DNA of 64,000 nucleotides from Acidihalobacter aeolianus (lineage in GTDB: Bacteria > Pseudomonadota > Gammaproteobacteria > DSM-5130 > Acidihalobacteraceae). Location of the stretch: assembly GCF_001753165.1 (NCBI RefSeq), contig NZ_CP017448.1, positions 2,126,462 through 2,190,461 of the forward strand, written 5' to 3'. Below, one piece after another: positions 1 through 64,000 of this stretch. How positions within the stretch are numbered: the stretch's first letter is position 1; each line of letters begins with the position of its first letter. Position numbers and translations under genes: made by a program. The notes under the pieces were generated by a model, which saw nothing but the letters and a program-made list of their open reading frames with translations, was not told the origin of the DNA and searched no databases.

Positions 1-1371
1 GAAAAACGAACGGAAGGTGTAAAGCGCCGTGACGAGCACGCCGAGCAGCAGCAGCCAGTAGGCGAGCGTGGCGCCCGGCAGGTGGGCCTCGTGTACGGCT
101 TCGATGATCGTGTCCTTCGAGAAGAATCCCGAAAAACCCGGGAATCCGATCAGCGCCAGTGAGCCAATCAGCGAGGTCACGTAGGTAATCGGCATGTAGC
201 GTCGCAGACCACCCATCTTGCGGATGTCCTGCTCATGATGCATGGCCATGATGACCGAGCCGGCAGCAAGGAACAGCAGTGACTTGAAGAAGGCATGCGT
301 CACCAGATGGAACATGCCTGCGGCATAGGCGGAGGCGCCGAGCGCGGCCGTCATATAGCCGAGCTGGGACAGCGTCGAATAGGCGATGACGCGCTTGATG
401 TCGTTCTGCACGATGCCGATCAGGCCCATGAAAAACGCGGTCAGCGAACCGATGACCAGAACGACACTCAAGGCAGTGGTGCTGAGTTCATAGATCGGCG
501 ACATGCGGCTGACCATGAAGATGCCTGCGGTCACCATCGTCGCGGCGTGGATCAGCGCGGAGATCGGGGTCGGACCCTCCATGGAGTCAGGCAGCCAGAC
601 GTGCAACGGTACCTGCGCGGACTTGCCCATGGCGCCGATGAACAGCAGGATGGCAATCACTGTGGGCACCGACCAGGGATCGCCGGGCAGGATCGACATC
701 GTCTGGTGCACCAGCGACGGGGCCTGGGCGAACACCTCGCGGTAATTCAGGCTGCCCGTATACATGTACACGGCAGCAATCCCGAGCAAAAAGCCGAAGT
801 CTCCAACGCGGTTGACCAGGAACGCCTTCAGGTTCGCGTAGATCGCCGATTCCCTGAAGGTGTAGAAGCCGATAAGCAGGTAGGAAACCAGACCCACGGC
901 CTCCCAGCCGAAGAAAAGCTGCAGGAAGTTGTTCGCCATGACCAGCATGAGCATGGCAAACGTAAACAACGAGATGTAGCTGAAGAAACGCTGGTAGGTG
1001 GTTTCCCGCGGATGGCTGTCCTCGGGCCACAACTCTTCGTCATGTCCCATGTAGCCGATCGTATAGATGTGCACCATCAGCGAAACAAAGGTCACCACGA
1101 CCATCATCAAGACGCTCAGGCGATCGATCAGAAAGCCGATGGAGAAATGGTATCCGCCCGCTGACATCCAGGTGTAGACGTCACCGTCGAAGGCAGGAGC
1201 ACCGTCGAAAACAAGACGCTTGAACACCCACAGCGACAACACGAAGGCCAGCGCCACGCTGCCTGTCGTCACCGTGTGTGAGGCTGTGCGGCCGATCGCG
1301 CGGCCGAACAGACCTGCGATCACGGCACCGATCAGCGGGGCAAGCGGAATGGCAAGGTACACGGCTTCCAT
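1..1371 (-). CDS. nuoL: NADH-quinone oxidoreductase subunit L (partial, C-terminus beyond left edge)
   Basis: Large antiporter-like membrane subunit of complex I, thought to carry one of the proton channels. Read on the minus strand from ATG at 1371, the frame stays open to base 1, giving about 457 residues of a protein that is usually just over 600. Visible are MEAVYLAIPLAPLIGA at the N-terminus, many hydrophobic helices, the conserved segment GWEAVGLVSYLLIGFY and the channel motifs PLHVWLPDSMEGPTPISAL and HAATMVTAGIF, which are diagnostic of NuoL/Mrp-type antiporters. It starts 3 bp after the nuoK stop, so it belongs to the same operon. nuoM and nuoN would be expected to the left of the window. 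Confidence 0.96.
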   Translation of the reverse strand, partial: MEAVYLAIPLAPLIGAVIAGLFGRAIGRTASHTVTTGSVALAFVLSLWVFKRLVFDGAPAFDGDVYTWMSAGGYHFSIGFLIDRLSVLMMVVVTFVSLMVHIYTIGYMGHDEELWPEDSHPRETTYQRFFSYISLFTFAMLMLVMANNFLQLFFGWEAVGLVSYLLIGFYTFRESAIYANLKAFLVNRVGDFGFLLGIAAVYMYTGSLNYREVFAQAPSLVHQTMSILPGDPWSVPTVIAILLFIGAMGKSAQVPLHVWLPDSMEGPTPISALIHAATMVTAGIFMVSRMSPIYELSTTALSVVLVIGSLTAFFMGLIGIVQNDIKRVIAYSTLSQLGYMTAALGASAYAAGMFHLVTHAFFKSLLFLAAGSVIMAMHHEQDIRKMGGLRRYMPITYVTSLIGSLALIGFPGFSGFFSKDTIIEAVHEAHLPGATLAYWLLLLGVLVTALYTFRSFF

Positions 1372-1374
1372 CAA

Positions 1375-1680
1375 CTACCCCTTCATATCGTCCAGATCAC
1401 TGACGTTGATCGTGCGGCGGTTACGGAACAAAACGACCAGAATGGCGAGACCGATTGCCGCTTCGGCTGCAGCCACGGTCAAAATGAAGAACACGAATAC
1501 CTGTCCGGCGACGTTTTGCTGAAAATGCGAGAAGGCGATGAAATTCGTATTCACCGCGAGCAACATCAGTTCGACGCACATGAGCAGGACGATGACGTTT
1601 TTGCGGTTAATGAAAATCCCCGCAACAGCCAGCGAAAACAGAATCGCTCCGACGACCAGATAGTTCGATAGTGTGGGCAT
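1375..1680 (-). CDS. nuoK: NADH-quinone oxidoreductase subunit K
   Basis: Small membrane subunit of complex I (101 aa, the normal family length) with three predicted transmembrane helices. The start [15 protein letters not shown] was chosen because the longer frame to 1800 adds an unrelated 40-residue extension. The conserved glutamate-bearing segment [13 protein letters not shown], involved in proton translocation, is present. It lies between nuoJ (61 bp away) and nuoL (3 bp away). Confidence 0.96.
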
Positions 1681-1741
1681 GGTTTCTCCAGTGAACGCTA
1701 GCGTCTCAGCGCACAGGTGGCTTGCACGCGTTGGACGGCGC

Positions 1742-2347
1742 TCATTGTTTCTTCTCGGCAGGCATGTCCACCATTCTGACGCGCTCGTTCCGATTGACAT
1801 TGATCTGCCGCTCGGGACGTTGGTACTTGGTGTCGACGCGACGACGGAAAGTCAGGGCGATCGCAGAAATGATCGCGATCAGCAGAATGACGGCGGCCAG
1901 TTCGAAGGGATATGCGTAATGGGTGTATAGAACTTCGCCCAAGGCGACGGTGTTAGCCACTTTGGGACCATGCGATATGGCACTGTGTACCTGGAAATTG
2001 TGCGCCCCGACGACCAGCCCCATTTCCACGACCATGACCAACGCCACGACCACACCCAAAGGCAGGAATCGCGTAAACCCTTCGCGCATGCGCGCCACAT
2101 TGATGTCCAGCATCATGACGACGAACAGGAACAGCACCATGACCGCCCCCACGTAAACCAACACGAGGACGATGCCGAGAAATTCAGCCTGCATCGTGAT
2201 CCACAGCGCCGCGGTGTTGAAAAATGCGAAGACCAGAAACAACACCGCATGCACCGGGTTGCGCGACACGATCATGCCCAGCGCAGACAGGATCGTCAGT
2301 GCCGAAAAGAAGTAAAAGACGAATTGCAGGAACGTCATGGGCTGCAT
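1742..2347 (-). CDS. nuoJ: NADH-quinone oxidoreductase subunit J
   Basis: Membrane subunit of complex I, 201 aa, with about five hydrophobic helices and the family segment [19 protein letters not shown] second in-frame ATG three codons in ([11 protein letters not shown]) is an equally good start. It begins 6 bp after the nuoI stop. The C-terminal 35 residues are charged and probably face the cytoplasm. Confidence 0.95.
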
Positions 2348-2353
2348 CTATCC

Positions 2354-2842
2354 TTATCGATACGGCGCATCGGCTGCGCGGTCGGCTGCGATCTCAGCCT
2401 CGTACTTGTCGCCCATGGCCAGGAGCTTTTCCTTGGTCATGATCTGCTCCCCACGGTCTTCGAAGTGATACTCGAAAACCCGGGTCTCCACGATCGAATC
2501 CACTGGGCAGGATTCCTCGCAGAAACCGCAGTAGATGCACTTGAACAGATCGATGTCGTAGCGCGTCGTTCGCCGAGTGCCGTCCTCGCGTTCATCCGAT
2601 TCGATGGTGATTGCCAGCGCCGGGCATACGGCTTCGCAGAGTTTGCAGGCGATGCAACGCTCCTCACCATTGGGGTATCGGCGCAAGGCATGCAGCCCAC
2701 GGAAACGGAACGATTGAGGAGTCTTCTCTTCCGGGTACTGCACCGTGACCTTGCGCGCAAAGAGGTAGCGCCCGGTCAGCTGCAGGCCACGCAAGAGCTC
2801 AATCAGCAGGTAACTTTTGAAAAAAGACTTCAGGATTCGCAT
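2354..2842 (-). CDS. nuoI: NADH-quinone oxidoreductase subunit I (2x 4Fe-4S)
   Basis: Peripheral-arm ferredoxin subunit carrying the two tetranuclear clusters N6a and N6b that pass electrons towards N2 in NuoB. Two CxxCxxCxxxCP motifs are visible: [12 protein letters not shown] and [12 protein letters not shown]. With the start [17 protein letters not shown] the product is 162 aa, the usual length; the longer GTG start at 2893 would extend into nuoH. The gene follows the nuoH stop with a single base between. Confidence 0.96.
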
Positions 2843-2843
2843 G

Positions 2844-3914
2844 TTATGCCCCTCTCGCGAACCACGGCGACAGATGCAACGCAACGGCAACACCTTCGAC
2901 GCCGATCCACACCAGGGTCACCGGAATCAGCACCTTCCAGCCCAGGCGCATGATCTGGTCGTAGCGATAGCGGGGGAACGTCGCACGAAACCAGAGAAAC
3001 AAAAACATGAAGAATGCGGTCTTGATGAGCAGCCACTGGATACCATTGCCCAGCAGAACACCGATGTAAGGCAGGTGAGACCCCCAGCTACCGAATGGCG
3101 ACAACCAGCCACCAAAAAACAGCACTGCCGTAAGCGCCGACACCAAAATCATGTTGGCGTATTCCGCGAGGAAGAAAATGGCGAAAGCCATGCCCGAATA
3201 TTCGACATGGAAACCGGCAACGATTTCCGACTCGCCTTCAGCCACATCGAATGGTGCGCGGTTGGTTTCCGCCACTCCTGAAATCAGGTAGACCATGAGC
3301 AGAGGGAGCAAGGGCAGCCAGTACCAGTGCAGAACCCCTCCGGACTGCGCAGTAACGATATCTCCCAGATTGAGGCTGCCGCTGGCCATCAGCACGCCGA
3401 CGAGCGCGAAACCCATGGCGATTTCGTAAGCCACGATCTGCGCAGCCGAACGTAGTGCGCCAAGTAGCGCGTACTTCGAATTGGAGGCCCATCCTGCCAG
3501 AACGATCCCGTAAACACCGATGGAGGTGATCGCAAGTATGTACAGCAGGCCCGCGTTCACGTCGGCAAGGACCATGCCGTCGCCGAAGGGTATGACAGCC
3601 CAGGCAGCCAGTGCCGGGGCAATAGCCAGCAACGGAGCCACGAAGAACAGAAAGCGATTCGCCTGGGTGGGAACGATCACCTCTTTCATCATCAGTTTGA
3701 GGGCATCGGCAATGGGTTGCAGCGCCCCGCGAGGACCCACGCGATTCGGCCCGATGCGCACCTGGATGTAACCGATCACCTTGCGTTCGGCGAGGGTGAA
3801 ATAGGCCACACTGATCAACAGTGGAACAACGATGGCCACGATCTTGAGCAATATCACGATCAAGACTTGCAGATCGGCAGGAACCGCGGACCAGATTCCG
3901 TACAACGCGTTCAT
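2844..3914 (-). CDS. nuoH: NADH-quinone oxidoreductase subunit H
   Basis: Membrane subunit linking the quinone-binding site to the proton-pumping arm of complex I; 356 aa with about eight helices. The conserved loop [19 protein letters not shown] is present. The start MNALYGIW is supported by an ATGA overlap with the nuoG stop, implying translational coupling; the longer frame to 4001 adds 29 residues unlike the family. Confidence 0.96.
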
Positions 3915-6307
3915 CTGGTCTCTCCCTCGATCGGCGACACCGTCACAGCACCATGGACGCAACCCAGCGAAGCAGCCTCGGGCGTACCTATCGGCAACCA
4001 AAGCACACCCTCGGGAAGACCGTCATCGAGTACCAGATCGAACTCACCCTGAGTTTCGCCCTGGCTTACGCAGATGCGATGTACGTCCTCGAGTTGTAGA
4101 CGCGATGCATCCAACGGGTGAATCGCTGCAGCACGAGCTGCCTGCGCATCGGGCGTTTCCTGCAACGCATCGCTCCTGCGCACGACCGCATCGACGAAGT
4201 AAGGCGACACCTCGCCTGTACGCATCAGTTCACCCTCACCGGGATCCGTGAGCACCGCCTTGATGTCAGTCCGCCCTACACCGAGTTGCAACGAGCTGTC
4301 GAAGGGTTTGGTCGTATCGAGTGCGCTCTTGACCTCTTCCCGAACCTCCTCCGACGACATATGTTCGAATCCGCTTAGATCCAACATATTGCCGAGTACA
4401 CGAAGAACACGCCAAGCCGGACGCGTCTCGCCCGGTGCGGCCAACGCAGCATTGAAACTCTGCCAGCGTCCTTCTGCATTGACGAACGTTCCAGAGGTTT
4501 CGGCATACGCGCTCACAGGAAGGATGACGTCTGCATATTCGCGCGCGGCAGCCCCGGCAAACGGGGACATGACGACAACAAATTCAGCGGTCGCAAGGGC
4601 CTGCGTAGCCACATCACCGCAGGCAGCATCCCGTTCTGGCTCCACACCGCACAGTACGTAGGCCTTGCGTGGTGAAGCCAACATTGCATGCGCACCCAGC
4701 CCGGAATCCACCGGGTGTCCACCCGCACCGCGATGCGGTACGGCACCCGCCAGCCACATACCGGCCGCATTGGCGCCATCGGGCAGATAGCCGAAACGAG
4801 CGTCAGTGCGCGCGGCGATCTCCACGGACAGTACCCGCAGAAGTGTGTAGTCGGGATGGCTGAATGCGACATGACCCAGCAGAATCGTGGGTAACTTGGC
4901 ATGCGTCAAATGGTGCGCAATGGCCTGGGCCTGCGCCCCGGCCACGCCTCCGTTCACCCATGCCGGAGATTCTTCGCCCTGAATCTCGCAGACCGCCACC
5001 AGAATCTCGGTCAACACTTCAACCATACGTTGAGGAGCGACGATGGCGCGTTCCGCCAAAGGGAAATTGAACTCATAAGCGCGGACGTTGACATCCATGA
5101 TGCGCGCGCCATGCATACCGGCCTTGCGCACGCGGTGGCCGATCAGTGGTTGTTGCTTACGCGCGTTGCTGCCAACGAGCAACAGCGCATCCGATTTTTC
5201 CAGTGATTCGAGACTCTGACCTAGCCAAGGGAACAGTGGGTCGCTCTGGTCTCCGCGCGTATCGATCTGCCGCAGCCGATGGTCAACGTTGTCGCAACCC
5301 AGCTGGCGCAGCATTTTTTGCAGGAGATATGCTTCTTCAAGAGTCGCATTGGGTGAGACCAGCCCACCGACATTCTCACCGGCATAACGCTGCAACCCCT
5401 CAGCAGCCACCTTCAGCGCCTCATTCCAATCGGCGTCGAACCAGCGACCATTTCGTTTGATCTGAGGGGTCGTAACGCGGTCCTGTGCATATAAAGCCGT
5501 GTAGCTGAAGCGATCGCGATCAGATAGCCAGGTTTCATTCACGGCTTCATTGTCACGCGGCACGACACGCACAACCTTGCCACGCAGCGTATGGAAGTAC
5601 AGGTTGGAGCCCACACAATCGTGTGGCCCGATGCCTGGATGCTGGAGCATTTCCCAGGCGCGACCGTCGAAACGAGACGGTTTGGCGGTCAGCGCGCCCA
5701 CTGGACACAAGTCGATGATGTTGCCGGACAGCTCGGATCCCAGCGTATGCTCCACATAGGTACCGATACGCATGTTCTCGCCGCGCCCGGTAGCGCCCAG
5801 CTCCGGCAAACCGGCGATCTCCGCACTGAAGCGCACGCACCGCGTGCAGTGGATGCAGCGCGTCATTTCCGTGGCCACGAGCGAACCGATATCCTTGTCG
5901 CCCACTACCCGCTTGTTTTCGGTATATCGCGACACGCTCTCGCCAAAGCCCATCGCCACGTCCTGCAACTCACACTCGCCACCCTGGTCGCAGATCGGAC
6001 AATCCAGGGGATGGTTGATCAACAGGAATTCCATCGTTCCCTTCTGCGCCGCCAGTGCCAGAGGAGAGCGCGTGTTGACGCGCATGCCTTCCTGCACTGG
6101 AGTCGCACAGGCTGGCAGTGGCTTGGCCGCCTTTTCCACCTCGACCAGGCACATACGGCAATTGGCCGCGACCGACAGTTTCTTGTGGTAGCAGAAACGT
6201 GGTACGTCGATGCCGCACTCGTCGGTCACCTCGATCAGCATCGCGCCTCTGCGCGCGCGATACGGCGTGCCGTCGATCTCGATGGTAATCAGATTGTCTT
6301 CGCTCAT
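3911..6307 (-). CDS. nuoG: NADH-quinone oxidoreductase subunit G
   Basis: Largest peripheral-arm subunit of complex I, 798 aa. The N-terminal part has a 2Fe-2S ferredoxin domain (CRMC), the His-ligated cluster motif [18 protein letters not shown], and a 4Fe-4S domain [10 protein letters not shown] followed by CPVGAL; the remainder is a molybdopterin-oxidoreductase-like scaffold that has lost its cofactor role. Start [13 protein letters not shown] chosen because the frame up to 6361 lies inside nuoF; this start is 25 bp after the nuoF stop. Its stop overlaps the nuoH start. Confidence 0.95.
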
Positions 6308-6332
6308 AGATATTCGCTCGCCGCGCGCCAGC

Positions 6333-7628
6333 TTAGGCTGCCCAGTCGGAAGGCGGAACATCGATCATGCTGCGACCATGCTCGACGTAGTACACGAACT
6401 CTTCTCGAAAATGCTGGATGAAGCTTCTCACCGGCATAGCCGCCGCATCGCCCAGCGCACAAATGGTGCGTCCTTCGATCTTGCTGGCGACATCATCGAG
6501 ACGCTCAATATCCTCCATGCGCCCGCGCCCTTCCACGATGCGGGTCAACATCCGGTACAACCAGCCGGTGCCCTCACGGCACGGCGTGCACTGTCCGCAC
6601 GATTCCTTGAAATAGAATCGAGAGACACGCTGCAGCACCTTCACCATGTCGGAGGTCTCATCGAGCACCATGACCGCACCTGACCCGAGCATTGAGCCCG
6701 CCTTGCCGACCGACTCGTAATCCATCGTAGCCTGCAGCATGACGTCGCCAGGAACGACCGGAGTGGACGAACCGCCGGGAATCACGGCCTTGAGCTTACG
6801 TCCCTTAAGCACGCCGCCGGCCATTTCCAGCAAATCCTTGAACGGAAGGCCCATAGGCACCTCGTAATTACCGGGCTTATTGATGTGCCCGGAAACTGCG
6901 AAAATCTTTTCACCGCCAGATTTTTCGGTACCCAAATCCGCAAACCAGCGCCCTCCCTTGCGCATGATCACGGGGACGGAGGACAAGGTTTCGGTGTTGT
7001 TGATCGTGGTTGGGCGGCCATATAACCCAAAATTCGCGGGGAACGGCGGCTTGAAACGAGGCTGGCCTTTTTTACCCTCTAGCGATTCCAACAGAGCCGT
7101 TTCCTCACCGCAAATATAGGCACCGGCACCGAGACTCGGATATAGATCGAAATCGACGCCGGACCCCAGGATGTTTTTGCCCAGCAGCCCCGCGGCGTAG
7201 GCTTCCTCAACTGCCTGCGCAAAACGCTGGTAGGGTTCGTCCATGAACTCGCCACGCATGTAGTTGTAACCCACAGTCGCACCGATCGAGTAACCCGCAA
7301 TCGCCATACCTTCAACCAACGCGTGCGGATTGAAGCGCAGGATGTCTCTGTCCTTGCAAGTGCCCGGCTCGGATTCGTCAGAATTACACACGATGTATTT
7401 CTGACCGGGGGCCTGGCGCGGCATGAAACTCCACTTCAAACCAGTCGGGAACCCCGCACCGCCTCGTCCGCGGAGGTTGGAGACCTTCACTTCTTCGATG
7501 ATCTCGTCGCGCGGCGTACGTTCGTTGAGGATGCGCCGCCATGCGGAATAACCTTCCACAGAAAGATAGGTTTCCATGCTCCAGGGCGTTTCGTGGCCGA
7601 GAGTGATGAAGCACACCTGATTCGTCAT
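6333..7628 (-). CDS. nuoF: NADH-quinone oxidoreductase subunit F (NADH/FMN binding)
   Basis: NADH-oxidising flavoprotein subunit, 431 aa. Visible motifs are the NADH/FMN-binding loops [16 protein letters not shown] near residue 55 and [20 protein letters not shown] near residue 170, and the C-terminal cluster motif [15 protein letters not shown] near residue 345. The first 17 residues ([17 protein letters not shown]) fit the usual short N-terminal arm. It begins 6 bp after the nuoE stop. Confidence 0.97.
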
Positions 7629-7634
7629 GTCAGC

Positions 7635-8141
7635 TCACTCCAGTCCGTCCAGAATCTCATCGACCTTCTGGGGTGTGAGATTCTCGTAGTAGACATGGTC
7701 CACCTGCATCATGGGCGCTCCACAACACGCTGCCAGACACTCTTCTTCGCGCTTGAGAAAGAAACGTCCATCTGGCGTGCTCTCACCCACCTTGATGCCA
7801 AGCTTGCGTTCGATGTAGTCCAACACCGCTTCGCCGTCGCGCAACATGCAGGATACGTTGAGGCATACCGCAATCGTGTGCCTGCCTACCGGCTTCAGAT
7901 TGAACATCGAATAAAAACTGGCGACCTCGTAAACCGCAATCCGGGGCATACCAATGTAATCAGCAACGGCGTCCATGACCTCTGTACTCAACCAGCCGTG
8001 TTCATGTTGCACAGCGCGTAAAGCGGCAAGCACGGCGGATTGACGCTGTTCAGCAGGGTAACGTGCCAGCCAGTGATCGATTTCCTCGCGAACATGTGCA
8101 GACAGCAATTCCTGCCCTTCAGGGATACTTTCGGAAATCAT
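7635..8141 (-). CDS. nuoE: NADH-quinone oxidoreductase subunit E (2Fe-2S)
   Basis: Thioredoxin-like subunit of the NADH dehydrogenase module, 168 aa. The four cluster-ligand cysteines are visible in [11 protein letters not shown] and [12 protein letters not shown]. Its start codon overlaps the nuoD stop (ATGA), so the two are probably translationally coupled. Confidence 0.96.
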
Positions 8142-9391
8142 CGATCCACCTCCCCGAAAACGATGTCCTGGGTGCCGATGATCGCAACAACGTCGGCCAA
8201 CATATGCCCCCGAGACATCTCGTCCAGTGCGGCCAGGTGTGCAAAACCAGGCGCGCGCACCTTGAGTCGGTAGGGTTTATTGGCGCCATCGGATACGAGA
8301 TACACGCCGAACTCGCCCTTGGGATGCTCTACCGCCGCATAGGCTTCGCCTTCCGGCAGGGTAAATCCCTCGGTAAACAATTTAAAATGATGAATCAAGG
8401 CCTCCATATCCGCCTTCATTTCCTCACGACGCGGAGGCGCGATCTTATGATCCTCGAGCATGACAGGGCCGGGGTTCTTTTTCAGCCAGTCGACGCACTG
8501 TCGAATAATTCTGTTTGCCTGGCGCATCTCCTCGACACGGACCAAATAGCGATCGTAACAATCACCTTTAACCCCAACCGGAATACTGAAATCAAGTTGA
8601 TCGTAAACTTCGTAGGGTTGTTTTTTACGCAAATCCCACTCAACACCGGAGCCTCTCAGCATCGGGCCGGTGAAACCGAGCTGAAACGCCCGTTCGGGAC
8701 TGACGATGCCGATATCGACCGTTCTCTGTTTCCAGATGCGGTTATCAGTGAGCAGGGTTTCGTACTCGTCAACACATCCCGGGAACCGTTCTGTGAAGGC
8801 CTCGATGAAATCAAGCAAAGAACCGCTTCTTTCCTCGTTCAGTCGTGATATTTCCCGCTCATCGTGCCAGCGCGAGGGTTTGTAGCGTGGCATGCTGTCC
8901 GGAAGATCACGATAAACGCCACCCGGTCGGTAATAGGTGGCATGCAAACGCGCCCCTGAAACAGCCTCATAGCAGTCCATGAGATCTTCGCGCTCACGGA
9001 AGGCGTAAAGGAAAACCGTCATTGCGCCGATATCCAACGCATGCGCCCCCAACCACAACAGGTGGTTCAGAATGCGTGTAATCTCGTCGAACATCACCCG
9101 TATGTATTGCGCACGCAGAGGCGGTTCGATCGCCAGCATCTTTTCGATCGCGAGCACATACCCATGTTCGTTGCACATCATCGAAACATAATCGAGGCGA
9201 TCCATATAACCGATGCTCTGGTTATACGGCTTGCTTTCTGCAAGTTTTTCAGTGCCGCGATGCAATAACCCGATATGCGGGTCTGCCCGCTCGATGACCT
9301 CTCCATCCATTTCAAGAACAAGGCGGAGAACGCCATGAGCGGATGGGTGTTGCGGCCCAAAATTAAGCGTGTAGTTCCTGATTTCAGGCAT
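8138..9391 (-). CDS. nuoD: NADH-quinone oxidoreductase subunit D
   Basis: 49-kDa-type subunit that forms the quinone site together with NuoB; 417 aa from the start [20 protein letters not shown], whose GPQHPSAHG motif carries the conserved quinone-site histidine. The C-terminus [18 protein letters not shown] is the canonical family ending. A start seven codons earlier (9412) is possible. The gene overlaps the nuoC end by 8 bp. NuoC and NuoD are separate here, unlike the fused E. coli NuoCD. Confidence 0.96.
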
Positions 9392-10103
9392 CTTGATCGC
9401 CCTCGCCGGCATAGCGGTTATCTCGCCTGATCACTTTGGGCACGAGTACTCGCGGCTCGATGCTTACCGGCTCATAAATAACGCGCATTTGTTCCGGGTC
9501 GTAGCGCATTTCAACGTGACCGATCAACGGAAAGTCCTTGCGGAAAGGATGACCGACGAAACCATAATCGGTCAGCAGACGTCGCAGGTCTGGATGGCCG
9601 TCGAACATGATGCCGAAAAGATCGAACGCTTCACGCTCATACCAATTCGCAACAGTCCAGATGCCAGCGACGCTCGGCACTCGCGGGAACTCGTCGTCTC
9701 TGCAGAAAACTTTCAACCTCAGACGCTGGTTGTTCGTCACCGACAGTAAGTGATAGACAACGGCAAATCTTGCCCCTTTGTTACCAGGTACTGTTGGCGC
9801 GTCATGGAAAGAAAAAAATGCTGACGTAGCTGGGTTAACACCTCGGCCAAATCCTTCTGTAGTCGCCGATTGCGTTGACCATTCGTCAACGCCGAAATGC
9901 AAATAATCCACGCCACACAGATCTATCAACTGCGCAAAATGAAACTCCGCGGTATCGCGTAGTTTCAATGCAACTTCGATCAAGTCATCAGGCACCACTG
10001 TCAGCGTCAATTCTCCGCAGTTTTCTACAAGCTGCGAGACCTTCGAGCCGAAAGAATCGTGTAGCGTCTGATGCAAGGTGGCTTGGGATATAGTCATGGT
10101 CAT
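9384..10103 (-). CDS. nuoC: NADH-quinone oxidoreductase subunit C
   Basis: 30-kDa-type subunit, 239 aa, slightly long for the family because of an insertion around residues 75-100 ([19 protein letters not shown]), a common feature of gammaproteobacterial NuoC. Diagnostic motifs are [22 protein letters not shown] and [20 protein letters not shown]. Start could be two codons later (MTISQ). It begins 20 bp after the nuoB stop. Confidence 0.95.
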
Positions 10104-10123
10104 GTCACGCAGGCCGCGCAGTA

Positions 10124-10600
10124 TCAGCGCGCGATGGTATCGGTTCGTCTGATTTTGTTCTGCAGCTGGATAATGCCGTAAAGCAAAGCCTCAGCTGTTG
10201 GCGGGCAGCCCGGCACATAGATATCCACTGGAACAATGCGATCGCAACCACGCACTACCGAATATGAATAGTGATAATAACCACCACCATTTGCGCATGA
10301 TCCCATCGAGATGACCCAGCGGGGCTCGGCCATCTGGTCATATACCTTACGCAGAGCGGGAGCCATTTTGTTGACCAGGGTACCGGCCACAATCATGACG
10401 TCAGATTGACGAGGGCTCGGGCGGAAGATGACGCCGAATCGATCGAGGTCATATCGAGCGGCTCCCGCGTGCATCATCTCGACAGCACAGCATGCCAGGC
10501 CGAAAGTCATGGGCCAGAGAGAACCAGTACGCGCCCAATTAATGAGCTTGTCTGCGCTCGTCGTGACCCACCCTTTTTCAAGGACACCTTCTATTCCCAT
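10124..10600 (-). CDS. nuoB: NADH-quinone oxidoreductase subunit B (cluster N2)
   Basis: Binds the terminal iron-sulphur cluster N2 that reduces quinone; 158 aa. The unusual vicinal cysteine pair is seen in [11 protein letters not shown], with further ligands in [10 protein letters not shown] and [14 protein letters not shown]. The start [10 protein letters not shown] gives family length; the longer frame to 10711 adds 37 residues of nuoA shadow. It overlaps the nuoA end by 10 bp. Confidence 0.96.
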
Positions 10601-10947
10601 TCCAGGGCTCCCTTTTTCCACTCGTAGATGAAACCGACGATCAGCACGCCCAGGAATAGCCCCATTGCGAGCAACCCGAACAAGCCTATCCGATCGAGTA
10701 CCACGGCCCAAGGGAACAGAAAAGCGATCTCCAAGTCGAAGATGATGAAAAGGATAGCGACGAGGTAATAGCGCACGTCGAATTTCATGCGCGAGTCCTC
10801 AAAAGCCTCGAATCCACACTCGTAGGGTGAATCCTTGGCCGCATCGGGCCGACGAGGCCCCAGGAGGACGCCTAATGCCATTGGCGCAGCGCCGACTACA
10901 AGGCCGACGACAATAAAGACCAAGATGGGGAGGTAACTCTCCAACAT
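10591..10947 (-). CDS. nuoA: NADH-quinone oxidoreductase subunit A
   Basis: First gene of the complex I operon: 118-aa membrane subunit with three hydrophobic helices and the conserved segment [24 protein letters not shown]. The start [11 protein letters not shown] was taken in preference to the frame to 11004. About 120 bp upstream lies a plausible sigma-70 promoter, and farther upstream tRNA-Leu and secG on the same strand. Confidence 0.96.
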
Positions 10948-11068
10948 AAAAACCGCCTCGCTCCTGCTGCGATCGCCTTTCACTTTCAATGCGCCCACGC
11001 GCATATCAACCGACGATCAGGTCAGTACTCCTCCAAAGACACCACCCTTCTCAAGCGGCGCCCACCGG

Positions 11069-11098
11069 AGTCTATGTCAGCGATTTTTCCGCTGTCAA
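11069..11098 (-). promoter_or_regulatory. Candidate nuo operon promoter
   Basis: On the minus strand, TTGACA (11098-11093) is followed after 18 bp by TAGACT (11074-11069). The spacer holds a small dyad (CAGCG...CGCTG). Transcription from here would leave a leader of about 115 nt before nuoA. Only sequence resemblance supports it; read-through from secG and tRNA-Leu is also possible. Confidence 0.45.
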
Positions 11099-11130
11099 TA
11101 TGCACCAACGGATAATTTATTTATTTTTCA

Positions 11131-11148
11131 GCTAGTTACATCACTAGC
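11131..11148 (-). terminator. Small hairpin between tRNA-Leu and nuoA
   Basis: Six-bp inverted repeat GCTAGT/ACTAGC with a six-base loop, followed on the minus strand by the A/T-rich stretch TGAAAAATAAATAAATT. It lies about 35 bp after the tRNA 3' end and just before the candidate nuo promoter. The stem is short and lacks a clean T-run, so termination would be weak at best. Confidence 0.3.
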
Positions 11149-11183
11149 AGAATGACCTTTCTACGCAGGCCTTGAACATCTAA

Positions 11184-11268
11184 TGGTGCCGATGGCCGGA
11201 TTCGAACCGGCACGGCTTTCGCCACTACCCCCTCAAGATAGCGTGTCTACCAATTTCACCACATCGGC
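11184..11268 (-). tRNA. tRNA-Leu (GAG anticodon)
   Basis: On the minus strand an 85-base cloverleaf from GCCGATG to CATCGGC plus ACCA. The 7-bp acceptor stem is perfect, the anticodon loop TTGAGGG gives GAG, a long class II variable arm is present, and the T arm GCCGGTTCGAATCCGGC is canonical. CCA is encoded. It sits between secG and nuoA, a conserved location in many gammaproteobacteria. Confidence 0.97.
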
Positions 11269-11319
11269 GCTTAACGATTTCATTTATATCATAAACAGAA
11301 ATATCTATAACACCTCTGC

Positions 11320-11673
11320 TTATTCGGGCTTGCCCCCCTTGGAGGCACCCGACGAGGGAACCGGTATGCTAGCGGGTTTTGCAGCTTTATCAAGCATGCT
11401 TTGCACGCTGGACTGATTCATGATGCTATTGCTGACGGATTGATGGGCTGACAGATAGGCCAAACCCAGACAATTCAGGAAGAAAATCGTCGCAAGAAAT
11501 GCGGTAAAGCGGCTCAGGAACGATGCCGAGCCCCTCGCACCGAATACCGTGCCCGATGCACCGCTACCGAACGCCGCACCCGCGTCTGCGCCCTTGCCGT
11601 GCTGTAACAAAACGAGAACGATGATGGCCGCAGCCACGACAACCTGCAATACGATCAACAACGAATACAGCAT
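11320..11673 (-). CDS. secG: Preprotein translocase subunit SecG
   Basis: Auxiliary membrane subunit of the SecYEG channel, 117 aa. Two hydrophobic helices (about residues 3-22 and 52-73) flank the conserved loop GADAGAAFGSGASGTVFGARGSASFLSR, and a low-complexity Ser/Pro/Gly tail follows. It begins 12 bp after the tpiA stop on the same strand, the usual tpiA-secG pair. Confidence 0.96.
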   Translation of the reverse strand: MLYSLLIVLQVVVAAAIIVLVLLQHGKGADAGAAFGSGASGTVFGARGSASFLSRFTAFLATIFFLNCLGLAYLSAHQSVSNSIMNQSSVQSMLDKAAKPASIPVPSSGASKGGKPE

Positions 11674-11685
11674 ATAACCCTCGAC

Positions 11686-12432
11686 TCAAGCGGCCCGACA
11701 AATTGCCAGGAACGTTTCTGCCTGCAATGAAGCCCCACCGATCAAACCACCATCGATATCAGGCATCGCAAACAGCTGAGCCGCATTGTCCGGCTTGACG
11801 CTGCCACCATACAGCAAACGAGTCTGGTCTGCCGCCGCACCAACAGCACGCAAACGGGAGCGTAGATACGCGTGTACAGACTGTGCCTGTTCTGGCGTAG
11901 CCGTCAGACCAGTACCAATGGCCCAGACAGGTTCGTAAGCGACCACACAATCCCCCATAACCTCGGCGCCTACTTGTTCGACGACCGCTTCAAGTTGGCG
12001 AGCCACAACGGCCTCGGTCACACCTGCATTGCGTTCCTCCAGGCTTTCGCCGACACATAGAATCGGGGTCAAGCCAGATCGGAGTACGGCGGCAAACTTG
12101 CGCGCCACCCATTCATCGCTTTCGTGATAAAGGCTTCTGCGCTCGGAGTGTCCCACGATGATGTAGCGGCAACCGACATCACGCAGCATGGGCGCGGAAA
12201 CTTCACCAGTGAAGGCCCCCTCATCCTCTGCGCAAACATCCTGCGCGCCGAGCACGATATCCGTACCGCCCAGTGCTCGGCTAGCATCCTGAAGGTAAAC
12301 GAAGGGGGGACAAACAGCGACCTCAGCCGTCACACCGTCACCCAAAGCCGTCGTAAGCTCGCTCAGCAGGGTGTCCACCATCTCTCTGGAACCATTCAAC
12401 TTCCAGTTCCCTGCGACCAAAGGCTGTCGCAT
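11686..12432 (-). CDS. tpiA: Triosephosphate isomerase
   Basis: Interconverts dihydroxyacetone phosphate and glyceraldehyde 3-phosphate; 248 aa, normal length. The substrate-binding lysine is in GNWKLNGS, the catalytic histidine in VGHSERR, and the catalytic glutamate in AYEPVWAIGTG; YGGSVKPDNA is the phosphate-binding loop. Downstream of glmM (57 bp gap) and upstream of secG. Confidence 0.97.
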   Translation of the reverse strand: MRQPLVAGNWKLNGSREMVDTLLSELTTALGDGVTAEVAVCPPFVYLQDASRALGGTDIVLGAQDVCAEDEGAFTGEVSAPMLRDVGCRYIIVGHSERRSLYHESDEWVARKFAAVLRSGLTPILCVGESLEERNAGVTEAVVARQLEAVVEQVGAEVMGDCVVAYEPVWAIGTGLTATPEQAQSVHAYLRSRLRAVGAAADQTRLLYGGSVKPDNAAQLFAMPDIDGGLIGGASLQAETFLAICRAA

Positions 12433-12489
12433 CCACGATCTCCAACTGCACAGGAAAGCGCCGAAGCTTAACTGCCGGAACCGGATAAA

Positions 12490-13857
12490 TCAATTCGCCT
12501 TACTGATCTCGGCACCCATGTTGGCTTGAACGGTACGCACGATAATGGCCAGCTGATCGGCCAGTGTCCGAACTTTGCGGGCATCGCGTCCCTCGATCAT
12601 GATACGAAGCAGGGGTTCCGTACCCGATGCACGCAGCAAAACGCGTCCGCTGCCATCGAGCTCTGACTCGACTTCGCGAACCGCGTGCTCGATTTGTGGT
12701 GAGGAGTCGAGGGAGAAACCGGTTAGCATAGGCACATTCACAAGGATTTGCGGATATTTCTCAAGCCCTGCAGTCAACTCTCTGAGACGCCTCCCACTTG
12801 CCACCATCGCAGCCAGCACCTGAAGTGCCGCGACAATACCATCGCCCGTGGTTTGCTTATCCAAGCAGATAATGTGTCCAGAGTTTTCTCCTCCCAGCTG
12901 CCAATCATTCGCCTGCAAGGCTTCCATGACATAACGGTCACCGACCGCGACCCTTGCAAACGGAATTGCCATGCGCTGTAAGGCATGCTCCAAACCAAGA
13001 TTGGTCATCTGCGTACCCACAACCCCACCGACCAAGTCCCCACGCACTCTCTTGTTGGACGCGATGATATAAAGCAATTCATCACCGTCCACAACCTCTC
13101 CACGCTCATCAATCATAATGACGCGGTCACCGTCACCATCCAAAGCGATGCCGAGATCCGCTTGCTGACTCAGTACCATATCCGCCAGCCTGCGTGGCGC
13201 TGTGGAGCCGCAACTGGCATTGATGTTCAATCCATCCGGCTCGTCGCACAACGGAATGACCGTTGCCCCCAGTTCGGCAAACACGGCTGGCGCAATGTGA
13301 TAAGTTGCGCCATTGGCACAATCCACCACGATCTTCATACCGTGTAGCGCTGTCCCTGTTGGCACACTGCTTTTGCAGAATTCAATGTACCGTCCGGCCG
13401 CGTCGACTACCCGTTCGACCTTGCCCAACTCGGCCGAATCGACAACGGTCATGGGTTTTTCTAATTCGCGCTCTATCTCCTCTTCAATCTCGTCGGGCAA
13501 TTTTGTTCCAGCACCTGAAAAAAACTTGATGCCATTGTCGTAATAGGGATTGTGGGAGGCGCTAATCACGATGCCTGCGCTCGCTCGGAAGGTTCTGGTC
13601 AGATAGGCCACACCGGGGGTCGGCATCGGGCCAAGCAAGCGGGTATTCACCCCGGCCGCCGACAGGCCAGATTCAAGCACGGATTCAAACATGTAACCTG
13701 AAATCCGTGTGTCTTTCCCAATCAGCACCATGCGTCGGCCATGTTTAGCCAACACGCGACCCGCCGCCCACCCCAATCGCAATATCCACTCTGGCGTCAT
13801 CGGTGCATCCCCCACCCTACCGCGAACGCCATCGGTACCAAAATGCTTTCTGGCCAT
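12490..13857 (-). CDS. glmM: Phosphoglucosamine mutase
   Basis: Converts glucosamine 6-phosphate to glucosamine 1-phosphate for UDP-GlcNAc synthesis, the precursor of peptidoglycan and LPS. The 455-aa product shows the phosphoserine loop [14 protein letters not shown], the metal-binding loop [11 protein letters not shown] and the phosphate-binding site [12 protein letters not shown]. The ATG at 13857 ([13 protein letters not shown]) was preferred to a TTG two codons upstream. It lies 2 bp after folP, the usual ftsH-folP-glmM order. Confidence 0.97.
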
Positions 13858-13859
13858 CC

Positions 13860-14750
13860 TCAATCCTCTGTTTTACTAATCGCCCATGCGACTTGTAGCG
13901 CATCGGCAGTTTGCCTGACGTCGTGTACGCGGAGAATTTTTGCACCGGCCAATGCCAAGGCCACAGCCGCCCCCACACTGCCATCGACACGCCCCTCAAT
14001 GGGACGATTTCTCAGTAGCGCTCCAATCACGCGCTTGCGCGATACACCCAACAGCAGAGGAAAGCCATGCCCCGCCAAAGCTGTTGTCGCTCTCATCAGC
14101 GCGAGATTATGTTGTAGGTTTTTACCAAACCCGATACCTGGATCAAGCAAGATACGCCCTCGGTCTATACCCGCATCGATACATTCACGTGCACGCCGCA
14201 ACAGGAACGCTTCCACCTCACATACCACATCACGGTATTCAGGGGCAGCCTGCATATTTCTAGGCTCGCCCTGCATATGCATCAGACATACGGGGACGCC
14301 GAGTTCTACCGCAAGGGATAACGCGCCTGGTTCGAGCAATGCTCTGATATCGTTGACAAATCCAGCACCTGCCTCAACCGCTGCACGCATGACCGACGGT
14401 TTACGTGTGTCGATTGAAATGGGCACATCGACCGCCTGGTGGAGATGCTTGATGACCTCGATCACCCGCTCTGCCTCCTCGTCGGCGCCCACCTCGGGCG
14501 CACCTGGCCGGGTCGACTCGCCACCTACGTCGATCATGTCCGCGCCCGCTTCCACCATGGACACAGCGTGCGCTACCGCACTGGCAACGCTGGTGTATCG
14601 GCCGCCATCGGAAAAAGAGTCAGGAGTAACGTTGAGGATACCCATGATCCGCGGTCGCGATAAATCCAAAACACGACCGGCACAATCAATCCTCAAACAG
14701 CGAGGCGGAAGAGGTTGCCCCTCTTCCGCCTCTGTGGTGGTACCTGCCAT
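13860..14750 (-). CDS. folP: Dihydropteroate synthase
   Basis: Joins p-aminobenzoate to the pterin in folate synthesis; target of sulfonamides. The 296-aa product is somewhat longer than usual because of a 30-residue N-terminal extension. Motifs: [14 protein letters not shown] (pterin-binding loop 1), [12 protein letters not shown] (loop 2), DPGIGFGK and GVSRKR. Sits between ftsH (8 bp) and glmM (2 bp). Confidence 0.97.
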
Positions 14751-14758
14751 AGATCCTG

Positions 14759-16690
14759 TCAGTGCAAACTGGCAGGGTCGCCCAGCTTGCCTCCTGCGCT
14801 ACCAGTCTCCTGGGGAGATTTATCGCCGGAGGGGGCAGTTGGTCCAGAGTTGGGGCCTTCGTCGCTCCAATCTGAGGGCGGACGCGGGTCCTTGCCTGAC
14901 ATAATGTCGGCGATCTGGTCCGAATCGATGGTTTCGTATTTCACAAGTGCACTGGCCATTACATGCAACTTGTCGATGTGATCACGCAATATCTGTTGTG
15001 AGCGCGAGTAATTGCGCTCGATAACCGAGCGAATTTCTTCGTCAATCACATGCGCGGTCTCATCGGATACCTGCTTGTGTTGGGTCACACTGCGCCCCAG
15101 GAACACCTCACCCTCATCCTCACTGTAGGCGAGAGGACCAAGTCGTTCAGACAGACCCCACTTGGTCACCATATTGCGGGCGATATCCGTAGCACGCTCG
15201 ATATCGTTCGAGGCTCCTGTAGTCACTTTCTCCAAGCCGAATATAAGCTCTTCTGCAATTCGCCCTCCGAAAAGGCTGGAGATCTGGCTTTCCAAGCGCT
15301 GCTTGCTATAGCTGTAACGATCGTCTTCAGGCAGGAACATGGTGACACCGAGAGCTCTGCCACGAGGAATGATGCTCACCTTGTAGACCGGATCGTGGTC
15401 GGGAACGAGCAGACCGACTATCGCATGACCAGCTTCGTGATATGCGGTGAGCTTTTTCTCGTCCTCACTCATAACCATGGAGCGCCGCTCGGCACCCATC
15501 ATGATCTTGTCCTTGGCGCGCTCGAATTCAAGCATATCGACGCTGCGCTTGTTCGCACGTGCGGCAAACAGGGCCGCTTCGTTGACCAGGTTGGCCAGAT
15601 CGGCACCAGAGAAACCCGGGGTGCCGCGAGCGATAATGGCGGGCTTTACGTCATCACCCACGGGAACGCGACGCATGTGAACCTTGAGTATCTGCTCACG
15701 ACCCCGCACGTCAGGCAGCGGCACGACAACCTGACGGTCAAAACGCCCAGGTCGTAATAGAGCAGGGTCAAGCACGTCAGGCCGGTTGGTCGCGGCGATG
15801 ACAATAATCCCTTCGCTGCCCTCGAAACCGTCCATTTCCACCAGCAGCTGATTCAGGGTCTGCTCGCGCTCGTCATGCCCTCCGCCCAAGCCCGCACCGC
15901 GGTGGCGACCGACGGCATCGATTTCATCGATGAAAATAATGCAGGGCGCATGCTTCTTCGCCTGTTCGAACATGTCGCGTACACGCGAAGCACCGACGCC
16001 AACGAACATTTCAACGAAATCAGAACCCGAAATACTAAAGAATGGGACCTTGGCTTCGCCGGCTATTGCCTTGGCGAGCAAAGTCTTACCGGTACCGGGA
16101 GAACCTACCATCAACACGCCACGGGGTATCTTCCCGCCTAGCTTTTGAAACTTGCCTGGATCACGCAGGAATTCGACCAGCTCCGAAACCTCTTCTTTGG
16201 CCTCCTCCACCCCTGCCACGTCGGCGAAGGTCACCTTCACCTGATCTTCACTCATCATGCGTGCGCGGCTCTTGCCGAACGACATCGCCCCACGCCCCCC
16301 GGCACCTCCCTGCATCTGCCTCAGGAAGAATATCCAGACGCCAATCAGCAGCAGCATGGGGAACCAACTGATCAGAATGGACAACAGCAACGATTCTTTC
16401 TTCGGCGCGGCGGCCGATACATTGACGCCGTTGTTAAGCAGATCACCGATCATGCCCGGGTCAGTTGGCGTATAGGTGGTGAATTTCTGCCCACCATCGG
16501 TCACACCATTCACGGTGCGGCCGTCTATCATGACATTCTTGACCCGTCCACTCTTCACCGCAGCGATGAATTGAGAGTAGGACATAGTGGACGAAGATGA
16601 GTCGCTGTGCTGGCTGAAGTTATTGAAAACCGAAATCAGCACAACGGCGATCACCGCCCACAAAATGATGTTTTTGACGAGATCGTTCAA
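14759..16690 (-). CDS. ftsH: ATP-dependent zinc metalloprotease FtsH
   Basis: Inner-membrane AAA+ protease that degrades misfolded membrane proteins and regulators such as LpxC and sigma-32 in E. coli. The 643-aa product has two N-terminal transmembrane helices (about 7-25 and 100-122) around a periplasmic domain, Walker [14 protein letters not shown] near residue 194, Walker [13 protein letters not shown], and the zinc site HEAGH near residue 417. The C-terminus is rich in Pro/Gly/Ser. It follows rlmE by 40 bp, the conserved rlmE-ftsH pair. Confidence 0.97.
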
Positions 16691-16730
16691 AGCGTCACCT
16701 CAGTACGACATCCGCATATTGCGGACATTA

Positions 16731-17354
16731 CTACAGTTTCCGACCCAAGGCCACGACATAGACCTCGCGACTACGTGGACGCGAAGCCTTAGGCTTGCGC
16801 ACCACCACGCGGGCGAACCCGCGACGTAACTCAGCGAGGAAAGCATCCGATCCCTCACCCTGAAACATCTTAAGCACCAAAACACCGCCTGGACGCAGAA
16901 TCGTCGAGGCCAATTCATGCGCCAATTCTGCCAAGAGCATCGCACGAGGTTGGTCAACGGCACCCATCCCACTCATATTGGGGGCCATATCCGACAATAC
17001 AAGGTCGGCACCCTGACCTCCGATTAACTCCAGCATCTGCTTCAGCACTACATCCTCGCGGAAATCGCCCTGAATGAATTCCACACCTGGCACGGGATCC
17101 ATCGGCAGGATATCAGTCGCGACCACACGTCCGTCGGCACCTGTACGTGCACGAGCCACTTGTGTCCAACCGCCTGGCGCAGCCCCCAGATCGACCACGA
17201 CCTGCCCGGGCTTGAACAACGGATCGCGTTCATCCAGTTCAATCAGTTTATACACCGCACGCGATCTGTAGCCTTCAGCTTGCGCACGCAGCACGTAGGG
17301 GTCATCGAAATGCTCCTTGAGCCATTGGCGGCTACTTTTGCTACGCGACGGCAC
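16731..17354 (-). CDS. rlmE: 23S rRNA 2'-O-ribose methyltransferase (U2552)
   Basis: FtsJ/RlmE family; methylates the ribose of U2552 in the A-loop of 23S rRNA. The 207-aa product has the SAM motif [15 protein letters not shown] near residue 50 and the catalytic lysines of the K-D-K-E tetrad in the expected places ([29 protein letters not shown]). The start is GTG, preceded by a strong GGGAGG. Divergent from yhbY across 61 bp, co-directional with ftsH. Confidence 0.95.
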
Positions 17355-17415
17355 CCGTTTCCTCCCGAAGCCATGCTAAACTATCCGGCTTAGCGCGTGT
17401 GAGGCAAAAACCCAT

Positions 17416-17706
17416 ATGGCACTCGAAGATCGTCAAAAGCGTGCCCTCAAGGCACAGGCACACGCGCTTAAGCCCGTGGTCATCATCGGCCACAAGGGCC
17501 TGCATCCCAACCTGATCGACGAAATCCGCTCCGCACTGGACCATCACGAGTTGATCAAGGTTAAGGTTCCCGGCGGGAAGGACACCATGATGCAAATGAT
17601 AGAGGAAATCCTTACGGCTACGGGCGCCGAACTGATCCAGCGCATCGGCGGGATAGCAACGATTTATCTGCAAAACCCGAAACGGAATCGAGCCGATCAG
17701 ACATAA
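17416..17706 (+). CDS. yhbY: Ribosome assembly RNA-binding protein YhbY (CRM domain)
   Basis: Small CRM-domain protein bound to pre-50S particles, 96 aa, the usual length. The domain is recognised by [19 protein letters not shown] and the GxxG-type RNA-binding loop. Divergent from rlmE, a conserved neighbourhood. The 3' end overlaps the convergent greA by 10 bp, so the two transcripts are antisense at their tails. Confidence 0.94.
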
Positions 17707-18176
17707 CGCACGGCGAGTATCTCATATTCGCGCGTGCCGCCTGGTGCCTGCACGACTGCCTCGTCGCCCTCCATCTTACCAATCAATGCACGGGCTACCG
17801 GCGAACTGACCGAAATCAAACCGGATTTAATATCCGCCTCATCGTCACCGACAATCTGATATGTAATTTCCTCGTCGGTCGAGACGTCGACCAAATCCAC
17901 GGTCGCGCCGAAGACCACCTTGCCACCGGCATTGAGTTTCGTGACATCGATGACCTGTGCGTTGGATAGCTTTGCTTCGACTTCCTGGATACGGCCTTCG
18001 ATAAATCCTTGCTGCTCACGCGCAGCGTGATATTCCGCATTTTCCTTCAGGTCACCATGTGCCCGCGCTTCCGCAATGGCGGCCACGACACGAGGGCGCT
18101 CCACCGATTTGAGTTTCTGCAGTTCCGCACGAAGCTGCTCTGCGCCGCGAACCGTCAAGGGCACTTTGTTGTTCAT
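17697..18176 (-). CDS. greA: Transcription elongation factor GreA
   Basis: Binds in the RNA polymerase secondary channel and stimulates cleavage of backtracked transcripts; 159 aa. The N-terminal coiled coil carries the acidic tip [15 protein letters not shown] and the C-terminal FKBP-like domain ends in [14 protein letters not shown]. Its start codon overlaps the carB stop (ATGA), the typical carAB-greA arrangement. Confidence 0.96.
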
Positions 18177-21100
18177 TGCCGGGCCTCCTCGTGCAGGTCT
18201 TGCAGGCGATACACCGCCTCGTTATCCAGAAAATCCATCGCTTGGCACATGGCATGCGCACCCGCCATGGTCGTCGTGTAAGTGATTTTGCGCTGCAGAG
18301 CCTCGCGTCGAATCGTGAACGAATCGGCAATGGCCTGCTTGTTGGCCGTGGTATTCACAATCATATCGATTTCGCCGTTTTTGATCATATCGACCACGTG
18401 CGGACGGCCTTCCATCACCTTATTCACCGGGTCACAGGGTATTCCGGCCGACAACAAGGCCTGCGCTGTCCCACGGGTAGCCACCAGTTTGAAGCCGTGA
18501 TCCAGTAACTCGCGGGCAACCTCGACGGCAGCAGCCTTGTCCTCGTCACGCACACTGATGAAGGCGCGACCACTGCGGGGCAGATCGACCCCTGTCGCCA
18601 GTTGAGCCTTGGCGAAGGCCTCGCCAAAACTGGCCCCGATCCCCATCACCTCGCCAGTCGATTTCATTTCCGGACCGAGAATCGGATCTACGCCCGGGAA
18701 CTTAATAAACGGGAATACGGCTTCCTTGACTGAAAAATACGGCGGTATGATCTCGCTCGTCACCCCCTGTGCCGCCAGAGACTGCCCCACCATGCAGCGC
18801 GCAGCGATCTTGGCGATCGGCAGCCCGCAGGCCTTCGATACGAACGGCACCGTACGCGACGCCCGTGGGTTCACTTCCAGGATATAGATCTCCTCACCCT
18901 TGACTGCCAGCTGCGCATTCATCAGGCCAACCACATGCAGAGTGAGCGCCATCTGCCGCACCTGCTCACGCAGCCGATCCAACAATCCTTCGGATAGCGA
19001 ATACGGCGGCAATGAGCATGCCGAGTCTCCTGAGTGCACACCTGCTTGTTCAATATGCTGCATGATCCCGCCGATCAGCACCGTTTCTCCGTCGCTGATC
19101 GCATCGACATCGACTTCAATGGCATCATCCAGAAAACGATCGATCAGCACCGGCGCGTCATTGGATACCTTGACTGCCTCGTTCATGTAACGACGCAGAT
19201 CGGTCTCGTCGTAAACGATCTCCATCGCGCGACCGCCCAATACGTAAGAAGGCCGCACCACGACCGGATAACCCACTTCTTCGGCCAGGCGTGCGGCTTC
19301 CTCGGCACTGCGCGCGGTGCGGTTCGGCGGCTGCACCAGCTGCAATTCCTCGACGAGGTGCTGGAAGCGTTCCCGATCCTCCGCCAGGTCGATCGAATCG
19401 GGTGACGTCCCGATAATCGGAGCCCCGGCAGCTTCCAGATCGCGTGCGAGTTTCAGCGGGGTTTGCCCGCCATACTGAACGATGACGCCTTTAGGGCGTT
19501 CCACCTCGATGATTTCAAGCACGTCCTCCAGCGTCAGAGGCTCGAAATAAAGGCGATCGGATGTGTCGTAGTCGGTAGACACCGTCTCCGGGTTGCAGTT
19601 GACCATGATCGTCTCGTAGCCGTCCTCGCTTAGCGCGAGCGCGGCGTGAACGCAGCAATAGTCAAACTCGATACCTTGCCCGATTCGGTTGGGACCACCG
19701 CCTAGCACCATGATCTTCTCGCGCGCGCTCGGTTCCGCCTCGCAGCTTTCCTCATAGGTCGAATAGAGATAGGCGGTACTGGACGCGAATTCGGCCGCAC
19801 AACTGTCCACCCGCTTGTACACAGGACGCACATCCAGCTGTTGCCGCCGTTGGCGCACCGTACGCTCGGTCTCGTCGAGCAATTTCGCCAGGCGCCGATC
19901 CGAAAAACCCTTGCGTTTGAGACGACGGAAATCGGCGGCCGTCAGCGCCTCCATCGAAGCGCCCTTGAGCGCCGCTTCGCAATTCACCAGATCCTGCATT
20001 TGAGCCAGGAACCAGGGATCGATTCGGGTGATGTCGTGAATCTCGCCCAGAGTCATGCCGAAACGAAAGGCATCGGCGAGATACCAGAGCCGTTTATCCG
20101 TCGGCGCGCGCAATTCCTGGCGTAGTTTCGCGGCGGCCGTTTCACGGTCGCTCAGATCCAGCGTCTCGTTCAAGCCATCGACGCCGATTTCCAGTCCCCG
20201 CAAAGCCTTTTGGAATGACTCCTGAAAACTACGACCAATGGCCATCACCTCACCAACGGATTTCATCTGCGTGGTCAGACGCGCATCGGCTTTCGGGAAT
20301 TTCTCGAAAGTGAACCGCGGAATCTTGGTCACCACGTAGTCGATGGTCGGCTCGAAGGATGCCGGTGTGATACCCCCCGTGATGTCGTTACGCAGTTCAT
20401 CCAGGGTGTAGCCCACAGCCAGCTTGGCCGCGACCTTGGCGATCGGAAACCCGGTCGCCTTGGAGGCCAGAGCCGACGAACGCGACACGCGCGGATTCAT
20501 CTCAATAACGATGATGCGACCGGATTCAGGGTCGACCGCAAACTGCACGTTCGATCCGCCGGTATCGACGCCGATCTTGCGCAACACCGCGATAGAGGCG
20601 TCGCGCAACCGCTGGTATTCCTTATCGGTCAAAGTCTGCGCCGGCGCGACCGTGATCGAATCGCCCGTATGCACGCCCATCGGATCGAAATTTTCGATGG
20701 AGCAGATGATGATGCAGTTGTCCGCGCGATCGCGGACCACTTCCATCTCGAACTCCTTCCAGCCAAGCACCGATTCCTCGAGCAGCACTTCGTGCGTAGG
20801 TGACAGGTCGAGACCTCGCTTGACGATCTCCTCGAACTCTTCCTTGTTGTAGGCGATACCGCCGCCGCTCCCACCCATGGTGAACGAAGGCCTAACGATG
20901 GTCGGGAAACCGATGCCGCCCTGTACCTGCAAGGCTTCCTCGAAACTGTGCGCCACGAAGGCCTTCGGTGTCGGCAGACCGATCTCGGTCATGGCGTCGC
21001 GGAAACGCTCACGATCCTCGGCCATGTCGATCGCGTCGCGATCAGCCCCGATCATCTCCACGCCCAGCCGGTCCAACACGCCTTCGCGAGCCAGATCCAA

Positions 21101-21397
21101 GGCGCAGTTGAGCGCCGTCTGCCCCCCCATAGTCGGCAGCAAGGCATCGGGACGTTCACGTTCGATGATCCGGGCCACGGTCCGCCATTCGATCGGTTCG
21201 ATATAGATCGCGTCTGCGGTCTCGGGATCGGTCATGATCGTGGCGGGATTCGAATTGACCAGGATGACGCGATAGCCCTCTTCCTTGAGCGCCTTGCACG
21301 CCTGTGCGCCTGAGTAATCGAACTCGCAGGCCTGACCAATGATGATCGGCCCGGCGCCTATGACCAGGATGCTACGGATATCGGTGCGTTTCGGCAT
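18173..21397 (-). CDS. carB: Carbamoyl-phosphate synthase large subunit
   Basis: Makes carbamoyl phosphate from bicarbonate, ammonia (from CarA) and two ATP for pyrimidine and arginine synthesis. 1074 aa with the duplicated architecture: two biotin-carboxylase-like ATP-grasp halves (about 1-400 and 550-935), an oligomerisation domain between them and a C-terminal MGS-like allosteric domain. The starts of both halves are seen as [21 protein letters not shown] and [19 protein letters not shown]. Starts 29 bp after carA and ends overlapping greA. Confidence 0.98.
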
Positions 21398-21426
21398 GGT
21401 GACCTAATTATTTATGGGCGTGCGCG

Positions 21427-22563
21427 TCAGGCGCGCATCAGGCCGATGAATCGGTCGAACAACCCGGCCACGTCGTGCGGCCCGGGGCTCGCTTCCGGAT
21501 GACCCTGAAAACCGAAAGCCGGACGGTCCGTGCGCTCGATGCCTTGCAAGGAACCGTCGAAAAGCGAACGGTGCGTAGCACGCAGGCACTCGGTCAGCGT
21601 GGTCTCATCGACGGCGAAACCATGATTCTGGGAACTGATCATGACGCGTCCAGAATCGAGGTCCTGCACCGGATGATTGGCCCCGTGATGGCCGAATTTC
21701 ATTTTAACCGTGGCAGCGCCGCTCGCCAGACCGAGGAGTTGGTGTCCCAGGCAAATACCGAAGGTGGGCAGACCCCGGTCGACCAGTTCAGCGATAGCCT
21801 CGATGGCGTAATCGCAGGGCTCGGGATCACCCGGCCCATTCGAGAGGAAAACGCCATCGGGCTGCAGGCGCAACACCTCCTGCGCGGTTGTCTGCGCCGG
21901 CACCACCGTCAGGCGGCAGCCTCGGTCCGCCAGCAGCCGAAGGATGTTGCGCTTGACCCCAAAATCGTAGGCCACCACGTGGAGTTCATCGCCATCGCCG
22001 CTGTCGCGCTGGCGAAAACCGCCCTCTTCGATCCAGCTGCCCTGGCGCCAGGCATACGCCTCTGCCGTCGTCACCTCACGAGCCAGGTCCATCCCCTTGA
22101 GACCCGGGAACGCACGGGCACGCTCAAGCGCTTCGGTCTCGTCGATACGACCTGCCTGGATGCAACCGTTCAAGGCCCCCTTGTCGCGCAGCAGGCGGGT
22201 CAGACGGCGTGTGTCGACATCGGCGATCGCCACTACGCCCAACCGACGGAGATAGGCATCGAGCGACTCTGACGCACGCCAATTCGAATAGACACAAGGC
22301 AGATCCCGGATCACGAGACCGGCGGCGAACACTCGGGTGGACTCCTCATCCTCAGAATTCACACCGACATTGCCAATGTGCGGATAAGTCAAAGTGACGA
22401 TCTGGCGTGCATAGGAAGGGTCGGTCAGAATTTCCTGGTAACCCGTCATGGCCGTGTTGAAAACGACCTCGCCGACACACTCACCCGGTGCGCCAACAGC
22501 AACCCCGTGAAACAGGCTGCCATCTTCAAGAGCCAACAAAGCGGCTTGGTTCAATCGGTTCAC
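21427..22563 (-). CDS. carA: Carbamoyl-phosphate synthase small subunit
   Basis: Glutaminase subunit that supplies ammonia to CarB. The class I amidotransferase domain shows the catalytic cysteine in [15 protein letters not shown] and the His/Glu pair in [13 protein letters not shown]. The start is uncertain: a GTG at 22563 ([16 protein letters not shown]) gives 378 aa, matching the family, whereas the first ATG at 22695 adds 44 residues unlike other CarA proteins. No strong ribosome-binding site is seen for either. Confidence 0.95.
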
Positions 22564-22755
22564 CGTAGATACGAAAAACGGGACACGCGCCCCGTTCTGG
22601 ATTAATGTCAACCTGATCGGGCCCGCAAGCCCAGACCACCCGATGGGCCGCAGCCAATTGGCGCGCCGGCTATACCAACGCGCATCATGCGTCATCGAGT
22701 TATTTCGGGAATTTTACGCCGCCAAGCAAAAGCTGTCCACGCGAGCGGTGTTTGA

Positions 22756-24730
<1,975 letters not shown>

Positions 24731-24790
24731 GGTCGTCGGTCGCTTGTCTAATCGGGGAGTGATGCCAACGCCCGCACCCTAACACGATTA

Positions 24791-24817
24791 CGGCGCCGTA
24801 CGTTCTCGACGGCGCCG
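24791..24817 (-). repeat. Hairpin upstream of dnaJ
   Basis: Perfect 9-bp inverted repeat CGGCGCCGT/ACGGCGCCG with a 9-base loop, about 60 bp before the dnaJ start. GC-rich, with no T-run after it. It could act as an RNA stability or attenuation element between dnaK and dnaJ. Confidence 0.45.
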
Positions 24818-24847
24818 CTCCGGAATCAGCACTGCGGCATTGACTTG

Positions 24848-24880
24848 GCATCGACCCTCCCAGCCAGGGAGGGTCGATGC
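24848..24880 (-). terminator. Strong dnaK-dnaJ intergenic hairpin
   Basis: Perfect 14-bp inverted repeat (arms 24848-24861 and 24867-24880, core GACCCTCCC/GGGAGGGTC) with a 5-base loop, starting 8 bp after the dnaK stop. No run of T follows on the minus strand, so it is probably a 3'-end-stabilising or attenuating hairpin that lets only part of transcription enter dnaJ, rather than a full terminator. Confidence 0.6.
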
Positions 24881-24888
24881 GTCCAGCG

Positions 24889-26826
24889 TTATTTCTTGTT
24901 TTCTTTGACTTCTTCGAACTCCGCGTCGACGACGTCCTCGTCTCCGCGGCCACTCTTGGCCTCACCGGCAGCATCCGCACCCGGCTGGGCAGAAGCACCT
25001 GCCTCGCCGGCCTGACTGTAGAGCTTCTCGGCCACCTTGCCTGATGCGGCGCTCAATGCCTCGGTCTTGCTTTCGATCGCGCCCTTATCATCGCTCTTGA
25101 GCGCTTCCTTCAATTCGCTGACCGCCTGTTCCACCGCTTGCCGTTCGTCGGCCGTCACCTTGTCACCGGCCTCCTTGAGGGACTTCTCGGCGGCGTGGAT
25201 CAGGTTATCCGCCTGATTACGCACATTCACCAGCTCATGGAAACGCTGATCCTCGTCTCGATGCGCCTCGGCGTCCTTCACCATGCGGTCGATCTCATCC
25301 TCGGCCAACCCGGAAGAGGCCTTGATCACGATCGATTGCTGCTTGCCCGTCGCCTTGTCCTTGGCCGACACGTTCAGGATACCGTTGGCATCGATATCGA
25401 ACACAACCTCGACCTGCGGAACGCCACGCGGCGCAGGCGGAATGTCGGTCAGATCGAAACGGCCCAACGATTTGTTGCCGGTAGCCTGCTCGCGCTCGCC
25501 CTGGAGCACGTGGACGGTCACCGCGGTCTGGTTGTCTTCAGCCGTGGAGAACACCTGCGTCGCCTTGGTCGGAATCGTCGTGTTGCGTTCAATCAGCTTG
25601 GTCATCACACCGCCGAGCGTCTCGATACCCAGGGACAGCGGCGTCACGTCGAGCAGCAGCACGTCCTTGACCTCGCCGCCGAGCACGCCACCTTGCACCG
25701 CGGCACCGACCGCCACGGCCTCGTCGGGGTTCACGTCGCGGCGCGGCTCCTTGCCGAAGAAGTTCTTTACCGCTTCCTGCACCTTGGGCATACGGGTCTG
25801 ACCGCCGACCAGGATCACGTCAGCGATCTCGGAGGTATTCAGGCCGGCATCCTTGAGCGCCAGCTTGCAAGGCTCGATGGTGCGCTGGATCAGATCCTCC
25901 ACCAGCGATTCCAGCTTGGCACGCGTGACCTTGATGTTGAGGTGCTTGGGCCCTGTTTTGTCGGCCGTGATGTACGGCAGGTTGATCTCGGTCTGCTGCG
26001 TCGAGGACAGCTCGATCTTGGCCTTTTCCGCCGCTTCCTTAAGGCGCTGCATGGCCAGCGGATCGCCGCGCAGGTCGATGCCCTGCTCCTTCTGGAACTC
26101 GTCGGCCAAGTAATCGATCATTCGCTTGTCGAAATCCTCGCCACCCAGGAAGGTGTCGCCATTGGTCGCCAGCACCTCGAACTGCTTTTCGCCATCGACA
26201 TCAGCCATCTCGATGATCGAGATGTCGAACGTGCCGCCGCCCAGGTCGTAGACCGCCACCTTGCGGTCGCCGCCGGACTTGTCCAGACCGAAGGCCAGCG
26301 CGGCCGCAGTCGGCTCGTTGATGATGCGCTTGACGTCGAGTCCGGCGATCTTGCCGGCATCCTTGGTCGCCTGACGCTGCGAATCGTTGAAGTAAGCGGG
26401 CACGGTGATCACCGCCTCGGTCACCGGCTCGCCCAGATAGTCCTCGGCGGTCTTCTTCATCTTCATCAGCACGCGCGCGGAAATCTCCGGTGGCGCCATT
26501 TTCTTGCCCTTGACCTCGACCCAGGCATCGCCGTTGTCGGCCTTCACGATGTGGTAGGGCACCAGCTTGATGTCCTTCTGCACCTCGCCTTCGTCGAAAC
26601 GACGCCCGATCAGGCGTTTGACCGCGAACAGGGTATTGGTGGGATTGGTGACGGCCTGGCGCTTGGCCGGCTGGCCCACGAGCACCTCGCTGTCATCGCC
26701 GAAGGCGATGATGGACGGCGTCGTGCGATCACCTTCGCTGTTTTCGATCACCTTGGGTTTGCCTGCTTCCATGATGGCCACGCAGGAATTGGTGGTTCCA
26801 AGGTCGATACCAATGATCTTACCCAT
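24889..26826 (-). CDS. dnaK: Chaperone protein DnaK (Hsp70)
   Basis: ATP-driven chaperone of the DnaK-DnaJ-GrpE cycle, 645 aa. The nucleotide-binding domain begins [18 protein letters not shown], contains [14 protein letters not shown], and the linker with [19 protein letters not shown] leads into the substrate-binding domain; the C-terminus ends in the acidic signature [17 protein letters not shown]. The start [10 protein letters not shown] was chosen over a frame extending 46 residues upstream. A sigma-32-like promoter lies just upstream. Confidence 0.98.
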
Positions 26827-26875
26827 TTCTTGCATCTCCCTAGCACTGGGTGAATATGTATTCGATCTGAGGGGT

Positions 26876-26904
26876 AAATTTGGGACTGTCGCTCCGTTTT
26901 CAAG
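26876..26904 (-). promoter_or_regulatory. Sigma-32-like heat-shock promoter for dnaK
   Basis: On the minus strand CTTGAAA (26904-26898), a 13-bp spacer and CCCAAATTT (26884-26876) resemble the sigma-32 consensus CTTGAAA-N13-CCCCATNT. It ends 50 bp before the dnaK start and begins 7 bp after the grpE stop, so dnaK could be transcribed independently of grpE under heat stress. Confidence 0.65.
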
Positions 26905-26911
26905 TCCCGCC

Positions 26912-27490
26912 TCAATCCGGCGCCTTGGCCACCACGACCATCGCCGGCCGTAAGAGGCGCTCATTGAGCACGTATCCCTTCTGCATCACGGCCAGCACGG
27001 TATTCGGCGGCTGCTCGTCCGAGGGCTGCATCGTCATCGCCTGATGGCGCTCGGGATCGAACCGCTCGCCTACCGGATTGACCTCCTCGATGCCGAATTT
27101 GGTCAACACCTGGCCAAACATGCGCAGGGTCAACTCGATGCCTTCTCGCGTACTGGCATCGGCATCCGCCGACCGCGCAGCCTCAAGGCCCAGTTCAAGG
27201 CTATCCTTCACCGGAAGCAATTCGTTTGCGAACCGCTCCAGGGCGTACTTGTGTGCATTGGAAAGATCTCGCTCGGCACGCTTCCGTAGGTTGTCCAGCT
27301 CGGCCTGGGCGCGTACAAACTGGTCCCAATGGGCCTGAGCCTTGTCCTTCATTTCCTGAAGGTCCTGATGCAAGGCCTCCATGGCATCGCCCTCTCCTTC
27401 ATCCGTGGTTGTCTCCACGGTCGGCGATGTAGTCGATGCCGGGGATTCTAGGGGTGTGTTTTCGTCGCTTCTAGGGGGTTTTTGACTCAT
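26912..27490 (-). CDS. grpE: Nucleotide exchange factor GrpE
   Basis: Dimeric exchange factor that releases ADP from DnaK. 192 aa from ATG at 27490, chosen because GGAG lies eight bases upstream; an earlier start at 27535 is possible. The N-terminal 50 residues are acidic and Ser/Thr-rich and probably disordered, followed by a long helix ([36 protein letters not shown], broken here only by reading) and the beta domain with [25 protein letters not shown]. Between hrcA and dnaK. Confidence 0.96.
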
Positions 27491-27544
27491 CAATCGCTCC
27501 GGACTCGATGCGGCTTCACAAACATTCACAGACAAACCTGAGCC

Positions 27545-27574
27545 ATAGGTGGGGACTATTGGCGAGAGTTCAAG
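27545..27574 (-). promoter_or_regulatory. Sigma-32-like heat-shock promoter for grpE
   Basis: On the minus strand CTTGAAC (27574-27568), a 13-bp spacer and CCCCACCTAT (27554-27545) match the sigma-32 pattern well. The -35 element overlaps the hrcA stop codon. The leader to grpE would be roughly 50 nt. No CIRCE inverted repeat is seen in this interval. Confidence 0.7.
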
Positions 27575-28643
27575 CCTCCCCGTGCAATGCGCTCCCCAAG
27601 AGACGGGCTGTGATGTCTACGATCGGAATGACCCGGTCGTAAGGCATGCGAGTAGGGCCGATCACGCCCAATATCCCAATCACCTCGCCGTTGGCGACGT
27701 AGGGCGCCGTCACGACGCTCACGTAATCCAGGGCGCCGTATCCCGATTCATGGCCGATGAAAATCTGCACGTCCTCAGCCATGGCGCTCTTATCCAGCAG
27801 GTGCAGCACCTCACGCTTCTCGGTGAACGCGGCAAACAGGCTGCGCAGGCGGTCCAGATCCGCTAGCTCCTCGTATTCGAGCAGATTGTTTTGTCCGGCC
27901 AGTACATAATCCTCTCCCTGGCCTACCTCTTCGCCCAACGCCTTTTGGCCCAGTTCAACCGCATCACGCATGATGCGATCCATGTCCGCGCGCACCTCGT
28001 CGAGCTCACGCAACAACTTGCCGCGGATGTGCTGCAGATCCTGACCAGCGTAATGGTCATTGAGATAGCGCGCCGCCTGATCCAGTTCACCCTGGCTGTA
28101 GGTACGGTCCAATTGGAGGATACGGTTTTGCACTTCCTGCTGATTCATTACCAGGATCACGAGAACGCGATCGCCGGAAAGCGCCAGGAATTCCACCTGC
28201 CTGAGCGCCAGATGCTGACTGCGCGGCATGGTGACAACACCGACCAACTGAGTGATCACGGAGAGGATGTTCGAGGCCGATTCGACCAGATCGTCCGCCC
28301 CTCGCCCGGGCGAGAGGTGAACCTGCATCTGCCGCAGCTCTTCGGCAGCCGGTGGACGTTGTTGCAGCAAGGTATCGACGAACAGACGATACCCACGTGC
28401 CGTCGGCACGCGTCCGGCCGAAGTATGCGGTGAACGGACGAAGCCCATTTCCTCCAGGTCCGCGACCACATTGCGAATGGTCGCTGGGCTCAAGTCCAGC
28501 CCGGCCCGCCGACTCAGGGCCCGAGATCCCACCGGGCTACCCTCGCAGATATAGCTCTCCACCAGCACCTTTAGGAGGTGCCGGGAACGCTCATCCAGGC
28601 CGGAATCGTTGGGAGTATTAAGGCGGGTACGTGAACGAGCCAT
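27570..28643 (-). CDS. hrcA: Heat-inducible transcriptional repressor HrcA
   Basis: Repressor that classically binds CIRCE elements and is folded by GroEL. The 357-aa product has an N-terminal winged helix (GLDLSPATIRNVVADLEEMGFVRSPHTSAGRVPTARGYR region, residues about 40-80) and the HrcA core ending EVIGILGVIGPTRMPYDRVIPIVDITARLLG. Start MARSRTRLN chosen over a frame adding 22 unrelated residues. Although located directly before grpE-dnaK-dnaJ, no CIRCE was found near these genes, so its target may lie elsewhere, for example groESL. Confidence 0.95.
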   Translation of the reverse strand: MARSRTRLNTPNDSGLDERSRHLLKVLVESYICEGSPVGSRALSRRAGLDLSPATIRNVVADLEEMGFVRSPHTSAGRVPTARGYRLFVDTLLQQRPPAAEELRQMQVHLSPGRGADDLVESASNILSVITQLVGVVTMPRSQHLALRQVEFLALSGDRVLVILVMNQQEVQNRILQLDRTYSQGELDQAARYLNDHYAGQDLQHIRGKLLRELDEVRADMDRIMRDAVELGQKALGEEVGQGEDYVLAGQNNLLEYEELADLDRLRSLFAAFTEKREVLHLLDKSAMAEDVQIFIGHESGYGALDYVSVVTAPYVANGEVIGILGVIGPTRMPYDRVIPIVDITARLLGSALHGEA

Positions 28644-28679
28644 CTGGCGAAATGGACATGCAAACAAGCCTTCGCGATG

Positions 28680-28705
28680 ATTACAATACCGTCCCGGACT
28701 GTCAA
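28680..28705 (-). promoter_or_regulatory. Candidate hrcA promoter
   Basis: TTGACA (28705-28700) and TGTAAT (28685-28680) on the minus strand, in the divergent nadK-hrcA interval. Each hexamer is good but the 14-bp spacer is short, so only the -35 may be used, with an alternative -10. Confidence 0.3.
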
Positions 28706-28747
28706 GCACGGTTCCACCGTCCCGCCACCTAAGCGCTCATCATATAC

Positions 28748-29617
28748 ATGAGAAATTTCAAGACCATAGGCATCATCGCCAAACAGGGTGACGTACGCAT
28801 CGAAGAAACCCTCCGCGTGCTGACGGAGTACTTGCGCAACAAGGGCCTGCGTACCTTGCTGGACGCAAGCGCAGATGGCCTGGCGGCGGACGCCGTCATC
28901 TTTCCGCGCGAGGAACTCGTCCAGCGGTGCGATCTGGCCATCGTCGTCGGCGGCGACGGCACATTGCTCAATGCCGCACGCTCTCTCGCCTGCCACGGCG
29001 TCCCTCTCATCGGGATCAACCTCGGGAGACTGGGCTTCCTCGCGGACATCTCTCCAGAGGAGATCACACAGCGCCTGGACGAAATACTGGCAGGGGACTA
29101 TATCGAGGAGCCCAGGGCACTGCTCGAAGCAGACATTCTGCGCAATGGGCAAGTGATCCAGCGCCACGACGCGCTGAACGACGTGGTCCTGCACATCAGC
29201 AACGACGTGCGCATGATCGAATTCGACATTCGTATCGACGGGCGTTTCGTAAGCAGCCAGCGGGCGGATGGTCTGGTCATTTGTACGCCAACGGGTTCGA
29301 CCGCGTATGCGCTGTCCGGTGGAGGGCCCATCCTTTCGCCTTCGCTGCCGGCCATTGGCCTGGTACCCGTCTGCCCGCACACCCTGACCAGTCGGCCCTT
29401 GGTGGTGAACGCATCGGCCTGCATCGAGATCAGTCTTTCAGCACAGAATTCCGCACCGGCACAGGCTGCTTTCGACGGCCAATCATGCACCTCAGTCAGC
29501 GCCGAAGACGTGATACGTATACGCCAGAAGGATGCCCCCTTGCGTCTGCTCCACCCGAGCACCTACGATCATTTCCATATATTGCGGGCCAAGCTGCACT
29601 GGGGCGAACAACCCTAA
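28748..29617 (+). CDS. nadK: NAD kinase
   Basis: Phosphorylates NAD to NADP. 289 aa with the catalytic GGDGTLL motif (AIVVGGDGTLLNAARSL near residue 62), NLGRLGFLADI, and the ATP-grasp-like motif TPTGSTAYALSGGGPILSPSLPAI. Divergent from hrcA and 61 bp before recN, a conserved order in gammaproteobacteria. Confidence 0.97.
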   Translation: MRNFKTIGIIAKQGDVRIEETLRVLTEYLRNKGLRTLLDASADGLAADAVIFPREELVQRCDLAIVVGGDGTLLNAARSLACHGVPLIGINLGRLGFLADISPEEITQRLDEILAGDYIEEPRALLEADILRNGQVIQRHDALNDVVLHISNDVRMIEFDIRIDGRFVSSQRADGLVICTPTGSTAYALSGGGPILSPSLPAIGLVPVCPHTLTSRPLVVNASACIEISLSAQNSAPAQAAFDGQSCTSVSAEDVIRIRQKDAPLRLLHPSTYDHFHILRAKLHWGEQP

Positions 29618-29678
29618 GTCTTCACACACGCAGAAACAGTGCACGCAATCACGCATAACCTCCACACGACCGGCGTTC

Positions 29679-31361
29679 ATGCTTTCACACATCCTGATCC
29701 GCGATTTCGCCATCATCGAACAACTGGAGCTTGAGCTGTCAAGCGGGATGACCGCCTTCACCGGCGAAACCGGGGCCGGCAAGTCGATTCTGATCGACGC
29801 CATCGGCCTCGTCCTGGGCGACCGTGCCGACAGCACATCGGTTCGCGCCGGCGCTGACAAGGCGGAAATCAGCGTGACCTTCGACCTTGCGGGGCAGCCG
29901 GACGTTTTGCGCTGGCTGCGCGATCAGGATCTCGACGCCGAGAGCGATACAGCCTGCACGGTTCGACGCATCATCACCCAAGATGGCCGCAGCCGAGCCT
30001 ATATTGCAGGGTCACCCGCCCCCCTGCAGACACTCAAGTCACTCGGCGAGCAACTGGTCGACATCCACGGTCAGCACGCTCACCAATCTCTGCTGCATCG
30101 CGACACGCAACGCGGGCTGCTCGACCTGCAGGCAGACCAGGAAGACTTGTTGGGCGAACTGGCCGAGCTCTATCGACACTGGTCGGACCTACACGACGCC
30201 ATCGAAACCGCCGAACAGGACGGCCGGCATCGCCAGGAAAGGCTCGACCTGGTCGAATTCCAGGTCAGCGAACTAGAGGCAGCTGCACCCAGGACCGGAG
30301 AGCTCGGCGAACTCGAAGAGGAACACCAGCGACTTTCCAACGCCAACCTATTATTGGAAGCCGCTCAGTCAGCCTACGCCCAGCTTTACGAATCCGATCC
30401 GGACGCACACAGTCTCTTAACTCACGCGCTTACCGCGGTGGATCAGGCAGCGGGCTACGATAGCCAGCTAGCCGCCCCGCTCGAACTCCTGCGCAACGCC
30501 CAGATAGAGATCCAGGAAGCGGCCAACGCACTGCGCCACTACCTGGAGGATCTGAATTTCGATCCTGCACGTCTGGAAGAGCTCGATACGCGGTTGGCCC
30601 TGCTGCAATCGCTGGCTCGCAAGCATCGTTGCCAGCCCGACGAACTGCCCGAACGCCTGCAAACCCTCGCCACCGAGCGGGATGCGCTGCTCGACCATGA
30701 AGGACATCGATCGCGCCTGACCACGGAATTCGCGGCGGCCGAAGCCCGTTACCGCAAGCTGGCCGGGGAAGTTTCGCAAGGACGCCGGAATGCTGCCCAG
30801 GTACTTGGTCAATCCGTCACTGAGGCCATGCAGACACTGGGCATGGCGGGCGGACGTTTCGAGATAGAGGTTACGTCAAGCCCCACAGGAAAGCCCTCGC
30901 CGCACGGGCTGGATCAAGTCGAATATCGGGTCAGCGCCAACCCCGGGCAACCTTTGCACCCATTGGCCAAAGTCGCGTCGGGCGGCGAACTTTCACGCAT
31001 CAGCCTGGCGCTGCAACTGGCTGCCACCCGCGATAGGCGACTACCTACCTTAATCTTCGACGAGGTGGATAGCGGCATCGGTGGCGGTACGGCGGAAGTG
31101 GTCGGTCGCATGCTGCGCACGCTGGGCGGCGACAGGCAGGTACTCTGCGTCACTCACCTGCCGCAGGTCGCGGCACAGGCCCACAGCCAACTCGCCGTCA
31201 GGAAGGTCAAGGGAACAGACACCACGGAAACCCGGATCGAGCCGCTGCTGACGGACCCGGCACGCATCGAGGAACTTGCGCGCATGCTCGGAGGGGTTCA
31301 AATCACCGCCCGCTCACAGGCGCATGCCGAGGAAATGCTCAAAAGCGCCCGACAGGAATGA
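29679..31361 (+). CDS. recN: DNA repair protein RecN
   Basis: SMC-like ATPase that acts in double-strand break repair. 560 aa: Walker A FTGETGAGKSILIDAIG near residue 30, a long central coiled coil rich in Glu/Arg/Leu (about 155-365), signature VASGGELSRISLAL and Walker B PTLIFDEVDSGIGGGTAE. The start MLSHILIRDFAIIEQ gives family length; the open frame begins 49 codons earlier within nadK. Its stop is 1 bp from the end of the convergent fur. Confidence 0.97.
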   Translation: MLSHILIRDFAIIEQLELELSSGMTAFTGETGAGKSILIDAIGLVLGDRADSTSVRAGADKAEISVTFDLAGQPDVLRWLRDQDLDAESDTACTVRRIITQDGRSRAYIAGSPAPLQTLKSLGEQLVDIHGQHAHQSLLHRDTQRGLLDLQADQEDLLGELAELYRHWSDLHDAIETAEQDGRHRQERLDLVEFQVSELEAAAPRTGELGELEEEHQRLSNANLLLEAAQSAYAQLYESDPDAHSLLTHALTAVDQAAGYDSQLAAPLELLRNAQIEIQEAANALRHYLEDLNFDPARLEELDTRLALLQSLARKHRCQPDELPERLQTLATERDALLDHEGHRSRLTTEFAAAEARYRKLAGEVSQGRRNAAQVLGQSVTEAMQTLGMAGGRFEIEVTSSPTGKPSPHGLDQVEYRVSANPGQPLHPLAKVASGGELSRISLALQLAATRDRRLPTLIFDEVDSGIGGGTAEVVGRMLRTLGGDRQVLCVTHLPQVAAQAHSQLAVRKVKGTDTTETRIEPLLTDPARIEELARMLGGVQITARSQAHAEEMLKSARQE

Positions 31362-31362
31362 G

Positions 31363-31800
31363 CTATCGGTCGTCCTCCACATTTCGGTGAGGGCAGTTTT
31401 CCCGCTGGCAATTGCCGTACAGGATCAAGGAGTGATCACGGATCTCAAAACCGCGACTGCTTGCAACCGCCTTTTGGCGCGTCTCGATGACCTCGTCGTA
31501 GAACTCCTCGACATGCCCGCAATCCCCGCACACGATATGATCGTGATGGTGCCCGCGGGCCAGCTCGAATACGGCCTGCCCCCCCTCGAAATGCAGGCGC
31601 TGAACGAGCGTGGCGGACTCGAACTGGGTCAAGACACGGTACACCGTCGCCAGGCCGATCTCCTCCCCGGAATCCAGCAGCAGCCGGTAGATATCCTCCG
31701 CAGTCAGATGGCGAGGCTTGGCCTTCTCCAGTATTTCCAGAATCTTCATACGCGGCAGCGTGACCTTGAGGCCCGCGCGCTTGAGGTCTTGATTCTCCAT
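31363..31800 (-). CDS. fur: Ferric uptake regulator Fur
   Basis: Iron-responsive repressor, 145 aa. N-terminal winged helix (LKRAGLKVTLPRMKILEILE, TVYRVLTQFESATLVQRL), the metal-binding histidine cluster GHHHDHIVCGDCGHVEEF, and a second cysteine pair in NCQRENCPHRN. Two ATG codons in tandem follow AAGGGA; the second (MENQDLK) was taken. Divergent from bamE, the classical fur/bamE(smpA) arrangement. Confidence 0.97.
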   Translation of the reverse strand: MENQDLKRAGLKVTLPRMKILEILEKAKPRHLTAEDIYRLLLDSGEEIGLATVYRVLTQFESATLVQRLHFEGGQAVFELARGHHHDHIVCGDCGHVEEFYDEVIETRQKAVASSRGFEIRDHSLILYGNCQRENCPHRNVEDDR

Positions 31801-31859
31801 CATTCCCTTCCAGCAAGGCACTGCGGTTTGCTTTAAGATGTGCGCGCCCATTCGAATCG

Positions 31860-32213
31860 ATGACGCAAATGAAAAATATACGCATTTCCCTGATCAGTTT
31901 GACCATTCTAACACTCACCGGCTGCAGCTGGATGGCCGGCTACCGCCCCCCCATTCAGCAGGGCAATGAAATCAAAGCCCAGCAACTGGCCCAGGTACAC
32001 GTTGGGATGACGCCAGACCAGGTACGATTCATCCTCGGAGACCCGTTGCTGACCGACCCCTTCAATCCCAATCGATGGGACTACACATACGCCCTGACGC
32101 CCACTTATGGCCGCCAGAGCGTCAAGCACCTGACCTTGTATTTCACCGACGGCAAGCTCGCACGCATCGTCGGCGCGCCAATAAAAAACGACGTGGCTCC
32201 ATCGAAGGGTTAA
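31860..32213 (+). CDS. bamE: Outer membrane assembly lipoprotein BamE
   Basis: SmpA/OmlA-family lipoprotein of the beta-barrel assembly machinery. 117 aa with a signal peptide ending in the lipobox LTGC (Cys about residue 22), followed by the BamE fold: VHVGMTPDQVRFILGDPLL, WDYTYAL and KHLTLYFTDGKLARI. The stop codon shares the bases TTAA with the stop of convergent rnfH. Confidence 0.96.
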   Translation: MTQMKNIRISLISLTILTLTGCSWMAGYRPPIQQGNEIKAQQLAQVHVGMTPDQVRFILGDPLLTDPFNPNRWDYTYALTPTYGRQSVKHLTLYFTDGKLARIVGAPIKNDVAPSKG

Positions 32214-32500
32214 GCCGAATCGCCGTCCGCCATCGCACCCTGCGCGCGGCGACGGCGCGCCTCCTTCGGATCCACCTGGAGCGGTCGATATATCTCGACT
32301 CGATCACCATCCATCAATCCATCGCTCAAGGCCCTGCGACGCCCGAAAACCCCGACGCGTGTGTGTATGTCTGGTTCTCTGAGCACAGGTGCAAATCGGC
32401 CCGACGCCTGGATTGCATCCGCCAAGGTGCTTCCCGAGGGAATTCTTACTGAACAAAGCTCTTGGCGTTCCGCAGTTGCATAAACGATTTCCACGTACAT
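32210..32500 (-). CDS. rnfH: RnfH family ubiquitin-like protein
   Basis: UPF0125/RnfH protein of the beta-grasp superfamily, 96 aa, function not firmly established. Begins MYVEIVYATAERQELCSVRIPSGSTLADAI and contains the core VGVFGRRRALSDGLMDGDRVEIYRPLQVDPKEARRRRA. It follows ratA by 8 bp on the same strand, the standard ratA-rnfH pair. The longer frame to 32650 is antisense/overlap with ratA and was not used. Confidence 0.93.
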   Translation of the reverse strand: MYVEIVYATAERQELCSVRIPSGSTLADAIQASGRFAPVLREPDIHTRVGVFGRRRALSDGLMDGDRVEIYRPLQVDPKEARRRRAQGAMADGDSA

Positions 32501-32508
32501 AACGGCCT

Positions 32509-32946
32509 TCACCCCTCGCCATAAACCTCGCGAGCACGCTTTACGAAGGCGTCTACCAGCGTGTTTACGATCTGGGTAAAAACCGGACCGACCGCAAGAC
32601 CAAGCAGACGATTGGAAAAATCGAACTCCATATCGAGCGACACCTTGCATGCTGCATCGCCGATTGGATCGAAACGCCAGAATCCATGCAAATGGCTAAA
32701 TGGCCCTTCGATCAAGCGAATTTCGATCATTTTCCCGGCTTGCATGCGATTGTGTGTCGCGAAGGTCTTACGAACCCCACCACGCGCCAGTTCTATGCTT
32801 GCCTTCACCTCATGCGCATCACGCGAAAGTATCTCCGTTTGCATGCACCAAGGTAGAAAATCGGCGTAATGCTCGATATCGTCCACCAGCGCAAACATCT
32901 GCTGAGGTGTGTAATTGACGAGTGCGGATCGGCTTACGGTCGTCAT
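32509..32946 (-). CDS. ratA: RatA/Coq10 family START-domain protein
   Basis: 145-aa protein of the polyketide cyclase/START fold. In E. coli RatA was described as a ribosome-association toxin, while homologues (Coq10) bind ubiquinone; the sequence does not settle which role applies. Conserved N-terminus VSRSALVNYTPQQMFALVDDIEHYADFLPWC and C-terminal LGLAVGPVFTQIVNTLVDAFVKRA. Its start overlaps the stop of the sodium symporter gene (ATGA). Confidence 0.93.
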   Translation of the reverse strand: MTTVSRSALVNYTPQQMFALVDDIEHYADFLPWCMQTEILSRDAHEVKASIELARGGVRKTFATHNRMQAGKMIEIRLIEGPFSHLHGFWRFDPIGDAACKVSLDMEFDFSNRLLGLAVGPVFTQIVNTLVDAFVKRAREVYGEG

Positions 32947-34307
32947 ATTCCCCCTCGAATAAGGCCCATGGCGTTCAATAGGACCAGCAACATGGCCACT
33001 GGCGTCACATAGCGTATCACCGTAAGCCAGATACGAAAGACGCCACGCGACCAGCTCAGTTCCTGACGCAAAGATCGCCCTGTCATCATCCAGCCGGCGA
33101 ATACCGCCACCAGCAGGCCCACCACGGGCAGCATCACATTACCTGTGACCGCATCCAGCAAGCCAAACCAGGTGTGCCCAAGTATCAGCACTCCGGACCA
33201 CACGCTGAACGACATGATGGTCACCAGCCCCAGCAACCAGACAGCGAATCCCAGCGCCAAAGCTGCCTTGGCCCTTGAAATACCCATCTCGACCCACCAG
33301 GCAACTGCGGGTTCGAGCAGGGCGATTGCGGATGTCCACGCGGCGAGCACCAGCACGGTGTAGAACATAACCCCGAACACCCCCCCGTAGGGCGAATGTC
33401 CATAGGCCATGGGTAGCACGGTGAAAATCAGCCCGGGTCCCTGCATGGAGGGCAGGTCATGCGCAAACACCAAAGGATAGATGGCCATGCCGGCCAGCAA
33501 GCCTGCGCAAGTATCCGCCAATATGATCCACAGGCTTGCACGGAATACCGACACGCGTTCAGGCAAGTAGGCGCCGTATGCCAGCATCGTACCGACCCCT
33601 AGGCTCAAGGTGAAAAATGCATGCCCCAAAGCGATCAATACGGTCTTGCCATTCACCGCGCTGAAATCAGGGTCGAACAAATACGCCGCCGCTTTCACCA
33701 GATTGCCTGCCACGGCAGCGTATAGATCGAGAAAAGCCAGCAGAATGAACATCAAGGGAACGAATAGTCGAGCCACTCGCTCAAGTCCCTGCCGGACCCC
33801 ACGTGCAACGACAGCGACAGTCATTACCATAAAGAGTGAGTGCCAGGCCATCAAACGCCACGGCGTATCGTTCAGCGCCGAGAACAAACCCTGTACCTGT
33901 CCTGCGCTCGCCCCCTTGTACGTCCCGGCCGCACTCATCCAGATATAGTCGAGCCCCCAACCGGCAATGACGCTGTAAAACGACAAAATCAGCAACCCGG
34001 CCAACACCGCGAAGAACCCAACACCGGACCACGCACGCCACTGTCCTTCATCGGCAGCCAAGTCACGCAGAGCTGATGGAGGGCTCCCGCGGCCCCTTCG
34101 CCCAAGCAACAATTCTGCCATCAGCAAGGGCAGGCCCACCACAAACATGGATAATAGGTACACCAAGAGGAAGGCACCGCCGCCATGCTGCCCTGCGATG
34201 TAGGGGTATTTCCAGATATTCCCCAGGCCCACCACAGCACCAGTAGCGGACAGGAAGAAAGCGGTGCCGGACGACCACTCGCCATGTATCGACTTGAGTC
34301 TTCTCAC
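32943..34307 (-). CDS. SNF-family sodium-dependent transporter
   Basis: Neurotransmitter:sodium symporter (LeuT-fold) family, importing an amino acid or similar osmolyte with Na+; the substrate cannot be read from the sequence. About 454 aa with 11-12 hydrophobic helices and the TM1 unwound sodium/substrate site GAVVGLGNIWKYPYIAGQHGGGA. GTG at 34307 was chosen: it follows GAGG and removes 57 poorly conserved residues; an ATG at 34388 is the alternative. It sits between smpB and ratA, which are normally direct neighbours, so it is probably an insertion into the conserved locus. Confidence 0.92.
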   Translation of the reverse strand: MRRLKSIHGEWSSGTAFFLSATGAVVGLGNIWKYPYIAGQHGGGAFLLVYLLSMFVVGLPLLMAELLLGRRGRGSPPSALRDLAADEGQWRAWSGVGFFAVLAGLLILSFYSVIAGWGLDYIWMSAAGTYKGASAGQVQGLFSALNDTPWRLMAWHSLFMVMTVAVVARGVRQGLERVARLFVPLMFILLAFLDLYAAVAGNLVKAAAYLFDPDFSAVNGKTVLIALGHAFFTLSLGVGTMLAYGAYLPERVSVFRASLWIILADTCAGLLAGMAIYPLVFAHDLPSMQGPGLIFTVLPMAYGHSPYGGVFGVMFYTVLVLAAWTSAIALLEPAVAWWVEMGISRAKAALALGFAVWLLGLVTIMSFSVWSGVLILGHTWFGLLDAVTGNVMLPVVGLLVAVFAGWMMTGRSLRQELSWSRGVFRIWLTVIRYVTPVAMLLVLLNAMGLIRGGI

Positions 34308-34400
34308 GCACGCCTCATTTGCGAAACGGCGTATTCTCGACCGGAAACAGGCTAAGAACAAGCCGACTCGCCACCGGCGCCCAGCCATGAACGTTCCCGG

Positions 34401-34406
34401 TATAAT
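34401..34406 (+). promoter_or_regulatory. TATAAT box immediately before smpB
   Basis: A perfect -10 hexamer at 34401-34406, six bases before the smpB ATG. A start about seven bases downstream would coincide with the A of the ATG, giving a leaderless message. No matching -35 and no ribosome-binding site are visible. Confidence 0.35.
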
Positions 34407-34412
34407 GCAGCG

Positions 34413-34892
34413 ATGTCCAAGAAATCCGCCAAAAGCAACCACAATGCGACGATCGCCCTGAATCGCCGTGCGCGTCACGACTTCTTTATCGAAGACTCAT
34501 TCGAGGCCGGCCTCGCACTCGAGGGATGGGAAGTAAAGAGCCTACGCGCTGGGCGCGCACAGTTAAACGAAAGTTATGCTCTCATCAAGGATGGTGAGGC
34601 TTGGCTGTTCGGCGCACACATCTCACCGTTACTGAGCGCATCCACCCACATCCATCCGGATGCCACGCGCACGCGTCGTATGCTGCTTCACCGGGCGGAA
34701 CTCAATCGCCTCATAGGCGCAGTCGAACGCAAGGGCTATACCCTGATACCTCTGGCTCTGTACTGGAAACGAGGGCGCGCAAAACTCGAACTGGGATTGG
34801 CAAAGGGCAAGAAGGAACATGACAAGCGCGCCACCGAACGGGATCGAGAATGGGATCGAGACAAATCACGGATACTCAAATCGGTCCGTTGA
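34413..34892 (+). CDS. smpB: SsrA-binding protein SmpB
   Basis: tmRNA partner in trans-translation, 159 aa. Conserved segments [59 protein letters not shown] and the basic tail [19 protein letters not shown]. The start matches E. coli SmpB. The ssrA gene itself is not in the window. Confidence 0.97.
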
Positions 34893-34910
34893 ATAAGGTT
34901 CGCCCTCTAG

Positions 34911-35621
34911 TCAGTGCCACAAAGCACCTTTCTCCGCCGCACCTGAAATCAGGTCGATAATCGACGCGTGGCGAGCGATTTCGTCAGAGCTTGCCGAGAT
35001 AACTCGCAAGGGAGGGCGATTCGGATCCAGGTGAACGGGTGACACCTCTGTCTGTACTGTGGGAGACGGGTCATTATCAGCCTGCAAATCCGCCAGCAGG
35101 CTAGTCTGCCCCCCAGTCATTACCAGATAAACGTCGGCCAGAATCTGGGCGTCAAGGAGCGCGCCATGCAACTCGCGGTGCTCATTGTTCACGCCATATC
35201 GCTTGCATAAAGCATCCAGGCTATTGCGTTGCCCCGGGTGCATCTGTCTGGCCAACACCAATGAATCGACCACACCACATATGGCACTCAATGGCTCATT
35301 ATGACCGTAGCGCCTAAGTTCCGCGTTGAGAAACCCCAGATCGAAAGGAGCATTATGGATAACAAGTTCGGCTCCCGACACGAAAGCCAAGAATTCATCT
35401 GCCACGTCAGCGAACCTGGGCTTGTCGGCGAGGAATTCGGCCGTGATTCCATGCACCGCCGCGGCCCCCTCATCGATCTCGCGATCAGGCTGTAGATATT
35501 GGTGGAAATGGCGCCCCGTCGGACGGCGGTTGAACAACTCAACGCAACCAATTTCGATCACGCGATGCCCCTGCTCCGGTTCGAGCCCCGTGGTTTCGGT
35601 ATCCAAAACGATTTGTCTCAT
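34911..35621 (-). CDS. dnaQ: DNA polymerase III epsilon subunit (proofreading exonuclease)
   Basis: 3'-5' exonuclease of the replicative polymerase, 236 aa. DEDDh motifs: Exo I VLDTETTGLEPEQGHRVIEIG, Exo II HNAPFDLGFLNAELRR, Exo III HGALLDAQILADVYL. The C-terminal tail (about residues 185-236) should hold the polymerase-contacting segment. Downstream of rnhA on the same strand, with 94 bp between; in E. coli dnaQ and rnhA are divergent. Confidence 0.96.
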   Translation of the reverse strand: MRQIVLDTETTGLEPEQGHRVIEIGCVELFNRRPTGRHFHQYLQPDREIDEGAAAVHGITAEFLADKPRFADVADEFLAFVSGAELVIHNAPFDLGFLNAELRRYGHNEPLSAICGVVDSLVLARQMHPGQRNSLDALCKRYGVNNEHRELHGALLDAQILADVYLVMTGGQTSLLADLQADNDPSPTVQTEVSPVHLDPNRPPLRVISASSDEIARHASIIDLISGAAEKGALWH

Positions 35622-35715
35622 TGGTGACCCTCATTCAAACCCATGCACCTCCACCACAAACAGCAGCATCTTCATCACGACACAAACCTAATACTCGAAC
35701 TGCAGAGGAACGTCT

Positions 35716-36165
35716 CTATGCCAGCTTTGTCTTACCTGACAAGAGACTATCGATCGCCTCGTTCGCCAGGCGGTCAGCCAGCTCGTTCTCGGGGTGACCG
35801 GCGTGCCCTTTGACCCACTCCCACGTCACATCATGTTCTCTGACCGCGTCCTCCAAGCTTTCCCATAGGTCGCGATTCTTCACCGGCTGCCCTGAAGCGG
35901 TTCGCCATCCCTTGCGCTTCCATCCCGGCAACCACCGCGTGATCCCGTCACGCAGATAGGTCGAATCGGTAACGATACACACCGCGCACGGCTGACGTAA
36001 TGCTTGAAGCCCCCGAATCGCAGCCGTGAGTTCCATTCGATTGTTAGTCGTTAAGGGCTCCGCACCCAGTAGATGTTTCTCATGCCCACGTGTACGCAAC
36101 AGCGCACCCCAGCCACCGGGACCTGGGTTTCCCCGACAAGCACCATCGGTGAAGATTTCAACCAT
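35716..36165 (-). CDS. rnhA: Ribonuclease HI
   Basis: Cleaves the RNA strand of RNA-DNA hybrids. 149 aa from [20 protein letters not shown], with the metal-binding Asp/Glu/Asp set in [22 protein letters not shown] and [11 protein letters not shown], and the [21 protein letters not shown] motif. The start lies inside the end of the upstream methyltransferase gene (8 bp overlap). Confidence 0.97.
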
Positions 36166-36916
36166 GTTTTTCACTGGATATAACCTCGGGAGCAGTTTTG
36201 ATCGGCGATCCCGATAAAACACGTAATCGCCTCCGCTTCGGTTTGATAAAAGTCAGCGTCGATTCTCTCTTCCTCGCAGCAATGATTCTGACCCCACCCA
36301 ACACAGGGAAGTGTCGTGCCCCCCATTTTTCCAGCCAGCCGCAAGAGTCGGTTGATACCGCATGTCGTGTCGGTGGGCGGTACATCAGATACCGCACCTG
36401 GCAGACATCGAAACCCAGTAAAGCGAGCCAGTCTTTCAATCTAGCCTGCGTGTAAAGATGCGCGCGGCCTGACCGGCGGACAGACCGCCATGGACCACGG
36501 CCAGCCGCAGCCCATACACCCCATACGCTAGCCGGGTTAAAACCAATAAAGACCGCATGTCCCTCGGGTACCAGCACCCGATCAACCTCTCTCAGCACCT
36601 GATGCGGGTCCTGGGTGTACTCAAGCACATGTGGCAGGATCACCAAATCAAGAGATTCGGCGCCAAAAGGCAAGGCTTCTGGACATCCAAGTACTCCAAT
36701 GGTACGTCCAATGCCACCGAAACCCACCCGTTGCTTTACCCTGCTCCCGTCAAGCAGTGACGGGGTCAACGCACCCAGCCCAATCTGGACCCCAACGTAT
36801 CCGAACATCTCACCCAACAGCTCAGGCATTTCATGATGCAATCTAGCCCAGACATGCCGACCCACGTCACCTTGGTACCATTCAACCAACGCCTGCTCTG
36901 GCTCCAAGATATCCAT
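36158..36916 (-). CDS. SAM-dependent methyltransferase (YafS-like)
   Basis: Class I methyltransferase of the type found beside rnhA and mltD in many gammaproteobacteria; substrate unknown. About 252 aa from [13 protein letters not shown]. The C-terminal part of the Rossmann fold is clear ([51 protein letters not shown] region), while the glycine-rich motif I is weak ([14 protein letters not shown]). Start uncertain; the frame extends to 37000. Divergent from mltD. The glyoxalase gene gloB often found here is absent. Confidence 0.85.
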
Positions 36917-37045
36917 CGTCACCCAGGTCCTTGATCCGAAGCTCACAGCATACAGCCCCATGTGAACCATGTGCCAACCGACACAGTTCGCACACAACAC
37001 TTCCTACTTGTTCAACGGCCCCCTCAGAGGATAAGCTATGCACGC

Positions 37046-39058
37046 ATGAGCAACCTCAGAAAAACTCAATTGATTAAGGGCTTGCCAGCGCTAGCTGCTC
37101 TGTTTTCTCTAACAGGATGCGCTACGCTGGATCGCCTGGGAGACACAGGTCCACAGGCAACTGGCTTGACAACCAGTTCTGCCGCTAGTGATACCGCGCC
37201 CTGTACTACGGGATCGAACGGCACGTCACCAGCCTGTCAGACGTTGTCCGCTGTATCAGCAACTGATGACAACAGCAGCATTGCCGCCCCTGCTACCTCA
37301 CAAACTGTGATGACGGGAAATGCTGCCAATTCAGGCGCATCGCCCAGCGCGCCACCCGGTACCGGCAACACTGCCACAATGACCCCGGCGTCCTCGACAT
37401 CGGCGGTGCAGCCTGCTCAAAATGAAACTATCTGGACAGACATCAGGGACGGCTTCAAGCTCCCTGACAACCTTGATCAGCCATTAGTACAACAAGCAAT
37501 AGCCTTTTACCGGCAGCACCCCGCTTACCTTGAACGGGTGACTGCCCGTGCAGAACCTTATCTGTACTACATCCTCCAACAGATTCATCAGCGACATATG
37601 CCCACAGAACTGGCCTTGTTGCCAGTGGTGGAAAGCGCTTACATACCGTACGCTTACTCAAGCTGCCAGGCCGCCGGAATTTGGCAATTCACGCCATCAA
37701 CTGGGCGCCACTTTGGTCTGAAACAAAATTGGTGGTATGACGGCCGTCGCGATATATACGCCTCGACAAAGGCGGCCCTCGACTATCTACAGTCATTACA
37801 CGACCAATTCGGTAGCTGGCTACTCGCACTTGCCGCATATAACTCAGGCGCCGGCACCGTCCAGTGGGCGATCAAGCGTAATCAAGAACGACACCAACCT
37901 ACTGACTTCTGGGCTCTGGATCTCCCCGAACAAACTAAGACCTACGTTCCCAAGCTGCTTGCGGTTAAAGCAATCGTAGAACACCCCAGACAGTTCAATG
38001 TCAGCTTATGGCCCATACCAGACAAGCCCTACCTTGCTGTCGTTCACCTCAAATCTCAAATCGATCTAGCCCTCGCAGCCAAACTGGCTGGCATAAAACT
38101 AAACGAATTATACCTCCTCAACCCGGGTTACAACCGATGGGCCACAGACCCTAACGGGCCACACAGACTGTTGCTTCCCGCTGATTCGGTTCAAGGCTTT
38201 GAAGAGAAACTGGCAAGCATCCCTGCCAGCGAGAGAGTTACCTGGATTCGGCATCGGGTGAGGGCTGGTGACACCCTGGGCCAAATCGCGGACGAGTATC
38301 ACACCTCGATCAGGGTTATCAGGCAAACCAATCACTTAAATGGCAACATTATTCGGATTGGACAATATCTTATCGTTCCGAAATCATCTCGCCCTTATGC
38401 AGAATATGCGATGGCCGAAGGGTTACGGCACCGCATGCCCCAAACCGCCCACAGGGGTGAAAAGTTGTACCACACCGTAAAAGCAGGAGACACCTTGTGG
38501 GACATTGCCCAAGCGAATGGTGTGTCCGTTGAGAATCTTGCGAGATGGAATAATCTGTCGGCACGCTCACCGCTACGCTTGGGACAACGCCTTGTAATCT
38601 GGAGCGGTGCGCGGAAAAGCGTACATTCGAGAACTGAGCGACTCGCGTCCATCAACCAGCAAACTCAATTATCTGTAGCTGGAACTGATTACCATATAGT
38701 CAAACCTGGCGACACACTATGGGGCATCGCAGAAAGCGACAACATAAGCGTTGCCGAACTACTGCGCTGGAATCATCTTAGCCCTCACACCGCGCTACAC
38801 CCAGGTCAACGCCTAATCATTCACCAAACTAACGGTTCCGGTCTCGCCTTAGCAAGCAGTGGCCAACCGACCCAACGCGTACGCGTACTATCATACGTTG
38901 TGAGGAATGGCGACTCCCTATATAGCATAGCGCAAAAATTTGGCGTTAATATTCCCGCGATTCGCAAATGGAATGACCTCTGGGATACTAATGTGCTGCA
39001 CCCCGGACAACCGTTAAAGTTAAGAGTGGACGTTACTCAAATGCATAACGAAAGCTAA
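37046..39058 (+). CDS. mltD: Membrane-bound lytic murein transglycosylase D, LysM repeats
   Basis: Outer-membrane lipoprotein that cleaves peptidoglycan with formation of 1,6-anhydromuramic ends. 670 aa from MSNLRKTQLIKGLPALAALFSLTGC (lipobox SLTGC, broken here only by reading). A Ser/Thr/Ala-rich linker of roughly 110 residues precedes the SLT domain with catalytic Glu in LPVVESAYIPYA, plus GIWQFTPSTGRHFGL and ALAAYNSGAGTVQ. Four LysM repeats follow, each opening with a V(R/K)xGDxL core. Four is more than the two of E. coli MltD. The next gene starts 99 bp downstream. Confidence 0.94.
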   Translation: MSNLRKTQLIKGLPALAALFSLTGCATLDRLGDTGPQATGLTTSSAASDTAPCTTGSNGTSPACQTLSAVSATDDNSSIAAPATSQTVMTGNAANSGASPSAPPGTGNTATMTPASSTSAVQPAQNETIWTDIRDGFKLPDNLDQPLVQQAIAFYRQHPAYLERVTARAEPYLYYILQQIHQRHMPTELALLPVVESAYIPYAYSSCQAAGIWQFTPSTGRHFGLKQNWWYDGRRDIYASTKAALDYLQSLHDQFGSWLLALAAYNSGAGTVQWAIKRNQERHQPTDFWALDLPEQTKTYVPKLLAVKAIVEHPRQFNVSLWPIPDKPYLAVVHLKSQIDLALAAKLAGIKLNELYLLNPGYNRWATDPNGPHRLLLPADSVQGFEEKLASIPASERVTWIRHRVRAGDTLGQIADEYHTSIRVIRQTNHLNGNIIRIGQYLIVPKSSRPYAEYAMAEGLRHRMPQTAHRGEKLYHTVKAGDTLWDIAQANGVSVENLARWNNLSARSPLRLGQRLVIWSGARKSVHSRTERLASINQQTQLSVAGTDYHIVKPGDTLWGIAESDNISVAELLRWNHLSPHTALHPGQRLIIHQTNGSGLALASSGQPTQRVRVLSYVVRNGDSLYSIAQKFGVNIPAIRKWNDLWDTNVLHPGQPLKLRVDVTQMHNES

Positions 39059-39157
39059 CGACTGACAACAACTTCACGGATGAGCCATCCCTCGTAACGG
39101 GAAGGCATACGCCCCCTACTACGACACCGATAATTCCGGGGGAAAGTCCAATAAAAC

Positions 39158-41758
39158 ATGAACTCAAAAAGCATGGGGCGAACCACCACAGACCGGCCAT
39201 TTTGGGCAAATAATTGGACCTGGATTTCCGCTACCATATTGATAGTCGCGGTTTTTTCTATGTTTAGTCTGCTCGATCCAATCGACCACCTCATATTTCA
39301 CATCTTCTCCCGCCTTACCCCCGCGACCTCACAAAACCAAATAGCCCTGATCCACATAGGAAACACAAGCGGATCACCACCGGATGGAATATCAGGCAAC
39401 CCACGAGCGCTACTAGCCCGACTAATTCTCACAGTCAAGCTCGGCAATCCCAAAATCATTGCAGTCACATCCCCGCTATTTAAGCCGAATCAGAACTCCG
39501 GGTTACGCGCTTTAAATAATCTCAGAGAGGAATATAAGTCCAAGAACCTAAAAACATGGGATAAAATCACTATAAATCTAAAAAATAAATTAAACAAATA
39601 CGACGCAGCAGAGATAGACAAGGTCACACTTGATAACGAACAGTTCTATGCTCACATAGTGCAGGAGGAAGATAAACTCAATTACGACAACCAACTTAGC
39701 CAAGCCATTGCAGAATCAAAGTATTTAGACCTTAAGTTCAGCTATATGCCCGGGATCTCGCAAGGGATTCCTCATACCCCCCTCCCCTCATCAATAACCA
39801 AATATGCATTACCTTCGACGATAATTAAAGCCAATCCACCAAGCGTATATTCACTGTCATTACCTTTGCCCATATTCATCCAACACGCGACCGCAGCGGG
39901 GGCCTATTTAGCCCCCCCACACACATGGAGTAGATATTCAGGAACACCTCTAGCAGTCCGGTATCATGATGCAATCTTACCTAGCCTAGCCCTCATAATA
40001 GCCATGCAAAGTCTTGGCACCTCGCCCGAGAATGTTACATACCAAAATAATATAGGATTAAAACTAGACGAATTCTTAATCCGAACAGGCGAAGGAACAA
40101 AAATACACCCTCACTTATATTTGGCACATAACAAACGTCATTACGCCTTCGCCAATTACTCGGGTGAAAATATAATCAACGGAATAACCAACCCATTAAT
40201 ATTTAAAGATAAAATACTTATAATTGGGATAAACGGCTTAGAACCACTTGCATCTGAGGTTTCAGGAATTCTTACACAGAATCTCATTTACTCACCAAAG
40301 TGGAGCCCATATGCGCAATTAGTGGCATGTACAATTATTATTATTTATCTACTAGCCTTACCCGCAAGATTTAATATCAAATTCACAATCGTGGCGACAT
40401 CCGCATTCCTTGTAACTGTTCTAATATTAGATTTCTATGTCTTCAAAACAGCCAATCAATGGATACCAGCAGCCAATAGTATTGGCTTGCTTGTTCTTGG
40501 TGAATTTGGCTTTTATCTAAAAAGGAGACTACATAACAACCTAGGCATACTCCCCATATCCAAGGGAAATCTAGATAACATCAGACTCCTTGGTATAGCA
40601 TTCCAGAGTCAAGGACAACTCGATCTAGCATATGACAGATTCCGCCACTTGCCGATTAACGAAGAATCCATCGAACTCTTGTACGGGTTAGCGCTTGATT
40701 ATGAGCGCAGAAGACGGTTTGAAAAGGCCAAGACTATTTACGAACTTATCGCATCGCACCACAAGCACTACCGGGATGTTCGTGAGCGCATGAAACGGAC
40801 CCAGACGCTGACAGAAATCACCGCTTGCCCAAAAAACACTACGAATACGGAAGTCAGCGTTAACAATGGAACTCTGATCCTCTCTCACGCCGGGTTACAG
40901 AAACCCATGCTTGGAAGATATGAAATAGACCATGAAGTTGGTCGCGGCGCAATGAGTATTGTATATGAAGGGAATGACCCCAAAATCGGTAGGAGAGTGG
41001 CCATCAAAACGCTATCTCTTGCTACTGAATTCCAGGGAGATGATTTAAAACATGTCAAATCTAGATTCTATAGAGAAGCCGAAACTGCGGGTCAATTAAA
41101 CCACCCGAATATCGTTACGATTTACGATGCAGGCGAACAAGATGAAATTGCTTATATCGCCATGGAATATCTACATGGAAAGAATCTGACAGCCTTCACA
41201 AACAAAAATGATCTTTTACCTATAACAACTGTTTTAGAGATTGCGGCGAAATGTGCACAAGCGCTTGATTATGCTCACAAGCATCAAGTAATACACCGTG
41301 ATATAAAGCCAGCCAATATTGTCTACAATATAGATACGGGCGAAGTTAAGCTTACTGACTTTGGCATCGCCAGAATTACCGATGCCAGCAGAACGAGAAC
41401 TGGCGTAATAATGGGGACACCATCATACATGTCACCAGAACAACTCGCAGGGCGTAAACTTGATGGCAGATCCGATCTATTCTCATTAGGAATCACATGC
41501 TTCCAGCTACTCACTGGGACCCTCCCATTCCACGCTGAAACAATGGCCACTTTAATGTTCAAGATTACAAATGAAGCACACCCAGCTCTCAACGCATTAA
41601 GAGGCGATTTAGCTCCATGTGTTAGCCCCATCATCAATAAGTCTCTTCAAAAGTATCCCGAAAAACGATTCCAAACCGGCCGAGAATTTGCCAATCACCT
41701 TCTTAGATGCGCACGAAGCATCAAGGAAATATCAAATGAATCCAGACAACACATTTGA
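39158..41758 (+). CDS. CHASE2-domain transmembrane serine/threonine protein kinase
   Basis: 866-aa Hanks-type receptor kinase. Order: N-terminal transmembrane helix (about 21-43), extracytoplasmic CHASE2 sensor (about 45-380), three helices (about 382-455), a TPR-like helical linker (about 470-555) and a kinase domain (about 585-850). Kinase motifs are complete: GRGAMSIVYEG loop, VAIK lysine, HRDIKPANI catalytic loop, DFGIA, and GTPSYMSPEQL activation segment, so it should be active. The CHASE2 region keeps the typical order of blocks but the usual IDxxS reads IGNTS. The gene is strikingly AT-rich and overlaps the PP2C gene by 23 bp. Its ligand and targets are unknown. Confidence 0.9.
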   Translation: MNSKSMGRTTTDRPFWANNWTWISATILIVAVFSMFSLLDPIDHLIFHIFSRLTPATSQNQIALIHIGNTSGSPPDGISGNPRALLARLILTVKLGNPKIIAVTSPLFKPNQNSGLRALNNLREEYKSKNLKTWDKITINLKNKLNKYDAAEIDKVTLDNEQFYAHIVQEEDKLNYDNQLSQAIAESKYLDLKFSYMPGISQGIPHTPLPSSITKYALPSTIIKANPPSVYSLSLPLPIFIQHATAAGAYLAPPHTWSRYSGTPLAVRYHDAILPSLALIIAMQSLGTSPENVTYQNNIGLKLDEFLIRTGEGTKIHPHLYLAHNKRHYAFANYSGENIINGITNPLIFKDKILIIGINGLEPLASEVSGILTQNLIYSPKWSPYAQLVACTIIIIYLLALPARFNIKFTIVATSAFLVTVLILDFYVFKTANQWIPAANSIGLLVLGEFGFYLKRRLHNNLGILPISKGNLDNIRLLGIAFQSQGQLDLAYDRFRHLPINEESIELLYGLALDYERRRRFEKAKTIYELIASHHKHYRDVRERMKRTQTLTEITACPKNTTNTEVSVNNGTLILSHAGLQKPMLGRYEIDHEVGRGAMSIVYEGNDPKIGRRVAIKTLSLATEFQGDDLKHVKSRFYREAETAGQLNHPNIVTIYDAGEQDEIAYIAMEYLHGKNLTAFTNKNDLLPITTVLEIAAKCAQALDYAHKHQVIHRDIKPANIVYNIDTGEVKLTDFGIARITDASRTRTGVIMGTPSYMSPEQLAGRKLDGRSDLFSLGITCFQLLTGTLPFHAETMATLMFKITNEAHPALNALRGDLAPCVSPIINKSLQKYPEKRFQTGREFANHLLRCARSIKEISNESRQHI

Positions 41759-42563
41759 TTGGGCCTCAGCGACCGATGTAGGACGCGTAAGAAACAACAA
41801 CGAAGACGCACTTGCCGCATCAACTGAGATTGGAATATTTGTACTAGCTGATGGCATGGGTGGACACAAAAGTGGCGAAATAGCCAGTAATCTAGCTATC
41901 ACCACTGTACTTGATCACCTGTCTCATACACTACCCGAACTCATCCCCGGGCGAATTGATGAAGATATTGGTTATACGCGTGAAAGCATAGCAATAAGAG
42001 AGGCTATTATTCATGCCAACGAAACCATCCACCAAACAGCACAAAAGCAAATAGAATATGAAGGGATGGGTACAACAATTGTATTACTTGGGTTCTACGG
42101 TCCTCGCATGACGGTTGCACATGTAGGGGATTCTCGCGTGTACAGATTCAGGAATGAACAACTGGAACAACTGACAAGCGATCACACTATGCTTCAAGAA
42201 CTAGTTGACCGCGGGTTTTACACAGAAGAAGAAGCCCAAAAATCTATGCATAAAAATCTCGTCACACGCGCATTGGGAGCCGATGCGACTGTTGCTGTAG
42301 ACATTCAAGAAGACCTCGTATTGCCTGGTGACACATACCTCTTGTGCTCAGATGGTTTACATGACTTTGTTGACAGCACACACATAATCGAATACATAAC
42401 AACCATCGACGATTTAAACAAGTGCTCTAAACAACTGATTGAAGAAGCAAACAGAAATGGCGGGAGAGACAACATCTCGCTTATTTTAATCAGACCGAAA
42501 GGCACCTTCAGGATAAAAAAACCCTTAATCAGCAAAATAAAAAGCTGGATATCCAAAAAATGA
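41736..42563 (+). CDS. PP2C-family serine/threonine protein phosphatase
   Basis: 275-aa stand-alone PPM/PP2C phosphatase, likely the antagonist of the kinase. Metal-binding motifs: VRNNNEDALA, VLADGMGGHKSGEIAS, VAHVGDSRVYRF, LLCSDGLHDFV and GGRDNISLILI, so all catalytic aspartates are present. No membrane helix is seen. The start MNPDNTFDWASATDVG lies inside the kinase gene (23-bp overlap), which suggests coupled translation. AT-rich like its neighbours. Confidence 0.93.
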   Translation: MNPDNTFDWASATDVGRVRNNNEDALAASTEIGIFVLADGMGGHKSGEIASNLAITTVLDHLSHTLPELIPGRIDEDIGYTRESIAIREAIIHANETIHQTAQKQIEYEGMGTTIVLLGFYGPRMTVAHVGDSRVYRFRNEQLEQLTSDHTMLQELVDRGFYTEEEAQKSMHKNLVTRALGADATVAVDIQEDLVLPGDTYLLCSDGLHDFVDSTHIIEYITTIDDLNKCSKQLIEEANRNGGRDNISLILIRPKGTFRIKKPLISKIKSWISKK

Positions 42564-42707
42564 ATTATATTGTCTTTAACTTTATTTTATCGTCATAGCT
42601 AATGTTAGATTAACCATGTACAAACTATTTTTCATTCAATGAAAATACAAAAAACATACATCCATGCCTCGCATTGTCTACTTTGGCCCACATACTAGGA
42701 GATAATC

Positions 42708-43421
42708 ATGGCCAAACTCATACTTAGTCACGACGCGCACTCAATTGACGAATTCTCCATCGAAGAGGAATGCATCACAATTGGACGAAAACCCGACAAT
42801 GATATTCAAATACATGACAAAGCAGTTAGCGGCTATCATTGCCAGATAATTACTGTACTTAATGATTCATTCCTTGAAGACTTACATAGCACAAATGGCA
42901 CCTTTGTTAATACCCGAAAAATCACCAAATACGCTCTTCACCATCTCGATAAGATAAGCCTAGGCACACATGTAATACAATATATTAACGACCTAAATGA
43001 CGTACAAGATGAAAAACACGATTATGACAAGACCATGATACTGAGAACCACTCCACATAGAACAACTACTCATCCAATAACCGGCAAAATCTCTTCCGAG
43101 GAGAATGGGCTACAAAACCCATTGAATTCAATACAAGAACCCGCGACACCAATAGCTCAACTCGAAATACTTAACGGATCTAATAAAGGAAAACTATACA
43201 AACTCAGCCGCCCAATGACCACACTTGGGAAACCCGGAAGTCAAGTCGCGGTAATTACACGTCGCGCACATAACTACGTTATTATCGGGGTGGAGGCTGA
43301 TAGCACAGGACTTTATCCTCGTCTTAACGGTATACCAGTAAGTGTCAGGTCAATGCCTCTTTCAAATGGTGATGCCATAGAAGTAGCCGGCATACAGATG
43401 ACTTTCCATCATTCAAAGTAA
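42708..43421 (+). CDS. FHA-domain protein (tandem FHA)
   Basis: 237-aa cytoplasmic phosphothreonine reader. The first FHA domain (about 20-90) has the hallmark residues GRKPDNDI, SGYHCQI and STNGTFVN. A Thr-rich linker contains DKTMILRTTPHRTT, a plausible kinase target. A second FHA-like fold (about 145-237) keeps TLGKPGSQ, LNGIPV and NGDAIEVAGIQMTF but lacks the SxxH signature (RRAHNYVI), so it may not bind phosphothreonine. A good AGGAGA site precedes the ATG. 144 bp of AT-rich DNA separate it from the PP2C gene. Confidence 0.9.
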   Translation: MAKLILSHDAHSIDEFSIEEECITIGRKPDNDIQIHDKAVSGYHCQIITVLNDSFLEDLHSTNGTFVNTRKITKYALHHLDKISLGTHVIQYINDLNDVQDEKHDYDKTMILRTTPHRTTTHPITGKISSEENGLQNPLNSIQEPATPIAQLEILNGSNKGKLYKLSRPMTTLGKPGSQVAVITRRAHNYVIIGVEADSTGLYPRLNGIPVSVRSMPLSNGDAIEVAGIQMTFHHSK

Positions 43422-43489
43422 TGCCCCCCTAAGCGAGGCAAAGCAGTCGAAAAATCAATTAATAATATCTGATATTTCTTTAATAAACT

Positions 43490-43642
43490 CACACATAAGC
43501 AATATGTGTGCGGCCAGGTCAGCCGCACTGTGATATCACATGCGCTATAGTCAACCTCATACATGACTAACGTGTTTATCGCTTTTTTATCACAAAAATG
43601 ACATAAGTGTGATTGTAATCAAAACTCCACGTATCATATTAT
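43490..43642 (+). promoter_or_regulatory. fabI upstream region with clustered dyads and a candidate promoter
   Basis: The 275-bp interval between the FHA gene and fabI holds a hairpin CACACATA/TATGTGTG (43490-43510), a GCGGC/GCCGC hairpin directly after it, the perfect 12-bp palindrome TGTGATATCACA (43529-43540), and ATCACA...TGTGAT spaced by 13 bp (43589-43613). A candidate promoter TTGTAA (43613-43618), 18 bp, TATTAT (43637-43642) abuts the last half-site. The repeated TGTGAT/ATCACA word suggests an operator for an unidentified regulator. Confidence 0.45.
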
Positions 43643-43696
43643 ATCGCCACTTTAAGTTAAGATATTTTCCCGTAACTTCATGAATGGAGAAGAACT

Positions 43697-44473
43697 GTGA
43701 CTCTATTAACAGGTAAGCGCGCACTAATTACCGGCGTCGCAAGTGAGCGATCAATCGCCTGGGGTATAGCACAAGCCTTGAATAGGGAGGGAGCAGAATT
43801 AGCGTTCACCTATCCAAATATACGACTCAAGGAGCGTGTCGAAAAATTTGCCCAGAAATGCAGCAGTGATATAGTACTTCCTTGCGATGTTGCTAATGAC
43901 ACTGAAATAGAATCTATGTTTACACAGCTGAAAGACCGCTGGACCAACCTAGATATACTAATCCATGCGATTGCCTATGCACCAAAGGAGCAACTAGAAG
44001 GTGACTATCTGCAGAATGTCACCAGAGAAGGCTTCAGAATTGCTCACGACATCAGCTCATATAGCCTTGCCGCAATGGCAAAGTATTCCCGTGAAATGAT
44101 GCAAGGTCGGCAAGCATCCATTGTCACACTCAGTTATCTAGGTGCAGAACGCGCCATGCCAAATTACAACGTCATGGGTTTGGCAAAAGCTAGTTTAGAA
44201 GCGAATGTGCGCTATCTCGCGTATACTCTAGGACCGGAAGGAATCAGAGTAAACGCCATATCGGCTGGCCCAATACGCACCTTGGCTGCATCGGGAATAA
44301 GTGATTTCAGACGGATGCTTGAACAGGTTGAGCAGACCGCCCCTCTTAGAAAAAACGTTACGATCGATGAAGTCGGCAACACTGCCTTGTTCTTATCTTC
44401 CGATCTCGCATCCGGAATCACTGGCGAGACGATTTATGTGGATGCCGGTTACAATATAGTCGGACTTGGTTAA
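43697..44473 (+). CDS. fabI: Enoyl-[acyl-carrier-protein] reductase (NADH) FabI
   Basis: Last reduction step of each fatty acid elongation cycle. 258 aa, GTG start preceded by GGAG. Short-chain dehydrogenase fold with cofactor motif [18 protein letters not shown], the catalytic Tyr-x6-Tyr-x6-Lys segment [18 protein letters not shown], and [11 protein letters not shown]. The position equivalent to E. coli Gly93 is Ala ([10 protein letters not shown]). Convergent with ppiD, 28 bp apart. Confidence 0.96.
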
Positions 44474-44501
44474 ATATCAAACCCACCTGTAATACACCTG
44501 C

Positions 44502-46415
44502 TCAATAATTCAGGTTACTAGGGTATATCTTGATCTCAGTAGATTCTTGTAAGGCCTGTAGCACGACTGCCATTTGATTCTTTAACTGCTGCGCCAACAC
44601 ATTCTTCGTAGGCGCAGTAGTAGATTTTGACTGGGCTGCATTATCATCGGGTAAACGCACTTTGTTCACTTCAACTACGGCGTAATTCCCAGCCCCTAAC
44701 GACGTCGCAGTGACTAATGGCTTATCGCTACTCGATGGCGTACCTAGCTTAAACGCTGCATTCAAAATGGCATTTGGCACGATAGAAGCGTCTCTGCGCA
44801 CCCAGCCGAGATTACGGTACCTGAGTTGATATTTACTAGCCACCAGTTGCGCACTCTGCCCGTTAGTCAGATCTTTCTCTATATTTTTAGCAAGCTTACT
44901 TGCCTCATCTGTAGCATAGCGACGCACGAGTAAACCATTGATCTTATCTTCGACCTCAGTCAATGGTTTCACAGTAGGTAGTTTTTTCCCCGTCACTCTA
45001 ATTACAACCGCATCGCCCGCACCCAGTTCGATTAGTGAACTATTAGCCCCTTCATCTAGAACTGCTTTTGTAAATGCCGCTTTAACTACTTTCGGATTAG
45101 TCGCAATTCCACTACCACCAGTTTTTTCGAACCACCCCGTCTGCTTGATCTTCAAATCAAGTGCTTTTGATGCCGCTTGAAGGCTACCAGGGTGCTCATA
45201 TGCCAATTCCGATAGCCGCTGAATAGAGTTTTCATATTGTGTTTTCGATGCCTCAGCCAAGTAGTCTTTCTGTACCAAATCTTTAACCTTATTATATTTA
45301 AGATAATCATAGGTTAAGATGGAGTTCAGCTTCAGCACATACCATTTCCCATCATATTCGACGGGATTGGAAATTGATCCAACTTTAAGTTTATACAGCG
45401 CTTTCTCTATAACGTTTGGGAAATCAGTCCTCTCTCCCACATTATTGATTTTCACAGAACCCAGTCGCAGTTTCATTTTATGCGATATTTCTGTAGCCAA
45501 ATGCTTAATATCCCCATTACTTGCCGATAACTGTCTGATCTGATTTACAAATGACGACAGCTTATCTTTCTCTGAAGCTATTTTAGGTGCATCAAGTACT
45601 ATTTCAGAATACCTAACACGATTTGGTATCGCATAAGCCTTTCTGTGAGATTCGTAGTAATTCTGTAACTCATCAACTGAAGGTTTTATTAAACTCTGTA
45701 GATGCTTTTCACTTAAGCGAATATAGCTTACATTCACTTTCTCATTCGTCATAAACTGATTAGCATGCGCCTGATAATATTTCTTTATTTCTGACGGCTT
45801 AACTACGATCGAGTTTATAAATTTTGATGTTGGAATTACCATCATCCCAACTTCCCTCTCTTCACCTAGTAGCTTTACAACCCAGCCACGCTGTTGTTTC
45901 GTTGTGAATGCAGAAGCATATATTCCAGATTGAAATTGCTGTATTAGCAACTGCTTTCTAAGCATATTCTCAAAGTTAGCTGGCGAGAGCCCTTGATCAG
46001 CGAGTACTTGATGATATTTATTGTTTGAGAATGATCCATTAACTTGGAAGATAGGGTAGCCCATTATCTGCCGCACCAACTGTTTATCACTAATTTTATA
46101 TCCTGATCCAACCAAATTTTCTGTTAATACAGCCTCTTGAATTAACTGCCGCAATACAGCTTGTTTAATGGTTTTATTGTCTAAATTGTCTGGCAATTTC
46201 CCACCGAACAGTTCTGACAAACGCAGTTGTTCCTGCCGGTATGACCTCTCAAACGTTCTAATCGTGATCGGCTGCCCACCAACCAGAGCAACATTTTGTG
46301 TCCCGCCCCCGTCCAGGTAATGATTTATTCCCCACAGGGCAAATGGGATACTTATGAGGAATATAATCGCGTAAGCAAACCAACCAGATGCTCTATCTCG
46401 TATCGTCTGAAGCAT
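44502..46415 (-). CDS. ppiD: Periplasmic chaperone/peptidyl-prolyl isomerase PpiD
   Basis: Membrane-anchored SurA-like chaperone that works near the Sec translocon on emerging outer membrane proteins. 637 aa: short cytoplasmic N-terminus, single transmembrane helix (about 13-30, WFAYAIIFLISIPFALWG), SurA-N-like chaperone domain (about 40-230), and a parvulin-like PpiC domain around 265-365 that looks divergent. Position after hupB and lon is the conserved lon-hupB-ppiD order. Preceded by a long inverted repeat that should insulate it from the tRNA transcript. Confidence 0.93.
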   Translation of the reverse strand: MLQTIRDRASGWFAYAIIFLISIPFALWGINHYLDGGGTQNVALVGGQPITIRTFERSYRQEQLRLSELFGGKLPDNLDNKTIKQAVLRQLIQEAVLTENLVGSGYKISDKQLVRQIMGYPIFQVNGSFSNNKYHQVLADQGLSPANFENMLRKQLLIQQFQSGIYASAFTTKQQRGWVVKLLGEEREVGMMVIPTSKFINSIVVKPSEIKKYYQAHANQFMTNEKVNVSYIRLSEKHLQSLIKPSVDELQNYYESHRKAYAIPNRVRYSEIVLDAPKIASEKDKLSSFVNQIRQLSASNGDIKHLATEISHKMKLRLGSVKINNVGERTDFPNVIEKALYKLKVGSISNPVEYDGKWYVLKLNSILTYDYLKYNKVKDLVQKDYLAEASKTQYENSIQRLSELAYEHPGSLQAASKALDLKIKQTGWFEKTGGSGIATNPKVVKAAFTKAVLDEGANSSLIELGAGDAVVIRVTGKKLPTVKPLTEVEDKINGLLVRRYATDEASKLAKNIEKDLTNGQSAQLVASKYQLRYRNLGWVRRDASIVPNAILNAAFKLGTPSSSDKPLVTATSLGAGNYAVVEVNKVRLPDDNAAQSKSTTAPTKNVLAQQLKNQMAVVLQALQESTEIKIYPSNLNY

Positions 46416-46459
46416 TACACACCTAGCTAAATATTGGCGATTCAGGACTTAACGCAAAC

Positions 46460-46522
46460 CTTGTGCAGTACAAAATTAAAAAGGCGCCATAGAGGCGCCT
46501 TTTTAATTTTGTACTGCACAAG
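46460..46522 (-). terminator. 29-bp perfect inverted repeat / bidirectional terminator
   Basis: Arms 46460-46488 and 46494-46522 are perfectly complementary over 29 bp around the five-base loop ATAGA. The core is GGCGCC flanked by AAAAA/TTTTT, so each strand reads as a GC stem followed by a T-tract, that is an intrinsic terminator working both ways. It begins five bases after the CCA of tRNA-Asp and 44 bp before the ppiD start on the same strand. Confidence 0.85.
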
Positions 46523-46527
46523 ACAAC

Positions 46528-46604
46528 TGGCGGAGTGGACGGGACTCGAACCCGCGACCCCCGGCGTGACAGGCCGGTATTCTAACCAGCTGAACTACCA
46601 CTCC
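46528..46604 (-). tRNA. tRNA-Asp (GTC anticodon)
   Basis: 77-base cloverleaf on the minus strand: acceptor stem GGAGTGG/CCACTCC, anticodon stem-loop CCGGCCTGTCACGCCGG with GTC, T arm GCGGGTTCGAGTCCCGT, encoded CCA. 16 bp after tRNA-Val and likely cotranscribed with it and hupB. Confidence 0.97.
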
Positions 46605-46620
46605 TAAGAACTGATTACCC

Positions 46621-46696
46621 TGGTGGGTGCTGAGGGAGTCGAACCCCCGACATTCGCCTTGTAAGGGCGACGCTCTACCAGCTGAGCTAAGCACCC
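46621..46696 (-). tRNA. tRNA-Val (TAC anticodon)
   Basis: 76-base cloverleaf: acceptor stem GGGTGCT/AGCACCC, anticodon loop CTTACAA giving TAC, T arm GGGGGTTCGACTCCCTC, encoded CCA. It starts 11 bp after the hupB stop. Confidence 0.97.
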
Positions 46697-46707
46697 AGGA
46701 AAGCCGC

Positions 46708-46980
46708 TTAGTTTACAGCATCCTTAAGAGCCTTACCAGGCTTAAATGCTGGCAGATTAGAAGCCGCGATATTGATCGATTCACCAGTCCGTGGATTACG
46801 ACCAGTACGCGCCTCACGTTGACGCACAGTGAAGCTACCGAAGCCGACGATAACAACTTGGTCGCCCTGCTTCATCGCGCCGGTCACGACCTCAACAAAA
46901 GCATCAAGCGCCTTACCTGCTGATGCCTTCGAGAGGTCGGCCTTAGCGGCAATCGCGTCAATCAATTCTGATTTATTCAT
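46708..46980 (-). CDS. hupB: DNA-binding protein HU-beta
   Basis: Histone-like nucleoid protein, 90 aa from [22 protein letters not shown]. The DNA-binding beta arm carries the family signature [22 protein letters not shown]. Lies between lon and ppiD as in E. coli. A frame to 47028 adds 16 unrelated residues and was not used. Confidence 0.97.
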
Positions 46981-47129
46981 GCGGGTCTTCCCTATTCGTT
47001 GAGATGCATAATTAGACACCCACCCCATCGTCAGGTGGAGAACACACCCGGGGTCTCATCGCGGGGGAGCGTTTACCTCGCAGCCAGCGCCGTAGAAGCA
47101 TTTTATACATGGCTGCGCGCGAGAGTGGT

Positions 47130-47159
47130 TTTATAACAAGCCCCCTCAGATACTGTCAA
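47130..47159 (-). promoter_or_regulatory. Strong candidate hupB promoter
   Basis: TTGACA (47159-47154), 18-bp spacer, TATAAA (47135-47130) on the minus strand, within the lon-hupB interval. It would give a leader of about 140 nt that can form a stem CGCAGCC/GGCTGCG, unusually long for hupB. Confidence 0.65.
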
Positions 47160-47176
47160 CCTAGATTTGCATCCGC

Positions 47177-49630
47177 CTAATGTGGGCGAGAGCCACGTTT
47201 CTTTACTTCACGCTCGCCCTTTTTTGCTACAGATCCTGTGGTAGTTGGTAGCTTCTCAGGTGTCTCGTCGAGCGGTTCAGGCTGGTGCTGCAAGGCCATC
47301 CCCAGAACCTCATCTATCCACCTCACCGGATGTATATCTAATTGAGCTTTAATATCCTTCGGAATCTCAGTCAGATCACGCTCATTCTCATGCGGAATTA
47401 AAACCGTATTTATTCCACCTCGGTGTGCTGCAAGTAGCTTTTCTTTTAGCCCACCGATCGGGAGCACTTCTCCTCTCAGCGTGATTTCACCTGTCATCGC
47501 CACATCGGCACGGACCGGGATATGTGTGATCGCAGATACCAGCGCAGTACACATTGCAATACCAGCGCTTGGGCCGTCTTTCGGAGTGGCGCCTTCTGGC
47601 ACGTGTATATGTATATCGTGTTTTTCAAAATAATCGTCGGTAATCCCAAGGACACGCGCTCGCGATCGCACGACAGTACGCGCAGCCTCGATAGATTCTT
47701 TCATTACATCACCCAGTTGTCCTGTCCGGATAATATTACCCTTACCAGCAACTGGAGTGACCTCTATCGTGAGCAAATCTCCTCCAACTTCTGTCCAAGC
47801 AAGGCCGGTAACCTGGCCAATCTGATCCTCTTTTTCGGCACGCCCGTACCTAAATCTTTGCACACCCAGATACTTATCCAAATTTTTGGGAGTTACATTC
47901 GTCTTTTTATCAATCCCGCTTAAGGCGTGTCCCATAACAACTTTACGGCACACTTTTGACACTTCGCGCTCGAGATTACGAACACCAGCCTCTCGAGTGT
48001 AGTGTCGAATAATGTCTCGAATTGCGGCATCAGTGATCTGCAATTCCCCATCTTTCATTCCATTATGCTTGTACTGCTTGGGCAGTAAATACCGCTTTGC
48101 AATATTCGCTTTTTCATCTTCCGTATAGCCAGGAAGTCGAATCACTTCCATACGATCTAATAATGGACCGGGAATATTCATACTATTGGCTGTCGCCACA
48201 AATAAAACATCCGACAAATCAAAATCAACTTCGAGATAATGATCTGCGAATGCATGGTTCTGTTCAGGGTCAAGAACCTCCAATAGTGCTGATGCAGGAT
48301 CCCCCCGGAAATCCATTGCCATCTTGTCAATTTCATCAAGTAGAAATAATGGATTTCTTGTCCCCACACGGGATAAATTCTGAATAATCTTCCCCGGAAG
48401 AGACCCTATATACGTTCGCCTATGACCGCGAATCTCAGCTTCATCGCGCACACCGCCCAAAGCCATCCTAGTAAATTTTCTATTTGTTGCGCGAGCAATC
48501 GACCGACCTAACGACGTCTTGCCTACGCCAGGCGGCCCTACGAGGCACAGGATTGGTCCCTTGAGCTTTTTGACGCGCTGCTGTACTGCAAGATACTCAA
48601 GTATACGTTCCTTAACTTTTTCCAGACCATAATGATCTTCATCGAGGATGCGTTGCGCTGCCGTGAGATCTAGACTCACTTTAGATTTTTTTTTCCACGG
48701 CACACTGACTAACCAATCAATATAGTTACGTACCACCGTGGCCTCTGCAGACATCGGTGACATCATTTTCAGCTTGTTAAGCTCAGCATCTGCCTTTTGA
48801 CGCGCATCCTTCGGCATACCTGACTTCTCTATACGCTGCGCCAACTCCTCAACCTCGTTAGGCGCATCTTCAAGCTCACCCAACTCCTTTTGGATGGCCT
48901 TCATCTGCTCATTCAGGTAATACTCTCTCTGGCTTTTCTCCATTTGCTGTTTGACGCGGCCACGAATTCGTTTTTCGATCTGTAGCAGATCAATCTCTCC
49001 TTCGATTAGCCCCATGATATGCTCCAGGCGTTCACGCACATCCTGTATTTCGAGCACGTTTTGCTTTTCTTCCAGTTTCAGTGACATATGCGCTGCCACG
49101 GTGTCCGCAAGCCTGGCAACGTCGTCAATACCCGCCAATGAGGTAAGAATCTCGGGTGGTATCTTCTTATTAAGTTTTACGTATTGATCAAACAGGTTCA
49201 AAACTGAACGGGTAAGAACCTCGATTTCACGCTCATCGGTCGGCGTCGCCGGCTTGAGAAGCTGGATTTGTGCAGAAAAGGTGTCGTCAAGCTCGATAAA
49301 ATCCACAACCTGAGCTCGTTCTGACCCTTCAACAAGGACCTTGATTGTACCGTCAGGCAGTTTTAACAACTGCAAAATGGACGACAAAGTTCCGATTCGA
49401 TGAATATCCTTCGGACCCGGATCATCCACTTCTGCACTCCGCTGGGCTACTAACAAAATTTTCTTGTTGTCCAGCATGGCGCGATCCAATGCCTTGATTG
49501 ATTTATCCCGCCCTACGAACAGAGGGATGACCATATGTGGATACACAACGACGTCGCGCAAAGGAAGCACTGGTACAAGCATCGTTTGCTCGTCAGTAAT
49601 CAGACTTTGTTGATCGGAATCCTTATCCAT
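47177..49630 (-). CDS. lon: ATP-dependent protease La (Lon)
   Basis: Cytoplasmic AAA+ serine protease that removes misfolded and regulatory proteins. 817 aa: N-terminal substrate-binding LonN domain, coiled coil, Walker [18 protein letters not shown] near residue 357, Walker [10 protein letters not shown], and the protease domain with the Ser-Lys dyad in [15 protein letters not shown] and [17 protein letters not shown]. The C-terminal 40 residues are basic. A sigma-32-like promoter lies upstream. Confidence 0.97.
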
Positions 49631-49780
49631 GGGAGAGCCTCAAGATAGCGGAATGACCCAATGCACCCCCTTGCGCACATACCAAGGGATGCATCCTGTA
49701 ACGAGAAGCGTGGGCAGCAGGCTCCTGTAAGCGAAGCGAGCAAACTACAAGCTCACGCCCGTAATACGGATGTCTGCTAG

Positions 49781-49811
49781 ATAGGTTGGGATAATGCCCG
49801 GGCATTTCAAG
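49781..49811 (-). promoter_or_regulatory. Sigma-32-like promoter for lon
   Basis: On the minus strand CTTGAAA (49811-49805), 14-bp spacer, CCCAACCTAT (49790-49781). The lower half closely resembles the CCCCACCTAT of the grpE promoter in this window. Leader to lon about 145 nt. lon is a sigma-32 gene in E. coli. Confidence 0.6.
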
Positions 49812-49825
49812 TCCACCCGGGCATT
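49793..49825 (-). terminator. clpX-lon intergenic hairpin
   Basis: Perfect 10-bp inverted repeat AATGCCCGGG/CCCGGGCATT with a 13-base loop, 17 bp after the clpX stop. It may end part of the clpPX transcript. No clear T-run follows. The sigma-32-like -35 of lon lies in the loop, so hairpin and promoter share bases. Confidence 0.5.
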
Positions 49826-49842
49826 TATAGGCGCTTAGGCCA

Positions 49843-51120
49843 TCAATCTGCAGCGGCCCGCTGTTGCAACTCGCCGCCTTCATAAATGAGATAGGGTTTG
49901 GCCTCACCCCGAATGACAGCGTCGTCTACAACGACCTTGGCTACGTCATCCAGTGAGGGCAGATCATACATGGTATCCAGCAACACCTGCTCAATGATCG
50001 TCCGAAGCCCGCGGGCCCCAGTTTTACGCTCCATAGCCTTGCGAGCAACCGCTCTCAGAGCGTCGTCACGAAATTCAAGCTCGGCACCCTCCATCTCGAA
50101 CAACTTACTATATTGTTTCGTCAAGGAGTTCTTTGGCGTAACCAGAATTTCCACCAAGGCATCTTCATCGAGTTCTTCAAGTGTAGCCACTACGGGTAGC
50201 CGCCCGACAAACTCTGGAATCAGGCCAAACCGGATAAGATCTTCTGGCTCGACATCAAACAGCCACTCGCCGGTAGGCTTGTTTTCTTCTTTACCACGGA
50301 TTTCTGCTGAAAACCCAATCCCGGTCTTCCGGGAACGGTTCTGTATGATCTTTTCCAGACCAGCGAAAGCACCGCCCACGATAAACAAGATATTCCTGGT
50401 ATCGACCTGAAGAAACTCCTGCTGAGGGTGTTTGCGCCCCCCCTGCGGAGGTACCGAGGCAATCGTCCCCTCGATCAACTTCAACAGCGCTTGTTGCACA
50501 CCTTCGCCGGATACATCCCGGGTGATGGAAGGATTGTCCGACTTACGAGAAATCTTGTCGATTTCATCGATGTACACGATACCAGTCTGAGCTTTTTCGA
50601 CGTCGTAATCACACTTTTGCAACAGCTTTTGGATAATGTTCTCGACGTCTTCACCGACATATCCCGCTTCAGTCAGGGTTGTCGCATCTGCAATGGTAAA
50701 AGGCACATTCAGAAGCCGCGCAAGCGTTTCAGCTAAGAGCGTTTTGCCTGACCCGGTAGGACCAATCAGCAGAATGTTGCTCTTGGATAACTCGACGTCA
50801 TCTTTCCTATCGCGCACTTCCAATCGTTTGTAGTGGTTGTATACCGCCACCGACAAAACCTTCTTTGCGCGATCCTGCCCGATCACGTATTCATCAAGTA
50901 TCTGCCTGATTTCATGGGGCTTTGGAAGCTTCCCATTACCCAACTGAGCCTGCTCGCCCATCTCCTCGCGGATAATGTCGTTGCATAGCTCTACGCACTC
51001 GTCGCAGATAAAGACGGAGGGGCCGGCAATCAGCTTGCGCACCTCGTTCTGGCTTTTGCCGCAGAACGAGCAATAAAGCAATTTACCGTTGTCGGACGTG
51101 AGGTGTTTTTCGTCGCTCAT
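49843..51120 (-). CDS. clpX: ATP-dependent Clp protease ATP-binding subunit ClpX
   Basis: Unfoldase of the ClpXP protease. 425 aa: N-terminal zinc-binding domain with [11 protein letters not shown] and [10 protein letters not shown], Walker [17 protein letters not shown], pore loop [11 protein letters not shown], Walker [12 protein letters not shown], and [12 protein letters not shown]. Start MSDEKH chosen (GAGAGG upstream); two codons earlier is possible. 124 bp after clpP. Confidence 0.97.
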
Positions 51121-51135
51121 CGGCACCTCTCAGGA

Positions 51136-51154
51136 AATGTGTCAAAGACACATT
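51136..51154 (-). repeat. Hairpin just before clpX
   Basis: Perfect 8-bp inverted repeat AATGTGTC/GACACATT with a 3-base loop, ending 15 bases upstream of the clpX start on the minus strand and next to its ribosome-binding site. Possible translation-control or processing element between clpP and clpX. Confidence 0.4.
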
Positions 51155-51244
51155 GCCTTGTTTGTGGAAAAGATGCAAGCCGGAAAATTACAACCGCATG
51201 AACTGGTGCGCACATTGCCTATACACCCTGTCATACGTCATGTC

Positions 51245-51880
51245 TTAAGCCGGACGAGCTGTAAGAACCTCGTCAACCAAGCCATACGACTTGGCTTCCT
51301 CAGGCCCGTAGAACCTGTCGCGCTCAGCATCTTCCGCGATTCGCTCGACCGGCTGACCAGAATGTTTCGACAGTATCTGATTCAGCTGCTCACGGATCTT
51401 GAGGATTTCGCGCGCGTGTATATCGATATCAGTGGCCTGCCCTTGGAAGCCACCGGAAGGCTGATGGATCATCACTCTTGAGTGAGGAAGGCAATAACGC
51501 TTACCGGCCGCACCGCCCGTAAGTAGCACAGCGCCCATGCTTGCAGCTTGCCCAATGCACAAAGTGCTAACCTCGGGCTTGATAAACTGCATGGTGTCGT
51601 AGATGGCCATACCCGAGGTCACTGAACCACCCGGGGAGTTAATATACAGGCTGATTTCTTTATCCGGATTTTCCGATTCGAGGAACAGCAACTGCGCCAC
51701 AATTACATTAGCCATGTAGTCTTCTACAGGGCCGACGCAGAAAACCACTCTATCTTTGAGTAGACGGGAGTAAATGTCATAGGCGCGCTCGCCGCGCGAG
51801 GTCTGCTCGACCACCATGGGAACCAGGTTCAGCGCCTGTGTGCCCAACGCCCCCCCTTCATAAACCTGACGGTCGTTCAT
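51245..51880 (-). CDS. clpP: ATP-dependent Clp protease proteolytic subunit ClpP
   Basis: Tetradecameric serine protease core used by ClpX. 211 aa. Catalytic Ser in [11 protein letters not shown], His in [14 protein letters not shown], and Asp in the C-terminal helix region [14 protein letters not shown]. The start codon overlaps the tig stop (TAATG) and is preceded by AAGGAGG, indicating coupling to tig. Confidence 0.97.
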
Positions 51881-53184
51881 TATGCCTCCTTAGACTGTTC
51901 GGGGTGCATGATCTGATCAAAAGTGAACGTCTCGCGTTCTACCGTGGCACGCTCAAGAACCCAATCCACAACTTGATCTTCCAGGACTAAGGCTTCCACA
52001 CCTGCCATGGCCTCGCGGTTGGAACGATAATACCGCACTACTTGGTCGGGTTGCTCATAACCCGCCGCGAGTCCCTCAAGAGCGGCATCAACACGCAGTG
52101 GATCCAATTGGATACCGCTGGTCTTCACCAACTCCCCGATCAAAAGCCCCAGCGCAACTCGCCGCTGCGCCTGTTCTTCAAACAGGTTATCTGGGAGATT
52201 CTGCCGTGCCTGCGGACTCATGGCTTCGCCAACTTGTTCACGCATCCGCCCTATCTCGGACCGCACAAGCACGTTGGGCACGGAAACATCATTTGCTGCA
52301 TAAAGTGCGTCCATGACGGCAGTCTTGGTACGCTCCTTGAGCGCTTGACCCAATTCACGCTCCATATTGGCACGCACTTCGACCCGTAACGCCTCAGCGC
52401 CTCCAGATGCTATTCCGAAGGCGGAAACAAACTCATCATTGATCTCGGGCAGCCGTGGCTCGCCCACCTCCTTAACACTGACATCGAAGCGAACTTCTTT
52501 ACCTGCGAGATCCGTGGCGCGGTAATCATCGGGAAAAGTCACCTGCAGAGACTTTTCATCACCTGCTTTAAGACCGACCAATTGACGCTCGAAATCGGCA
52601 ATCAATCGACCTTGGCCAAGCACGATCGCTTGATCGGTCGCCTCGCCACCCGCAAACGGCTCATCAGCCAGATAACCCTTGAAGTCGATCACAACACGAT
52701 CGCCTTCTGCCGCAACACGCTCGACCGGCTCCCACTCCATCTTCTGCCGACGCAGGGTTTCGATCATGTCATCGATGTCCTGCTCCTCGATCTCCGCCGA
52801 GGGGCTAACAACACGCAATTCTTCAAGCGGGGCCAAAGTCAGATCGGGGTAGATCTCGAAAGTCGCCACATACTCCAGTCCATCGTTGTCACCGCCAGAG
52901 GTCAACTCTATCTGCGGACTCCCCGCGGGCTGCAGCTTTTCCTGCATCGCCGCCTCTCGGAAACTACTTTGCAGCAAATCCCCTACGACTTCCTGATAAA
53001 CCTCACCGCCGAAACGTTGCTTCACCACCTTGAATGGAACCTTGCCCGGGCGAAATCCATGCACCTTCACCCGTCGACTGAGGGCCCTCAAACGCTTATC
53101 AACCTCTTCGCCGATGCGCTCAGCAGGAAGTTGCACCGTCATTTTCCGTTCTAGACTACCGGCCGACTCAACCGAAACGTGCAT
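51880..53184 (-). CDS. tig: Trigger factor
   Basis: Ribosome-bound chaperone and peptidyl-prolyl isomerase, 434 aa. N-terminal ribosome-binding domain with the signature [11 protein letters not shown] (family GFRxGKxP), central FKBP domain (about 155-245, [17 protein letters not shown]) and a helical C-terminal chaperone domain. First gene of the tig-clpP-clpX-lon group, 81 bp after tRNA-Leu. Confidence 0.97.
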
Positions 53185-53265
53185 GGATGTTTCCTCTGTT
53201 ACTCGTCAGTATCAACTTGCGATCAATAACTACTCGCCGCCGCATCAAACACAGCAAAGCGCAAA

Positions 53266-53350
<85 letters not shown>

Positions 53351-53369
53351 GGATTCATCGAAGCCTTCC

Positions 53370-53375
53370 ATAGTA
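53370..53375 (-). promoter_or_regulatory. Candidate extended -10 for tRNA-Leu(TAG)
   Basis: TGCTACTAT on the minus strand (TACTAT 53375-53370) is an extended -10 about 20 bp upstream of the tRNA. No convincing -35 is seen. Confidence 0.3.
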
Positions 53376-53410
53376 GCATGGAGCGACCATTCGACCAGAA
53401 ATCTGCGCGC

Positions 53411-53444
53411 AAAAAGACGAAGCCCGCTCTTGGCGGGCTTCGTC
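53411..53444 (-). terminator. Intrinsic terminator of the tRNA-Pro/Arg/His/Lys operon
   Basis: Perfect 12-bp stem GACGAAGCCCGC/GCGGGCTTCGTC (53416-53427 and 53433-53444) with a five-base loop, followed on the minus strand by TTTTT (53415-53411). It starts 14 bp after tRNA-Lys. Confidence 0.88.
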
Positions 53445-53457
53445 GCTTATCACAAGG

Positions 53458-53533
<76 letters not shown>

Positions 53534-53573
53534 AAAATCGCATCCGCGCTCGCAGGTGAGCATGCACGGAAAC

Positions 53574-53650
53574 TGGGGTGGGCGATGGGACTCGAACCCA
53601 CGACGACTGGAATCACAATCCAGGGCTCTACCAACTGAGCTACGCCCACC
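53574..53650 (-). tRNA. tRNA-His (GTG anticodon)
   Basis: 77 bases including the extra 5' G(-1) typical of tRNA-His opposite the C discriminator; acceptor stem GTGGGCG/CGCCCAC, anticodon loop TTGTGAT giving GTG, encoded CCA. Confidence 0.97.
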
Positions 53651-53687
53651 ATAAACCTTGAACCCGACTGCACAGGTACATCGCTTG

Positions 53688-53764
53688 TGGCGCGCCCGGC
53701 AGGACTCGAACCTGCGACCGTTCGCTTAGAAGGCGAATGCTCTATCCGACTGAGCTACGGGCGC
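53688..53764 (-). tRNA. tRNA-Arg (TCT anticodon)
   Basis: 77-base cloverleaf: acceptor stem GCGCCCG/CGGGCGC, anticodon loop CTTCTAA giving TCT, T arm GCAGGTTCGAGTCCTGC, encoded CCA. Decodes AGA/AGG, codons used much more in the AT-rich kinase cassette than in the GC-rich genes. Confidence 0.97.
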
Positions 53765-53796
53765 AAAAGCTGTCCCATCCATGCCAGTGCCGAGGA

Positions 53797-53873
53797 TGGT
53801 CGGGGTAGAGGGATTTGAACCCCCGACATCCTGCTCCCAAAGCAGGCGCGCTACCAGGCTGCGCTATACCCCG
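53797..53873 (-). tRNA. tRNA-Pro (TGG anticodon)
   Basis: 77-base cloverleaf: acceptor stem CGGGGTA/TACCCCG, anticodon loop TTTGGGA giving TGG, T arm GGGGGTTCAAATCCCTC, encoded CCA. First gene of the Pro-Arg-His-Lys operon, directly behind its promoter. Confidence 0.97.
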
Positions 53874-53934
53874 AAATCTCTCATGCCTCGGAGCCAACCA
53901 GCGCACCAGCCCCTATCACTGCGCAGAGCGGGGA

Positions 53935-53963
53935 ATCTTACAGCCCAGCTCACAGGTCGTCAA
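53935..53963 (-). promoter_or_regulatory. tRNA operon promoter with GC-rich discriminator
   Basis: TTGACG (53963-53958), 17-bp spacer, TAAGAT (53940-53935) on the minus strand, followed by TCCCCGC. A GC-rich discriminator after the -10 is typical of stable-RNA promoters under stringent control. Confidence 0.65.
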
Positions 53964-53982
53964 CACCCGCCGAGGCGGAGCC

Positions 53983-54011
53983 TTGTCGCACCATGGGACG
54001 CATGCCAAAAT
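53983..54011 (+). promoter_or_regulatory. Candidate folD promoter
   Basis: TTGTCG (53983-53988), 17-bp spacer, CAAAAT (54006-54011), about 34 bp before the folD ATG. It stands back to back with the tRNA promoter, 20 bp apart. Confidence 0.45.
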
Positions 54012-54044
54012 GGAAAACTTTTTCGGATCCCGACCCAATCATTG

Positions 54045-54905
54045 ATGACCGCGACTCTCATTGACGGCAACGCGATTGCCAAACAAATACTCGACGCTTT
54101 GGCAGCCAAGGCTGGCTCACTACGCGAGCATGGGTCGAGGGTTCCTGGCCTTGCGGTCATTCTAGTGGGTAGTGATCCTGCCTCTCAGGTCTATGTGCGC
54201 AAGAAACGCGAGGATTGCGCCCTGGTTGGCTTCGCATCTCAAGCACACTTACTGCCTACAGAAACCACCCAGGACGAACTGCTTGATCTGATCGACCGCC
54301 TCAATCAAGACGCGACAATCGACGGCATTCTCGTCCAATTACCCCTGCCTGGGCACATCAATCCGGAAACAGTGATCGAGCGCATCCACCCTGACAAGGA
54401 CGTCGATGGTTTTCACCCTTACAACGTGGGCCGTCTGGCGCTGAGACTGCCTGTCCTTCGTCCCTGCACGCCTTTTGGCATCATCAAGTTACTGGACAGC
54501 ATCGGCGAAACCTACAAGGGGCGACATGCCACCATTGTTGGCGCCTCCAACATCGTCGGCCGCCCCATGGCTCTTGAATTGCTTCTGGCGGGCGCCACGG
54601 TAACCGTCTGCCACCGCTTCACGAACAACCTCGAAGAACATGTCCGTGCCGCAGATATTCTGGTAGTGGCCGTCGGCAAACCCGGCCTCGTGCCCGGCGA
54701 ATGGGTCAAACCTGGCGCGACCGTGCTCGACGTCGGGATGAATCGCATGCCGGACGGGCGACTGACCGGCGACGTGGATTTCGAGGGTGCCAAGTTGCGT
54801 GCCGCTCATATCACACCCGTGCCAGGCGGGGTTGGGCCGATGACCCGCGCCATGCTGCTGCACAACACCCTGACGGCCTATAACCACGTTCAGCGCAAAG
54901 GTTAA
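54045..54905 (+). CDS. folD: Bifunctional methylenetetrahydrofolate dehydrogenase/cyclohydrolase FolD
   Basis: Supplies 10-formyl-THF for purine and formyl-Met-tRNA synthesis. 286 aa from [15 protein letters not shown]. Active-site Tyr/Lys motif [16 protein letters not shown], conserved [23 protein letters not shown] segments, and the NADP-binding motif [17 protein letters not shown]. The open frame begins 88 codons earlier inside tRNA-Pro and was discarded. Convergent with cysS, 8 bp apart. Confidence 0.97.
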
Positions 54906-54913
54906 ATCCCCCT

Positions 54914-56311
54914 TTATCCCCCCCGCCGCCAGGTCGTGCCCGTAGGCCCGTCTTCGAGCAGGACGCCTGCAGCCGCCAACTCGTCGCGGATTTCGTCCGC
55001 ACGCGCGAAATCGCGCGCCGCACGAGCCGCCCGTCTGGCCTCAAGCAAGGCATCGATCGCCTCGTCAGAGATGACCCCGAAGGCATCCGACGTACCCTGC
55101 AGGTATGCTTCGGGAGGCGACTGCAGCAAACCCAATACGCCGCCCATCTCACGCAACAGCGCGGCCAACTCGGCGGTCACAGCTACCGATTCATCGCGTG
55201 CCTTGTTCAAGGCTCTGACCAGATCGAACAGCACCGCAATGGCAACCGGCGTGTTGAAATCATCGTCCATGGCGGCGAAAAATCGCGACTCATAGGTTTC
55301 GCGAACCCTCGGTGACACATTCGCTGCCGGGACGACACCCCGCATCGCCGTGTAGAGACGCGTCAAGGCGGCATTGGCTGCGTCGAGCTGTTCGTCCGTG
55401 TAGTTGAGCGAACTGCGGTAGTGGCTGCTCAGCAGGAAGTAGCGCACGGCCTCGGGACGATAGCGCGCAAGCATCTCGCGAAGGGAGAAGAAATTGCCCA
55501 ACGACTTGGACATCTTTTCTTCATTGATACGTACGAAACCGTTGTGCATCCAGTAATTGACGAAATGCTGGCAGGTCGCCGCCTCGCTTTGCGCGATCTC
55601 GTTTTCGTGATGCGGGAACTGCAGGTCAAGACCTCCGCCATGGATATCGAAATGCGGCCCCAACGCATGGATCGACATGGCGGAACACTCGATGTGCCAG
55701 CCGGGTCGCCCCTCCCCCCACGGCGACGCCCACGCCGGTTCGCCGGGCTTGGCCGCCTTCCAGAGCACGAAATCGAGGGGGTCGTCCTTGGCCTCGACGA
55801 CATCCACGCGAGCGCCAGCACGCAGATCGTGCGGATCCTTGCCCGACAACTGCCCGTAATGCTCGAAACGGGAGACATCGTAATAGACGTCGCCGTTGTC
55901 CGCGCGATAGGCATACCCTTTCTCGATCAGTGTTTCGATCAGCGCGATGATTTCGTCGATCGACTGCGTGGCGCGCGGCTCCAGATCGGGCGGCTGGACG
56001 CCAAGCGCACCGAGATCCTCGTGCATCGCCTGGATGAAGCGCTCGGTTAACGCACCGATGGACTCGCCGTTCTCGTGAGCACGGCGAATGATCTTGTCGT
56101 CGATATCCGTGATGTTGCGCACGTAGGTCACGTCGTAACCCAGACGACGCAGATAACGCACTACCGTATCGAATACCACGAGCATACGACCGTGCCCGAC
56201 GTGGCAGTAGTCGTAAACGGTCATCCCGCAGACGTACATGCGCACCCGACCTTCCTCGATCGGCACGAAATCATCCTTGCTGCGCGTCAGGGTGTTATAG
56301 ATCTTGAGCAT
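54914..56311 (-). CDS. cysS: Cysteinyl-tRNA synthetase
   Basis: Class I synthetase charging tRNA-Cys; 465 aa. Zinc-binding cysteine in [18 protein letters not shown] (the HxGH-type signature is HVGH), ECSAMS further on, and KMSKSLGNF near residue 265. The start [12 protein letters not shown] was preferred to an ATG three codons upstream. 18 bp after gltX on the same strand. Confidence 0.97.
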
Positions 56312-56329
56312 GCATGTCATCCATAAACA

Positions 56330-57748
56330 TCATTCGGTGGTGAAACGCGCCGCGGACTGCAGCCGTTCACGGACACCCGCCTCATCCATCAGCGGAAACA
56401 CCCGCGTCATTTCAGGCCCGTGCACCTGCCCGGTGAGAGCGGCGCGCAGCGGCATGAACAGGTCGCGTCCTTTAAGACCCGTCGCAGCCCCCACCGCCTT
56501 GGCCCAGGCGCGAAAATCCTGCGGATGCTGGTCCAGCGCTTCCAGACCGGCCTCGAACAGCGACGTCGGAGCAGCCCGCATGGCCGTCTCTGCCTCGGCC
56601 GAACGCGGCGGCGACGCCTCGAAGAGGGCTTCGGCCCATAACGCCACATCGCCTGGGAAGAGCACATTATCCCGAATGGCCGCCAGGAATACATCGCGAC
56701 TGGCAGGGGGAACCGGGGCAACCGCGGCCCCGGCCCACTCCAGCAAAACGGCGTCGTCAGCGGCGGCAACGGCAAGACGCTGCCAATGATCCAGCTGATC
56801 CATGTCGAATCGGGCGGCGGCACGACCCAGGCGTGCCGTATCGAATCCGGCGGCAAGCCCCACCATATCGAGCAGACCGTCGTCGGCGTAGTTGTGGCCC
56901 AATCGCGCCAGATAATTGTTCAGTGCGGCAGGCAGATACCCGCGTCGACGCAGTTCGCTCAACCCCAGGGCGCCATGGCGTTTGGACAAGGGTGCGCCGT
57001 CGGCGCCGACGATCAGGGCGAGGTGCCCATAACTCGGCTCGCGCAGCCCAAGGGCACGCATGATCAAGAGCTGCCGCGGCGTATTGCTGATGTGATCCTC
57101 GCCACGCCACACGTGCGTGACCTCCATTAGGGCATCGTCCACGGCATTGCAGAAAAAGAAGGCCGGCGTCCCGTCTGCGCGGCGAATCACGAAGTCGCCG
57201 ATATCATCACTCGCGAACGCCTGGCGACCGCGGACCAGATCCTCGAAATCGAGTGTCTGCCCTTCCGGCACCCGAAAACGCAGCGTGTGCGCTTCACCGG
57301 CACGCACCCTGGCCTCGGCCTCCGCATGCCCCAGGTGCGCACAGGTGCCGGCATAGCGTGGAGGCTGCCCGGCAGCACGCTGGGCAGCACGCTGGGCGGT
57401 GAGTTGTTCCTGCGTGCAAAAACAGGGATAGGCGTGCCCTTCGTCCAGCAATCGCGTATAGAAGCCCTCATAGATACTGCCGCGTTCGGACTGCAAATAC
57501 GGACCGTGTCCGCCGTCGGCACCCGGGCCTTCCTGCCAGTCAAGGCCAAGCCAGCGCAGGTCGTCCTGCAAGGCCTCGGTGAATGCCGAGCGCGAGCGCT
57601 CCGCATCCGTATCCTCGATGCGCAGCAGGAATCGCCCGCCGACACTCCAGGTGTGCAGTGCCGAAAAGAGGGCCGTACGCAGGTTACCTAGGTGCAGGTT
57701 ACCGGTCGGGCTGGGAGCGAATCGGGTCTTGATGGGCAAGGTGAGCAT
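56330..57748 (-). CDS. gltX: Glutamyl-tRNA synthetase
   Basis: Class I synthetase charging tRNA-Glu; 472 aa. HIGH-type signature in FAPSPTGNLHLGNLRTALF, zinc-site residues in YPCFCTQEQL and the nearby CAHLGH, KMSKS-type loop PLSKRHGA near residue 255, and a helical C-terminal anticodon-binding domain. Divergent from ppiB. Confidence 0.96.
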   Translation of the reverse strand: MLTLPIKTRFAPSPTGNLHLGNLRTALFSALHTWSVGGRFLLRIEDTDAERSRSAFTEALQDDLRWLGLDWQEGPGADGGHGPYLQSERGSIYEGFYTRLLDEGHAYPCFCTQEQLTAQRAAQRAAGQPPRYAGTCAHLGHAEAEARVRAGEAHTLRFRVPEGQTLDFEDLVRGRQAFASDDIGDFVIRRADGTPAFFFCNAVDDALMEVTHVWRGEDHISNTPRQLLIMRALGLREPSYGHLALIVGADGAPLSKRHGALGLSELRRRGYLPAALNNYLARLGHNYADDGLLDMVGLAAGFDTARLGRAAARFDMDQLDHWQRLAVAAADDAVLLEWAGAAVAPVPPASRDVFLAAIRDNVLFPGDVALWAEALFEASPPRSAEAETAMRAAPTSLFEAGLEALDQHPQDFRAWAKAVGAATGLKGRDLFMPLRAALTGQVHGPEMTRVFPLMDEAGVRERLQSAARFTTE

Positions 57749-57826
57749 GGCGCGGATGGTAGCTGAAAGCCCGAAGCAAACAAACTTCGCACGCGCCTTC
57801 GGGTTTCACGCGCCGCCGCGAGTCCG

Positions 57827-57832
57827 TATTAT
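57827..57832 (+). promoter_or_regulatory. Candidate ppiB -10 element
   Basis: TATTAT at 57827-57832 lies 49 bp before the ppiB start in the divergent gltX-ppiB interval (133 bp). A convincing -35 is not visible. Confidence 0.25.
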
Positions 57833-57881
57833 GTCGCTCCGATACGGCCCCGAGCCACCTTTCAGAGATGAGGCTTAACCC

Positions 57882-58400
57882 ATGAGTGATCAAGCAAATC
57901 CGCAGGTCGAGTTCACCACCAGCCGCGGCACCGTCGTGCTCGAGCTTTATCCTGAGTCGGCGCCGACCACGGTCGAGAATTTCCTGAATTATGTGAACGA
58001 CGGCTTCTATGACGGGACGATCTTCCATCGCGTAATCCGCGGTTTCATGATCCAGGGCGGCGGCATGACGGATGGCATGCAGCAGAAGCCCACCGGTGTG
58101 CCGATCAAGAACGAGGCGGACAACGGCCTCAAGAACGATCTCGGAACCATCGCCATGGCACGCACTGCGATCCCGGATTCGGCGACCGCCCAGTTCTTCA
58201 TCAACGTCAAGGACAACGACTTCCTCAACTTCCAGTCCAAGACCCAGTCCGGCTGGGGATACTGCGTTTTCGGCAAGGTCGTGGAAGGCATGGACGTGGT
58301 GCACGAAATCGAACGCGTAGCGACCGGTAACCGTGCCGGGCATCAGGACGTGCCCACCGAGACCATTCTCATAGAACGCGCTGCCGTCCGCAGCGCCTGA
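57882..58400 (+). CDS. ppiB: Cyclophilin-type peptidyl-prolyl cis-trans isomerase
   Basis: 172-aa cyclophilin without a signal peptide, so cytoplasmic PpiB-type. Active-site arginine in [15 protein letters not shown], and [17 protein letters not shown]. 16 bp before lpxH, the usual ppiB-lpxH pair. Confidence 0.96.
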
Positions 58401-58416
58401 AGCCAGACACGTAGCG

Positions 58417-59145
58417 ATGCCGGCCGAACAACTGTTCATCTCGGATCTGCACCTGGACCCTTCGCGACCCGAGGTCATCGAACTGTTCCTGGCATTTCTG
58501 CAGGAGCGCGCCAGTCAGGCCGAAGCCCTGTATATCCTCGGCGACCTATTCGAATACTGGATCGGGGACGACGATACCCGCGACGGCCTGCAACCGGTAC
58601 TAACCGGTCTGCGGACCTTGTCGGATCGCGGCGTACCGGTTTACGTCATGACCGGCAACCGTGACTTCCTCATGGGGGAGGAGTTCGCCAGAAAAACGGG
58701 CTGCTCCCTGCTCGGGGACACTCACAGGATTGAGCTATTCGGAGAACCTGCAATATTGATGCATGGTGACACGCTGTGTACTGACGACCAGCCCTACCAG
58801 CAATTGCGCTGTATGCTGCGCAACCCCGACTGGCAGGACCAGTTCCTCTCCCTACCCCTTGGAGAGCGCCGCAAACAAGCGGAGAATTTGCGCAGCGAAA
58901 GCCGACAGGCCACTAGCGAAAAGGCCGAAACGATCATGGACGTGAACCCAGACACGGTTGCGGCGTGTTTTCAGGCACACGACGTGTCCATGATGATCCA
59001 CGGACATACACACCGCCCGGGCAGACATGCGCTCGATGTCGACGGGCATACACGCACACGCTGGGTACTCGGAGACTGGTATACACAGGGGAGCTTGCTC
59101 AGCGCCTCCACGGCCGGACTGACCCTGGAGACGCTTGAGCTCTAG
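58417..59145 (+). CDS. lpxH: UDP-2,3-diacylglucosamine diphosphatase LpxH
   Basis: Fourth step of lipid A synthesis, releasing UMP to give lipid X. 242-aa calcineurin-like metallophosphatase with motifs FISDLHLDPSRPE, GDLFEYWIGDDD, TGNRDFLMG, LMHGDTLCTDD and HGHTHRPGRH. Confirms an LPS-bearing outer membrane. Convergent with the small glycine-rich protein gene. Confidence 0.96.
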   Translation: MPAEQLFISDLHLDPSRPEVIELFLAFLQERASQAEALYILGDLFEYWIGDDDTRDGLQPVLTGLRTLSDRGVPVYVMTGNRDFLMGEEFARKTGCSLLGDTHRIELFGEPAILMHGDTLCTDDQPYQQLRCMLRNPDWQDQFLSLPLGERRKQAENLRSESRQATSEKAETIMDVNPDTVAACFQAHDVSMMIHGHTHRPGRHALDVDGHTRTRWVLGDWYTQGSLLSASTAGLTLETLEL

Positions 59146-59172
59146 CTGGCAGACCTTGCGCGGGCAGACAGC

Positions 59173-59559
59173 TCAGAAGATGTTGAAGATATCGTCCACG
59201 ATGTCTTCGCCAACTGCCATGCCGGCACCCAGGCCAAGACCCGTCGTCAGAGTACCCAGAAATCCGCCTCCACCCACATTCCATCCACGGGTCTGCATCG
59301 GTGGATTGGGATGCGTGGAAACCGCATTCTCAAGTTCCTGGATATGCTGCCCCATCTGCTGCAACACGAACATCGTTTGCTGCTGCTGCTGCTTGAAGGC
59401 CATCGCAATCTCACGGAGATCCATTGCCAGTTCCCGCGCGGTCGTCTGATCCGGAGCGACCTGAGGCAACTTCTGGGCGACCGCCTGCACGCGCTGCATC
59501 ACATCCTGGGATTGTGACTGAATCTGTGTAATCTGTTGTTCGGCTGAGTAGTAGTCCAT
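59173..59559 (-). CDS. Small glycine-rich protein of unknown function
   Basis: 128 aa from MDYYSAEQQITQIQSQ, with an ideal AAGGAGG site seven bases upstream. The first 90 residues are helical and Gln-rich and look like a coiled coil (KQQQQQTMFVLQQMGQHIQELENA). The C-terminal 35 residues form a Gly-rich hydrophobic stretch (GGGGFLGTLTTGLGLGAGMA) resembling a glycine zipper that could insert in a membrane or pack as an oligomer. No signal peptide, no cysteine. I do not recognise a family. It follows the secreted protein gene by 50 bp on the same strand. Confidence 0.75.
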   Translation of the reverse strand: MDYYSAEQQITQIQSQSQDVMQRVQAVAQKLPQVAPDQTTARELAMDLREIAMAFKQQQQQTMFVLQQMGQHIQELENAVSTHPNPPMQTRGWNVGGGGFLGTLTTGLGLGAGMAVGEDIVDDIFNIF

Positions 59560-59609
59560 GACAACCTCCTTAACCAACTGCTCAGTGCCATGGACACCCT
59601 AAGACGGGG

Positions 59610-60398
59610 TTAGTTCCTCGGCCAGGGTGAGGGCAAGTGTAGTGGGGCCTGCGCTGGCGCCATGCCCTGGGCACCGATCCGGTAATAGCGATAATCGGAT
59701 GGCAAGGCAAACAATGCCGCACGAACGTCTGCACCATGCCGATAGTCGGTCAGCTCCTTTCGATCGCCGTTCGGATGCCATTCGACGATGGGCATACCCA
59801 GCCTCAATACCCTGTCAGGCGCGAAAATGAGATCGGCCAGGGAACAGGCCGTCTGCATCGACCGTGGCGTCTTGTCCAGATCCGCTGCCTGCTGTCCTGC
59901 CAGCGTCGCCTTATAGGTCATCAGCGCCCGACGCACACCATCAAGCAGACCCGGGACCACCATGGCATCCATGCAGCGATCGCCGTTGGCATAGAAGGTA
60001 TAGTGCAGCGCCTGGCGCCCTCCGATCCTCGGTGCCCCCGGAACCTGTTCGTACCGTTTGCTCAGCTTGAGTGGGATCGGTGATTTGACAGCAACCTTGC
60101 GCGGCGCTATCACCAGAACGGTACCGTCACCCCGGTCCACGCTGTAGAGAGTCCGCGTGGCACGCACGAACAGCATGTAGTTGCCCTGTGCGCGCCCCTC
60201 ATCGAAACGGATATAGCCAGGCGTGACCAGCAGCCGGGTGACATATGGTGGCCGGCCATGGGGAAATTCGCGGTACTGAACAACCGTGGCGGGGCCGCTC
60301 TGTGACGTGGTGGCAGCCATCACTGCGGCAGACAACAGGCAGCCGACGAAAAGACCGAGCGACCGTAACACAAGCCACTTTCCCGCCCACCGCATCAT
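59610..60398 (-). CDS. Secreted protein of unknown function
   Basis: 262 aa. N-terminal signal peptide (about residues 1-29, hydrophobic VLRSLGLFVGCLLSAAVMA ending at an AxA-type site). The mature part is predicted to be beta-rich with repeated strand-like segments (PPYVTRLLVTPGYIRFDEG, TRTLYSVDRGDGTVLVIAP) and two cysteines (GDRCMDAM and QTACSLAD) that could form a disulfide. The general pattern recalls periplasmic LolA/RseB-like folds, but I cannot assign it. Its start overlaps the stop of the glycerate kinase gene (ATGA), so the two are coupled. Confidence 0.75.
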   Translation of the reverse strand: MMRWAGKWLVLRSLGLFVGCLLSAAVMAATTSQSGPATVVQYREFPHGRPPYVTRLLVTPGYIRFDEGRAQGNYMLFVRATRTLYSVDRGDGTVLVIAPRKVAVKSPIPLKLSKRYEQVPGAPRIGGRQALHYTFYANGDRCMDAMVVPGLLDGVRRALMTYKATLAGQQAADLDKTPRSMQTACSLADLIFAPDRVLRLGMPIVEWHPNGDRKELTDYRHGADVRAALFALPSDYRYYRIGAQGMAPAQAPLHLPSPWPRN

Positions 60399-61666
60399 TC
60401 GACGCTCTCCTTCTGATCCGAGCCAGCATTAGCTGGCATCACGGAACCGACACACAGCCCGATCACGAGATCCATGACATTCGTCCCAGTCGGGCCCGTC
60501 GAAATCAGATCGCCACTGACAGCCAAAAAACTCCCGGCATCGGCCCGCTCCAGCGCCACGTCAGGATCGAGACCTCCCGCGCACCCGCGCTCGATGCTGC
60601 CGCCATCTACCAGGGCGCCGGCATCCGAGGTCGGGCCATCGGTGCCATCGGTACCAGCGGCCAACAGCCAACAATCGTCCTGGCCGTCCAGTACAGTAGC
60701 GGCCGCCAGGGCAAAATGCTGATTCCGACCGCCGTGGCCGGGAGCGTCCGGCAGCATCACCGTGGTCTCCCCGCCACCGATCAAGAACCCCGGAGGCGCG
60801 TGCCGCAGACTGGTTGCAATTTCGCGTCCAGCCAACCCTGCATCCCCCGCAAGCAGGTGCGGCCACATCGACACCGGATATCCCGTTTCGAGCGCCGCCC
60901 GCCGAGCCGCATCCAGCGCATGCTGCAAGGACGCGACCAGATAATGCGGCACGGCCGGCAGGCCGGCCAGGTCCGCAGGTGTCGACGCCAGCCGCTCCGC
61001 AAGCCAGTCCGGCAGCCCTCCGACGGAACCGGGCAAGGGCTCTGCCAGCAGCCCCGATCCGATCGCCCTGGGATCGTCGCCAGGAACATCGGAGACGACC
61101 AGGGCGAGCGCGTCACGCCCGCCGAGCTGCCGGCGCAGACCGCCTCCCTTGATTCTCGAAAGTCGCTGGCGAACCCGGTTGACTTCGTCGATTGGTTGAC
61201 CGCTGGCAAGCAGCCAGTCCGTGGCGCGGCGCAGAAACGCGAGGTCTACGCCGGCGACGGGAACCTCGACAAGGCTCGATGCGCCGCCGGAGATCAGGAA
61301 CAGCAGCCGACCATCGACGGGTGCTGTCTCGATGAAGTCCAGCAGGGCATCGCCCGCCTGCAGGCTCCCTTCGCCCGGCCAGGGATGTTCGGCGTACATC
61401 ATGGCGAAACGCCCGTCGTTTCCCAGCGCCCCGCTCAGGTGGCCGCTCTTGGTGATGACGAGCCCGCTATGCACGGCGTCCCCCAAGACGGCCAACGCAC
61501 CGATGGTCATCGCCTCGGCCGCCTTGCCCACGGCAACCAGATGCCATGGCCCCGTATCTGGCGGATGAGTTCGCAGCCATCGTTCGACGGCGTGACCGCC
61601 CTCGACCGCCGCCAGGGCCTTCCGGTATATCGAAAGCAGGAGTTGACGCGGATCGATGTCAGCCAA
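60395..61666 (-). CDS. Glycerate 2-kinase (GckA/TtuD, MOFRL family)
   Basis: Phosphorylates D-glycerate, probably to 2-phosphoglycerate. Family motifs: LVAVGKAAEAMTIGAL, LLFLISGGASSL, FLIGGGETTVML, GHGGRNQHFALAAA and the C-terminal GTDGTDGPTSDAGALVDG. The start is uncertain: TTG at 61666 (423 aa) begins at the metZ stop and gives family length, while the next upstream ATG at 61756 lies well inside metZ. Placed between metZ and a secreted protein; glycerate use is not obviously linked to methionine synthesis. Confidence 0.88.
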   Translation of the reverse strand: MADIDPRQLLLSIYRKALAAVEGGHAVERWLRTHPPDTGPWHLVAVGKAAEAMTIGALAVLGDAVHSGLVITKSGHLSGALGNDGRFAMMYAEHPWPGEGSLQAGDALLDFIETAPVDGRLLFLISGGASSLVEVPVAGVDLAFLRRATDWLLASGQPIDEVNRVRQRLSRIKGGGLRRQLGGRDALALVVSDVPGDDPRAIGSGLLAEPLPGSVGGLPDWLAERLASTPADLAGLPAVPHYLVASLQHALDAARRAALETGYPVSMWPHLLAGDAGLAGREIATSLRHAPPGFLIGGGETTVMLPDAPGHGGRNQHFALAAATVLDGQDDCWLLAAGTDGTDGPTSDAGALVDGGSIERGCAGGLDPDVALERADAGSFLAVSGDLISTGPTGTNVMDLVIGLCVGSVMPANAGSDQKESVE

Positions 61667-62837
61667 GACCGCGCGCCAGATCGGCGATGATGTCGTCCGC
61701 CGACTCCAGACCCACCGCCACGCGCAACAGGCCGTCGGAAATCCCCGTTTCGGCACGCTGCTGCGGGCTCAGACGTCCATGCGTCGTGGTCCCTGGGTGG
61801 GTGATCGTGGTTTTCGTGTCACCGAGATTGGCGGTGATCGAGATCATTCGGGTCGCATCCACGACGCGCCAGGCCGCCGGCTGTCCGCCCCGCACCACGA
61901 AGGAGAGAATACCGCCGTAACCGCTTTGCTGGCTGCCGGCCAGCATGTGCTGGGGATGGGTGTCCAGCCCCGGGTAGTAGACCTGCTCGATCTGCGGCTG
62001 CTCGGCCAGCCACTGCGCGACGCGCAACGCGTTGGCGCAGTGCGCACGCATGCGCAGGCTCAAGGTTTCCAGTCCCTTGAGGAAGATCCAGGCGTTGAAC
62101 GGACTCATCGTCGGCCCCGCGGTACGCAGCACTCCGAAGACTTCCTTGCCCACGATCTCCGCCCCGCCCACGACGGCACCGCCCACCGCACGCCCTTGGC
62201 CATCGAGGTACTTGGTCGCCGAATGGATGACCAGATCGGCGCCCAGTGCCAGCGGTCGCTGCAGGGCAGGCGTACAGAAGCAATTATCCACCGCGAGCAA
62301 CGCCCCGCCCGCGTGGGCGATCTCTGCCAGGGCGGCGATATCGACGATCTCGGTGAGCGGATTCGACGGCGTTTCGACGAAGAGCATCCGGGTATTGGGG
62401 CGCAGAGCGACGCGCCAGCCGTCGAGATCGCACAGGTTGACGAAATCGACCTCAATGCCGAAACGACGCAGATAACGGTCGAAGAGCACCGTCGTGGTAC
62501 CGAACACGCTGCGCGAACAGATCAGATGATCGCCATGCTGCAGGGTGGCCATGCAGGCGGCCAGGATGGCGGCCATGCCCGACGCCGTAGCGACACAGGC
62601 TTCCCCGCCCTCCAGCGCGGCCAGCCGGTCCTGGAAGGTGCGCACGGTGGGGTTGGTGAAGCGGGAATAGATGTTTCCCGGAATTTCCCCGGAAAAACGC
62701 GCCGCCGCCTCCGCGGCACTGCCGAAGGCAAAGCTGGAAGTGGTGAAAATCGGCTCGGAATGCTCGCCTTCGCCGGTACGCACCTGACCGGCACGGACCG
62801 CCAGCGTGTCGAAATCGTAGTTGTCGTATGAATCCAT
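61659..62837 (-). CDS. metZ: O-succinylhomoserine sulfhydrylase
   Basis: PLP enzyme that makes homocysteine directly from O-succinylhomoserine and sulfide. 392 aa of the Cys/Met metabolism family: YSRFTNPTVRTFQDRLAALE, CVATASGMAAILA, ETPSNPLTEIVDI, and PLP lysine in HSATKYLDGQGRAVGG. MetZ rather than MetB/MetC is the best fit by overall pattern. ATG at 62837 preceded by GGAGGGG at nine bases. The leader holds a SAM-II riboswitch-like structure. Confidence 0.92.
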   Translation of the reverse strand: MDSYDNYDFDTLAVRAGQVRTGEGEHSEPIFTTSSFAFGSAAEAAARFSGEIPGNIYSRFTNPTVRTFQDRLAALEGGEACVATASGMAAILAACMATLQHGDHLICSRSVFGTTTVLFDRYLRRFGIEVDFVNLCDLDGWRVALRPNTRMLFVETPSNPLTEIVDIAALAEIAHAGGALLAVDNCFCTPALQRPLALGADLVIHSATKYLDGQGRAVGGAVVGGAEIVGKEVFGVLRTAGPTMSPFNAWIFLKGLETLSLRMRAHCANALRVAQWLAEQPQIEQVYYPGLDTHPQHMLAGSQQSGYGGILSFVVRGGQPAAWRVVDATRMISITANLGDTKTTITHPGTTTHGRLSPQQRAETGISDGLLRVAVGLESADDIIADLARGLG

Positions 62838-62846
62838 GCGGTTGAA

Positions 62847-62931
62847 CCCCTCCGCCGGGTATGATTTTGACTGCGCGGGGCCGGCATGCGCCGACCCGCC
62901 AAAAGCGCTAAAGCAGGTCCGGAAGGGCCTC
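62847..62931 (-). promoter_or_regulatory. Expression platform of the metZ riboswitch
   Basis: Downstream of the aptamer, GCTAAAGC (62941-62934, also the aptamer 3' strand) can pair with GCTTTAGC (62914-62907), with AGGCCC/GGACCT inside and a TTCC loop. If this hairpin does not form, CCCTTCCG (62927-62920) can pair with CGGAGGGG (62854-62847), which contains the metZ ribosome-binding site. A second GC hairpin around GCAT (about 62902-62876) lies between. Both alternatives are read from complementarity only. Confidence 0.55.
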
Positions 62932-62985
62932 TCGCTTTAGCCGCATTTATAAAGCGCCCGCAAGCTGAAGACTCAAATCGGCGCT
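62932..62985 (-). promoter_or_regulatory. SAM-II riboswitch aptamer upstream of metZ
   Basis: On the minus strand P1 is AGCGCC (62985-62980) with GGCGCT (62958-62953). The loop opens with GATTTGA, as in known SAM-II RNAs (GAUUUAA/GAUUUG), and closes with TTGCG. After P1 comes TTATAAATG, matching the AUAAAUG joining loop, then GGCTAAAGC, matching the invariant GCUAAA. GCTTGC of the loop pairs with GCTAAAGC as the pseudoknot P2, leaving the U and one A bulged as expected at the SAM site. Located before a methionine gene. Confidence 0.82.
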
Positions 62986-62991
62986 GATCGA

Positions 62992-63020
62992 ACGCTACCT
63001 ATGCACGTCGAGGGTGTCAA
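62992..63020 (-). promoter_or_regulatory. Candidate metZ promoter
   Basis: TTGACA (63020-63015), 17-bp spacer, TAGCGT (62997-62992) on the minus strand. The expected start about seven bases downstream falls at the 5' end of the riboswitch P1 stem. The -10 is weak. Confidence 0.5.
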
Positions 63021-63168
63021 TCGATTACTGGAATATCACGGCCCTTTGCGGCGTCTTTAATGAGCCAGGCCTTATCCAACGATAACCTCCAATTATGACT
63101 CTCTCATCGGCTATAGTTATCAAACTGCAATGATTACTACTGCGTGCGCTCAGGGACCCAACAAACCC

Positions 63169-64000
63169 ATGAAATCCACAGGGCTCCAATTGCTGTTTCA
63201 CTGGGTGAAACACTGCACGGCGACGCTTATTGCACTATGGCTTTCCGCTCCTGTCGCCTTAGCAATGGAAGCGTCTCCCCATACCATCAGCCCGGACCAA
63301 CTCTTTTCCTTCGCGGTCGTACCGCAATATACGCCCCAAAAAGTAAGACAGATTTGGCAACCCATACTGACCGCCGTGGAACACGCTTCCGGCATCAGAC
63401 TCAAGCTCATAGTCCCACCGAATATCCAAAGCTTCGAGCATGACCTTTATGCCGGCAAATATGATTTCGCCTACATGAATCCCTATCATCTGCTGATCGC
63501 TCATCGCCAGCAGGATTATCGCCCCATTTTGGCTAATGCGCACCGCACACTCCGGGGGATCATTGTTGTATCCAAGCGAGGGGGGATCAAACGCCTTTCC
63601 GAATTGTCCGGGTTACGCATGGCCTTTCCGGCCCCCGACGCTTTCGCAGCCAGCATGCTCATACGTTCCGAACTCAAACTTCAGTACCATATTTCCGTAA
63701 TACCGTGGTATGTGGTCAACCATAGCTCTGTCTTCATGGATGTCGCCTTGGGTCTTGCCCCTGCGGGTGGCGGTGTCTACGCCACTCTGCAACAGCAGCC
63801 TAGACAGATCCGCCAACGCCTACGCGTACTCTATGAAACGCCCCCTATGCCCACCCACCCCATCGCCGTGGATGGCCATCGTGTTCCGCCGAGTGTAGTT
63901 CATCGCGTCACCGACGCCTTCCTCGGCTTGAAGGCAACCCGGGAAGGTCGCCACCTGCTTGCCGCAGTTCCTTTCGTCGAGATCGAGAAAACCTCCTACG
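63169..64000 (+). CDS. PhnD-type phosphate/phosphonate substrate-binding protein (partial, C-terminus beyond right edge)
   Basis: Periplasmic binding protein of the PhnD/SsuA-like family; 277 residues are open to the last base. Signal peptide about residues 1-34 (hydrophobic TLIALWLSAPVALA, cleavage after ALA). The mature part begins FAVVPQYTPQKVRQIWQPIL and shows family blocks YDFAYMNPYHLL, GIIVVSKRGGIKRLSELSG and AFPAPDAFAASMLI, then the late helix VTDAFLGLKATREGR. Such proteins serve ABC importers or as sensor domains of signalling proteins; the missing C-terminus and next gene would decide. An ATG at 63130 is an in-frame alternative start. Confidence 0.85.
   Translation, partial: MKSTGLQLLFHWVKHCTATLIALWLSAPVALAMEASPHTISPDQLFSFAVVPQYTPQKVRQIWQPILTAVEHASGIRLKLIVPPNIQSFEHDLYAGKYDFAYMNPYHLLIAHRQQDYRPILANAHRTLRGIIVVSKRGGIKRLSELSGLRMAFPAPDAFAASMLIRSELKLQYHISVIPWYVVNHSSVFMDVALGLAPAGGGVYATLQQQPRQIRQRLRVLYETPPMPTHPIAVDGHRVPPSVVHRVTDAFLGLKATREGRHLLAAVPFVEIEKTSY

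Follow-up and report, generated by a model that had tools for sequence, protein, structure and literature searches.

According to the TERMITe report, upstream A-rich tracts serve as a sign of bidirectional terminators, rarer in Gram-negative bacteria, and the species medians of hairpin length fall between 20 and 35 nt (PMC12207403). A second process relevant to long hairpins is template switching, by which perfect stems can be mended or formed in a single step (PMC8794818). Here we describe a palindrome from Acidihalobacter aeolianus that has features of both. It lies directly after a tRNA gene in the window (the whole stretch of 64,000 nt that was analyzed). Like bidirectional intrinsic terminators, this palindrome has a GC core, a U-tract that follows it, a mirror A-tract that precedes it, and a position directly after a transcription unit. 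Unlike them, its pairing continues 12 bp beyond the A/T tracts. It contains 58 paired nt, compared to species medians of 20 to 35 stem nt, and its 63 nt are more than the 59 nt that the annotation pipeline used in the TERMITe paper allows for a stem-loop (PMC12207403). With template-switch palindromes it shares perfect arms, a short loop, and a full length that is found in one lineage only.

The element is an inverted repeat at 46460-46522 whose two 29-nt arms (46460-46488 and 46494-46522) are 100% complementary, with no mismatch, around a 5-nt loop. Five bases (46523-46527) separate its stem from tRNA-Asp. Both the perfect 29-bp repeat and the five-base distance had been reported in the first-pass annotation, and both proved exact. 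On the minus strand the gene order is lon, hupB, tRNA-Val, tRNA-Asp, hairpin, ppiD (Table 1). We assigned the lon-like and hupB-like names from the protein sequences, and we take the gene beyond the hairpin to be ppiD-like from its protein sequence together with the lon-hupB-ppiD order. Rfam, searched at gathering thresholds, returned eight matches, all of them tRNA. The predicted RNA fold of 46440-46535 has a free energy of -52.2 kcal/mol, whereas shuffles average -18.8 (z = -12.1), and none of 200 shuffles folded as well.

Table 1. Parts of the palindrome and the genes around it (window positions).
Feature	Position	Strand	Basis and remarks
Putative terminator core, GGCGCC - 5-nt loop - GGCGCC	46483..46499		Sequence; fold alone -12.2 kcal/mol
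Left A/T tract	46472..46482		AAAATTAAAAA on plus strand; UUUUUAAUUUU in minus-strand RNA
Right A/T tract	46500..46510		Mirrors left tract; U-tract in plus-strand RNA
Outer arm, ppiD side, 12 bp	46460..46471		Sequence
Outer arm, tRNA side, 12 bp	46511..46522		Sequence
tRNA-Asp (GTC)	46528..46604	-	ARAGORN, Rfam tRNA; last gene ahead of hairpin
tRNA-Val (TAC)	46621..46696	-	ARAGORN, Rfam tRNA; 5' of tRNA-Asp, same direction
ppiD-like gene	44502..46415	-	ORF list; start 44 nt past hairpin
hupB-like gene	46708..46980	-	ORF listed as 46708-47028, start likely 46980; 5' of tRNAs

The anatomy of the palindrome points to a terminator. Its minus-strand RNA reads GGCGCC-UCUAU-GGCGCC, followed by UUUUUAAUUUU, which is paired to the mirror A-tract, and then by 12 further pairs. 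The GC-rich stem and short loop of an intrinsic terminator are thus present (6-bp GGCGCC, 5-nt loop), and UUUUUAAUUUU, read from the sequence as a U-tract, lies right after the GC stem, although it is interrupted by AA. The GGCGCC stem followed by UUUUUAAUUUU would free the polymerase ahead of ppiD. We placed this release point in the U-tract, as is general for intrinsic termination. A 53-nt minus-strand RNA, given a hand-picked end within the U-tract, folds to the core and tract stem alone (-21.8 kcal/mol), and the read-through RNA forms the full perfect stem (-48.7 kcal/mol). An automatic terminator scan made no call at the palindrome, a result probably due to its counting all 29 bp as stem and seeking T residues only beyond them. 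Going from this observed structure to termination itself, we infer that the palindrome is likely the Rho-independent terminator of the tRNA-Val/tRNA-Asp unit, with a stem that was lengthened in this lineage to a perfect 29 bp. The mirror A-tract gives each strand a stem with its own U-tract, so that a plus-strand (antisense) RNA would be stopped by the same signal, and the terminator is probably bidirectional. The bidirectional insulator suggested in the first-pass annotation stands in this respect as anatomy only, namely as the mirrored A- and T-tracts, which may serve both strands.

To place the hairpin in a wider context, we collected 99 related loci, 19 from a whole-genome search and 80 named loci found via the lon protein. 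Nineteen of the 99 were excluded, having either no recognized tRNA-Asp or less than 60 nt beyond it, which left 80 relatives. With tRNA-Asp sought on both strands, we looked in each for a perfect hairpin of at least 6 bp that included 4 or more GC pairs and lay within the 60 nt past tRNA-Asp; the count was made on the 3' flank of tRNA-Asp, whatever gene comes next. Such a hairpin was present in 53 of the 80 relatives, compared to 2.25 per 80 in mononucleotide shuffles, and the remaining 27 had no qualifying perfect hairpin within these 60 nt. Perfect stems reached at least 8 bp in 45 relatives, at least 12 bp in 10, and 17 bp in one; none reached 20 bp. The innermost 6 nt of the stem took 27 different sequences among the 48 arms of at least 7 bp, so the structure persists while its sequence changes.

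The closest comparisons come from five genomes, the same five being returned by the family and order searches. One congener (G001) has a 17-bp perfect stem. In the other (G002) these 17 positions include one mismatch, and the longest perfect run is 11 bp. Both congener stems end in ACAAA/TTTGT, and the innermost 19 bp of the 29-bp stem end likewise; its outermost 10 bp have no counterpart in either congener. In two genomes from a further genus of the family the folded stems are shorter, with 9 and 10 pairs. In an alignment of the five spacers, the outer arms were not reliably aligned. As judged from these comparisons, the over-long perfect stem is a lineage-specific extension of a putative terminator that is kept in most of the relatives examined. 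The first-pass annotation had held that relatives with only the core and unrelated flanks, together with a lack of copies elsewhere, would reduce the finding to a chance extension. By that rule the finding does narrow, to a conserved terminator extended in one lineage. Chance hardly accounts for the extension, and the stem already has 17 positions in the congeners.

We then asked how unusual such a length is. Among perfect hairpins in the window with a loop of 3 to 12 nt, the 29-bp stem ranks first in length, and the runner-up has 14 bp. In a sample of the same chromosome (twenty 20-kb stretches, 400 kb) the longest perfect hairpin has 16 bp, or 17 bp when loops are widened to 20 nt. A larger set of 137 loci totaling 1.90 Mb, made up of 17 relatives' loci, the 80 named loci, the own-genome sample, and samples of the two congeners, contained 26 perfect hairpins of at least 15 bp (loops of 0 to 20 nt). 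Six of its hairpins have arms of at least 20 bp, with lengths of 20, 21, 21, 22, 23, and 33. The 29-bp palindrome is therefore in the far tail of the length distribution, yet others of its kind exist. Three of these, terminator-like palindromes in relatives (L028 4675-4720, L076 9277-9320, and L067 10400-10449), likewise combine a GC-rich stem, an A/T tract, and perfect pairing beyond; they differ in having arms of 20 to 23 bp and in lying elsewhere in the genome, those of L028 and L067 being 82 to 87 nt past the lon match. The palindrome is, in short, of an ordinary kind and of extreme length. At a separate locus (L100 14534-14610) lies a perfect inverted repeat that exceeds the window's 29-bp stem, with 33 bp and a loop of 11 nt; one of its ends carries A5 and the other T5.

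A chance origin of the 29-bp perfect palindrome is very unlikely, given that it has 18 extra pairs past the first T-run, compared to 9 in the best other such hairpin. This agrees with the first-pass annotation, which had separated a core terminator from extra pairing beyond it that is not readily due to chance. Short palindromes are tolerated in DNA. The further argument of that annotation, that perfect long arms are unstable in DNA unless recent or selected, is doubtful for a 63-bp element, since the palindromes in the E. coli study were 246 to 480 bp long (PMC4245961).

Other explanations for the palindrome differ in how well they fit these data. A selected double-stranded RNA site would have RNase III cut the 29-bp duplex of the read-through transcript, parting the tRNA precursor from the ppiD mRNA and leaving ppiD with a processed 5' end. 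RNase III needs a stem of about two helical turns. The read-through stem is perfect, very stable (-48.7 kcal/mol), and more than two turns long, and it sits between the tRNA and a ppiD start 44 nt on. We found no sigma-70 consensus promoter in 46300-47100, a region that includes the surroundings of ppiD, so ppiD might depend on read-through. Processing of the read-through RNA by RNase III is possible, as may be the 3'-processing signal that the first-pass annotation had also suggested. As the reason for the stem's length, however, a selected site seems unlikely: stem length is not conserved, with 17 bp as the longest perfect stem among the 80 relatives and none of the 80 reaching 20 bp, and the sequence gives nothing by which to tell a processing site from a by-product. 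The arms could instead hold an operator, as each contains TTGTGCAGTACAA (dyad TTGT-N5-ACAA), which a regulator of ppiD might bind. The dyad is present twice, with starts 48 bp apart, and has no other exact copy in the genome. When up to two mismatches were allowed, however, the 13-mer TTGTGCAGTACAA had 47 genome matches (both arms counted) compared to 38 for a reversed control, which gives no clear sign of a regulon, and we did not see the dyad by eye in the congeners' spacers. Given the lack of a clear excess over the reversed control, we set the operator and regulon reading aside as very improbable.

tRNA genes are a common insertion neighborhood, and the long perfect palindrome adjoins one, a setting in which the first-pass annotation had suggested the relic of a palindromic mobile repeat. 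That annotation had also proposed searching the genome for the arm sequence. We ran this search with the 18-nt outer pattern (46460-46477), which, at up to three mismatches, occurs in its own genome solely in this hairpin. At up to one mismatch the pattern was found in one of 274 class genomes, the window's own, in a set that includes one of the two congeners; the 273 others thus hold no second copy, and viral contigs gave no exact match. The palindrome region had no phage match, and its sole plasmid match, in an Aeromonas plasmid, covers 25 bases of the terminator core only. In addition, the core sits where most of the examined relatives carry a hairpin. With only a single copy found across the genome, the class genomes, viral contigs, and phages, and nothing besides the core in a plasmid, we found no support for a dispersed or mobile repeat, and we regard a copy or relic of one as extremely improbable.

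The reading that we prefer, a tRNA-unit terminator whose stem was lengthened in this lineage, raises the question of why the stem is so long. The outer 12 bp would lie past the expected release point, so that only DNA or a read-through RNA would contain both halves, and their manner of origin would account for their perfection better than any demand for stronger termination. Perhaps replicational template switching copied one arm from the other and thereby lengthened a working bidirectional terminator, an origin that would, like the release point and two-strand action, go beyond the observed structure. The mechanism by which a quasipalindrome becomes a palindrome through template switching is described in PMC8794818 and reportedly also in PMC7202029. 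To tell the copied arm from the ancestral one, we compared each side with the two congeners. For the outer parts alone, the tRNA-side arm showed a slight resemblance (0.20 and 0.037 of the shuffles did as well) and the ppiD-side arm none (0.51 and 0.59). For whole flanks, both sides were weakly similar (0.12 and 0.034; 0.054 and 0.076), and neither arm stood out as the copy.

To see whether terminators are extended more generally, we examined the 21 hairpins with an A-tract and a T-tract found in 1.91 Mb (the window, the own-genome sample, the two congeners, and the 80 named loci). Four of the 21 have a palindromic extension of at least 6 bp past the first T-run, compared to a null mean of 0.24 when flanks were dealt among them; this null allows a hairpin to be its own partner in about 1/21 of cases and so overstates chance. 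When this element and its orthologue in G001 are set aside, 19 hairpins remain, of which 2 extend by at least 8 bp. These 2 of 19 constitute the independent support for extended terminators, the 19 probably including the unextended G002 orthologue, and the small excess of extended stems is a hint. We speculate, with little confidence, that terminators nucleate template switching, that the grown outer arms become a second, RNase III-dependent barrier to read-through RNA, and that this element is the extreme case. A narrow full-text literature search, judged by titles and the starts of abstracts, yielded nothing on template switching at terminators in bacterial genomes. If the template-switch reading is true, traces of that mutation process could be read from the terminator palindromes of bacterial genomes. 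Above all, the element offers a clear worked example, in which the putative terminator is kept in place among relatives and its core, tract, and outer arm apparently have different histories.

The surroundings of the palindrome have features of their own. The ppiD-like protein (44502-46415) shares 43 to 44% identity with the homologues on the same stretches of the two congeners, and its neighbors are far better conserved between congeners (lon, 90%; hupB, 96 to 97%; clpX, 96%). Three consecutive ORFs at 39158-43421 come before a fabI-like gene, and both congeners have them at 55 to 65% identity; by eye, their products resemble a Ser/Thr protein kinase, a PP2C-type phosphatase, and an FHA-domain protein. 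The region from 39000 to 49500 forms a valley of low G+C content (0.39 to 0.52 in 1-kb windows; sampled genome mean, 0.62). Most of the same genes in the two congeners are also below the sampled genome means (0.58 and 0.64), by less, and the valley looks old and deepest in this genome.

Follow-up and report, generated by a model that had tools for sequence, protein, structure and literature searches.

The 5′ leader of metZ in Acidihalobacter aeolianus, a salt-tolerant acidophile of the Gammaproteobacteria that oxidises iron and sulfur, raises the question of whether it carries a riboswitch of the SAM-II (SAM_alpha) class and, if so, at which step such a switch would turn metZ off. Here, within the window (the whole stretch of 64,000 nucleotides that was analysed), a complete SAM-II aptamer was located on the minus strand at 62985-62934, with the metZ ATG at 62837, about 95 bases further on. 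A first-pass annotation had described a SAM-II architecture in this leader, and all of the elements that it named were found on the minus strand and in the same order. The P1 stem AGCGCC/GGCGCT (62985-62980/62958-62953) was supported by the sequence, by the Rfam covariance model RF00521 and by covariation, and the L1 segment GATTTGA (62979-62973) by the sequence and RF00521, while TTGCG ahead of the P1 3′ strand (62963-62959), TTATAAATG (62952-62944) and GGCTAAAGC (62942-62934) were read from the letters themselves. The pseudoknot strands, CAGCTTGC (62967-62960) and GCTAAAGC (62941-62934), were defined by RF00521, by our model R2 and by the fixed core letters. The loop pair G62959-C62943 emerged from covariation among relatives, and a pair of this kind had been predicted earlier (PMC2258182).

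The covariance search proposed alongside the annotation returned a full-length RF00521 match at 62994-62920 (minus strand, 32.1 bits, E 1.2e-5), and the metZ leader took the top place in a scan of the whole genome. Because this score lies under the curated gathering cut-off of 36 bits, the default Rfam scan of the window listed only tRNAs and no SAM-II. The model R2, which was built from 22 aptamers of class relatives including that of the window and is thus trained on relatives of the same site, scored 75.3 bits at the metZ leader and at most 11.9 bits in the rest of the genome. SAM-I (RF00162) was not found in the A. aeolianus genome. The single-strand fold of the leader was no more stable than that of shuffled sequences (z 0.07), so that fold energy alone is uninformative here.

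Comparison with relatives established the aptamer class. At E ≤ 0.01, RF00521 matched 21 of 56 related genomes and none of 14 control genomes, and a MetZ relative was encoded at 15 of the 22 loci taken from other genomes, mostly right behind the aptamer; metZ, metK or metH lay downstream in the relatives. Among 100 aligned relatives, four of the six P1 pairs had changed on both sides, with 97% of cells paired, and the loop pair adjoining P1 had turned from G-C to A-U in four. On four of five covariation measures the observed value was reached by none of 500 shuffles, and no slid register reached the observed covariation. In the P2 pseudoknot, L1 is complementary to the 3′ tail and 94.6% of cells keep the pairing, yet the strands are almost invariant; P2 is therefore conserved, but not proven by covariation. 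Of the three helices in which the first-pass annotation proposed to look for covariation, P1 showed it, P2 was nearly invariant, and the helix against the Shine-Dalgarno (SD) sequence is not conserved in congeners. The segments GATTT, TTGC and GCTAA were identical in all 100 aligned relatives, the window included, and we take these core letters to be those that contact SAM in the 2QWY structure.

A chance match, with no riboswitch behind it, would be in keeping with the subthreshold Rfam score and with a weaker, chance-like RF00521 match in another genome (L024, E 0.003), which was dropped and appears to sit inside coding sequence. However, the 75 bits at the metZ leader compared with 12 at the next-best place in the genome, the covariation in relatives, and the location ahead of metZ in many families argue against it, and by these comparative data a chance origin is effectively excluded. 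From sequence comparison, the metZ 5′ leader very probably carries a genuine SAM-II riboswitch of the OFF type, to which we assign a probability of roughly 0.9.

Two variations on the element were observed among the relatives. At several loci SAM-II lies directly ahead of metK, the gene for SAM synthetase (L025, L074, L085, L088, L108, L111, L115, L116, L206, L209 and L218), and several metK-linked aptamers share a CAGCTTGC strand in which a C is replaced by A, giving CAGATTGC. In addition, some class relatives (L073, L086, L100-L104 and L109) carry two SAM-II aptamers in tandem, with a terminator behind the first and none visible behind the second; 44 cases of tandem SAM-II with mixed platforms have been described (PMC9481103).

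The promoter and the target gene fit such a leader. A -35 box TTGACA (63020-63015, minus strand) is followed after a 17-nt spacer by the likely -10 box TAGCGT (62997-62992), an arrangement found likewise in the congeneric loci L019 and L020, and, with the -10 box ending at 62992, transcription is expected to begin at the P1 stem's first base, about 62985. TTGAC occurred 25-50 nt upstream of the aptamer, mostly at 34-39 nt, in 67 of 92 related leaders and in 5 of 184 control stretches. The proposal that the TTGACA promoter sets the start at P1 is therefore borne out by the spacing and by the conserved -35 position, although a generic promoter scan did not call TTGACA-17-TAGCGT in the window. 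The gene behind the leader (62837-61659, minus strand) encodes a 392-aa O-succinylhomoserine sulfhydrylase that matched NF006003 (694 bits) and TIGR01325 (580 bits) in NCBIfam, both above cut-off, so that metZ as the target, as annotated, was established by comparison as well. On the same strand behind metZ lie a glycerate 2-kinase-like gene (open frame 60395-61756) and an uncharacterised gene (59610-60398). On the plus strand, a phosphonate-type periplasmic binding protein is encoded divergently (63130-63999) by a gene that is cut by the window end, and an open frame of 391 codons that runs antisense to metZ (61656-62831) is most likely a by-product of high G+C content.

In the platform common to most relatives, GCTAAAGC finds its complement in a GCTTTAGC further downstream, a stretch that shares bases with the 5′ arm of an intrinsic terminator. 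Terminators, as called by a simple script, stood behind the aptamer in 77 of 97 related leaders and in 3 of 485 shuffled ones, and an antiterminator helix of seven or more consecutive pairs was found in 61 of 97 and 20 of 485, respectively. A typical terminator of the relatives reads ACCTGCTTTAGC...GCGGGTTTTTTT. The window retains the antiterminator-type helix with all eight pairs between GCTAAAGC and GCTTTAGC (3′ arm at 62914-62907), in agreement with the alternative helix of the first-pass annotation, and comparison with the 61 leaders that pair alike tested it. Of the terminator itself, the trace left in the window is a 7-bp remnant of the stem, GACCTGC (62919-62913) with GCGGGTC (62899-62893), at a position where relatives have ACCTGCTT...AAGCGGGTTTTTTT. 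No intrinsic terminator with a U-tract was found after the aptamer in the window, and comparison within the family pointed to the same loss, as a U-tract was absent in all four aptamer-bearing members (the window, L019, L020 and L021); the fifth genome of the family gave no RF00521 match. A strong GC hairpin, GGCGGGTCGGC/GCCGGCCCCGC (62900-62875), appears in predicted folds of the leader and competes for the 3′ arm of the old terminator.

Since the terminator tail is gone and a replacement platform was not clearly seen in folding, it could be argued that the SAM-II element is decayed, its aptamer a relic and its regulation of metZ lost. This reading is improbable, as the aptamer core is intact in three species of this genus and in one from a sister genus, even though the adjoining downstream sequence has diverged. 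The metZ SAM-II of the window is, in short, a known kind of riboswitch with a diverged expression platform.

The OFF step could still be transcription termination, in that SAM binding would let the old hairpin, or Rho, halt RNA polymerase even though no U-tract is present. We hold this to be possible, at somewhat less than even odds: terminators are the rule in the relatives and the window has kept both the antiterminator and the stem remnant, but the U-tract is missing throughout the aptamer-bearing members of the family and the 3′ arm is predicted to be engaged in the stronger hairpin.

The first-pass annotation had instead placed the OFF step at the ribosome site. Without SAM, GCTAAAGC:GCTTTAGC would trap CCCTTCCG (62927-62920), and with SAM the freed CCCTTCCG would pair with CGGAGGGG (62854-62847), the metZ SD region 9 nt ahead of the ATG, and hide the ribosome site. 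We regard this reading as tentative. The helix can form in the window, with 8 bp and up to 10 when G-U pairs are included, and with no terminator left, translation is a natural target. In equilibrium folding, which ignores folding during transcription, the helix had a probability of about 41% with the pseudoknot strand blocked at one RNA length, and the SD opening of the window fell from 0.44 to 0.25, again with the strand blocked at one length. However, at another RNA length the opening moved only from 0.44 to 0.40, a change equalled by 16% of shuffles, so that, according to the RNA length chosen, the predicted drop lies between 0.04 and 0.19. Moreover, a helix against the SD at least as good arose in 6.5% of shuffled leaders, and conservation of the CCCTTCCG stretch does not extend to the congeners L019 and L020. 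In the folds predicted for these two leaders, another upstream segment pairs with the SD, and the SD opening changes by 0.18 (L019) and 0.23 (L020), values that were reached by 4% and 0% of 150 shuffles, respectively; the direction of the change in L019 reverses at the other RNA length. The proposed ribosome-site switch thus stands as a helix that the window allows, while its specificity, conservation and predicted effect on folding are weak. Translational control of metZ is plausible by elimination, and in the folding model the CCCTTCCG:CGGAGGGG pairing is one possible form that it may take.

A comparable arrangement was observed in family f155, where two leaders (L093 and L098) have kept GCTTTAGC and lack the terminator. 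There, a C-run adjoining the antiterminator arm has its complement in a G-run close to the start codon, much as in the annotation's model, and folding of these leaders gave no clear switch; the family may represent a second lineage that swapped termination for ribosome-site control.

Taken as a mechanism, the RNA would begin at P1, and plentiful SAM would be bound in the P1/P2 pseudoknot, sequestering GCTAAAGC. As the SAM-bound pseudoknot would hold this strand, the antiterminator-type helix GCTAAAGC:GCTTTAGC could not form, and metZ expression would go down, as expected of an OFF switch; here we infer both the binding of SAM and the direction of control. In most relatives the freed arm would build the intrinsic terminator, and without SAM the antiterminator would win. 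Such a terminator/antiterminator OFF switch was proposed earlier for SAM-II, and for Sinorhizobium metZ termination upon SAM binding has been predicted (PMC9373788). In Acidihalobacter, because the U-tract has been lost, metZ would probably be switched off either at its ribosome site or through a termination event that needs no U-tract. The most likely course is that bound SAM still disrupts GCTAAAGC:GCTTTAGC and that metZ expression is lowered by translational control or non-canonical termination, the step itself being inferred.

The presence of SAM-II in a gammaproteobacterium had been considered unusual in the first-pass annotation. Earlier work had already recorded SAM-II in gammaproteobacteria, Coxiella among them (PMC1273637, PMC2258182); a 2007 survey described it there as sporadic and perhaps transferred (PMC2258182), and a 2014 comparative study found Rhizobiales and Rhodobacterales to be the only orders with SAM_alpha (PMC4239095). 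Here, an evenly drawn sample of 369 genomes of the class was scanned with R2. The model matched 189 of them at E ≤ 0.01, 161 at E ≤ 1e-9 (85 families; only some of the matches near this value were read by eye) and 140 at E ≤ 1e-12 (74 families), whereas RF00521's own cut-off was passed by only 30 of the same genomes. The 161 strong matches, together with the earlier reports, contradict the claim that the element is unusual in this class. Single genomes of the sample held as many as ten (G250) or six (G361) SAM-II matches, and the five loci read in G250 were near-identical duplicated leaders. The aptamer stood ahead of metZ in Leucothrix pacifica and in metagenome-assembled genomes labelled Thiohalobacter, Acidiferrobacterales, Nevskia and Muproteobacteria. 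No aptamer turned up at the metZ loci of Pseudomonas, Halomonas, Microbulbifer and Acinetobacter, nor at metZ in two beta lineages (L180 and L183), each of whose genomes has one elsewhere. In the order to which the beta-proteobacterial genome G371 belongs (loci L211-L230), 91 of 120 genomes matched at E ≤ 0.01, and metZ, metK or metH-like genes lay behind many of the loci read.

We consider it somewhat more probable than the contrary that two things hold jointly, namely that SAM-II is an old and widespread metZ regulator across Gammaproteobacteria, including the beta lineages, largely hidden by the Rfam cut-off, and that Acidihalobacter turned a terminator-type SAM-II terminator-free while keeping the antiterminator strand. 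By itself the window site is ordinary biology, and the survey matters more. Methionine regulation in chemolithotrophs and in many uncultured lineages could become annotatable, and terminators present or absent behind one and the same aptamer constitute a natural experiment on expression-platform change.

Finally, the site can be set beside systems already described. A metXZ element described in beta-proteobacteria by the 2014 study comprises six conserved blocks and a pseudoknot, with a terminator following and metX or metZ as the downstream gene (PMC4239095). The description reads like that of SAM-II, a name that the study does not give to the element; by description alone, the metXZ element may be SAM-II. 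With the known SAM-II (the metA element, RF00521) of Agrobacterium metA and Sinorhizobium metZ, the window shares P1 and the pseudoknot with their conserved core, a promoter just ahead of P1, a methionine-synthesis target and, through its relatives, a terminator-type platform (PMC1273637, PMC9373788); it differs in its score under the Rfam cut-off, its gammaproteobacterial host and the lost U-tract. In the Sargasso Sea SAM-II (PDB 2QWY), which acts on translation, the SD lies inside the pseudoknot (PMC9373788, PMC5352136), whereas that of the window follows some 80 nt downstream; the two nevertheless have the aptamer core in common, and translational control is possible in the window too.
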